The translations under genes and the position numbers were made by a program. A stretch of 36,575 bases of DNA, taken from IMG/VR virus record IMGVR_UViG_3300046168_000012, positions 1-36,575 of that record; one strand, 5' to 3'. Source of the DNA: a virus. Under the pieces are notes generated by a model. The model searched no databases. It had not been told where the DNA came from and saw only the letters and a list, made by a program, of their open reading frames with translations. This document shows positions 1 to 36,575 of this stretch, one piece after another (within the stretch, counting starts at the first letter, position 1; every line of letters begins with the position of its first letter).

Positions 1-1685
1 GCTTGCTGTGCAATATCTCCACGCAAGACAGATTCTGTCCTCGTGTAATATAAGGTTTTAACACCTTTTTTCCATGCTTCAAAATGAACCTTGTTAATCC
101 ACTTTGGTGTTGCTACGCTAGGAAAAGCTAAGTTTAAACTAACCGACTGATCTACATATTGCTGTCTTAGTCCAGCTTGATTAACTAATTCTAGTTGATT
201 AATCTCCTTAAAAGTTTTAAATACCTCCTTTGCGGGTGTTTCGTGTGCCAACACAACATCATCAAGCTCAATAATATTTTGCACACTACCACCATCAGCC
301 ATGATTTTATCCCACGTTTCATTATTATTTATTTTAAGTTTTCTTAATAGTTTCAATAAAGTAGGATTCTTACGTATAAAGGTTCCTTTAGCCGTCTGCT
401 CTGTAAAAACATTTGCTGCCCAAGGTTCTATACCCGGCGAAACATTGCCACTAAGCTTGCTATTAGAAACAGTGGGAGCCACAGCGCGTAAATGAGTATT
501 ACGCATACCAGTTCCAGAACACCATAAAGGTTCTCCATAAGTTTCTGCAAGTGCCATACTAGCCCTTTCACTTTCAATTTTAATTTGACTAAATATTTTC
601 CTAGTTTCAAACTGAGCAAGTAAACCTTCGAACGATATACCTTTTTCTTGTAAGTACGTGTGCCAGCCCAAAACTCCCAAGCCAAGCGCTCTTCCTTTCG
701 TAGCTGACCTAACCGCGTTTTCAAAGCCTCGTAAGCCTTTAGCTCGTTGTATAAACTCTTCCATGACTCCATCAAGGAACCATATACTGTCGTAAATAAG
801 GTTTGTACCTTTCCACTCTTCATATTTTGCTAGATTTAATGATGATAAACAACATACAAAACTGTGGTTTTCATCAGTGTGTAACGTGATCTCTGAGCAT
901 ATGTTTGTCATGTGTACTTTGAGACCATTGTCTTTGTACGCTTTGGGGTTATTTTTATTTGTGTTCCCTTTAAATAGGATATAAGGTTCTCCAGTAGCTT
1001 TACGTTTTTGAAGAAGTTTTCCCCAACGTTTTCTTGCTTGTTTATCTCCAGCTTCAAGTCTTCGCATGAATTTATCGCCGACAATAGCACACTGGTGCAA
1101 GTTGAGCGATTGACGATTGACGTCTCCTTTGGGTTCACGTATTTCAAGCCACTCTTCGAAATCGGCGTGATCAATATTAATATTAACCGATGCTGCTCCT
1201 CGTCGGACAGATCCTTGATTAGTGGCAAGTATAGTTGAGTCGTATATTTTACAAAACGGCACAACTCCATCACTTGTTCCATTACCTGTTATTTTAGCGC
1301 CGGCGGGTCTTATTTGATTTATACCGATACCTACTCCACCGCCGTGCTTAGCGAGTAGCATCATCTCTAAGTTTTTTTGCCCAATGTCTTGTATAGAATC
1401 AGCCACATCGATACCAAAACAGCTAATAGGTAAACCGCGATCAGTACCTGTATTGGACAACACAGGACTAGCCAAACAAAGCCAACCATTCCAAATGTAA
1501 TCAAAAAACCTTTCTGCCATTTCGGGTTTATATAATCGTCTAGCAACAGTTTTAGCCACACGCATATAAGCATCACGTGGAGTTTCATCTTGTAGTAAAT
1601 ACCCACCAGATATTGTTTTTTTATACACTTCAGTATCTCCCCACTTTGGGTAGTCTTCTCCTTTAATCCACTCATTGTTCCACAT
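1..1685 (-). CDS. nrdA: Ribonucleotide reductase large subunit, class I (3' end beyond window)
   Basis: Catalytic alpha subunit that reduces ribonucleoside diphosphates to deoxynucleotides for phage DNA synthesis. The frame is open on the minus strand from an ATG at 1683-1685 to the window edge, about 561 codons, so the C-terminus is missing. The translation shows the first active-site cysteine in LPISCFGID, the glycine-rich GGGVGIGINQIRP, and the thiyl-radical motif NICSE (N-x-C-x-E). The start (MWNNEWIKGEDYPKWGD) lies close to the catalytic core, so there is no N-terminal ATP-cone; allosteric activity control is probably absent, as in many phage enzymes. It sits downstream of nrdB with two small genes between. 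The redox-active C-terminal cysteines cannot be checked here. Confidence 0.96.
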   Translation of the reverse strand, partial: MWNNEWIKGEDYPKWGDTEVYKKTISGGYLLQDETPRDAYMRVAKTVARRLYKPEMAERFFDYIWNGWLCLASPVLSNTGTDRGLPISCFGIDVADSIQDIGQKNLEMMLLAKHGGGVGIGINQIRPAGAKITGNGTSDGVVPFCKIYDSTILATNQGSVRRGAASVNINIDHADFEEWLEIREPKGDVNRQSLNLHQCAIVGDKFMRRLEAGDKQARKRWGKLLQKRKATGEPYILFKGNTNKNNPKAYKDNGLKVHMTNICSEITLHTDENHSFVCCLSSLNLAKYEEWKGTNLIYDSIWFLDGVMEEFIQRAKGLRGFENAVRSATKGRALGLGVLGWHTYLQEKGISFEGLLAQFETRKIFSQIKIESERASMALAETYGEPLWCSGTGMRNTHLRAVAPTVSNSKLSGNVSPGIEPWAANVFTEQTAKGTFIRKNPTLLKLLRKLKINNNETWDKIMADGGSVQNIIELDDVVLAHETPAKEVFKTFKEINQLELVNQAGLRQQYVDQSVSLNLAFPSVATPKWINKVHFEAWKKGVKTLYYTRTESVLRGDIAQQ

Positions 1686-1687
1686 AT

Positions 1688-1954
1688 TTAAATTATAAAA
1701 TGTTTGATCCAAGCTATTAAACCATTTAAATTTAAAGCTACTAAATTCCATTGTTTTCTTGATGACACTTGTATTATTACACATATAAAGCCTATAATAA
1801 ATAATATAGGCTCTAATGTCCATTGGCCTGCCATCACAAAGCCAGCACCCATATAACCTACTCTAGTTGCTATCCGTTTCCACGGACTCAACCTTTTCTG
1901 TCTCACTAGGTTTTTCAGTAACTTCATTTTTAAGTTGCTCCAACGCTTCGTCAT
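1688..1954 (-). CDS. Small membrane protein between nrdA and nrdB
   Basis: Predicted protein of 88 aa, or 54 aa if it starts at the ATG at 1850-1852. The C-terminal half is hydrophobic, with a likely transmembrane segment in LEPILFIIGFICVIIQV and a second, weaker one in ALNLNGLIAWIKHFII. The long version begins with a basic stretch (MTKRW...RQKRLSPWKR) and overlaps the preceding gene by about 90 nt in another frame; the short version begins just after that gene's stop. The sequence cannot decide the start. It ends 2 nt before the nrdA start, so it is in the same transcript. Function unknown. Confidence 0.6.
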   Translation of the reverse strand: MTKRWSNLKMKLLKNLVRQKRLSPWKRIATRVGYMGAGFVMAGQWTLEPILFIIGFICVIIQVSSRKQWNLVALNLNGLIAWIKHFII

Positions 1955-2093
1955 ATCCTGGCATTTTTTTAATTGTTTCTAAAGAACCTACAGCTACTTC
2001 TCTAGTAAATTGTATTTCAGTTATAAGCTGTTGCATAACTCTAGCCATTGCATCAACTTTATTTTTCATTTCTATTAATTTGTTTTCTTTCAT
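1863..2093 (-). CDS. Hypothetical acidic helical protein
   Basis: 76 aa, not recognised. The N-terminal half (MKENKLIEMKNKVDAMARVM) looks like an amphipathic helix or short coiled coil, followed by an acidic tail (KPSETEKVESVETDSN). Its ATG overlaps the TGA of the upstream reading frame at 2090-2093 (ATGA), a usual sign of translational coupling. It lies inside the nrdB-nrdA operon. Confidence 0.65.
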   Translation of the reverse strand: MKENKLIEMKNKVDAMARVMQQLITEIQFTREVAVGSLETIKKMPGYDEALEQLKNEVTEKPSETEKVESVETDSN

Positions 2094-2311
2094 TTTAAGT
2101 TTTCTTTTTTTACAAAGTCTCTTACACCTGTCCAGTTTAGATCGTTGTATATATCTTGTTCAGTTATATTTATCTTACCAGATATCTTCGAAGTCTTCCC
2201 CTTCGTTAGCTTTACTATAGTCCGTTGGACGAATAGCAAAAAAATCAGTATGGGTAATGCCCCCGGTAAGATGATAAAACCAATCAAGATTAGCTGCTGC
2301 TTTAGTGTCAT
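2090..2311 (-). CDS. Possible small gene overlapping the nrdB 3' end
   Basis: The frame runs past the nrdB stop and ends at 2090, with an ATGA overlap onto the next gene, which argues that the frame is used. The part beyond nrdB (INITEQDIYNDLNWTGVRDF) has a protein-like composition. There is no ATG between the nrdB stop and the end of this frame. Either it starts inside nrdB (ATG at 2309-2311, giving a hydrophobic N-terminus that may only be a shadow of nrdB) or it uses a rare start codon near 2174. The start is unresolved and the function unknown. Confidence 0.3.
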   Translation of the reverse strand: MTLKQQLILIGFIILPGALPILIFLLFVQRTIVKLTKGKTSKISGKINITEQDIYNDLNWTGVRDFVKKENLK

Positions 2312-3143
2312 ACGCGAAATACGATCCAAGGTCAACATAACCAAGTTCCACAAGTTTTTCATTTGCTCTCTTTTTTATAAATTGTTTTAAATCATTAGCT
2401 GATATACCCTCAATGTCTCCAGCTTCAAACATTTTGTCAATATAGCTACTTTCAAGATTAACCATTGTTTCAGCAGCTTTAATTATATCTTCTCTACATA
2501 AATGCAGTAATTGATCGTTTTCACTGCACATATCGCGATATAGCTTGCAACCCATTTTACTATGTAGTGATTCATCTCTTACTGACCATTTCATTTGTTG
2601 CCCGATACCCTTAAGTAAATTTCGAAGCTGAAAACTATACAACACTGCAAAAGCACTATACAGACTAACTCCTTCAGCGAAGGCTGAAAATACAGCCAAG
2701 CTTTTCGCAATACCCACAGGATTATTACCGTCGTAAGCAACCAAATTATCAAATCTAGCAGACGTTGCTGGTTCATGTAAAAATGCTTCATAGTCTTCTA
2801 GCTTTAAAGTTTCATTTAAGTAACTATATGCTACGGCATGCACAGTTTCCTGTGAGCCAAACATCATAGCCATTTGTCTTATTTCGTGTTTAGGAAACCA
2901 CGATACGACGTTTTGGGTCCAATAGTCTGATACCGCGCATTCCGTTTGCGCGAAGCCAAGAAGTATGTTCCCGACAAGGTGTTTTTCTTTTTCGTTAAGT
3001 CTTTCATTCCAATCTTTTATATCGCTTTGCATTGAGATCTCAGTGTGTAACCAAAATGCTTGTGCTTGTTTTAACCAACCTTCATTGTAGTATTCAGGAT
3101 ATTCAAATGGTTTGTACGCTATGCGCTCATCAAATAATCCCAT
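2175..3143 (-). CDS. nrdB: Ribonucleotide reductase small subunit, class I
   Basis: Radical-generating beta subunit, 322 aa, the usual phage length. It carries the di-iron ligand pattern: an acidic residue near residue 68 (FAQTECA), ETVH at 99-102, a Glu in FAEGVSLYSAF, and RDESLH with a Glu/His pair. The radical tyrosine is predicted at Y106, seven residues after E99, matching the E. coli E115/Y122 spacing, so this should be a tyrosyl-radical enzyme. The acidic/aromatic C-terminus EDFEDIW is the typical tail that docks on NrdA. The start directly follows the TAA of the preceding small gene. Confidence 0.96.
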   Translation of the reverse strand: MGLFDERIAYKPFEYPEYYNEGWLKQAQAFWLHTEISMQSDIKDWNERLNEKEKHLVGNILLGFAQTECAVSDYWTQNVVSWFPKHEIRQMAMMFGSQETVHAVAYSYLNETLKLEDYEAFLHEPATSARFDNLVAYDGNNPVGIAKSLAVFSAFAEGVSLYSAFAVLYSFQLRNLLKGIGQQMKWSVRDESLHSKMGCKLYRDMCSENDQLLHLCREDIIKAAETMVNLESSYIDKMFEAGDIEGISANDLKQFIKKRANEKLVELGYVDLGSYFAYDTKAAANLDWFYHLTGGITHTDFFAIRPTDYSKANEGEDFEDIW

Positions 3144-3293
3144 TTATTTAAAAATTTCTAATGCTATGTCAATAAAAGGTATATATAATACATGTGTTAT
3201 TTGATCTTTTTCATCATAAGTTCTTGCTCCTAATAATACACCTGGATATGTACCTACTGATAAACTCCAGTTTTTATTCTGCTTTGATTCCAT
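3144..3293 (-). CDS. Hypothetical 49-aa protein upstream of nrdB
   Basis: Short gene starting MESKQNKNWSLSVGTYPGVL and ending in a hydrophobic stretch (HVLYIPFIDIALEIFK). Its TAA is immediately followed by the nrdB ATG. It overlaps the end of the preceding small gene by 20 nt. The tight packing and lack of frame interruptions support it as real. Function unknown. Confidence 0.7.
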   Translation of the reverse strand: MESKQNKNWSLSVGTYPGVLLGARTYDEKDQITHVLYIPFIDIALEIFK

Positions 3294-3444
3294 ATTTATC
3301 TTGTATTTCTACTAATTCTTTAAATTTAACTTTGTTTCTAACTTCCCAGCTCCATTTCCACCATTTATCTATTTGCCGTTCAGCATACTTTTTTCTAGCT
3401 AATCTTTTAGCTTCGAAAGGATTAACCTTACTGTCTCGTCGCAT
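3274..3444 (-). CDS. Hypothetical basic, tryptophan-rich 56-aa protein
   Basis: Begins MRRDSKVNPFEAKRLARKKY and contains four tryptophans within a short stretch (DKWWKWSWEV). Strongly basic, so nucleic-acid or protein binding is possible, but no family is recognised. The 5' end overlaps the upstream endonuclease by 46 nt and the 3' end overlaps the next gene by 20 nt, in line with the packing in this arm. Confidence 0.6.
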   Translation of the reverse strand: MRRDSKVNPFEAKRLARKKYAERQIDKWWKWSWEVRNKVKFKELVEIQDKYGIKAE

Positions 3445-3854
3445 TCCTTATGATTTTGTGGTTTATATAATGTAAGTGGTCCTAATCGTCTTTCAGTAAT
3501 AAGTTTTTTAAATAATTTCCAACGTAACGGAAACGATTCATTAGCTCTACCTTTAGTTTCAATTATAAAACCCTTACCTACAAAGTCTGGTGTATATTTT
3601 ATATTAAGTATTTTTTTGTTACCTCTGTTTTTGTAATCTCCTTTACCATTACCACATCTTTCATATGACTCAAATGGAAAATCAAAAGACTCTGACAACT
3701 CAAATGTTTGACCCTCATATAAAGCAGTTATTTTAGCTTTGCGTAAAGCCATATACATATAACGCTCAAGACCAGACGCGAAGTTGATCCCATCATATGA
3801 GATCTTCTTCGACTGAACTGGGCCTTTTTTTCTTTTATAAGATTTCTTCTTCAT
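3399..3854 (-). CDS. PD-(D/E)XK endonuclease, phage endonuclease I / DUF1064-like
   Basis: 151 aa. Shows the order expected in this fold: GINFASGLERYMY (helix with conserved Glu), then YTPDFVGKGFIIETKGR, which supplies the catalytic D and ExK residues. The N-terminus is lysine-rich (MKKKSYKRKKGP). Related phage proteins cut branched DNA or degrade host DNA; a role in resolving replication/recombination branches fits the neighbouring replication genes but is inferred. It overlaps the upstream gene by 20 nt. Confidence 0.75.
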   Translation of the reverse strand: MKKKSYKRKKGPVQSKKISYDGINFASGLERYMYMALRKAKITALYEGQTFELSESFDFPFESYERCGNGKGDYKNRGNKKILNIKYTPDFVGKGFIIETKGRANESFPLRWKLFKKLITERRLGPLTLYKPQNHKECDETVRLILSKLKD

Positions 3855-4149
3855 TTATTTCTATGTCGTGATAGTGTAAACCATCGTTACCGTTTTGGCC
3901 TACAATATTCATTCTATTAAGCATAGCTTCTTCTATTTCATCTTGTAAACAATGTCTAGCTGATTCTAAGTATAGTATTGCGTCCATTAATTCTTCTTGT
4001 ACATCAACAATAAATCTGCTAAGATCTTTTTTTTGACCTTCGATCTCTTGCATCATTGTAGCTCCATATTTCTTTTGACCTATTAAGCTACGTTCGTCCA
4101 TCTTCCTTAGTACGTTTTGTACTATCTTATCTTGTGTTTTAATCTGCAT
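3835..4149 (-). CDS. MazG-like all-alpha NTP pyrophosphohydrolase-type protein
   Basis: 104 aa. The pattern RSLIGQKKYGATM followed by VQEELMDAILYLESA recalls the acidic metal-binding helices (E-E-x-x-D) of the all-alpha NTP-PPase superfamily, and similar small proteins are frequent in phages. Substrate unknown. It overlaps the GIY-YIG/MazG gene by 11 nt, so the two may act in one nucleotide-pool pathway. The C-terminus is acidic (HDIEINEEEIL). Confidence 0.5.
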   Translation of the reverse strand: MQIKTQDKIVQNVLRKMDERSLIGQKKYGATMMQEIEGQKKDLSRFIVDVQEELMDAILYLESARHCLQDEIEEAMLNRMNIVGQNGNDGLHYHDIEINEEEIL

Positions 4150-4897
4150 CTTTTACAAAAGTTCCGTTAATCATTTTACCTGTTCTTGCTGCTATCTCTG
4201 TGTAAGCAGCGTCAATACAGTCTTCAATTTCAAAGCCTTCTTGATAAGCTAGGTTAGTTAATACAACGACCATATCACCTATAGCGTCTTGTATTTCAGG
4301 TTTGTCTTGTTTTAATATTGCTTGAGCAAGCTCACCAGCTTCTTCTATGAGTTTAACATACTGCGTGTGTGAATTACCTGTTTGATATATACCTCTTTCT
4401 GCAGCCCAACTACGTATTAAATCAAATCTTTCTATTGTTGCATCAGGCGTATGTACTGGGTTAAAAAATGCTTCATAAAAAGCTTTATTATAAATATAAG
4501 ATCTATTGTTGTTGTACATAGATTCTTTCGCGTTAGCCATTATCCACGGTATGTTTTCTTTTGTTATTTCAAACTGGCCAAAACTTGTTTTCCAATTTAA
4601 ACCTATATTATCGCTTAATCTACCTTTTAATTTATTAAGAGGTACAGGGAATGTTGAGGTTTGTTCTGTTGCGTTTATTTTCATTTTATTAAATAAGTTT
4701 TTATATAATTTTCTGTCGACTTTATAGCCGTAAGACTTTTGAAGTTCTATTTCACGGTCTGATATATACTCTATATCGTCTGACTGTTCAAGAACTTCAT
4801 ACTCATTCTCCTTATAACCTTGCATAAGGGTAACCCGTGTATTAAGATTACGTGTAACACCGATCTTTTTACCTGGTATGTGGTATAAATAATACAT
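4139..4897 (-). CDS. GIY-YIG domain fused to MazG-like NTP pyrophosphohydrolase
   Basis: 252 aa with two domains. Residues 1-70 (MYYLYHIPGKKIGVTRNLNTR) follow the GIY-YIG nuclease pattern: the first aromatic motif, a GxT strand and the conserved Arg in the helix. The C-terminal part, from about residue 140, has the MazG signature: RGIYQTGNSHTQYVKLIEEA, GEL, then EIQDAIGDMVVVL, which together give EExxE...ExxD for metal binding. MazG-like enzymes hydrolyse (d)NTPs. Why a nuclease-type module is attached is unclear; it may only be a DNA-binding or regulatory remnant. The two halves are in one uninterrupted frame. Confidence 0.75.
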   Translation of the reverse strand: MYYLYHIPGKKIGVTRNLNTRVTLMQGYKENEYEVLEQSDDIEYISDREIELQKSYGYKVDRKLYKNLFNKMKINATEQTSTFPVPLNKLKGRLSDNIGLNWKTSFGQFEITKENIPWIMANAKESMYNNNRSYIYNKAFYEAFFNPVHTPDATIERFDLIRSWAAERGIYQTGNSHTQYVKLIEEAGELAQAILKQDKPEIQDAIGDMVVVLTNLAYQEGFEIEDCIDAAYTEIAARTGKMINGTFVKDAD

Positions 4898-4902
4898 ATT
4901 TT

Positions 4903-5544
4903 TTATAGTTTATTGTTATACAAATGCATGTTATGTGCGTGATGGTAATACCAGCCTATTTCTAAATTAAGACGTCTAGCTATTAGTTTTTGTAATGATG
5001 AAAATTGATACTGATCATTACAGAAACCGTACCAGATGTCATTAGAACGCATGTAGACAGACATACAAAGCTTATCGTTTATAATTGTAAACTGAACTGC
5101 GTACGTACATGGCGTGTCTTTCTTATATTTATCATATTCTTTACCATCGTATATACTTATCGCTGCATGTCTAGTATTTTTATTTGTTTTTAATTTAGCG
5201 CAAACATAATCTATTTGACAACTTCGTTTCCATTGATAACCATAGTTAGAGTTTACTTTTCTATCGCCGTCAGCCATTCGCTCCCATATTGGCGGTATTT
5301 TGCCATACAGCTCACCAAGCTTATCAATGCTAGGATCACCAGACAAATACCATTGCCATTCAGCTTCAGCATACTTTAAACTCCAGTTACGCTGTTTGTT
5401 TGATATATAATTATCTAGCGGATCTATAATATAAAAGCCACAGTTAAATACAGCTTTAGTGTCTCCAAAATCTATACCTTCAATTATAATGTTATCAAGT
5501 ACAGATTCATATGCTTCATTAGCGTTTTGATATGTGTTTTTCAT
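4903..5544 (-). CDS. Thymidylate-synthase-fold enzyme, predicted dCMP hydroxymethylase
   Basis: 213 aa, shorter than bacterial ThyA. The C-terminal half aligns without gaps to E. coli ThyA: TPCTYAVQF carries the catalytic Cys (C146), YMRSND the phosphate-binding Arg/Ser, and HNMHLY the conserved His and Tyr. The residue matching ThyA Asn177, which selects dUMP, is Asp (D177 in GFCNDQ). Asp at this place is characteristic of dCMP-specific members such as T4 gp42. The likely reaction is therefore 5-hydroxymethylation (or methylation) of dCMP; this is inference from one residue. It overlaps the upstream gene by 26 nt and sits beside MazG-like genes that could trim competing nucleotides. Confidence 0.7.
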   Translation of the reverse strand: MKNTYQNANEAYESVLDNIIIEGIDFGDTKAVFNCGFYIIDPLDNYISNKQRNWSLKYAEAEWQWYLSGDPSIDKLGELYGKIPPIWERMADGDRKVNSNYGYQWKRSCQIDYVCAKLKTNKNTRHAAISIYDGKEYDKYKKDTPCTYAVQFTIINDKLCMSVYMRSNDIWYGFCNDQYQFSSLQKLIARRLNLEIGWYYHHAHNMHLYNNKL

Positions 5545-5773
5545 AATAATATTTATAGTATTCGTAAATCTTTTCCCATATTAAATCTCTAATATAATGA
5601 CTAGGATCTTCATAGGTTCTGCCATTGTTTGTTATAACTATAGACCATTTAGCATCGTTAATAGCTTTTGGTGCAATGTATATTTTATTACGTATACACC
5701 ATCTATATGCTTTTAGTTCATGCCCTGTAGCATTATACTTACCCATGTTAATCTTACTCTTTTTCCAAGCCAT
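5519..5773 (-). CDS. Hypothetical basic protein, 84 aa
   Basis: Starts MAWKKSKINMGKYNATGHEL and contains HELKAYRWCIRNKIYIAPKA. Rich in Lys, Tyr and Trp. No family recognised. It starts immediately after the primase-helicase stop (TAA then ATG) and ends 26 nt inside the following gene, so it is in the same operon and probably translationally linked. Confidence 0.7.
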   Translation of the reverse strand: MAWKKSKINMGKYNATGHELKAYRWCIRNKIYIAPKAINDAKWSIVITNNGRTYEDPSHYIRDLIWEKIYEYYKYYYEKHISKR

Positions 5774-7492
5774 TTATTCCCAAGGCATTTTCTCTACGCC
5801 TATATCTATTTCTTCATGCGGTATAAAACAACCTGACTTTGGCTCCCATTTAAAATGAGCTTCAGCTCCGTTTTGACCTAAATTTTGAAACTTAACTTTT
5901 AAAACTTTAGCTTTAACTGTTTTAGCTTCATAGTCTCTATGTACTAACAAACCATGATAACTAGCATCATACCATTCACCACCGCCTTTAATGTTATACA
6001 TTGTAGGCTCTTCAATCTTACCGTCTTTGTCTTTATACATTTTAGTTGGATGTGCTACTATAAAAACAAGTACGTCAAACTTTTTAGCAAATATTTCTAT
6101 TTTAGTTAGATACTCCATTGTGTATCTATTAACGTCTTCACTTTTACAGTCTACATCTCTGACTTTGTTAAATGGATCTATAACTAAACATTTAATACCT
6201 TTACGTTTAACAAGCTCAGCGCCTTTGCGAAGCACAGACTCAAGTGTATAACGTTCCATATCAATATGAAAAAAGTTATTGTTACAATGATTAGCTACTT
6301 TATTCCATCTATCTCCATGTATATCATCTACAGTTGGCATACCTTGCCAAACCTTACGCATTAACTTGTGTGCGTGAAGGTAAGTCGGTACATTTTCCGG
6401 ACTAGCGAACGCCGTTTTCCAGCCATAGTTTTTGTTATAGCCAACAACCATTTGATCGACAAAATCTGACTTCCCAGAAGACGGAATACCAGTGACAGTA
6501 ATAAACTGACCAGTATACGTGCTAAATATGTCATCAAAGTTTTCCAAGCCGACTTGATATCCTTTCTTAAAACCGTTGCGTACAAAGTCTGTAACTTCGT
6601 CTTCGATGTCTTTAAAGGTTGTAACGTTTTCAAGCGGTACTGGTCGTGATTGAGAAATACGCTCTGCCAGTTTTTGTTTTCCATGTTTTAAAAGGTATTC
6701 ATTAGCATCTTTACAATCATCAAACGACGCTAGATAACAAACTTCAGCTCCAAGTCTACGGACTAATTCTGATTGTAGTGCTTGACCTGCTTCATCTGAG
6801 TCAACAGCTAATATTACTTTTTCTTTATCTTCAAAATAATCTATACAATTATCAAGGTAATCAAGATTGTTTGAATTTAATGTTGCACCATTAGGTACTG
6901 ATATACTGTTAGGTATACCGGCCTCATGTAGTGCTAACACATCCATTTCACCTTCGGTTATAATACAATGATCATAACCTACTATGCTATTTATATTATA
7001 GAATACTTTTTCAGCACCCTTATATAATTTAAAGTTTTTTCTACCATCGCGATACTTAATATTAATAAGTTGATCACCCATGAAATAGTTGAACTTTATA
7101 GCGTTCTCGGTTTTACCGGTCTGAGGCATATACTCAGAGCCTTGAGTAACTTTACAGTCAAGCAAGGTCTCTGGTGATATTCCTCTAGTTTCAAACCATT
7201 TCAATACTTTGTCATCTGCTAGTTCCGGATATTCAGGATCTGGTTGTACAGGTCTAGCGTATTCTTTTTCACTAGCTCCTTTACGTTGATAACTATGTAA
7301 CTGAAATGAAGTGTTACAATTATGACAAGTTCCGAGACCACGTTCCCAATCATAAGACGCACATTTTGCCTTTTGATTTTTAGGTTTTCTATCATGAGAA
7401 CATAAAGGGCATATACCCTGTTTCTTACCCTCTTCAAGCTTATATTGATTGAAATCATCAATCAAGAATCCATTGATCTCTGTTGTCTGCAT
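5774..7492 (-). CDS. Bifunctional primase-helicase (T7 gp4 / TWINKLE type)
   Basis: 572 aa replicative protein that primes and unwinds the fork. Domains in order: zinc-binding motif, residues 28-59 (CPLC ... CHNC); TOPRIM primase core with the catalytic Glu in IITEGEMD (about 178-184) and DSD at 231-233; RecA-like SF4 helicase with Walker A GIPSSGKSD (335-343) and Walker B LVIDPFN (Asp439). The length matches the family, so both activities are likely intact. It lies just downstream of the SSB-like gene with a 9-nt gap. No DNA polymerase is visible in the window; it is presumably outside. Confidence 0.93.
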   Translation of the reverse strand: MQTTEINGFLIDDFNQYKLEEGKKQGICPLCSHDRKPKNQKAKCASYDWERGLGTCHNCNTSFQLHSYQRKGASEKEYARPVQPDPEYPELADDKVLKWFETRGISPETLLDCKVTQGSEYMPQTGKTENAIKFNYFMGDQLINIKYRDGRKNFKLYKGAEKVFYNINSIVGYDHCIITEGEMDVLALHEAGIPNSISVPNGATLNSNNLDYLDNCIDYFEDKEKVILAVDSDEAGQALQSELVRRLGAEVCYLASFDDCKDANEYLLKHGKQKLAERISQSRPVPLENVTTFKDIEDEVTDFVRNGFKKGYQVGLENFDDIFSTYTGQFITVTGIPSSGKSDFVDQMVVGYNKNYGWKTAFASPENVPTYLHAHKLMRKVWQGMPTVDDIHGDRWNKVANHCNNNFFHIDMERYTLESVLRKGAELVKRKGIKCLVIDPFNKVRDVDCKSEDVNRYTMEYLTKIEIFAKKFDVLVFIVAHPTKMYKDKDGKIEEPTMYNIKGGGEWYDASYHGLLVHRDYEAKTVKAKVLKVKFQNLGQNGAEAHFKWEPKSGCFIPHEEIDIGVEKMPWE

Positions 7493-7501
7493 TTAATTTA
7501 A

Positions 7502-7807
7502 TTAAAATGGTAAATCATCTGCCGGTGCTGCAGCCGGCGCTGCTTTTGGTTGGTCTTGTCTTGGAGCTGCGGCAACATTATCACCGTTCGTCCATACAAC
7601 TTGAACATTACCTAAGTACGTTTTAGCTACTTTAGCTTCACGTTCTTCTTTTGTCTGTGCAATTACCACAGGTCCTTGATTACCGAATTGATCCGGCTCG
7701 TCATTTAAGGTTATAGTAATTGGCAAGTACTTACCTTTCTTACCATCGATAACTTTTGATTTATCTATGTTAGTAAGGTTTATACTACATTTAATTATAC
7801 TAGCCAT
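7502..7807 (-). CDS. Single-stranded DNA-binding-like protein
   Basis: 101 aa. The N-terminal 70 residues look like a beta-barrel (SIIKCSINLTNIDKSKV ... GNVQVVWTNG). A low-complexity Pro/Ala linker (QPKAAPAAAPA) follows, then the acidic tip DDLPF. This layout of small OB-like core, flexible linker and acidic-hydrophobic tail is that of SSB proteins, whose tail recruits replication partners. The core is shorter than E. coli SSB and not clearly recognisable, so the call rests on layout and position next to the primase-helicase. Confidence 0.65.
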   Translation of the reverse strand: MASIIKCSINLTNIDKSKVIDGKKGKYLPITITLNDEPDQFGNQGPVVIAQTKEEREAKVAKTYLGNVQVVWTNGDNVAAAPRQDQPKAAPAAAPADDLPF

Positions 7808-7808
7808 A

Positions 7809-7988
7809 TTATACGTAATTATTTATTTGATTAAACATTCTTTGCATTTGGTCTTTAGTAGCGTTTGTATTTCTACGCATGTTATCTACTGCTTTAACGT
7901 GGTTTTGTCCTGTGTAAAAATTATTTACATTAGTTTCAATTCCTGTTACTGTACAAATTTTTGTTTGGTTTTTTCTGGTTCTTGCCAT
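7809..7988 (-). CDS. Hypothetical basic 59-aa protein
   Basis: Translation begins MARTRKNQTKICTVTGIETN and contains FYTGQNHVKAVDNMRRNTNA. It fills the gap between the SSB-like and exonuclease-like genes with 1-2 nt on either side, which supports it as real. Basic and Asn/Arg-rich, with a single Cys. Function unknown. Confidence 0.7.
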   Translation of the reverse strand: MARTRKNQTKICTVTGIETNVNNFYTGQNHVKAVDNMRRNTNATKDQMQRMFNQINNYV

Positions 7989-7990
7989 AA

Positions 7991-8722
7991 TTAAAGGGTT
8001 TTGTTAATAAAATATTGTGTAGGATCAAAGCCTTCAGACTTATAAAATAACTCATAAGCCTGTACTGCTCTTTCGACTTTGTCCTTACCACGTTCGTAAA
8101 ATTCTGGTGAGCAGTCAAATATACCTATTTGATGTGTATTTTTATCTATAACAATAAAAATCATTTCATAACCAAATAGTTTACTATAAATATAAGCTTG
8201 ACTATCGTAATTGTACTTGGATGCTGAATATCTAAATTTATTAAGATCTGCTGTCGTCTTTAAATCAATGATCAGCTTTTCATTGTGGTTTATTATATCT
8301 GCCTTACCTTTCCATAGTTGACCTTCAAGCTCTGTTATACCTGGTGTTTCATATTCTGTGTTTGTATCACGTATCAAGCCTTTACATATATCATTAGCTA
8401 ACATTTTTTCTGTCATTAACTCTATTGTATCAACTTCGTGTTGCAATAAACATAGTTCGCCACCTGATATCTCTTTGTATGCTTTAGTATTTCTAGTTGT
8501 TGCTTCTATTATCTTAAACTTATTAAGCTTTTCTGGCTCTAATATAGCTGTGTGAAAATATCCGCCAACTAGAAAAGCAGGTCGCGGTGCTTGCTGCTTT
8601 CCTAAAGCCAAAGGATTTGTAAGCAAAGTACTGATGTCAGAATTACTTAGATATTTCTTACCGAAAGATCCATAATAATGCTCGTCATCACGTAGCTTTT
8701 CAATTGCTTTTTCTTTGTTCAT
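7991..8722 (-). CDS. PDDEXK exonuclease-like protein (RecE/DUF3799 type)
   Basis: 243 aa. Motifs in order: SNSDISTLLTNPLAL near the N-terminus, FLVGGYFHTAILEP (conserved Gly/His block), then GKADIINHNEKLIIDLKTTA, giving the D ... DxK catalytic pair, and KYNYDSQAYIYSKLFG, the conserved QxxxY helix. This is the pattern of RecE/Cas4-like 5'-3' exonucleases. It lies 1 nt downstream of the ERF annealing gene, the classic exonuclease plus annealing-protein recombination pair. The length fits the nuclease domain alone. Confidence 0.85.
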   Translation of the reverse strand: MNKEKAIEKLRDDEHYYGSFGKKYLSNSDISTLLTNPLALGKQQAPRPAFLVGGYFHTAILEPEKLNKFKIIEATTRNTKAYKEISGGELCLLQHEVDTIELMTEKMLANDICKGLIRDTNTEYETPGITELEGQLWKGKADIINHNEKLIIDLKTTADLNKFRYSASKYNYDSQAYIYSKLFGYEMIFIVIDKNTHQIGIFDCSPEFYERGKDKVERAVQAYELFYKSEGFDPTQYFINKTL

Positions 8723-8723
8723 A

Positions 8724-9272
8724 TTATAGTGTATTTAGTGCGCCTTCTACTTCTTGAGAAAGAGCATACTTGGCTTTAATAGCCGATACTTTACCACCTG
8801 CTTTTATGTAGTCCTGGGCTTTACTAAAAGCTGGATCTTTTGTTGAGGTTAAAGTTGGTTTTTTTGGCGTAAATTTCTTTTTGCCATGATCATTTGTAGC
8901 GTCACTATCTGCAGTATCATCAATTAAGAATAAATTACCTAATGCGTATTTTTTAGCATACGAAGATGCTGAACCAAATTGCTGAGGTGTTTGCATGCCT
9001 TTTTGATTTAAGTCTACACCAACTATAGCTGTAGCTTGTATAGCATTTTCGCCATCGGATACAGTTGCAGTTGTTTGCATTATAGGCATATTGTGGTTAT
9101 CGATTAGTTCTTCATTAATCGTTACCGATACTCCTAATTCTAATAAAAAGGGTTTTGTTGCTTCTAGGATGTCTTCGGCTGATCTGAAGTTGTACTTGCC
9201 GAAGGAGTTAAATCTACTTTTTTTCGATTTGAACTTTGTTTGAATTGTCGCTAATTTTTCGTTTATAGTCAT
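8724..9272 (-). CDS. erf: ERF-family single-strand annealing protein
   Basis: 182 aa. Contains the ERF signature GSASSYAKKYALGNLFLIDD followed by an acidic TADSDATND, and the N-terminal KFKSKKSRFNSFGKYNFRSAEDI block. ERF proteins anneal complementary single strands during phage recombination and genome circularisation. A Lys/Thr-rich linker and a small C-terminal helical domain follow. It is first in the exonuclease/SSB/primase operon and is preceded by a promoter-like sequence. Confidence 0.9.
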   Translation of the reverse strand: MTINEKLATIQTKFKSKKSRFNSFGKYNFRSAEDILEATKPFLLELGVSVTINEELIDNHNMPIMQTTATVSDGENAIQATAIVGVDLNQKGMQTPQQFGSASSYAKKYALGNLFLIDDTADSDATNDHGKKKFTPKKPTLTSTKDPAFSKAQDYIKAGGKVSAIKAKYALSQEVEGALNTL

Positions 9273-9296
9273 TCGTTTGTGTTTAAATTGCTTATT

Positions 9297-9323
9297 ATTA
9301 TAATTACATGTTTAATTGTTTGT
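9297..9323 (-). promoter_or_regulatory. Promoter-like sequence upstream of erf
   Basis: On the minus strand a TATAAT hexamer (9297-9302) lies 25 nt before the erf start, with ACAAACAATTAA (9312-9323) upstream. The upstream box matches 9 of 12 positions of the repeated box found at 14-17.6 kb, but the spacing differs, so this is a weak relative or an unrelated host-type promoter. It sits in the 74-nt gap between the sigma-factor gene and erf. Confidence 0.35.
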
Positions 9324-9346
9324 TTACATTTTTCACTCTACTTAAC

Positions 9347-10108
9347 TTACACTATATCAAGTACTTGCGAGTGATCTACATTGTCTATTAGTTTTTGTAC
9401 AGCTTGTTTTTTTAGTTCAGAAACACGTACATAAGCGCTGACACCATTTATTTTTAAATGATCAGCTATTTCTCTTGCAGAGTGCTTATTACAATCTAAA
9501 CCGTAGCTTAGTCTTAATGCTTCATACTCATTATAGTTTAAATATTTTTGCATTAAACCTTTTAGATATACGTTAAGTAACTGTATATTGTAAGGTTCTG
9601 ATTTGTCGGCTATTTGATACATCATATTCTCTTCGTCATCGTTTGTAACTTGAGCGTCAATACTTAAAAATACAGAGTTAAAAAACAGTTCAACCATTTT
9701 TTTATCTTTAGGGTTTTTACGTATTTCATTTAGCTTATGCTCTGGTATACGCATATCGCCGCGAGCCATATCAATTCTACGTCTAATATTACCTTTAATT
9801 CTTTTACTAAAAAATGATTTTAATGTTTTCTCTATATCTTCTGATTCATTTAACATTTCCCAGTCAAGCTTATCTACAGCTTTAATTAAGCCTTCGTTAC
9901 CTATTTGAAGTAAGTCATTAATACTTAAAACACCTGACGCTTGTTGTGTAGTTGAAAACTTACGCGCTAGGTTTTCTACAAGAGGCATAAACTTAACGAT
10001 GAGTTGATCTCTACTGTATTCATTCCATGTTAAACCTTCCATGTTTGCTATAGAAGTCTTTACATCGTTTTTATATCTTATGTAGTTTTGTATGTTATAT
10101 TTTTTCAT
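9347..10108 (-). CDS. Phage RNA polymerase sigma factor, sigma-70 family
   Basis: 253 aa. Region 2 is visible as FMPLVENLARKF, LSINDLLQIGNEGLIKAVDK and KRIKGNIRRRI, which cover core-binding and -10 recognition helices. The C-terminal part (NEYEALRLSYGLD ... SAREIADHLKINGVSAYVRV) has the region-4 helix-turn-helix layout. It would redirect host RNA polymerase to phage promoters. The six copies of an unusual promoter element at 14.0-17.6 kb are obvious candidate targets, though nothing in the sequence proves the link. Confidence 0.85.
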   Translation of the reverse strand: MKKYNIQNYIRYKNDVKTSIANMEGLTWNEYSRDQLIVKFMPLVENLARKFSTTQQASGVLSINDLLQIGNEGLIKAVDKLDWEMLNESEDIEKTLKSFFSKRIKGNIRRRIDMARGDMRIPEHKLNEIRKNPKDKKMVELFFNSVFLSIDAQVTNDDEENMMYQIADKSEPYNIQLLNVYLKGLMQKYLNYNEYEALRLSYGLDCNKHSAREIADHLKINGVSAYVRVSELKKQAVQKLIDNVDHSQVLDIV

Positions 10109-10205
10109 ATTTTTCTAGCTTTTCAAATGCTTGTGACATTAGTTCGTTATCAGCGTAGTATATATTACCTATACTTGCCATCCATTCGTTAAAATCTTTA
10201 ATCAT
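10095..10205 (-). CDS. Very small overlapping gene, 36 aa
   Basis: Peptide beginning MIKDFNEWMASIGNIYYADN. The ATG overlaps the TGA of the upstream HTH gene (ATGA at 10202-10205), and the stop lies 14 nt inside the sigma-factor gene. This linked overlap suggests it is translated, perhaps mainly to couple the two larger genes. Function unknown. Confidence 0.5.
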   Translation of the reverse strand: MIKDFNEWMASIGNIYYADNELMSQAFEKLEKYEKI

Positions 10206-10816
10206 ATTTCTTGATTTAATATTGCTTTTTCTTTTCTTAAACAATCGTTTAAATTACGTTGTATAGTTCTAGTAGAACAGTTTAATAAACCAGCTATTCT
10301 ACCCCATGTTATTGTTTTACCCATATCGTTTAGATCTAGCATGCATTGATAAATTGCTTCACCATCTACACGACTAGATCTACCGATAAGCTTGCCAACG
10401 ATACTCATCTTTTCGTTAGCAGTTAATCCGCTATAGTCTTTAAATATTATCTTACGTATTTTGTTTACAGGTGGTTCGCCACCATTTTTAAACACATCAT
10501 CTATCATAGCTTGTAGCTTTTTATCACTTATAAAAAATGTTACAAAACCATTTTCTTTGTTAGCTATAAATTCATATACATGCGTAGGTAATAAACCTCT
10601 ATCTTGATTAAGATAATATAAAACATAAAAATGCCACTTCAAAGATTTATATGTTGTAATCTTTGCTTTACTACGAAACAAATGATAACATTCATATGTA
10701 CCATCTTCATAGTAACTATACAATGAGGTTTCGATCGTAGGTTTATCATTAACAGGATCTTTCCTGTAATTTATTCTACGATCATTTAACCATTTTATGT
10801 TTCTGTCTTGTGACAT
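10202..10816 (-). CDS. Helix-turn-helix DNA-binding protein
   Basis: 204 aa. The C-terminal 45 residues contain ITWGRIAGLLNCSTRTIQRN, a clear helix-turn-helix with a recognition helix STRTIQRNL. The N-terminal region is rich in aromatic residues and not recognised. It may be a transcriptional regulator or a replication initiator. Its start overlaps the TAA of the upstream 41-aa gene (TAATG), and its stop overlaps the next start, so it is embedded in a coupled operon just before the sigma factor. Confidence 0.65.
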   Translation of the reverse strand: MSQDRNIKWLNDRRINYRKDPVNDKPTIETSLYSYYEDGTYECYHLFRSKAKITTYKSLKWHFYVLYYLNQDRGLLPTHVYEFIANKENGFVTFFISDKKLQAMIDDVFKNGGEPPVNKIRKIIFKDYSGLTANEKMSIVGKLIGRSSRVDGEAIYQCMLDLNDMGKTITWGRIAGLLNCSTRTIQRNLNDCLRKEKAILNQEI

Positions 10817-10941
10817 TAGCTATTTACTTTAATACCTTTACGGGCTTTTGTCACCCTTGGTTTAATAAAATTTTTAATTTTAGTTCTTGTGTTAAAAACA
10901 TCTGTTTCAACTAAATGTTTGTATAATTTTCTTCTTGTCAT
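10816..10941 (-). CDS. Small basic protein, 41 aa
   Basis: Begins MTRRKLYKHLVETDVFNTRT and ends with KARKGIKVNS; about one quarter Lys/Arg. It starts 35 nt inside the end of the upstream gene in another frame, and its TAA overlaps the ATG of the HTH gene (TAATG). It fills what would otherwise be a 90-nt gap. Possibly nucleic-acid binding; function unknown. Confidence 0.6.
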   Translation of the reverse strand: MTRRKLYKHLVETDVFNTRTKIKNFIKPRVTKARKGIKVNS

Positions 10942-11425
10942 CTGGTCTAAATATTAATTGTTCATCTTTTGCGGCTATTGTATACTTTTCTTGCTCATAA
11001 TAATTCCAATAAGCTGTAATGCTACAACCTGGAACCTTATATTGTTCAGGCATACACTGTGGAGGCTCGTTAAATTCACCGCCTAACGGCATGCCAACAG
11101 GACAATTTTTTAGTGCATCAAAACATTTTTTTATACTTAAATGTGTCTTTTTGTAACGCTTAGTATATTCGTTGCCTAGCGCCAACATATGATGAAACAA
11201 CCAGTAGTATTGTTTACTGTTTTGCCTACACCATATAGTTGACGGGTGATTATAATGCGCTTTCTTGTAAGGTACGTAATCATTATCATAATTGCATTCT
11301 TCTGCATAATGATGATGTGCCGTACAAAGCATTTGGGCTGATTCTAAGATCATTTTAACCACGTGCTTGTTGTATTGTATCTGCGCAGCTTTTATAGGGT
11401 CTGAGTCTAAATAAAATATATTCAT
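10907..11425 (-). CDS. Conserved phage protein, possible DNA glycosylase relative
   Basis: 172 aa, rich in His, Tyr and Cys. Its opening MNIFYLDSDPIKAAQIQYNK followed by HVVKMILESAQMLCTAHH is an arrangement I associate with widespread phage proteins sometimes annotated as pyrimidine-dimer glycosylase-like; the resemblance to T4 DenV is weak and may not hold. Conserved-looking blocks include WCRQNSKQYYWLFHHMLALG and PPQCMPEQYK. A DNA-repair role next to DNA ligase would make sense but is not shown. Confidence 0.6.
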   Translation of the reverse strand: MNIFYLDSDPIKAAQIQYNKHVVKMILESAQMLCTAHHHYAEECNYDNDYVPYKKAHYNHPSTIWCRQNSKQYYWLFHHMLALGNEYTKRYKKTHLSIKKCFDALKNCPVGMPLGGEFNEPPQCMPEQYKVPGCSITAYWNYYEQEKYTIAAKDEQLIFRPDDKKKIIQTFS

Positions 11426-11532
11426 TAGTATCTTCGTTTGCTTATTCTGTTATAATGAGCATCTAATAATAAGTGTACTACTTCTTCGCTTATCATGTTG
11501 TCGTTATATAATTGGTATATTAACTTACTCAT
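11425..11532 (-). CDS. Very small gene after DNA ligase, 35 aa
   Basis: MSKLIYQLYNDNMISEEVVH and a basic C-terminus (NRISKRRY). A longer upstream ATG exists in the frame, but the start at 11530-11532 overlaps the ligase stop by 8 nt, the pattern used throughout this arm, so I prefer it. Its TAA overlaps the next ATG at 11425 (TAATG). Function unknown. Confidence 0.55.
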   Translation of the reverse strand: MSKLIYQLYNDNMISEEVVHLLLDAHYNRISKRRY

Positions 11533-12367
11533 AGTTGCGTAAACATTTAAACATTGGGTGTCTGTAGTTACCTGATTTAGTACGTTCGAAGTACGTGAAA
11601 GTAGCAACTTCACCTATGTAATCGTGAATATTATCTTGAATTTTAGCTAGATCTTTGTAAGTAAATCCTTTACCTGGAGGACAACCAAACTCTACACCTT
11701 CTTCGTCTTGCATTAAGAACTTGCCTAGTGTACCTTTACGTTTGCCTTTACCTGCTTCGTAACCTACAATAACAGCTTCTGCATCATGAAAGTCTTTGAA
11801 TTTTTGCAAGTTGTAAGATCTCTTGCATTGATATGGAGCATCTAAACGTAATATAGAGCCTTCGTAGCCTTTTTCTAAGAAACTCTGGTGTTTCATGTTA
11901 GCATGACCGTTAGATGTAACTTGCCATGTTGGAACGTATCTAACACAATAAGAATAAAAGTCACTTACACTTAAGTTAGACATTCTACGTGAATACGGTT
12001 CATTGCCGTGAGCATAATCATAACAATGAAATTGCACTAGTTTTTTAGCTTTAGAACGCATATAACTAGTTGGTTTTTGAGTTCTAACTAGAGATATAAT
12101 TTGTTCGAAGTCATCGCGTAAATCATGGTTGTACAATTCACCGTCAAGTATCATATCAGGGTGCATGTCAAACCAAGGTTTAAGATCTTTTAGTATATGT
12201 CTTATATTGAGCCAAGGTTTTCCTGTTCTTGAATAAGCTATTACTTTTCCTGTTTCGTCGAGTTGTATCAAGCACCTTACACCGTCTAGTTTTGGTTGCA
12301 TAAACACTTTCTCGGACCAGTCGACATCTTTATTGCCTACTTTGTATGCGAGCATTGGTTTTATCAT
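11525..12367 (-). CDS. ATP-dependent DNA ligase
   Basis: 280 aa, a compact phage-type ligase that seals nicks during replication and repair. Motif I is PKLDGVR with the adenylated lysine K26; motif III is DGELY (E77); motif IV is EGSILR (near 169-174); motif V lies around LQKFKDF (K189/K191). The OB-fold part continues with VGYEAGKGKRKGTLG. No extra domains are present. It ends 8 nt inside the next small gene. Confidence 0.93.
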   Translation of the reverse strand: MIKPMLAYKVGNKDVDWSEKVFMQPKLDGVRCLIQLDETGKVIAYSRTGKPWLNIRHILKDLKPWFDMHPDMILDGELYNHDLRDDFEQIISLVRTQKPTSYMRSKAKKLVQFHCYDYAHGNEPYSRRMSNLSVSDFYSYCVRYVPTWQVTSNGHANMKHQSFLEKGYEGSILRLDAPYQCKRSYNLQKFKDFHDAEAVIVGYEAGKGKRKGTLGKFLMQDEEGVEFGCPPGKGFTYKDLAKIQDNIHDYIGEVATFTYFERTKSGNYRHPMFKCLRNYE

Positions 12368-12613
12368 TTATTTATAATTTTTAAGTTTATTTTCTATTAT
12401 TTTTATTTTTTGTTGTAATTCTGTGCATTTTTCATAGTTTTCGCGTTGTAACTCAAAATCTAGTTGAGTCATTGTTGAAGCTAATTCTGCAAGTAAATCT
12501 TCTTCACTATTAGAGCTAGTTGGTATCACAAATGTATCCGCATGGTACATTAACTCTGATAAAACTAACTCAGCAACACGCTGTGATATTTGTTCTATTT
12601 CTTTTTCAGTCAT
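12368..12613 (-). CDS. Hypothetical coiled-coil protein
   Basis: 81 aa, acidic and helical: MTEKEIEQISQRVAELVLSE at the start and a probable coiled coil in FELQRENYEKCTELQQKIKI. It overlaps the upstream gene by 8 nt and abuts the ligase start. No family recognised. Confidence 0.7.
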   Translation of the reverse strand: MTEKEIEQISQRVAELVLSELMYHADTFVIPTSSNSEEDLLAELASTMTQLDFELQRENYEKCTELQQKIKIIENKLKNYK

Positions 12614-13058
12614 TTATACTAAATTTATTATATTCTGTTTTAGGGTTTTCATATTTCTCTATAATTTTATGTATAGGTAATACAAATACATTTTTACCTT
12701 CATATTGATTGTAACAACTAACCCAAACGTCTGGTTTACCTGTCCATATTATATAAGTGTATTGATGATCAATACTTTCAACACTTGGGTATAAATACTG
12801 AGAGTTATAGTGAAAGTCTTTAACAAGATGAGACGCTATTCTAGACGGATCACCAAAGTTAGTAAAACCTTGATCGTCTTGCATGTGTTTAACCCATTTT
12901 GCTATCATTACACCTTGCCATTCAGGATAACCGTCATGATGTAAATACATATTTACATAGCTATTGTCAGCTATTTCAGATGGATTAATTGCAAAGCCAT
13001 CAACGTACTTAGATGAAATATCTCTAGGTACTACCATTGTTAAATTTCTAGTGCTCAT
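12606..13058 (-). CDS. Hypothetical protein, 150 aa
   Basis: Begins MSTRNLTMVVPRDISSKYVD; aromatic-rich, with features such as YPEWQGVMIAKWVKHMQDD and YIIWTGKPDVWVSCYNQYEG. Similar small proteins beginning with an MVV segment occur in phages, but I cannot name a family. It overlaps its neighbours by 8 and 11 nt on the two sides. Confidence 0.7.
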   Translation of the reverse strand: MSTRNLTMVVPRDISSKYVDGFAINPSEIADNSYVNMYLHHDGYPEWQGVMIAKWVKHMQDDQGFTNFGDPSRIASHLVKDFHYNSQYLYPSVESIDHQYTYIIWTGKPDVWVSCYNQYEGKNVFVLPIHKIIEKYENPKTEYNKFSIND

Positions 13059-13245
13059 ATTCTTCTATTATTAAGTCAATATCAATATCAAGTGATTTAA
13101 TTTCATCACCCATTTCTTTAAATTCTTTAAGCGCTCTTATTTCATAGCTGCTTAATTCATCGCACTCGCCATCTTGAATAGCGTTTATGCAATCTCTTAT
13201 ATCTCTAACGGTATTTTCAAACCGACAATAACTCATATTTGCCAT
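13048..13245 (-). CDS. Conserved small phage protein (MSYCRFENT-type)
   Basis: 65 aa opening MANMSYCRFENTVRDIRDCI, a start I recognise from many small uncharacterised phage proteins, then acidic and helical (EFKEMGDEIKSLDIDIDL). The TAA of the upstream gene overlaps its ATG at 13245. Function unknown. Confidence 0.75.
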   Translation of the reverse strand: MANMSYCRFENTVRDIRDCINAIQDGECDELSSYEIRALKEFKEMGDEIKSLDIDIDLIIEEYEH

Positions 13246-13760
13246 TATTCTTCTTCATCTTTAGTGTAACCTTCTTCTATTAGCTCATCTTCAACTTCTT
13301 GTATCATATCATTTATATAATCTTCCCAAGCTTGCATAATACCATCTTCTACATATTGACTATCTATATCATCTACATATATCATATCGTTATAACCATC
13401 TGTTATAGCTTGATACAAAACATCGCCAAGATCGCTTTCATAGTAGTATACATCTTCGTTGATACAAATATTTCTGCCATCGCCACTTGTAGCTACCCAT
13501 ACTTCATAGCCATCAGCTGTGGTTTCACAGTATATACTATAGTCTGGTGTATTGTTCCAGTTATCTGTTAGCTGAAAATCGTAGTGTTTTTGTATTACTC
13601 TTAAAGCTTCATCGTGTTCAATATCAAATCTTACACCACGTGCTTCTAATCTTTCATCGATTAGTTCTTCTGTTATTAGTTTTTTATTTACCATTTTTTT
13701 ATCATTTTTATATTTTTCTTCTTCTTGCATTTCATGCCATTTTTTTACTGAATCACTCAT
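13245..13760 (-). CDS. Hypothetical very acidic protein
   Basis: 171 aa with a strongly acidic C-terminal half (VEDELIEEGYTKDEEE). The middle is beta-rich (SIYCETTADGYEVWVATSGD). The charge could suggest a DNA mimic or a binding partner of basic proteins, but this is a composition argument only. It overlaps the upstream gene by 8 nt. Confidence 0.7.
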   Translation of the reverse strand: MSDSVKKWHEMQEEEKYKNDKKMVNKKLITEELIDERLEARGVRFDIEHDEALRVIQKHYDFQLTDNWNNTPDYSIYCETTADGYEVWVATSGDGRNICINEDVYYYESDLGDVLYQAITDGYNDMIYVDDIDSQYVEDGIMQAWEDYINDMIQEVEDELIEEGYTKDEEE

Positions 13761-14004
13761 AGTCTTTAGATATTAAAATGTTATCACCATATTTAAAATC
13801 CCATGCAGAAACTTTCATAAATTCAAGGTTGGAAAATGTATATAACGAGCTAACGTCACTAATTTTTAATTCATTGTAAAATGTAGTGCTTGAAAATGCT
13901 TCAACTATACTGTCGATAGAAGCTTTGTATTTGTCGTTTTCAGAGGAATGTAATGCCTCTTTGATCTCAGGCTTTAGCCTTTCGTAAATTGTAAGTCTTG
14001 TCAT
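13753..14004 (-). CDS. Hypothetical protein driven by promoter element 1
   Basis: 83 aa beginning MTRLTIYERLKPEIKEALHS. No family recognised. Only 10 nt separate the -10-like TAATAT of the repeated promoter element from the ATG, so the transcript probably has almost no leader. Confidence 0.7.
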   Translation of the reverse strand: MTRLTIYERLKPEIKEALHSSENDKYKASIDSIVEAFSSTTFYNELKISDVSSLYTFSNLEFMKVSAWDFKYGDNILISKDYE

Positions 14005-14013
14005 TGTTTTTAT

Positions 14014-14046
14014 TATATTATCTGTTAGTGTTTGTATTTTGTTTGT
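14014..14046 (-). promoter_or_regulatory. Repeated promoter element, copy 1
   Basis: Minus-strand 33-bp unit: ACAAACAAAATA, 9 variable bases, ACAGATAATATA. Both boxes match the consensus exactly. It lies just upstream of the gene at 13753-14004. TAATAT resembles a -10 box, but there is no TTGACA at the normal distance, which suggests a sigma factor with unusual -35 preference. Confidence 0.8.
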
Positions 14047-14049
14047 AAA

Positions 14050-14238
14050 TTAGTAGCCATTAATACCTTCGTCTTCAATTATAGCTTCTACATCTTGCCA
14101 ATGATACCAGTCCATTTCTAGCTCTGTCATTGTTTGCTTGATCTCATTTACTTTCTTTTGTTTGCCATTTCTATCACCGACCATATAGCCGCCAACAAAT
14201 AGCACGCACGCTAATGCGATTACTTTTTTTCTGTTCAT
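14050..14238 (-). CDS. Small membrane-anchored protein
   Basis: 62 aa: a short basic N-terminus (MNRKK), one hydrophobic segment (VIALACVLFVGGYMVG), then an acidic soluble part with EMDWYHWQDVEAIIEDEG. Predicted single-pass inner-membrane protein with most of the chain on one side. It lies directly downstream of the tmRNA-like RNA, with no own promoter element. Confidence 0.7.
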   Translation of the reverse strand: MNRKKVIALACVLFVGGYMVGDRNGKQKKVNEIKQTMTELEMDWYHWQDVEAIIEDEGINGY

Positions 14239-14260
14239 AGTTTATGTATTTAAAAATTAG

Positions 14261-14339
14261 TGGAGGTGGACAGAATCGAACTGTCTTCCGTAGTAATTCC
14301 TTTGCAGGCTTTTTACTACGTCAAAACCATATCACCCCC
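14261..14339 (-). ncRNA. tmRNA-like tRNA domain without mRNA-like domain
   Basis: 79 nt that fold as acceptor stem GGGGGTG/CACCTCC (7 bp, one G-U), a D-loop-like segment ATATGGTTTTGAC with no D stem, an 8-bp stem CGTAGTAA/TTACTACG closed by 16 nt (with CCT/AGG able to pair inside), a GAA linker, then a T arm GACAG-TTCGATT-CTGTC and discriminator A. CCA is not encoded. The order GGGGxTGAT, GGTTTTGAC, long stem instead of anticodon arm, then GGA and T arm is that of tmRNA rather than tRNA. The mRNA-like and pseudoknot regions, normally about 300 nt inside the long stem, are absent. A divergent tRNA-Cys (GCA lies in the loop) is the alternative, but no proper D or anticodon stem forms. Confidence 0.55.
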
Positions 14340-14341
14340 AT

Positions 14342-14422
14342 ATACCACCTGTCACTACGACTGGCTTTGTACAACTGATACCTTAAGGAAGCCAAGGCGT
14401 CGATTTACTGTTAGGGTGGTAT
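14342..14422 (-). ncRNA. Structured RNA segment adjoining the tmRNA-like RNA
   Basis: An 8-bp perfect pairing ATACCACC (14415-14422) with GGTGGTAT (14342-14349) encloses 65 nt. Inside, CGAC/GTCG and TGGCTT/AAGCCA can pair in nested order around a CCTTAAGG palindrome. The unit ends 2 nt before the acceptor stem of the tmRNA-like RNA, so both are likely part of one transcript. No open reading frame of note occupies it on the minus strand. The fold is from hand pairing only. Confidence 0.4.
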
Positions 14423-14619
14423 TGCTAGCTATTCACTTATGTATAAACTTGACAACAATGCTTTCGCTTGACAACAATGTTTATCTAATTAAGCTACTCG
14501 TCTAGCTAAGCTAGGGTAATAACTATTGAGTGTTTTTAGTTAAAGCATTTGGACTCGGTAACCTGTTATTTATTCGCTTTTATACTTGCATTCTCACTCG
14601 CATTACTACTCGATACTAG
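14423..14619 (-). other. Non-coding stretch with short repeats
   Basis: No convincing gene on either strand. It holds two 13-bp direct copies of CTTGACAACAATG (plus-strand 14448-14460 and 14467-14479), a CTAGC/GCTAG inverted pair near 14502-14514, and several CGAGT words on the minus strand. It may be the 5' part of the structured transcript that ends at 14261. Confidence 0.35.
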
Positions 14620-14808
14620 CTATTTACGCCGCCAAGCTCTGTGCACTGATGCACTTACTTCTTGGCTAACGATTTGTATTGTATTACCTGTTTTGTGCTC
14701 GATAATAGGTACGTAAGAGTACGTTTGAGTTGTACTACATGAAACACATGTTTTATATCCTAATTCTAAGCGCACAGGGTGCACATTGTTGCCACATCTA
14801 CAATACAT
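14620..14808 (-). CDS. Small zinc-ribbon-like protein
   Basis: 62 aa: MYCRCGNN near the start and CVSC about 18 residues later form two Cys pairs spaced as in a zinc ribbon, although the first pair is CxC rather than CxxC. A beta-rich middle and a basic end (HRAWRRK) follow. Possibly a nucleic-acid- or RNA-polymerase-binding protein. Repeated promoter element 2 lies 25 nt upstream. Confidence 0.6.
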   Translation of the reverse strand: MYCRCGNNVHPVRLELGYKTCVSCSTTQTYSYVPIIEHKTGNTIQIVSQEVSASVHRAWRRK

Positions 14809-14833
14809 AGTTATTTATTTTATTTGTTACATA

Positions 14834-14866
14834 TATATTATCTGTTAGTAATATTATTTTGTTTGT
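14834..14866 (-). promoter_or_regulatory. Repeated promoter element, copy 2
   Basis: Exact match to ACAAACAAAATA, 9 bp, ACAGATAATATA on the minus strand, upstream of the zinc-ribbon gene. It lies inside the 3' end of the preceding gene, whose last codons and stop are formed by the element. Confidence 0.8.
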
Positions 14867-15032
14867 AAAGATATTCTATAGCTTTATCCATGACCATACT
14901 GTGTAGATCATTATAATCATCGCCGTTTACAGGCTGATCTGCTATTTGCCAAGCAACACTGTCATATAGTATTTCCCAGCAGTGATCCGCTACACCTTGT
15001 GCAATCAAATCTAGTTCTGACATTTTACTCAT
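14838..15032 (-). CDS. Hypothetical acidic protein, 64 aa
   Basis: Begins MSKMSELDLIAQGVADHCWE. Its last residues (KQNNITNR) are encoded by promoter element 2, so this tail is shared with the unrelated protein at 15883-16026 for DNA-level reasons. Function unknown. Confidence 0.65.
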   Translation of the reverse strand: MSKMSELDLIAQGVADHCWEILYDSVAWQIADQPVNGDDYNDLHSMVMDKAIEYLYKQNNITNR

Positions 15033-15033
15033 A

Positions 15034-15435
15034 TTAGTACATTGTTAAGTTTCTCATATTATAATTTCTTTTGCAAAAGTCTATTATATACATAAGTCTC
15101 GCAAGCGGATCATGTATTAATTCTCTAGCATAACACGTGGCTTTTAAGGTTTTTAGTTTACCATCTCGTACAACTGTCCATCTTTCTTCGCGCTTATATA
15201 CTTTGTTTAGTTGATATATTCTGTCGCTTGAGTTACATCTTCTAACATAGCCTGTTTTGTACGAGGCAAGTTGGTCGCCGTTAGGTAACACAAATTGTCT
15301 TGTGCCATTTTTCTTCTGTCTTTCAGTAGTCATTTCTTTAATATTATACTCAATAAACATACGTTTAGCGAACATATCTACTAGTTCTATACGTCTCTGT
15401 CTCCAGTCCATATTTTCTTGTTCTAAATCTCTCAT
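15034..15435 (-). CDS. Hypothetical basic protein, 133 aa
   Basis: I place the start at 15433-15435 because this ATG overlaps the TGA of the preceding gene (ATGA); an in-frame ATG 57 nt upstream is possible. Starts MRDLEQENMDWRQRRIELVD; basic throughout, ending CKRNYNMRNLTMY. No family recognised. Confidence 0.65.
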   Translation of the reverse strand: MRDLEQENMDWRQRRIELVDMFAKRMFIEYNIKEMTTERQKKNGTRQFVLPNGDQLASYKTGYVRRCNSSDRIYQLNKVYKREERWTVVRDGKLKTLKATCYARELIHDPLARLMYIIDFCKRNYNMRNLTMY

Positions 15436-15683
15436 AGGGTTTTTATTTGTTTTAATTGTTCTGTTGTAAATTTCTTTGATGTTTCTCGCCACATACGGTT
15501 GTGAGTGAACTTTCGTGCTTTGCTGAATGTAGATTTCTGCCTGTATCGTACTCGATTGTACTCTGCATCGGTGAGTCCACTACACGTGCCGTTATGGAGA
15601 ACTAGACGTCTATGCCCGTCTGCTCTGATTTTTCTTTGTGCTTTAGCATAAGCGCACAGTTCTTTCATGTTAGTAACTACCAT
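15432..15683 (-). CDS. Hypothetical very basic protein, 83 aa
   Basis: Rich in Arg and Lys (AQRKIRADGHRRLVLHNG, then SKARKFTHNRMW). Possibly nucleic-acid binding. It overlaps the upstream gene by 7 nt and is coupled to the downstream gene by ATGA. Function unknown. Confidence 0.65.
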   Translation of the reverse strand: MVVTNMKELCAYAKAQRKIRADGHRRLVLHNGTCSGLTDAEYNRVRYRQKSTFSKARKFTHNRMWRETSKKFTTEQLKQIKTL

Positions 15684-15868
15684 GGTAAGATAGTTTTTTC
15701 GACATAGGTTAAACCTTTGTAGTTAAACCAAGAGCTAATACCGTCTTGGTCTTTGCTTTCGTTATAAATAAAAGCAAATTTAGGTGGTAACTCGCCGACA
15801 TGATAGCCTTTGTAAGTTTTGTTTGATAATTTAATTTGATTGTTTGGTAAGAATTTAATTGTTTGCAT
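15677..15868 (-). CDS. Hypothetical protein, 63 aa (KTYKGYHVGELPPKFAF type)
   Basis: Beta-rich sequence starting MQTIKFLPNNQIKLSNKTYK, with WFNYKGLTYVEKT near the end. Not recognised. Promoter element 3 lies upstream, with 11 nt from its -10-like box to the ATG. It overlaps the next gene by 7 nt and begins a three-gene coupled unit. Confidence 0.65.
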   Translation of the reverse strand: MQTIKFLPNNQIKLSNKTYKGYHVGELPPKFAFIYNESKDQDGISSWFNYKGLTYVEKTILPW

Positions 15869-15878
15869 AGTTTTTTAT

Positions 15879-15911
15879 TATATTATCTGTTAGTAATATT
15901 ATTTTGTTTGT
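15879..15911 (-). promoter_or_regulatory. Repeated promoter element, copy 3
   Basis: Exact match to both 12-bp boxes with a 9-bp spacer identical to that of copy 2. Like copy 2 it forms the end of the upstream coding sequence. It drives the gene starting at 15868. Confidence 0.8.
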
Positions 15912-16026
15912 AATACAACATAGATTCTAATGAATCATTATTATATCTTGTCCAATACTGTCGCTCTATTGATTCAATTTGAGCACGAGTTATTTTAATT
16001 ATTTTATTATGTGAATGTTTTCTCAT
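15883..16026 (-). CDS. Small basic protein, 47 aa
   Basis: MRKHSHNKIIKITRAQIESI then ERQYWTRYNND and the promoter-encoded tail YYKQNNITNR. Its ATG overlaps the TGA of the upstream gene (ATGA at 16023-16026). Function unknown. Confidence 0.6.
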   Translation of the reverse strand: MRKHSHNKIIKITRAQIESIERQYWTRYNNDSLESMLYYKQNNITNR

Positions 16027-16220
16027 CTGTAGTCAATATTAGGTTGAATACTATTTGCTACGTTTTGACGAAATTGCCACTCGTTTTGTCTGTATTTAGC
16101 ATCAGTACACCATTTACGCCAAGCTTTACTCGCGGGTTTTTCACCGAACTTAGCTTCGAACTCTTCGACTTGTTTTAGTTTTGCAGCAATTTGCTCTGCT
16201 GGATAATCATTATATTGCAT
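16023..16220 (-). CDS. Hypothetical charged protein, 65 aa
   Basis: Starts MQYNDYPAEQIAAKLKQVEE and continues with FGEKPASKAWRKWCTDAKY. Helical and charged; a small protein-binding or DNA-binding role is possible but no family is recognised. It lies 4 nt after the upstream gene's stop and is coupled to the next by ATGA. Confidence 0.65.
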   Translation of the reverse strand: MQYNDYPAEQIAAKLKQVEEFEAKFGEKPASKAWRKWCTDAKYRQNEWQFRQNVANSIQPNIDYR

Positions 16221-16224
16221 AGTA

Positions 16225-16359
16225 TTATTTATTAGTTGATTTATAGAACTCTATTCTGTTAAGAACATCTTGTCTAGTTATTTTTTTCTCCATTTGTAAT
16301 AGTATATCGTGTGACATATCTATTTGTTTACCGTTAGGGCAAGTTAGTATATATTGCAT
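16225..16359 (-). CDS. Small protein, 44 aa
   Basis: MQYILTCPNGKQIDMSHDIL and a C-terminal helix ending NRIEFYKSTNK. Its ATG lies 2 nt after the preceding gene's stop, and the opening MQY is shared with the next gene. Function unknown. Confidence 0.6.
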   Translation of the reverse strand: MQYILTCPNGKQIDMSHDILLQMEKKITRQDVLNRIEFYKSTNK

Positions 16360-16361
16360 AG

Positions 16362-16529
16362 TTAGTATATTTTTTTATCATAGTGACTCATCCACTCAAT
16401 GTTACCAAGGTTAAAACCTTTGTTACATATAAATGATTCTAAGCTTTCTGTTGATTCATATTGGTCATCTTGTATTTCATATTGGTATACTTTACCTTCT
16501 GAAAAATCTAGTATAGTTATATATTTCAT
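16362..16529 (-). CDS. Small acidic protein, 55 aa
   Basis: MKYITILDFSEGKVYQYEIQ followed by DDQYESTESLESFICNKGFN; looks like a compact beta-alpha protein. Not recognised. It follows the gene at 16542-16661 by 12 nt in the same small-gene array. Confidence 0.6.
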   Translation of the reverse strand: MKYITILDFSEGKVYQYEIQDDQYESTESLESFICNKGFNLGNIEWMSHYDKKIY

Positions 16530-16541
16530 AGTTGTATTATT

Positions 16542-16661
16542 TTAGTAGAAATCATAGTAGATATCTAGTACGTTAGACTTTTGCTCGTCAGTTAATTTAG
16601 TGTAATGCTTGTCGTATACTCGCCAAGATATTTTTAGTAATGTGTAAGAGAAATTGCTCAT
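16542..16661 (-). CDS. Small protein, 39 aa
   Basis: MSNFSYTLLKISWRVYDKHY then TKLTDEQKSNVLDIYYDFY. Aromatic-rich, helical; unknown function. Spacing of 12 nt to both neighbours supports it as a member of the array. Confidence 0.55.
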   Translation of the reverse strand: MSNFSYTLLKISWRVYDKHYTKLTDEQKSNVLDIYYDFY

Positions 16662-16673
16662 AGTATTATTATT

Positions 16674-16814
16674 TTAAAGATTATTAATTAGTTTAGTTTG
16701 AAAGCGTTGGAATACATACACTTCATCGAGTAATTCTTGTGGAAGAACTGGTAGTATTTCATGGTTACTTTGTAGCCATAGTGATAAGAGCGATATGTAT
16801 TTTATACGTTTCAT
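16674..16814 (-). CDS. Small protein, 46 aa, probably leaderless
   Basis: MKRIKYISLLSLWLQSNHEI, then VLPQELLDEVYVFQRFQTKL. Only 6 nt separate the TAATAT of promoter element 4 from the ATG, so transcription would begin at or next to the start codon. It is the first gene of a run reaching to 15883. Function unknown. Confidence 0.6.
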   Translation of the reverse strand: MKRIKYISLLSLWLQSNHEILPVLPQELLDEVYVFQRFQTKLINNL

Positions 16815-16819
16815 TTTAT

Positions 16820-16852
16820 TATATTATCTGTATTAGAAATTATTTTGTTTGT
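16820..16852 (-). promoter_or_regulatory. Repeated promoter element, copy 4
   Basis: Exact match to both boxes and the 9-bp spacing. It abuts the acceptor-like strand of the tRNA-like element upstream and lies 5 nt before the ATG of the next gene. Confidence 0.8.
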
Positions 16853-16876
16853 AGACGTGAGTAGAATCGAACTACT
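16853..16876 (-). other. tRNA-like T arm with acceptor strand
   Basis: T stem and loop AGTAG-TTCGATT-CTACT (16860-16876), with the invariant GTTCGATTC core, followed by CACGTCT and an A, as at a tRNA 3' end. No matching 5' acceptor strand or full cloverleaf was found in the 80 nt upstream, although CTCACC/GGTGAG there can pair. Either a tRNA fragment or a stand-alone T-arm mimic. The T loop is identical to that of the RNA at 14261-14339. Confidence 0.3.
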
Positions 16877-16952
16877 ATTAACCATTACGCCTGAAATCTC
16901 ACCAGTTTGTGTATCATTCTGGTTCGGTGAGTCACCATTTAGAAAATGTAGT

Positions 16953-17183
16953 TTACTGTACTTCGACTACATTTCTTACTGAAACTGGTACGTTATTTGA
17001 TGAAGTATAAGATTTATACTTGATGAAACAGGGCATAGTTTCTAGTTTACTTTTCATAATTTCGAATACTTTATCATGATTATAAGTACAAGTTTTACCG
17101 TTTTTGAAGTTGACAGTAATAGTTTGATTTTTACCGATTAGAGATTTTCTGATTACGAATCTTTTTGAATTTAGAATTTGCAT
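16953..17183 (-). CDS. Hypothetical protein, 76 aa
   Basis: Basic beta-rich start (MQILNSKRFVIRKSLIGKNQ, then TITVNFKNGKTCTYNHDKVF) and a C-terminal SSNNVPVSVRNVVEV. Not recognised. Promoter element 5 lies upstream with about 45 nt of A/T-rich leader. Confidence 0.6.
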   Translation of the reverse strand: MQILNSKRFVIRKSLIGKNQTITVNFKNGKTCTYNHDKVFEIMKSKLETMPCFIKYKSYTSSNNVPVSVRNVVEVQ

Positions 17184-17222
17184 AGTTTATTTATTAAGTT
17201 ATTATTATTTGTTAGTTACATT

Positions 17223-17255
17223 TATATTATCTGTTTGATGTAGTATTTTGTCTGT
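17223..17255 (-). promoter_or_regulatory. Repeated promoter element, copy 5
   Basis: One mismatch in the upstream box (ACAGACAAAATA), exact downstream box, 9-bp spacing. The upstream frame is closed by a nearby stop with no start codon, so here the element is not coding. This shows it is conserved as DNA. Confidence 0.8.
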
Positions 17256-17304
17256 AAATGTTGTATATTTATTTAGTTGTTAGTAATGTGTTGAAAGTAC
17301 TGGT

Positions 17305-17394
17305 CGTCATGTCATAATGTCATATAGATGTCATATTGTCATTAAGACATATTGTCATAGTTATCAGTGACTTACTGTCATGTCATTGTGTCAT
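17305..17394. repeat. Cluster of eight TGTCAT repeats
   Basis: Exact TGTCAT starts at 17310, 17318, 17329, 17337, 17353, 17376, 17381 and 17389, all on the plus strand, plus CGTCAT at 17305. Spacing is irregular (5 to 23 bp). There is no gene between 17256 and 17398. Iteron-like origin or a multi-site operator are the two likely readings; it lies between promoter element 5 and the small gene at 17399. Confidence 0.7.
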
Positions 17395-17398
17395 ATGA

Positions 17399-17506
17399 TT
17401 ATAATGAGTGAATGAGTGAGATAGTTACACAAGTTAGACATGGAATGATGAATAAGAATGTGATTGTTAAACCGATAGTTTGAGGTAAGTTTTCTTTTTT
17501 AAACAT
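17399..17506 (-). CDS. Small hydrophobic membrane peptide, 35 aa
   Basis: MFKKENLPQT then a single hydrophobic segment (IGLTITFLFIIPCLTCVTIS). First gene of the left arm, 28 nt after the -10-like box of promoter element 6, so probably expressed early. One membrane pass; function unknown. Confidence 0.55.
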   Translation of the reverse strand: MFKKENLPQTIGLTITFLFIIPCLTCVTISLIHSL

Positions 17507-17533
17507 AGTTGTTATTATTAGTTGTTATTCGTA

Positions 17534-17566
17534 TATATTATCTGTTGCCTACAGTATTTTGTTTGT
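17534..17566 (-). promoter_or_regulatory. Repeated promoter element, copy 6
   Basis: Exact match to both boxes with a distinct spacer; the outermost copy, next to the divergent control region. The frame across it has an upstream stop and no ATG, so it is non-coding. Confidence 0.8.
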
Positions 17567-17581
17567 AAAAGGTGAATGATT

Positions 17582-17668
17582 ATGGTATATCTAGGAAAAA
17601 TGTTAAAAGTATGCGTAAAACATGGTAAAAAGTCGCCGGGGCTGGCAAATCCGAAACGATTTTACTGA
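17582..17668 (+). CDS. Possible 28-aa basic peptide
   Basis: An ATG at 17582 opens a frame MVYLGKMLKVCVKHGKKSPG ending at a TGA at 17666. It lies in the divergent region, before the hairpin at 17684, and is unusually GC-rich for this phage (CGCCGGGGCTGGC). It could equally be part of a non-coding RNA. Confidence 0.25.
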   Translation: MVYLGKMLKVCVKHGKKSPGLANPKRFY

Positions 17669-17683
17669 AAAAACGACAATATC

Positions 17684-17710
17684 AGAGGAGAGTAGGGACG
17701 CTACACCTCT
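17684..17710 (+). terminator. Hairpin in the divergent region, possible terminator
   Basis: AGAGG/CCTCT (5 bp) over an AGA/A internal loop, then GTAG/CTAC (4 bp) with loop GGACG, followed within 20 nt by a run of six Ts. It may end a short transcript or form part of a leader RNA. The rest of 17571-17838 contains an AT-rich segment (TATATATAGTATAAG at about 17811-17825) that may serve as promoter for the right arm. Confidence 0.35.
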
Positions 17711-17838
17711 CTATTTGTAATATTTTTTGAAATAAGACATTAGCCTTTTAAGAGATATAAGTAACTAGCTAGTGTCACACTTGTAAAAATTTCACTTTAT
17801 CTGTAAGTATATATAGTATAAGAAACTAACAAACTATT

Positions 17839-18402
17839 ATGGCAGAATTACAAGTATATCCACAAGGTACACCAGCTACAAACACTATGCTGGTAGGAAC
17901 GCAGATGAACGTTGAGCAATCAGATGGTACTAAAAAGAATTTAACAAGAAATTTTTCTGTTCAACAAATAGTTGATTTAGCACCAACGTCTATTGTGAGA
18001 CAAAAAGACCTTACAATTACAGCTGATCAAATGCTAGCATTAAACGGAGGTGGGACAATAGATATTATACCTGCTGCCGGTGCCGGTCAATTAACATCTA
18101 TATTAAACTTGGCAATGTTTTTAGACTACGGTGGCACTGTATATGATTTTGCAACACCGGGTTTAAGCGATGTTATCGCTTTTAAATTAGGAGCAGTAAG
18201 CACTTTTCATACTCTTAATAGCTCAACAGAATTAAATATTACACAAGACAGGTATACTGTTTTTGATTTTCCAAACAATGATGAGATGGTTTACCAACCA
18301 AACACAGCTTTTACTTTAACAGCAACATCTGGTGTAACAGTCTCACAGGGAAATTCACCTATTAGATTGTCTGTTCTATATAGAATTGTAAACTTCACAT
18401 AA
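17839..18402 (+). CDS. Tail fibre or fibre-associated protein
   Basis: 187 aa. The N-terminus (MAELQVYPQGTPATNTMLVG) resembles the short anchor segments of marine phage fibre proteins. The C-terminus is beta-rich and ends SPIRLSVLYRIVNFT, similar in style to the tips of the neighbouring fibres. Likely a short fibre or receptor-binding component, by context. First gene of the right arm, separated by only 3 nt from the next. Confidence 0.5.
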   Translation: MAELQVYPQGTPATNTMLVGTQMNVEQSDGTKKNLTRNFSVQQIVDLAPTSIVRQKDLTITADQMLALNGGGTIDIIPAAGAGQLTSILNLAMFLDYGGTVYDFATPGLSDVIAFKLGAVSTFHTLNSSTELNITQDRYTVFDFPNNDEMVYQPNTAFTLTATSGVTVSQGNSPIRLSVLYRIVNFT

Positions 18403-18405
18403 CGC

Positions 18406-19113
18406 ATGGCAAGAATAAGTTCGTATCCGTTTGATACCACAGTTACTGACAACGACGCATGGATAGGTAGCGATGCAGGTAATAGACAGACAAAGCAATT
18501 CACTGCATCAGCAGTAGCTACTTATCTAAATATTAATGCTAAAGTTAATATAGCTGGTCAAATGTCATTTAAATGGTCTGATACGCAAAACGGTGGAATA
18601 GGTACTATATCTAAAACTGGCGGTGGTGGATCTGGAACGCAACTTAGTACTTTAACAGAGTTAAGAATATCTGTAAACGAGATAAATGGCCAGAACGTTA
18701 TTAAGTTTTTAGAGTATATAACAACTAAACCTATATTATTAGGTCAAGGAGATGAAATAAGTCAATTTGGTAATTATACTTTAGATACTTATACTGTAGA
18801 TCCTCAAAACCCAATGTACTATATAGCAACATTAACATACATTGGTGGTAATGGAATTATTGCTCCACAAGGAACTCAATATACATTAATACACTTTGAC
18901 ATACAAGGTGGTGACGTAAATTTAAAACAAAATTTTACCTCATCAACACAGTGGGTTATAAACAATACAACAGGTAAGGCAGAACCTTCAGTCACTTTAA
19001 CTGACAACTCAAATCCGCCAAACGAAATAAAAGGGTGTGTAACATACACTAACGCAACAACTATAACAGTCGATTTTGATAAAACAGTAGCAGGGTCGTC
19101 AATACTAAATTAA
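18406..19113 (+). CDS. Tail fibre-associated protein
   Basis: 235 aa. Starts MARISSYPFDTTVTDNDAWI, with a TKQFTASAVATYLN block that recalls N-terminal attachment domains in marine phage fibre genes. A Gly-rich stretch (SKTGGGGSGTQ) and a beta-rich body follow, ending in an Asn/Thr-rich tail. Function in adsorption inferred from position. Confidence 0.5.
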   Translation: MARISSYPFDTTVTDNDAWIGSDAGNRQTKQFTASAVATYLNINAKVNIAGQMSFKWSDTQNGGIGTISKTGGGGSGTQLSTLTELRISVNEINGQNVIKFLEYITTKPILLGQGDEISQFGNYTLDTYTVDPQNPMYYIATLTYIGGNGIIAPQGTQYTLIHFDIQGGDVNLKQNFTSSTQWVINNTTGKAEPSVTLTDNSNPPNEIKGCVTYTNATTITVDFDKTVAGSSILN

Positions 19114-19132
19114 CAATATAAAAAAATAAACT

Positions 19133-21520
19133 ATGCCTATTAACTATTACTGCGCCATTGCAATGAATGGCTCTGATCTGGAAATGAACAAGAACAGTAT
19201 CACATTGCCGGTCATTGATCCTTTGGCAACAGCACCCGCATCACCGGTGGAGGGGCAAATGTACTTTGATACAACAGCTGGAGATAAAACAATGTATTTC
19301 TATAATGGAACTGCATGGATAGAAATGGATGGTTCTGGCTCAGGTGTAGAATCTTTTACAAATGCTAACGGTACATATATATCTGCAAGTACTGTTAATA
19401 CATCAGCAACAGGTGCTGTAACAGTTGGGACTATAGATCTTAGTGCTGCAGACGGAACAGATTCAAGTGGCAGGTTTTTAAGTAAAGACAATGTTTGGTC
19501 AACTATTCCTGGTGGTTATACTTCATGGGAGATATTATCAGGTAGTGGAGGTGGAGCTTCAGCAGATGTAGTTAACGGTGCCACGGTAACATTTACAAGC
19601 GGCAATAGTACTATCGTGACAAGCAACTCTGGAACTAGTATTAGTTTCAACTTAGCAGACACCGCTGTAACTGCGGGTTCTTATACAAATGCATCCTTAA
19701 CAGTAGATGCACAGGGTCGTTTAACAGCTGCTTCTTCTGGTACTGCTCCGCTAACTAACATAACAGCTGGAGATGGTCTTATTGAGACTGGAGCCGCAAC
19801 TACACCAACAATAAGCGTTGACTACGTAGGTTCTGATAACTTTATAGCTTTAAGAGCTATAGGTACACCAGCTACTAGTGATCAAATATTGTTCAATGAC
19901 ATAAGTGATGGTAATACTGTAAAAAAGATTAGTCTTAGTAGTCTACCATTAGATAACTATTCTGGATGGGTTATACAAGGTGACAGTGGTCAAGCAACTA
20001 TTGGCTCAGCTGAAATATTAGATATTGGAGGAGCTACAGGCAGTAAAGCTGGAATAGACACTGTTGCTTCAAGTGGTAGTCCTAATCAAATGTTGCTTAG
20101 TCTTGATTTAAATGAAATAACTACAGTTACCGCGATGGCATCAAGCGAGTTCTTAGTTGGAGTAAGTTCGTCAGGTGCTAATGAAAAAATAACAATAGCA
20201 AATTTACATCTAAACCAATTTGGTGATGCTGAAGCAGATGTTGATTTTGGAAACAACAAGCTATTAGATGTAAAAACTGGTACCGCTGGAACAGATGGTG
20301 TTAACTTAGCACAAGTACAAGCAATAGCAGCAGGCGTTGGAATATTTCAAGGTGGATATAACGCTATAACTAATACTCCAGCTTTAACTGGCGGAAGTAA
20401 CATAGCTTTAGATCAAGGTGATTACTACGCTGTAACAGATTCAAACAACACTTCATTCTTAGGAACTGTAGTAGAAGTTGGGGATTTAATATTTGCAAAT
20501 AATGCAATCGCAGCAAATTCAACACCAAGTGCTTCAGATTATACTATTGTTCAATCAGGACAAAGTATAGCTGGACAAGGTGCTACTGATGGTGCGACTG
20601 TAAAAGGTGTAGCTGGTTTTAACTCAGCGCATTTTAACGTTACAGGAAACGGTTGGGTATCTTCTGATATATATTCTGGCGGTTCTACATTGGGTATTGT
20701 ACCTAGTGGAGGCGCTAATACAACTTTTCTAAGAGGAGATGGTACTTGGGTAACTCCAAGCGACACTCAAAATACTTATGATTTAACAGGTGTTGGTTCT
20801 TCTAACGGTACTGCTGGCGTAAGATTAACTGGTTCTGGTGGTCCTGATGATGTGTTAATTGTTGGTTCTGGAACAAGCACAGTTACACGTTCAGGAAATA
20901 CTTTAACAGTAACAAGCAATGATCAATATGATGGTACAGTTGAAAGCGTAGCGTTATCTATGCCTTCAGCGTTTAGCGTTGCAGGTTCACCAATAACAAG
21001 TTCAGGTACATTTACTGTCACAGGTTCTGGTACAACATCGCAATATGTTGATGGTACAGGTGCACTTCAAACTTTTCCATCAATACCACAAGGAGATATA
21101 GAAACTGTAAGTGAAGCCACAGCTAATAATAGATTAGGTATTGATATATTAGCACCTGGTGGTCCAGATGTAACTGTTGGTTTAGATGTTGTAAACCTTG
21201 GAAATTTAGGTGCAGCACCTGCGACTGATGATGAGCTTATAATATATGATAAAAGTACTGCTACTAACAAAGCTGTAACTGTAGCAAATCTTGCAGCTGC
21301 AACTCACGATGCTAATTCATACGCTGCAACAATAACTTCATTTGGAACCGTAACACACAGTTTAGGGTCTTATGATGTAATAGTACAACTATACAATGCT
21401 ACTAATTATGAAACAATATATGCTTGTGTTGATAGAACCTCTACTAACGCAGTAGCTATTTCTGGAGGTAGTTTCCCAGCAGGAGATATAAGAGTGTTAA
21501 TTACTAAAGTAATAGCATAA
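19133..21520 (+). CDS. Long tail fibre protein with repeat modules
   Basis: 795 aa, dominated by Ser, Thr, Gly and Asn with beta-strand repeats. The N-terminus has PASPVEGQMYFDTTAGDKTM and a YNGTAWIEMDG block, a common phage fibre head domain. The body repeats a module whose core reads like DQILFNDISDGN...KISLSSL: about 19.88, 20.14 and 21.23 kb. The C-terminal 70 residues (THSLGSYDVIVQLYNATNYE) look like a distinct receptor-contacting tip. Probably trimeric and exposed on the virion. Confidence 0.75.
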   Translation: MPINYYCAIAMNGSDLEMNKNSITLPVIDPLATAPASPVEGQMYFDTTAGDKTMYFYNGTAWIEMDGSGSGVESFTNANGTYISASTVNTSATGAVTVGTIDLSAADGTDSSGRFLSKDNVWSTIPGGYTSWEILSGSGGGASADVVNGATVTFTSGNSTIVTSNSGTSISFNLADTAVTAGSYTNASLTVDAQGRLTAASSGTAPLTNITAGDGLIETGAATTPTISVDYVGSDNFIALRAIGTPATSDQILFNDISDGNTVKKISLSSLPLDNYSGWVIQGDSGQATIGSAEILDIGGATGSKAGIDTVASSGSPNQMLLSLDLNEITTVTAMASSEFLVGVSSSGANEKITIANLHLNQFGDAEADVDFGNNKLLDVKTGTAGTDGVNLAQVQAIAAGVGIFQGGYNAITNTPALTGGSNIALDQGDYYAVTDSNNTSFLGTVVEVGDLIFANNAIAANSTPSASDYTIVQSGQSIAGQGATDGATVKGVAGFNSAHFNVTGNGWVSSDIYSGGSTLGIVPSGGANTTFLRGDGTWVTPSDTQNTYDLTGVGSSNGTAGVRLTGSGGPDDVLIVGSGTSTVTRSGNTLTVTSNDQYDGTVESVALSMPSAFSVAGSPITSSGTFTVTGSGTTSQYVDGTGALQTFPSIPQGDIETVSEATANNRLGIDILAPGGPDVTVGLDVVNLGNLGAAPATDDELIIYDKSTATNKAVTVANLAAATHDANSYAATITSFGTVTHSLGSYDVIVQLYNATNYETIYACVDRTSTNAVAISGGSFPAGDIRVLITKVIA

Positions 21521-21563
21521 TTATAATCTAATAAAATTTAATCAATAAATAAACTAAATATAA

Positions 21564-24500
21564 ATGGCAATAGAGTTATATTGTGATCAATCAATAAACG
21601 GGACGTTAGATACCACCGGTGTTATAACGGCTCCAGGTGGTACGTCCACTCAGTGGAATGCAGGATACGCTAATTCTGTAAATAGTTTTAGTGATTCTGG
21701 TAGTTCTACTGTAACTCTTTCGATAGGCCTACAAGGCGGAGTAACATTAAGCACATCATTTAGTAATCCACAAGGTACAGTTACAAGTGTAGCTACAGGT
21801 AGTGGGTTAACAGGTGGAACATTTACAACTAGTGGAACTGTTAGTGTAGACTATGGAACATCAGGTTTAATAGCTGATGCGCCAAGTGGAACAGGGACTC
21901 CAGATATAGATGATTTAATATTGGTTGGTACAGATTCTTCATCAGGTGGTGAAACAAGATCTTTTGCTATAACTGACTTACCATTTACTAATAATACTGG
22001 TGATATAACAGCTGTAAATGCGGGAACTTTATTAGATGGTGGTGGTTCATCAGGTTCTGTAACTTTAAATGTTGATTTATCAGAATTAACCGCGGCAACA
22101 GGAGACATGATATCAACTGATTCGTTTGTGATAACTCGATCAAATGCGTCTCAATTTAAAGTTCCACCAAGCTTAGTTCCTAATAATTTATTTCCAAATG
22201 ACGCTGGTTATATAACATCAGCATCACTACCAACTGTAAATAATGGAACACTTACAATGACCACAAGTACAGGTCTTGACGGTAGCGCTTCATTTACAGC
22301 TAATCAATCTGGCAATTCTACATTTGCTGTTACATTAGATTTAACTGAAATAAGTTTAGGTGCTGGTTTAGATGCTGGCGCTACTTCACTTAGCTTAGAT
22401 TTATCTGAATTTACAGACATGACAGCGGGTATGACTGCTACCGATGAGTTTATAGTATTAGATTCAGGCGCCGAGCGTAGAAAAGCCGCAGGTGAAATAG
22501 GCAATAGTATATTTTCTAACAGTGCTGGTTATATAACCTCATCATCTTTACCTACAGTAAACAACGCAACTATAACTATAGCTGCAGGTACAAACTTAAC
22601 AACTGGTGGTAATTTTACAACTAACCAAGGTAGTAATGAAACAATTACTATCAACATGGCAACTGGTGGTGTTGGATCTGGAACATACGGATCTACATCA
22701 AACAGTACAAAAATAGATACAATTTCGGTAGACGCATATGGTAGAGTAACTGCCGTAGCAACAGGATCAACTGGTCAAGTAAATACAATAAACTCTGGTA
22801 ATAGTAACACATTAACTAAAAGTGGTAGTACAACTGTAACATTAACACCTAATACAGGAGCGGTAAGTTCTTCCTCTTCTAACTTAGCAACAGGAGCACA
22901 AATACAAACAGCTATTAATACAGCCGTAACAGGAGTATTAAAATATGATGGAGTATGGAACGCAAGTACAAACTCACCAACATTAACAAGTGGATCAGGA
23001 ACAGTAGGAGAATACTACATAGTTTCAGTAGCTGGATCTACTAATTTAGATGGTATTACTGATTGGGCCGTAGGAGATTGGGCTGTATTCTCTGATCAAG
23101 CAACAGATGCTTGGCAAAAGATAGATAATACACAAGTTGGTAACGTAACAGGTAGTGGTTCATCTGGTAGATTAGCATATTGGAATAGTTCATCAAATTT
23201 AACAAGTGATTCAGATTTAACTTTTAATGGATCAAGTTTAGTTGTAGGAGGTACCGTAACTGCTCAAACAGGTAACTCAGTACAATGGGCTGAAGCTTAC
23301 AATAATCAAATTACTGCATTTAGTGATTCAGGTTCTTCTACAATAACATTAACACTTACACAAAATGATGGTGGTACTTTAACTACTTCATTTAGTAATC
23401 CACAGGGTACTGTAACATCTGTAGGAACTGGAACTGGATTAGACGGTTCATTTACAACGTCAGGTACAATTACTTTAGACTTATCAGAACTTACTGATAT
23501 GACAGCTGCTATGACTGGAACTGATGAGTTTATAGTGTTAGACTCTGGTGCAGAACGTAGAAAGGCAGCTAACGAAATAGGATTAAGTATATTTAGCAAT
23601 GACGCTGGATTTATAACTTCATCTTCAGTGCCATCAGTTGGTAATGGTCAAATTAATGGTGCTACAAGTGGTTTAGGTTTAAGTGGTTCAATGAGTGCAA
23701 CTGCAAATCAAAGTGGTAACACTACATTTACAGTAACTTCAAACGCTTCAACCAGTGATGCGGCAAATACTATTGCTTATAGAAATGGTTCGGCTGATAT
23801 AGCTGCAAGATTGTTTAGAGCTACTTATGCTAATCAAAGCACTATATCTGGAGCAATTGCTTTTAGAGTTAATAATAGTACAGATAATTATACACGCTAT
23901 TGTAGCAGTCCTTCTGCTATTAGAACTTTTATAGGAGCAGCTTCAAGCTCAGTTGTTTCAGGTGTTACAAGTGTAGCCACGTCAGGATCAGTAAATGGTT
24001 TAACATTAACTGGAGGCACAATAACATCTACAGGTACTATTACTTTAGGTGGTACACTTGCTATTAGTAACTCAGATTGGTCAGGTACTGATCTTTCTGT
24101 AGCAAATGGTGGTACAGGTTCAAGCACAGCATCTGGTGCAAGAACTAACTTAGGTGTTGTCAATGATACTGGTACTCCAGCTATATTAAGTAATGGTTCT
24201 ACGCCAAGTTTAAATAGCGGTATTACAGCCGCAGAAGTAAGATCTTTAATCGGAGCAGGTACAGGTAGTGGTACTATGACAGGTTTTGGTGTAGCAGCTG
24301 CTGTTGGTGGTTCTTCATTTACTATTAGTAATGGAGAAACATTAAGTATAGTTGGAGGCACAAATATTGCTTCAGCATTTAGCTCAACTAATGAGAGCAT
24401 TACATTAAATTATGATGGGCCTTTACCGGCTATAACAACAAACGGATCTACACCATCTTTAGCTAGTGGTATTTCAGCTTCAGAAGTAAGAAATCTTATT

Positions 24501-25622
24501 GGTGCTGGTACAAGTTCAAGTGCAGGTGTAACATCTGTAGCAACTGGTGGTGGACTTACGGGTGGAACAATAACTTCAACTGGAACTCTATCACACGCGG
24601 ATACGTCAAGTCAAAGTTCTGTAAACAATTCAGGTAATACGTACATACAAGATGTAACGCTGGATACATATGGGCATGTTACAGGTTTAACATCTGCTAC
24701 AACTACATTGGCTACGCTTGGATATACAGGTGCTACAAATGCAAATTATATTACTAACAATAACCAGTTAACTAATGGTGCTGGGTATACAACAAACACA
24801 GGAACTGTCACAGGTTCAGGTGCTACTAATAGAGTACCTTTTTGGAGTAGTTCTTCAGCGCTATCATCTACCTCTGCTCTTACTTTTACAAGTAACCAAT
24901 TATATTCTGAAAGTGGATTTTTAGTTAAAGGAATCAACGTCGCTGAATATACAGTTGCTGGTGATGATGACACAGGTTTAGGTTCATTTGATGGTGCTAA
25001 TGGAGTAAGTCTTGTAAGTAAAGGCGCAAGGCAAATTACTGTAAAAGAAGGAAAAATTGCTTTTGATCCATATACTTCTACATCAGTTGCCACAACAGGA
25101 AGCTTAAATGCTAATCAAAACAATCAAGCGCCATCTCAAGATACATTAGCAACTTTAGCTGTTGATCCAAGTGGTAATGTTGTAAGAGGCGAACAAGAAG
25201 GAACATGGACATTTACAAGAGCTCAATTAAACGCAACTTTAGGAAATACTTTAATAGCAGCACCAGGAACAAACAAAGCAATTATAGTTACGGAATCTGA
25301 TTGGATGGTGAAGTATAGTGCAACAGGATCTATGAGTGGTACTCAAACTTATGATGTAAGACAAGCAAGTAATACAAATGCCTCCGCTATAATATCTACA
25401 CTACCTGGAACAAGAATAAATGAAATATTAAGTGCCTCACAAGGAACACCTGTAAATCCAAGTTATGGGTTTTGCGCAAGAGATGTTCCATTACAGACGA
25501 GAACTTATAAAACCAATACAGCAACTACATTACACAAGGCGTCAAACGGTGCTTTGCCAACTGGTGTAATAAGTATATCTATAAAATTAAAATATAGAAT
25601 ATTTGATGCAACTACATTTTAA
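21564..25622 (+). CDS. Very long tail fibre protein with repeat modules
   Basis: 1352 aa, the largest gene in the window. Starts MAIELYCDQSINGTLDTTGV, similar to the previous fibre's start. Repeats include TDEFIVLDSGAERRKAA (about 22.44 and 23.52 kb, nearly identical), GTVTSVATGSGLTGG-type segments (21.77, 23.40, 23.96, 24.53 kb) and ASEVRNLIGAG-type segments (24.23, 24.48 kb). The C-terminal about 150 residues differ (RAQLNATLGNTLIAAPGTNK and on) and may form the tip. Repeats make it prone to recombination and host-range change; this is inference. Confidence 0.75.
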   Translation: MAIELYCDQSINGTLDTTGVITAPGGTSTQWNAGYANSVNSFSDSGSSTVTLSIGLQGGVTLSTSFSNPQGTVTSVATGSGLTGGTFTTSGTVSVDYGTSGLIADAPSGTGTPDIDDLILVGTDSSSGGETRSFAITDLPFTNNTGDITAVNAGTLLDGGGSSGSVTLNVDLSELTAATGDMISTDSFVITRSNASQFKVPPSLVPNNLFPNDAGYITSASLPTVNNGTLTMTTSTGLDGSASFTANQSGNSTFAVTLDLTEISLGAGLDAGATSLSLDLSEFTDMTAGMTATDEFIVLDSGAERRKAAGEIGNSIFSNSAGYITSSSLPTVNNATITIAAGTNLTTGGNFTTNQGSNETITINMATGGVGSGTYGSTSNSTKIDTISVDAYGRVTAVATGSTGQVNTINSGNSNTLTKSGSTTVTLTPNTGAVSSSSSNLATGAQIQTAINTAVTGVLKYDGVWNASTNSPTLTSGSGTVGEYYIVSVAGSTNLDGITDWAVGDWAVFSDQATDAWQKIDNTQVGNVTGSGSSGRLAYWNSSSNLTSDSDLTFNGSSLVVGGTVTAQTGNSVQWAEAYNNQITAFSDSGSSTITLTLTQNDGGTLTTSFSNPQGTVTSVGTGTGLDGSFTTSGTITLDLSELTDMTAAMTGTDEFIVLDSGAERRKAANEIGLSIFSNDAGFITSSSVPSVGNGQINGATSGLGLSGSMSATANQSGNTTFTVTSNASTSDAANTIAYRNGSADIAARLFRATYANQSTISGAIAFRVNNSTDNYTRYCSSPSAIRTFIGAASSSVVSGVTSVATSGSVNGLTLTGGTITSTGTITLGGTLAISNSDWSGTDLSVANGGTGSSTASGARTNLGVVNDTGTPAILSNGSTPSLNSGITAAEVRSLIGAGTGSGTMTGFGVAAAVGGSSFTISNGETLSIVGGTNIASAFSSTNESITLNYDGPLPAITTNGSTPSLASGISASEVRNLIGAGTSSSAGVTSVATGGGLTGGTITSTGTLSHADTSSQSSVNNSGNTYIQDVTLDTYGHVTGLTSATTTLATLGYTGATNANYITNNNQLTNGAGYTTNTGTVTGSGATNRVPFWSSSSALSSTSALTFTSNQLYSESGFLVKGINVAEYTVAGDDDTGLGSFDGANGVSLVSKGARQITVKEGKIAFDPYTSTSVATTGSLNANQNNQAPSQDTLATLAVDPSGNVVRGEQEGTWTFTRAQLNATLGNTLIAAPGTNKAIIVTESDWMVKYSATGSMSGTQTYDVRQASNTNASAIISTLPGTRINEILSASQGTPVNPSYGFCARDVPLQTRTYKTNTATTLHKASNGALPTGVISISIKLKYRIFDATTF

Positions 25623-25709
25623 GTAAAAATGGTGTAAAACCAGTGATAATAGAGATATACCCGGCTCGGGAAGAGCGATAACCAAATGTTAAATTAAAAA
25701 CCAAAACCA
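25623..25709 (+). other. Short intergenic stretch with a GC hairpin
   Basis: 87 nt between the long fibre gene and the next. It contains CCCGGCTCGGG, a 4-bp hairpin with a 3-nt loop, standing out from AT-rich surroundings. No T-run follows, so a standard terminator is unlikely. No gene seen. Confidence 0.3.
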
Positions 25710-26000
25710 ATGACATTTTATTACCAGACTAGTTCGTGGAGTAGTCAACCACAAATAACGGAGGAAACCAAACAAATTTGGGAACACATAGTTCAAAAGA
25801 AAAACTGGAGAATTGTACAATTACCAAATGGATTTTACCAAACAGAATACCTTGATCCTAAAGAAGAAGATTGTTGGATCGATGTAACGAGACGCGAAAC
25901 AATGGAAGGTGCTGAATCAGCAATAGATGCTTCTATTAACCATTATGAGAAAAAATTAGCTCATATTCGTGGACCACAAGTCGTTAAGACTTTTAAATAA
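25710..26000 (+). CDS. Hypothetical protein, 96 aa
   Basis: MTFYYQTSSWSSQPQITEET, then WEHIVQKKNWRIVQLPNGFY and an acidic DPKEEDCWIDVTRRE. Similar short proteins with a WRIVQLPNG block occur near phage structural genes, but no name can be given. It precedes groEL. Confidence 0.6.
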   Translation: MTFYYQTSSWSSQPQITEETKQIWEHIVQKKNWRIVQLPNGFYQTEYLDPKEEDCWIDVTRRETMEGAESAIDASINHYEKKLAHIRGPQVVKTFK

Positions 26001-26008
26001 AATAAATC

Positions 26009-26028
26009 AAATTAAATTAAATTAAATT
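26009..26028 (+). promoter_or_regulatory. A/T-only translation leader of groEL
   Basis: Repeated AAATT units directly before the ATG. Nineteen bases of the leader are identical to the leader of the gene at 33576 (33557-33575). No Shine-Dalgarno sequence is present, as usual in Bacteroidota. Confidence 0.5.
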
Positions 26029-27585
26029 ATGTCAGACTTAATAGTCAAGAACCTTAACTTTGGTGACGAAGCTAGGGAACAAGTATTTAAAGGTATAACA
26101 AAACTCACAACTGCTGTTAGCTCCACACTTGGAGCTAGCGGTAAATGTGTAATGTTAGAAGATCATACTGGAAGACCAGTAATTACAAAAGATGGTGTAA
26201 CAGTTGCCGACTCAGTTATTTTAAGAGATCCTGTCGAAAACATGGGTGCTACTTTATTAAAAGAAGCTGCTCGTAAAACAGTTAGAGAAGCTGGCGACGG
26301 TACAACAACGGCTACGGTTATTGCTTATGCTATATTAAAAGAAGCGTATAAAGTAAGTAATAAAACAAATTCAAGAGAACTAAAAGAAGGAATTAATTTA
26401 GCTGTAAAAAAAGTAATAGATTACTTGCAGTCAGTATCTGTAAAAGTTACAGGTGAAATGATAGATAATGTAGCAACAATATCTACTAACAATGATGAAA
26501 ACTTAGGAAAGTTAATAGCAGATGCTTTTCGAGCTGTAGATAATACAGGTGTTGTTATAATGGAACCATCACCAATAGGTGAAACAGCTATTGAAATAGT
26601 TGATGGAGTGCAATATGATAAAGGATTAAAAAACTCTCATTTTGTAACAAATAAAGAAACAAAATCTGCTGAACTAGAAAATCCACTAGTGCTATTGGTT
26701 GAATCACCTATTGACACAATAAGGCAGATTCAAACAGTGCTAGAGTATGTAATAAAAAACAATAAACCTTTGCTTATTATAGGCGATTTAGAACAAGGTG
26801 TTTTATCTGCTCTGGCTATGAATAAAATGAAAGGCAATATTAAAGTAAATGTTATTGACGCTCCTACTTATGGAGTTAATAGAAAGCAAATGTTTGATGA
26901 TCTTTCTATGCTTACAAACGCTACTATTATAAATGAAGATTTAGGAGACGATATGGATCTTATTAAAATAGAGCATTTAGGTAAGTGCGTTAAAAGTATT
27001 ACAACTCATAGTGAAACAATTATACAAGTTAAAGAAACCTCAGAGCAAGTTAAAAATATAATAAAAGATATTAAATCTAAATTGTTAGAAAAAAATACTA
27101 CATCTGATGTTATAAAATTAGAAAAAAGACTAGCAATGTTAGCCGCTAAAGTCGCTATTGTTAAAATTGGCGCCAATTCTGATATTGAATTAAAAGAAAA
27201 AACAGATAGAGTTGAAGACGCTATTTGTGCTACTAAAGCTGCAATAAAAGAAGGTATAGTTTCTGGTGGTGGAATAGCTCTCTTGAATGCTTCGGATAAA
27301 ATAAAATCTAAATCTATTGGTGAAGAAGTTTTATTGAAGGCAATAAAATCTCCATTTGAAACAATATTAAGCAATGCTGGTATTGAAAATTATGAAGCAC
27401 CTACGGCAAAAGGAAGAGGGTTAAACGTGGTTACAGGAAATATGGTAAATATGATTAAGTCAGGTATTATAGATCCACTACTAGTAACAAAAAGTGCACT
27501 TCAAAATGCAGCTTCGGTAGCTACTACTATATTATCAACAGATTGTGTAATAAATAATTTGAGAATAGATGAAGGCAGTAGGTAG
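26029..27585 (+). CDS. groEL: Phage chaperonin GroEL
   Basis: 518 aa, slightly shorter than the about 545 of bacterial GroEL. ATPase features are present: TLG near 33-35, TKDGV with D55, DGTTT at 90-94, DRVEDA (the hydrolysis Asp), SGGG, and IIDP near the C-terminus. The Pro of the bacterial LGP is replaced ([12 protein letters not shown]), and the usual Gly/Gly/Met tail is absent: the protein ends [11 protein letters not shown]. It probably folds phage capsid or fibre proteins in a ring with its own GroES. Its end overlaps groES by 17 nt, so the two are translationally linked in an order opposite to the bacterial groES-groEL. Confidence 0.95.
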
Positions 27586-27829
27586 AAATTTAATTATACA
27601 GAAAACAAAAAAAGGAACTACTAAAACAAAAGGTGGTTTACTTTTAGCAGAGAACCAAAGAGAGGACATTAGATACGTAGAGGCAACGGTTATTTCTGTA
27701 GGTACTGATGTTTCAGGTGTTAAGCAAGGAGATGTTATATTTTACGATAGACATGCTGGTCATAAAATAGAGATAGATAAACAGTCTTATAACGTTATAA
27801 AAGCTCAAGACGTAGTTATAGTGACATGA
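27569..27829 (+). CDS. groES: Phage co-chaperonin GroES
   Basis: 86 aa, close to the usual 95. The mobile-loop region is TKTKGGLLLAENQREDIRYV (GG followed by three hydrophobic residues, which dock on GroEL), then VISVGTDVSGVKQGDVIFYD, the conserved GD turn, and a C-terminal strand QDVVIV. It should cap the adjacent GroEL. It overlaps groEL by 17 nt and the next gene by 4 nt (ATGA). Confidence 0.92.
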   Translation: MKAVGRNLIIQKTKKGTTKTKGGLLLAENQREDIRYVEATVISVGTDVSGVKQGDVIFYDRHAGHKIEIDKQSYNVIKAQDVVIVT

Positions 27830-28272
27830 GAAGTTTAAGTGTTAGTGACATTAAAGAGTTAAACTTACTTAAGCATTATAGAATAATTAGAAAATGGGCA
27901 TGTAAGAATAATGATTTAAATGATGCTGATTTAGAATTATTAATTTATTTAGATTCTATAGGTGTTTTTAATATAAAAGATTTTAAAATGGGTACGTACT
28001 CTTATAGCTGGGAAACCAGGAGATGGAGTAGACTTGTTGATAGCGGTTGGATTGTTATATGGAGAAAAAGAAACAGAACAACTCAAAAACATAATATGTA
28101 TCAAGTTTCATTTAAGTGCAAACAACTTATACATAGAATATATAGAATAATGCTAGGTGAAGAAGATTTACCTATAAGCAAAAGAAGAAATAAATTAATA
28201 AACGGCAAAAGTTACACTGATAAAGTTTTAACAAAAGCCATATATAACGTAAACAAAGATAAAAATAGATAA
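27826..28272 (+). CDS. Hypothetical winged-helix-like protein
   Basis: 148 aa, strongly basic. The segment LELLIYLDSIGVFNIKDFKM, then RRWSRLVDSGWIVIWRKRNR resembles a winged-helix domain with a wing strand; the C-terminus is Lys/Arg-rich. Could be a regulator of late genes or a virion protein. It is coupled to groES by ATGA. Confidence 0.5.
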   Translation: MRSLSVSDIKELNLLKHYRIIRKWACKNNDLNDADLELLIYLDSIGVFNIKDFKMGTYSYSWETRRWSRLVDSGWIVIWRKRNRTTQKHNMYQVSFKCKQLIHRIYRIMLGEEDLPISKRRNKLINGKSYTDKVLTKAIYNVNKDKNR

Positions 28273-28273
28273 A

Positions 28274-28807
28274 ATGGCTTACAAAGACTCACCAAACAAA
28301 CAATTAACTGCTGGTATTGGAGCTATAGCTTCAGCGATAAATCCAATAACTGGAATGCCTGCCTCCGCAAACATGGGTAATATGCCGCCTCAACCATCTA
28401 ACACAATGGGTAACGCTAATCCTGTTTTTAATAATCCAGCTATGGCTGCTGCTCAAGGAGTTTTTGGAAGTACGCAAATGAGACAAAACTCAGTTACACC
28501 TTTTCAGCAAAAACCAGGACAAATAAAAACAGTAGTTGGAGATCTTATAGATGAAACTATACACGAGAACAATACTTATAAGTCTAATAACTTAAAAGAT
28601 AAAATCTCAGGAATGAAATATAACGTTGAAAATCTTAGTGAAGTACAAGAAGATGGCAAAGGTCAATTCATGACAACTCTAGATCAAGACGAATTTTACG
28701 GTGGTCCAAGACCTACAAGTTCTACTGTTACAAATTACGATCAAGGTAGCAATGCAAAAAGAGATACGTTAAGACCTTTTGCTGGAAGATATTTTTACAA
28801 AAACTAA
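28274..28807 (+). CDS. Hypothetical, possibly virion protein
   Basis: 177 aa. Starts MAYKDSPNKQLTAGIGAIAS, followed by a Met/Pro/Asn-rich low-complexity segment (PASANMGNMPPQPSNTMGN). The middle contains TVVGDLIDETIHENNTY. It starts the series of small genes with SP-containing N-termini; a structural or assembly role is inferred. Confidence 0.55.
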   Translation: MAYKDSPNKQLTAGIGAIASAINPITGMPASANMGNMPPQPSNTMGNANPVFNNPAMAAAQGVFGSTQMRQNSVTPFQQKPGQIKTVVGDLIDETIHENNTYKSNNLKDKISGMKYNVENLSEVQEDGKGQFMTTLDQDEFYGGPRPTSSTVTNYDQGSNAKRDTLRPFAGRYFYKN

Positions 28808-28832
28808 AGATAAAAAATAAAAAATAAATATT

Positions 28833-29054
28833 ATGCATAAAACAGATCCAAATTACAATGCAACAATGGCATCTAAAAACGCTCATGGCGTTGTAGGTGA
28901 AAGTGCAATATGGGACGGACCATTAGATCAGCAAGGTAGAATACACGGTGTTGGTTCAAGTTCAGGAATAACAGGCATGCAGTTGTTAAAAGCAAAAACC
29001 TATTATAAAGGTATGCCTATAACAGAGTGCGCTAAAGGAAAAGGAGGTTACTAA
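28833..29054 (+). CDS. Hypothetical small protein, 73 aa
   Basis: MHKTDPNYNATMASKNAHGV then Gly-rich (GSSSGITGMQLLKAKTYYKG) and a basic C-terminus. Its leader shares 15 bases with the gene at 29514. Its last base overlaps the next ATG. Function unknown. Confidence 0.6.
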   Translation: MHKTDPNYNATMASKNAHGVVGESAIWDGPLDQQGRIHGVGSSSGITGMQLLKAKTYYKGMPITECAKGKGGY

Positions 29055-29251
29055 TGTTTAGTCCACTATTTAAAGATTTCCCTGAAATAAAGGAAAAGAA
29101 CAAAGGAAAGTTTACGGCTTGGGCTAAGAAAAACGGGTTTAAAGACGCGTGCTCTGCCGCTAGTGCTGTAATGAAAAGTAAAGGTAAATATAGCGACGAA
29201 GTTGTTAAAATGGCTAACTACGCAAACAACTTTGGTTGTAAAAGAAAATAA
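29054..29251 (+). CDS. Small lysine-rich protein, 65 aa
   Basis: Begins MFSPLFKDFPEIKEKNKGKF and contains AWAKKNGFKDACSAASAVMK, ending FGCKRK. About one quarter lysine. The SPLF start belongs to the SPF/SPL series. Possibly a DNA-compacting virion protein; not shown. Confidence 0.6.
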   Translation: MFSPLFKDFPEIKEKNKGKFTAWAKKNGFKDACSAASAVMKSKGKYSDEVVKMANYANNFGCKRK

Positions 29252-29252
29252 T

Positions 29253-29501
29253 ATGAGATCAAATTCACCATTCTATCAAGATAAATGTGCCGCTGCTTGG
29301 GCAAAGAAAAAAGAAAGCTATATGTCAAGAAAGTCTAAAACTAGCTTAGACACTTCTAAAAAGAACAAAGCTGGAGGTTATGATAAAAAAGAAATTCCAA
29401 TAAGCTCAGAGGAAAACCTAGCTGAATACAATAGAGAAAAAGGAGAATTTGAGTGTGTTAATGGAAAGATTGTTCTTAAGAAAACTGGTGACGATCAATA
29501 A
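29253..29501 (+). CDS. Small lysine-rich protein with CxNG tail, 82 aa
   Basis: I choose the ATG at 29253, 1 nt after the preceding stop, over a longer version overlapping the upstream gene. Starts MRSNSPFYQDKCAAAWAKKK and ends with GEFECVNGKIVLKKTGDDQ. The C-terminal GEFECVNG resembles GKYVECEDG in the next gene. Confidence 0.6.
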   Translation: MRSNSPFYQDKCAAAWAKKKESYMSRKSKTSLDTSKKNKAGGYDKKEIPISSEENLAEYNREKGEFECVNGKIVLKKTGDDQ

Positions 29502-29513
29502 AAAATAAATATT

Positions 29514-29972
29514 ATGAGTAGTAATTTTACAAGTCCATTTATGGCAAGAAGTCCTTTAAATCAGAAAACAAGAGAGCAAAAACTAAGACAGAAAATAAAA
29601 GACACTAGAAAAAAAGCTTTTATTAAATCTAATTCATCTTCTGAGGATTATGAAAAAAGCAGAAGTGAAAAAAGAGCTGAGAAAAAACTTTCTAGACAAG
29701 AAAAAAGACTAGATAGAATTGTAAAAAGAAATACAAATAAAGCTAGTGCTTTAGATCAAAAAGAATTTGGACAAAAAGAACCTTCTATTGTAGAGACAGA
29801 CGCTAGCAAAGAAGAAAGAGAATTATCTCAAGAAACAAAAGACTCTTTACAGCAAAAAGCATGTAAAAGAGACAAACCTTTTTATAGTAAAAAACACGGA
29901 AAATACGTTGAATGCGAAGACGGCGTATTAACAAACACACCAACTAATACATCAACATACGAAAAAATATAA
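29514..29972 (+). CDS. Lysine/arginine-rich protein with SP motifs, 152 aa
   Basis: Starts MSSNFTSPFMARSPLNQKTR; the middle (KSRSEKRAEKKLSRQEKRLD) is highly charged and likely helical; the C-terminus has KACKRDKPFYSKKHGKYVEC, then EDGVLTN. A candidate internal virion or scaffold-type protein. Two nt separate it from the next gene. Confidence 0.6.
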   Translation: MSSNFTSPFMARSPLNQKTREQKLRQKIKDTRKKAFIKSNSSSEDYEKSRSEKRAEKKLSRQEKRLDRIVKRNTNKASALDQKEFGQKEPSIVETDASKEERELSQETKDSLQQKACKRDKPFYSKKHGKYVECEDGVLTNTPTNTSTYEKI

Positions 29973-29974
29973 TT

Positions 29975-30301
29975 ATGAGTTCACCATTTGCAGATAAATT
30001 TTTAGGAAAATCACCTATGAGCCCAACTTCTAAAGCATTAGTTGGAGGTCAAAATAGATTATCACCAGAGTTACAAGCGGCTATAAAAGCTTCTCCAGCA
30101 GACATGCATCACGGTTCACCAGCCGAAAAGCACGACCCTAAAGCTATTGCAACATTAGAAGCTAAATTAGCTAGAGTAAAAAAAGGAGAAGAAGGAGCTG
30201 AAGGTCAAGGAGGAGTAGATTACGAGTTGCAAGTAGAAGTAGAAAAGCAAATCAAAGAGGCCAAAGGAGATCATAAGATGAAAAAAAAACTGAAAGCGTA
30301 G
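29975..30301 (+). CDS. SP-motif protein, zero-frame product
   Basis: 108 aa: MSSPFADKFLGKSPMSPTSK, then helical and charged (LEAKLARVKKGEEGAEG, EVEKQIKEAKGDH), ending MKKKLKA. Near the end lies a run of nine As (30281-30289). A -1 shift there would extend it into the frame that stays open to 30651, giving about 225 aa instead of 108. Confidence 0.6.
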   Translation: MSSPFADKFLGKSPMSPTSKALVGGQNRLSPELQAAIKASPADMHHGSPAEKHDPKAIATLEAKLARVKKGEEGAEGQGGVDYELQVEVEKQIKEAKGDHKMKKKLKA

Positions 30302-30651
30302 CTAACTATGGTAGTCCATTAGATGCTAGTTATAGCAATCCTAATGATTATCATTATGTTTCTAACGCTGCAGATTTTCAAAGGTTACAAGATAATATAG
30401 TAGCTGGAACTAAGGCAGCTATGACTCCTGAAAACATAGGTAATTACCAAGAAAAAAGAGCTGCTAGAAGAAATGAGAGATCTAAGAAAATGGCAAGCAA
30501 AGGTAAAGATACTACCAAGTTTGACGCAAAAACAGCCTTCATTGTGGAAAAAGCAAAAAAAAATAAATCAAACACTAATAGCAAGAAACAGCAAGATATG
30601 GCAGATTGTATTGCGGCTGGTGGTACTTATAAAAACGGTGTTTGCAGTTAA
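30277..30651 (+). CDS. -1 frame extension (possible frameshift product)
   Basis: The frame is open from 30277 to the TAA at 30649 but has no ATG before 30421. The 120 codons after the A-run translate as TESVANYGSPLDASYSNPND and on, ending ADCIAAGGTYKNGVCS, with protein-like composition and another SPL motif, so the region upstream of the ATG also looks coding. Either -1 slippage on the A-run, an independent gene from 30421 (76 aa), or a missing A in the sequence. Confidence 0.55.
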   Translation, partial: DEKKTESVANYGSPLDASYSNPNDYHYVSNAADFQRLQDNIVAGTKAAMTPENIGNYQEKRAARRNERSKKMASKGKDTTKFDAKTAFIVEKAKKNKSNTNSKKQQDMADCIAAGGTYKNGVCS

Positions 30652-30663
30652 ATAAATAAAAAA

Positions 30664-30963
30664 ATGGGATATTCAAAAGGACATTACGGTCAATATACTG
30701 GCAACGCTAGATGTTGCTCAGACACAAAAGTAACTAGTAGTAACTACAAAGCATCTGAAAGAGATGATGCTGCACATATAGATTATTTAAAACGAGATGT
30801 ATTGTATGATAATCATCACGGGCATAGTGATGAAAACATGACTGCTGATGAAAAACATATATCTAAATTAGCTGGTGATATGAAATACGATAAAGAACAT
30901 CATGGATCTGCAGCTAAAATGCATAATGAATTTACAAGAAAAAATAACATAAATCACAAATAA
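30664..30963 (+). CDS. Histidine-rich small protein, 99 aa
   Basis: MGYSKGHYGQYTGNARCCSD, then many His residues (DNHHGHSDEN, KEHHGSAAKMHNE). Could bind metal; equally it may simply be a compact charged virion protein. Not recognised. Confidence 0.6.
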   Translation: MGYSKGHYGQYTGNARCCSDTKVTSSNYKASERDDAAHIDYLKRDVLYDNHHGHSDENMTADEKHISKLAGDMKYDKEHHGSAAKMHNEFTRKNNINHK

Positions 30964-30969
30964 TTAATC

Positions 30970-31380
30970 ATGGAATCAAACAAACAAGAAAAGTACAACT
31001 TAATGCATGATAATCCAGTAGCATCTCATGCTTCTTGGATGTCAAAACATGCGCAATCGTCTAGAATGTCACCTTTAAATCAAGATAAACCAGATCCAAG
31101 TAGTTTAATTAACGAAAAAGGTCAAAGTCAAGATGATGTAATGAACGAGAGAAACAATAAACTAACAACTTTTAGAAATAAAATTAAAGATTTAAAGTTT
31201 AACACTCAAGAACAAGTAGACAAAGCTAATAGTATTGATGCGGCAAATGTTAGCGCGTACAATAAATCACTTGACTCTATAAAAGGCGTAAACAATGCTT
31301 ACAATCTTAAAGTTAATGCTTACAATGAAAGTCTTAAAAATAAAAACGCTAGTATTGATGAAATACTTAATGAAGGATAA
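30970..31380 (+). CDS. SP-motif helical protein, 136 aa
   Basis: MESNKQEKYNLMHDNPVASH, then SSRMSPLNQDKPDPSS, the same SPLNQ as in the gene at 29514. The second half is helical with repeated NAYNLKVNAYNESLKNKN-type segments. A probable virion or assembly protein by context. Confidence 0.6.
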   Translation: MESNKQEKYNLMHDNPVASHASWMSKHAQSSRMSPLNQDKPDPSSLINEKGQSQDDVMNERNNKLTTFRNKIKDLKFNTQEQVDKANSIDAANVSAYNKSLDSIKGVNNAYNLKVNAYNESLKNKNASIDEILNEG

Positions 31381-31441
31381 AACAGAGAGGACTGTACAAA
31401 CCTCAACCAAACACTAACATTAACACTAAACACTAAACAAA

Positions 31442-31825
31442 ATGGCAAAATTTATCAAAATCCCTTTATCAGGAGTTACAGGGCAACCAGAAATTCTAGT
31501 AGATTCTTCATCTATTGTATCAGTAATTGCAGGAGATGTAGCAGGACCAGGAGCTAATCCAACTCTAAAAACTAGAATATTAACTAAGAGCGGAGTTACA
31601 GGATATCAAACTCTTGAATTAACTCACACAGCTGCATTAGCACCTGCTTCAATTGTAGGAGTAATTAACGCTGCTATTAAAGCTAATCCAGGTGGAATTA
31701 TCTCCACTGTTGGACAACCAGTTAATACTGCTCAAAACCCAGATCCAAATGCTGGTGGACAAGGACGTCAACCAATTGTTGCTGACGCAGTTTATGTAAT
31801 TTACACAGCAGCTGACTGGAGCTAA
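31442..31825 (+). CDS. Hypothetical structural-type protein, 127 aa
   Basis: Beta-rich and small-residue-rich (MAKFIKIPLSGVTGQPEILV, KPTL-like strands, VIYTAADWS end). Its leader (31381-31441) is longer than usual and carries four ACACTAA-like repeats and a GAGG/CCTC pairing, which may mark a highly expressed gene. A decoration or head protein is possible but unproven. Confidence 0.5.
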   Translation: MAKFIKIPLSGVTGQPEILVDSSSIVSVIAGDVAGPGANPTLKTRILTKSGVTGYQTLELTHTAALAPASIVGVINAAIKANPGGIISTVGQPVNTAQNPDPNAGGQGRQPIVADAVYVIYTAADWS

Positions 31826-31827
31826 TT

Positions 31828-31983
31828 ATGAGATCAACAGGTTTAGGAGACGATATAGAAAAGTTTACTAAAGCTACTGGTATTAAAAAAGTAGTAGACA
31901 CAATGAGCAAGGGGTTAAATATCCCTTGCGGTTGTGCTGCTAGAAAAGGAGCATTAAATAAAATGTTTCCATATAAAAAATAA
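31828..31983 (+). CDS. Small protein with CGCxxRK motif, 51 aa
   Basis: MRSTGLGDDIEKFTKATGIK, then LNIPCGCAARKGALNKMFPY. The PCGCAARKxxLNxxFP block is one I recognise from short uncharacterised proteins in phages. It starts 2 nt after the upstream stop and ends 2 nt before the next gene. Confidence 0.65.
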   Translation: MRSTGLGDDIEKFTKATGIKKVVDTMSKGLNIPCGCAARKGALNKMFPYKK

Positions 31984-31985
31984 CT

Positions 31986-32294
31986 ATGGCTTTTAAACTC
32001 AATAATCCTCCTTATAAAATTGATAATACTCCGGTTTACAATGTAGACATGGAAGATGGTGTAATGGGTAAAGCAAATAACAATGGAACTATAATCTTAA
32101 ACAAAGATTTAGATCCATCAGAATGCGCAGAAGTTATTGCGCATGAAAAAGTACATTTAGATCAAATGAAACGTGGTGATTTAGATTATGACGATGATTT
32201 TGTGTACTGGAAAGGAAAGAAATATTCAAGAGCTGAAATGGAAGAAGGTGCTAAAAACCTACCATGGGAAGCTGAAGCATATAAAAACGCATAA
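31986..32294 (+). CDS. Small HExxH metallopeptidase-like protein
   Basis: 102 aa. IAHEKVHLDQM provides HExxH (zinc ligands plus catalytic Glu), and NLPWEAEAYK near the C-terminus supplies a possible third Glu ligand. The length is minimal for a zincin core. Possibly used in virion maturation or lysis; the target is unknown. Its last base overlaps the next ATG. Confidence 0.65.
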   Translation: MAFKLNNPPYKIDNTPVYNVDMEDGVMGKANNNGTIILNKDLDPSECAEVIAHEKVHLDQMKRGDLDYDDDFVYWKGKKYSRAEMEEGAKNLPWEAEAYKNA

Positions 32295-32500
32295 TGAATT
32301 TTTCAGAAAGAGGTTATCTAAGTGATAGTCCAGATGTAGACAAACATCAAAATATAATACAAGGAAATAAAATAACAATGAAAGGTGTTAATTTTAAAGT
32401 ACTAGGAACTGATGATAGAGGATATACTAAAGTAATGTATCCTGGATATGATTATACATTTCCAGGCGCTAAATACGTGATAGAAACAAAAATAAAATGA
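32294..32500 (+). CDS. Hypothetical small beta-rich protein, 68 aa
   Basis: MNFSERGYLSDSPDVDKHQN, then KGVNFKVLGTDDRGYTKVMY. Overlaps the holin-like gene by 4 nt (ATGA). Not recognised. Confidence 0.6.
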   Translation: MNFSERGYLSDSPDVDKHQNIIQGNKITMKGVNFKVLGTDDRGYTKVMYPGYDYTFPGAKYVIETKIK

Positions 32501-32895
32501 AAAAGATTTGGCAATGGTTAAGCGGTAACGTCATTAAAGATGTTGGTGAAGTTATTGACAAGCTAACAACTACGGAAGAGGAAAAACTTCAAATAAAAAA
32601 AGACATACAAGTTATAGTTGAAAAAGCAGCTGCTACAGCTGAAGATCAAATAACAAAACGCTGGGAATCTGATATGACATCAGACTCTTGGCTTAGTAAA
32701 AACACGCGTCCTATGGCGCTTATATTCTTATCTTTTATGGCTATAGCTTTTATATGGGTTGATAGTCATCACGAAATATCTTTTACAGTAGAACAAGAAT
32801 GGATAGAATTATTAAAACAACTATTAACAACAGTATACGTGGCTTATTTTGGATCACGTGGTTTTGAAAAATATAAATCAATAAGTAATAAATAA
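32497..32895 (+). CDS. Holin-like membrane protein (3TM holin family-like)
   Basis: 132 aa. A soluble helical N-terminal half (GEVIDKLTTTEEEKLQIKKD) leads to RWESDMTSDSWLSKNTRPMA, a segment seen in 3TM phage holin families, and two hydrophobic segments (MALIFLSFMAIAFIWVD; LLKQLLTTVYVAYFG). It likely forms membrane lesions for lysis. No endolysin is recognised next to it. Confidence 0.7.
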   Translation: MKKIWQWLSGNVIKDVGEVIDKLTTTEEEKLQIKKDIQVIVEKAAATAEDQITKRWESDMTSDSWLSKNTRPMALIFLSFMAIAFIWVDSHHEISFTVEQEWIELLKQLLTTVYVAYFGSRGFEKYKSISNK

Positions 32896-32899
32896 AAAA

Positions 32900-33517
32900 A
32901 TGAGTAAATTTGGAATAGATAGTGGTATAGCAGGTAAATCAATGCGTGCCGTAGGTAAAGTAGGAACTCCAGACGGTTTACCAGGTTGGGTTTTTGAAAA
33001 CCAAACAGGTGTATTAGGTAAACTTTTAAATAGCTCTGTAGTTTGGTACGACGTAGCTACAGGATCTAAAGAAATATCTGTAATACCAGGTGGAATCACT
33101 TTAGGTAATGCTAAAGAATTTAGATGGGGATCAGCGGTTCCAAACACCAATGTTGGTAGTAATTATACTCAGGATTTTACAACTACAGATCCTCTTCCTT
33201 GTTCAAACAATATGGCTCAAGGGTTAACTTTAAAAATAACAAACCTAGACGGAAGTGGTGGTATTACTGGAGTAGAAGTTGTAAACGGTGGTTCTGGTTA
33301 TAATGTAGGGGATTTAGTTACTGTTGTAGAAGCTGGTAGACCAGCTGGCTCTGTAGATGCTGTATTAAAAGTGCATAAAGTAGGAAGAGGAATACCAAAT
33401 GCTGATCAAGCTACTATATTTCATGTTCAAGGATGTGGTATACTTCCTATAGCTGTAGATTATATCACAGAATTAGAAGCAGGACTTCCAGAATCTGATA
33501 TAGTAATATTAAAGTAA
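32900..33517 (+). CDS. Hypothetical structural protein, 205 aa
   Basis: MSKFGIDSGIAGKSMRAVGK, Gly-rich, then GITGVEVVNGGSGYNVGDLV, a beta-repeat type seen in virion proteins, with two Cys (CSNN, QGCGI). Similar genes sit near capsid/neck genes in marine phages, but the role is not certain. Confidence 0.5.
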   Translation: MSKFGIDSGIAGKSMRAVGKVGTPDGLPGWVFENQTGVLGKLLNSSVVWYDVATGSKEISVIPGGITLGNAKEFRWGSAVPNTNVGSNYTQDFTTTDPLPCSNNMAQGLTLKITNLDGSGGITGVEVVNGGSGYNVGDLVTVVEAGRPAGSVDAVLKVHKVGRGIPNADQATIFHVQGCGILPIAVDYITELEAGLPESDIVILK

Positions 33518-33556
33518 AAATCTAATATATAGGTGACTATATAAATATATAATAAC

Positions 33557-33575
33557 AATTAAATTAAATTAAATT
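33557..33575 (+). promoter_or_regulatory. A/T-only leader identical to that of groEL
   Basis: Nineteen bases of AATT/AAATT repeats directly before the ATG, identical to the last 19 bases of the groEL leader. Upstream lies TATATAAATATATAATAAC, a possible AT-rich promoter. Confidence 0.45.
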
Positions 33576-33824
33576 ATGGCAAAAGCTAAAAAAATCAAAG
33601 AAGAGCAGTTAAAGTTAGTTAACACTCAACAAACTCAATTGAATGAATTACTAAGATCGATTGGTGTTCTTGAAGTGCAAAAAATGAACGCGCACACTAG
33701 AATTGACAAACTTAGTTCTGAAATTGAAACTACCAAAAAAGAACTAGAAGATGAATACGGTTCAGTTAATATTGATCTTAAAGATGGATCTTATACTGAT
33801 ATAGAAAAAGAAGATGCCGAGTAA
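33576..33824 (+). CDS. Coiled-coil protein, 82 aa
   Basis: Starts MAKAKKIKEEQLKLVNTQQT and continues as heptad-like helix to about residue 60 (LSSEIETTKKELEDEYGS), then an acidic tail. Similar small coiled-coil proteins are common next to phage terminase genes. It overlaps the next gene by 11 nt. Confidence 0.6.
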   Translation: MAKAKKIKEEQLKLVNTQQTQLNELLRSIGVLEVQKMNAHTRIDKLSSEIETTKKELEDEYGSVNIDLKDGSYTDIEKEDAE

Positions 33825-34041
33825 TATTAGAAAAATTAGTATTGGATCTGACTACAAAAATGATGCCATGCATTATTCAGTAGGTCAACAGGTTTATGGT
33901 GGTCATGAAATATCTCATATACTCTTTGAAGATTCAGATAATTCTTATAATATACATATAAAGAAAAGCAACGAAGTATTGCCGTGGAAGAAATTTAACT
34001 CTAACATGGCAATATCAGTTGAGTATGATTTAGAGTATTAA
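33814..34041 (+). CDS. Hypothetical protein, 75 aa
   Basis: MPSNIRKISIGSDYKNDAMH, YSVGQQVYGGHEISHILFED; compact beta-rich small protein, unrecognised. It overlaps the upstream gene by 11 nt and its stop shares a base with the next ATG. Confidence 0.65.
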   Translation: MPSNIRKISIGSDYKNDAMHYSVGQQVYGGHEISHILFEDSDNSYNIHIKKSNEVLPWKKFNSNMAISVEYDLEY

Positions 34042-34646
34042 TGAAAAGTTTATATGATTTTATTGTAGAACCTTTAGGTGAAAAATACAATAATACAGTT
34101 AACGTAGGTGATAAAAAATTAGTTGTAAATACTAAAATTGAAAACTGGAAGTTTGTAAATAGGTTGGCTAGGGTTGTAGAAACCCCAGCCGCCTTTTCAA
34201 CACCTATAAAGAAAGGTGCTATAATAATCATACATCAAAACGTGTTTAGAACGTTTTATGATATGAAAGGTGAAAAGAAAAAAAGCAGATCTTATTTTAA
34301 AAATGATCACTATTTCTGCGCAGTTGACCAAATTTATTTATATAAAAATAAAAACACTTGGAAAACTATAAACAATAGATGCTTTGTAACACCTATAAAA
34401 AGCAAACAAGATCTAACACTAGATAAAGAGGCAAATCTTATTGGTATACTTAAATACGGTAATAAGTCCTTAGAAGCGCTTAATATAAGCCCAGGTGATC
34501 TTGTAGGATTTACTCCCAACAGTGAATGGGAGTTTTTAGTCGAAAATAAACGACTTTATTGTATGAAATCTAATGATATTGTAATTAAGTATGAATACCA
34601 AGGAAACGAAGAAGAATATAATCCAAGCTGGACAGCGAGCAGTTGA
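34041..34646 (+). CDS. Hypothetical protein, possibly GroES-like barrel
   Basis: 201 aa. The segment GAIIIIHQNVFRTFYD, after VVETPAAFSTPIKKG, has the feel of a co-chaperonin-like beta barrel (a G turn followed by a hydrophobic strand), and CAVDQIYLYK recurs in related phage proteins. The resemblance is only by eye, so the name is provisional. It precedes the terminase genes; a second co-chaperone would be remarkable. Confidence 0.45.
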   Translation: MKSLYDFIVEPLGEKYNNTVNVGDKKLVVNTKIENWKFVNRLARVVETPAAFSTPIKKGAIIIIHQNVFRTFYDMKGEKKKSRSYFKNDHYFCAVDQIYLYKNKNTWKTINNRCFVTPIKSKQDLTLDKEANLIGILKYGNKSLEALNISPGDLVGFTPNSEWEFLVENKRLYCMKSNDIVIKYEYQGNEEEYNPSWTASS

Positions 34647-34869
34647 GGAGTTAATCAAGGTAGCTAAAGAAGCTATTGTTGATTCAGATGATGATATATC
34701 AGCTGACAGACTTAAAAACGCCGCAGCCACTAAAAAGCTAGCTATATTCGATGCCTTTGAAATACTTAGTCGCATTGAAGAAGAAGAAAACTTATTAAAC
34801 GATAAACCAAAAGAAGTTAAAGAAGAAAGAACTTTTAAAGGTTTTGCTGAAGGTAGATCTAAGAAGTAA
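34591..34869 (+). CDS. Probable terminase small subunit
   Basis: 92 aa, helical and highly charged: QRAVEELIKVAKEAI, then DRLKNAAATKKLAIFDAFEI and LSRIEEEENLL. Its position directly before the terminase large subunit (shared base at 34869) and composition fit a terminase small subunit, though no DNA-binding motif is clear. It overlaps the upstream gene by 56 nt. Confidence 0.45.
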   Translation: MNTKETKKNIIQAGQRAVEELIKVAKEAIVDSDDDISADRLKNAAATKKLAIFDAFEILSRIEEEENLLNDKPKEVKEERTFKGFAEGRSKK

Positions 34870-36575
34870 TGTACGAACAAACATTATATAAAGTATTAAA
34901 AGATCACATAAAACCTAAGGTTTTAAATCGTATGAACCGTTATAAAAAATGGGAGTATGGTTACAACAAAGAGCATGATATTATTGTTATAAGTAGAGAC
35001 GGTATAATAGGTGATATATACGAAATACAAAACTTAAAAATAGCTTTACCTAAAGCTAAAAAAATACATAAGTTTGAAACTAATAAGTGGGAGTATACGG
35101 AATACCCTAAAGTGTTAAAAAAAATAAAGTCTGTATTTGATTGGGAAGAATATCCGTTAGACTTTAAGGAAAAATGGTATGATTACATCGATAATGAGTT
35201 CGTCCGCAGGGAAGAAGGCTTTTGGTTCTATAATAAGAATGTGGCTACTTACATTACTGGTACTCACTATATGTACTTGCAGTGGTCCAAGATTGATGTT
35301 GGGCAACCAGATTTTAGGGAATCAAACAGATTATTCTACATATTCTGGGAAGCTTGTAAGGCCGATCATAGGTCATATGGAATGTGCTACCTTAAGAATA
35401 GACGATCTGGATTCTCATTTATGGCGTCCGGGGAGTGCGTTAATATGGCAACCATATCAAGCGACTCTAGGTTTGGAATATTATCTAAATCTGGACCTGA
35501 TGCGAAGAAGATGTTTACAGACAAGGTGGTACCGATATCGGTTAATTACCCCTTCTTTTTCAAACCAATTCAGGACGGTATGGACAGGCCAAAGACAGAG
35601 CTTGCGTACAGAGTACCCGCGACAAAATACACGCGTAAGAAACTTGAAAACAACGAGACGCTACGTGAACTCGACGGGCTCGACACCACGATCGACTGGA
35701 AAAACACGGGCGACAACTCGTATGACGGTGAGAAACTCAAGCTCCTCGTCCACGATGAGAGCGGCAAGTGGGAACGTCCGACGAACATCCTCAACAACTG
35801 GAGGGTCACGAAAACCTGCTTACGATTAGGTAGTAGAATTATAGGTAAGTGTATGATGGGTTCAACTAGTAACTCATTAGACAAAGGTGGAGACAATTTT
35901 AAAAAACTATACAATGACTCAGACGTTACGCAACGAAATGCGAATGGACAAACTCGCTCTGGATTATATAGCTTGTTTATACCTATGGAGTGGAATTACG
36001 AAGGATACATTGATTCTTATGGACTACCTGTCTTCGACACGCCTAAAAAACCAGTTGAAGGACCGCAAAGTGAGATAATAGATCTAGGTGTAATAGAATA
36101 TTGGGACAACGAAGTAGAAGGATTAAAACAAGATCAAGATGCTTTAAATGAATTTTATAGACAGTTTCCACGCACTGAAAAGCACGCATTTAGAGATGAA
36201 TCAAAAGAATCTTTATTTAATCTAACTAAGATTTATGAGCAAATAGATTTTAATGAAGACATGCGTAATTCTATAAATATTACGCAGGGTAGTTTTCAAT
36301 GGCAAAACGCAGAACAAGATACAAATGTTATATTTGTTCCTAATAAAAAGTGGTAGATTTAATGTTAGCTGGGTTCCTCCTGTCTCATTTGCAAAATAAA
36401 AGGTATAGAAAAAATAACACAAATTATCCTGGTAATGATCTTATAGGAGCTTTTGGATGTGACCCTTATGATATATCAGGAACTGTAGATAAAAGAGGTT
36501 CTAAAGGATCTTTACATGGTCTTACAAAATTTTCTATGGAAGACGCGCCATCCTAATCATTTCTTTTTAGAATAT
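34869..36575 (+). CDS. terL: Terminase large subunit (partial, frame broken near the end)
   Basis: DNA-packaging motor. The frame gives 495 aa to a stop at 36354. Motifs: Walker A-like KNRRSGFSFMA (the canonical GKS is GFS), Walker B LLVHDESGKWE, motif III MMGSTSN. Past 36345 the conserved nuclease-domain sequence continues only by changing frames: NKSGRFNVSWVPP, then ANKRYRKNN...LIGAFGCDPYDISGT, then PSNHFFLEY. Each change is repaired by removing one base (an A near 36345-36349, an A near 36390-36394, a C near 36551). The gene runs off the window. Codons for about 35.58-35.82 kb are unusually GC-rich. Confidence 0.85.

Follow-up and report, generated by a model that had tools for sequence, protein, structure and literature searches.

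A phage-encoded tRNA-like domain of tmRNA without its mRNA-like interior belongs to a large, mostly unannotated family

The window analysed here, the whole stretch of 36,575 nucleotides, is a 36.6-kb fragment of a marine phage with flavophage affinities. The terminase has matches in 87 records, most of them from Flavobacterium and Cellulophaga phages, the best (62.8%) being to an uncultured podovirus, and relatives of its primase/helicase were found in Cellulophaga phages. The window carries genes for GroEL, DNA ligase, MazG and a primase-helicase. Amid small minus-strand genes, and co-directional with them, lies a 79-nt RNA (14261-14339, minus strand, counted to the discriminator base), which we call the mini-tmRNA. 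A dispersed intergenic repeat of 36-41 nt occurs at 14009-14049 and 15873-15913, as well as in the related contigs L002, L021 and L029; lying upstream of small genes, it is possibly a promoter or leader element.

Read on the minus strand from 14339 to 14261, the mini-tmRNA runs GGGGGTG ATATGGTTTTGA CGTAGTAA AAAGCCTGCAAAGGAA TTACTACG GAA GACAG TTCGATT CTGTC CACCTCC A. The acceptor stem, as read from the sequence, pairs GGGGGTG (14333-14339) with CACCTCC (14262-14268). Its third pair is a G.U, formed by G3 at 14337 and U70 at 14264, and the alanylation determinant of tmRNA, G3.U70, is thus present. The discriminator A73 (14261) is followed by CTA, and no CCA is encoded in the window copy. The D-loop-like ATATGGTTTTGA (14321-14332), placed by the sequence and by alignment to the Rfam tmRNA family RF00023, has no D stem. 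It is followed by the P2 helix, with CGTAGTAA (14313-14320) and TTACTACG (14289-14296) as its strands, and by the T arm GACAG-TTCGATT-CTGTC (14269-14285). The 16 nt closing P2 in place of the mRNA-like domain (14297-14312) are not a plain loop: they form a cap in which a 3-bp mini-hairpin, CCT-GCAA-AGG, stands behind a purine internal loop of AAAG and AA. The minimum-energy fold of the RNA is the fold described (-28.7 kcal/mol, z -3.5, equalled by 1 of 200 shuffles). An initial annotation made from the letters alone had claimed a 7-bp acceptor stem, a D-loop-like stretch (GGTTTTGAC) without a D stem, an 8-bp stem replacing the anticodon arm and a canonical T arm; each of these is found on the minus strand.

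Rfam 15 assigned positions 14258-14339 to tmRNA (RF00023) at 64.7 bits and E 3.4e-23, the cut-off being 47, and our own model, R1, scores the window RNA at 86.8 bits. The RF00023 alignment spans the model end to end (1-374), with 304 of the 374 positions, in the interior, absent. The tRNA-like domain (TLD) of tmRNA is present with its 7-bp acceptor, D loop without a D stem, P2 and T arm; the resume codon, tag and pseudoknots of the mRNA-like domain are absent from the window RNA. No tRNA family was listed for it in the Rfam search up to E = 5, ARAGORN returned no match, and neither program recovered the tRNA cloverleaf (RF00005) with D and anticodon arms. The RF00023 match with its missing interior supports the earlier identification of a tmRNA TLD devoid of the mRNA-like domain. 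The suggestion in the same annotation of a degenerate tmRNA does not stand, as the RNA matches the tmRNA family and no tRNA family. A permuted two-piece tmRNA was ruled out, since one 79-nt unit with a closed stem holds both acceptor strands. The idea that the cap is a remnant of pseudoknot 1 found no support beyond a loose GTAAA likeness in full tmRNAs.

Using a first pattern for a tmRNA TLD whose D loop and T arm are separated by only 15-45 nt, we detected 40 viral loci comprising 27 distinct RNAs. With a relaxed pattern, viral contigs yielded at least 120 stretches; a slightly altered version of this pattern gave 32 in 84,980 bacterial and archaeal genomes. Acceptor and T stems are paired in every viral match among those listed, but in only about half of the genome matches; about half of the relaxed genome-scan matches, in which acceptor pairing was absent, were discarded. 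The pattern scans gathered at least about 124 distinct RNAs of 59-83 nt, mostly from phage contigs. They comprise a short form of 59-65 nt ending in a plain hairpin, a long form of 75-82 nt, the P2 of which mostly carries an AARRCC-NNNN-GG-type cap, and an 83-nt form with a different cap in Poribacteria.

The fold is maintained by compensatory change. In the 27 RNAs of the first scan, pairing holds in 95% of cases at the stem positions that the pattern did not constrain; recombining strands between sequences at random lowers this to 52% (at most 68% in 500 shuffles). All four free T-stem positions are paired in 27 of 27 matches, and the free acceptor positions 5 and 6 in 25 of 27 matches unbiased by selection. 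Among 34 divergent long forms, seven of the eight P2 pairs show two-sided changes, and the cap motif AARRCC..GG recurs while the letters of P2 vary. The covariation score of these long forms is 0.68, against 0.15 for shuffled and at most 0.14 for slid alignments. Intact stems were a criterion for entering this set, which biases its acceptor and T-stem counts; P2 played no part in the selection. The initial annotation had named a lack of compensatory changes in related phages, or a high-scoring ordinary tRNA fold, as observations that would speak against it: the changes proved plentiful, and no such fold scored in Rfam or ARAGORN. The Rfam match, the R1 score and the covariation together establish that 14261-14339 encodes a real structured RNA, the TLD of tmRNA without the interior of about 300 nt. 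Across the close relatives, the ends of the RNA tend to be the limits of conservation: contig L002, for example, is 98.9% identical to the window over 14249-14339, and the bases beyond are unalignable. In L021 and L008 conservation reaches further.

The G3.U70 pair is strictly kept. U70 was found in 27 of 27 matches to a pattern that allowed C or T at this position, and G3.U70 occurs in every verified member, even where neighbouring pairs change. BLAST searches with one member revealed unannotated copies in the Streptomyces phages LuckySocke, GiJojo, pSt2308 and BRock and in Stenotrophomonas virus Jojan60, all of which Rfam confirms at 57-64 bits. A diverged copy in Streptomyces phage Riptide, which the family model and a BLAST search with a different member recovered, does not rise above the Rfam cut-off. 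In BRock, LuckySocke, GiJojo and Riptide, a set not selected by the U70 pattern, pair 4:69 is U-A instead of G-C and G3.U70 is intact. Riptide also has a full tmRNA match (94862-95130) in addition to its mini-tmRNA (L216, 83298-83374), which has an altered D loop. A BLAST search with L114 against phages gave no match. RaK2, K64-1 and Av-05 were rejected as members, their T-arm similarities lying below the tmRNA cut-off; weak tmRNA- or tRNA-like RNAs, also below cut-offs, adjoin annotated tRNAs in Klebsiella phage RaK2 (L043, about 997-1086) and Av-05 (L042, 1013-1102). Matches in Shandong1, a Moorella phage and OQ658364 turned out to be integrase-side fragments or a full tmRNA.

The mini-tmRNA thus belongs to a large, mostly unannotated phage family. 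A neighbour gene common to the phage groups was sought and none was found; contexts differ between groups. Several members form part of tRNA arrays and share the strand of the tRNAs, the distance to a tRNA being only 0-8 nt in some, and in one other phage group the RNA sits between head-protease-like and capsid genes. In one 136-kb phage contig (L080 and L104), two distinct mini-tmRNAs are separated by about 67 kb.

Just upstream of the mini-tmRNA the window contains an array of structured cassettes (14342-14619, minus strand). Such arrays, built from classes that we designate A to G, are also seen in L002, L008, L014, L017, L021, L022, L029 and L221-L238. The class F cassette (14342-14423), with the terminal stem AATACCACC/GGTGGTAT, ends 2 nt before the mini-tmRNA and recurs upstream of it in L008; its single-sequence folding is not significant, and it has no Rfam match. 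It is preceded by a class A cassette (14424-14508), TAGCTAGACGAGTAGCTTAATTAG-variable hairpin-ACATAAGTGAATAGCTAGC, whose pattern occurs in 21 contigs, and by a class G cassette (14513-14619), GTATCGAGTAGTAATGCGAGTGA..CACTCAATAGTTATTACCC, shared with L017, L221, L227 and L238. The variable slots are filled with hairpin modules, and these are swapped and nested from cassette to cassette. In the 25 class A slots extracted, the closing stem is paired in 88% of cases versus 57% after shuffling; slots of classes B, D and G give no clear closing-stem signal. One hairpin module, GAGGGATCGTTATGAACTC, turns up in class A, class D and class G cassettes. Class G itself, in its own or a diverged form, is nested inside other RNAs in L227 and L230; in L227 the enclosing RNA is another TLD-like RNA. 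Rfam matched only ordinary tRNAs and the mini-tmRNA in these arrays.

A second TLD-like RNA of 79-125 nt takes the place of the mini-tmRNA at the end of ten arrays (L222-L227, L229-L231 and L237). It has the ends GGGCGTG...CACGTCC or variants of them, a perfect 7-bp acceptor and the D loop GGTTAG. All ten copies have G3.U70, and pairs 4:69 and 5:68 covary. A hypervariable insert is closed by a stem paired at 89% compared with 46%, and the RNA has no Rfam match at the gathering cut-off. In the flavophage group of the window, the mini-tmRNA may end a combinatorial array in which tRNA-like scaffolds, the second G3.U70 RNA among them, display exchanged and nested hairpin modules. Such a 'tRNA-scaffold display' of decoys would probably be directed against host translation or defence factors; we offer it tentatively, at somewhat below even odds.

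SmpB was found in none of the 39 window-type records and none of the eight named phages (47 phage records). In 14 bacterial genomes with a mini-tmRNA copy, full-length tmRNA was detected in 12 and SmpB in 12. The Poribacteria copy, an 83-nt TLD-only RNA, occupies a conserved chromosomal locus in 8 of 85 Poribacteria genomes (L150, L152, L158, L159, L164, L172, L176 and L177). It is convergent with a PLP-decarboxylase gene at seven loci and adjoins a Na/Ca-exchanger gene at four. Both full tmRNA and SmpB were detected in six of the eight copy-bearing genomes.

The locus encodes a free-standing tRNA-like domain of tmRNA in which a short capped helix replaces the mRNA-like domain. We propose, with a probability of roughly 0.58, that the mini-tmRNA is an alanylated decoy which deprives host tmRNA of SmpB and stalled ribosomes. 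In its favour count the Rfam match with the missing interior, the covarying family with its constant G3.U70, the members close to tRNA genes, the lack of SmpB in the phage records tested, and the published precedent of mycobacteriophage DS6A. By analogy with established tmRNA biology, RNase P and 3' nucleases would cut the RNA from the minus-strand transcript, CCA would be added, and host AlaRS would charge it with alanine. The charged RNA would bind host SmpB and EF-Tu.GTP, enter stalled ribosomes where host tmRNA would otherwise act. There it could accept the peptide, but having neither resume codon nor tag it could not finish trans-translation, and host tmRNA activity would consequently drop during infection, with no SsrA tagging of truncated proteins. 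According to PMC4131195 and PMC11915505, E. coli tmRNA is strongly inhibited by a molecule similar to the TLD-only RNA of DS6A, in chargeable and unchargeable form alike. With inhibition independent of alanine, titration alone leaves the strict G3.U70 unexplained; the strictness of this pair in phages suggests that natural members of the family work while charged, which makes occupation of stalled ribosomes likelier than a passive SmpB sponge. The absence of an encoded CCA in the window copy (CTA instead) counts against the decoy.

The two RNAs of Riptide and the Poribacteria copies, six of them alongside full tmRNA and SmpB, fit better with a helper role than with sabotage. The charged mini-tmRNA might, together with host SmpB, release stalled ribosomes without tagging and thereby help phage translation: the peptide would receive one alanine and then be hydrolysed by another factor, as has been proposed for tag-less mitochondrial tmRNAs. 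Such mitochondrial RNAs persist alongside SmpB (PMC11915505), and a rescue function would also account for the retained G3.U70 and for a chromosomal copy in Poribacteria. We nevertheless consider it unlikely, as the TLD-like RNA of the cited experiment is described as an inhibitor, and phages seldom run short of the rescue supplied by the host.

Its place as the 3' terminal unit of a structured-RNA array in the window's group, and between head-protease-like and capsid genes in another, would suit a tRNA-like element that directs RNase P cleavage or protects the array or mRNA without any tmRNA action. A cleavage element, however, would need neither G3.U70 nor a tmRNA-type D loop, and the RNA is also present in unrelated phages and in tRNA arrays, which makes this role rather improbable. 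Strict G3.U70 and the conserved acceptor and T arm would equally be expected of a sink for AlaRS or EF-Tu, or of an alanyl donor to a non-ribosomal reaction; for these, however, an acceptor minihelix would suffice, with no need to conserve P2 or a D loop of the tmRNA type, and we regard this possibility as very improbable.

Since tmRNA genes often serve as integration sites, and internal tmRNA deletions are found in older MAGs (PMC11915505), the RNA might be an attachment-site remnant or an assembly deletion of a normal tmRNA gene. Instead of an integrase beside a 3' tmRNA fragment, we find both halves present, closed by an 8-bp stem that covaries. Tyrosine integrases are present in 7 of 44 records and lacking in 37, and neither the window nor any close relative searched has one, so that the RNA is not in general an attachment-site by-product. 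Its occurrence in complete isolate genomes leaves this explanation hardly credible. The odd tRNA-Cys raised by the initial annotation, or another very odd tRNA, would explain the canonical acceptor and T arm and the GCA triplet in the cap, but with no match to a tRNA model or ARAGORN, no D stem and GCA lost in relatives its probability is negligible.

The scans add at least about 124 sequences of this type, almost none of which standard annotation had picked up. With this family one can test whether attack on trans-translation is common among phages and whether a template-less tmRNA can do anything useful on the ribosome, a question that also concerns mitochondrial tmRNA. The copies in Streptomyces phages, whose hosts are laboratory strains, make such tests practical. 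The adjoining modular array may represent a new phage RNA class.

The kind of molecule is already known from DS6A and from organellar tag-less tmRNAs. The DS6A RNA (tmID 11587; Mao et al. 2009), as presented in PMC4131195 and PMC11915505, is like the present family a phage-encoded one-piece TLD with no tag template; this comparison is by description only, with the AARRCC..GG cap outside it. DS6A is a single mycobacterial phage, whereas the family here comprises at least about 124 sequences from many phage groups and Poribacteria chromosomes. Jakobid and oomycete mitochondrial tmRNAs (RF02544) have likewise lost the tag template and kept the TLD, but they are organellar, usually derive from a permuted two-piece gene and work with a nucleus-encoded SmpB. 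The CDS-less tmRNA of Mallomonadaceae (about 65 bp), also TLD only, is close in size to our short forms of 59-65 nt; it differs in being a plastid gene, with only two sequences reported (PMC11915505). Full-length phage tmRNAs, as in Cellulophaga phage Calle and Pelagibacter and Methylophilales phages, share the phage origin and the same TLD but keep the tag-coding and pseudoknot region. A 2025 tmRNA survey lists only nine one-piece ('standard') sequences without a tag CDS. In the part of the literature covered by our search, we met no report of the size and spread of this family, its conserved cap, its strict G3.U70 or its chromosomal copies in Poribacteria; the family size, the conserved stem cap and the strict G3.U70 appear to be new.
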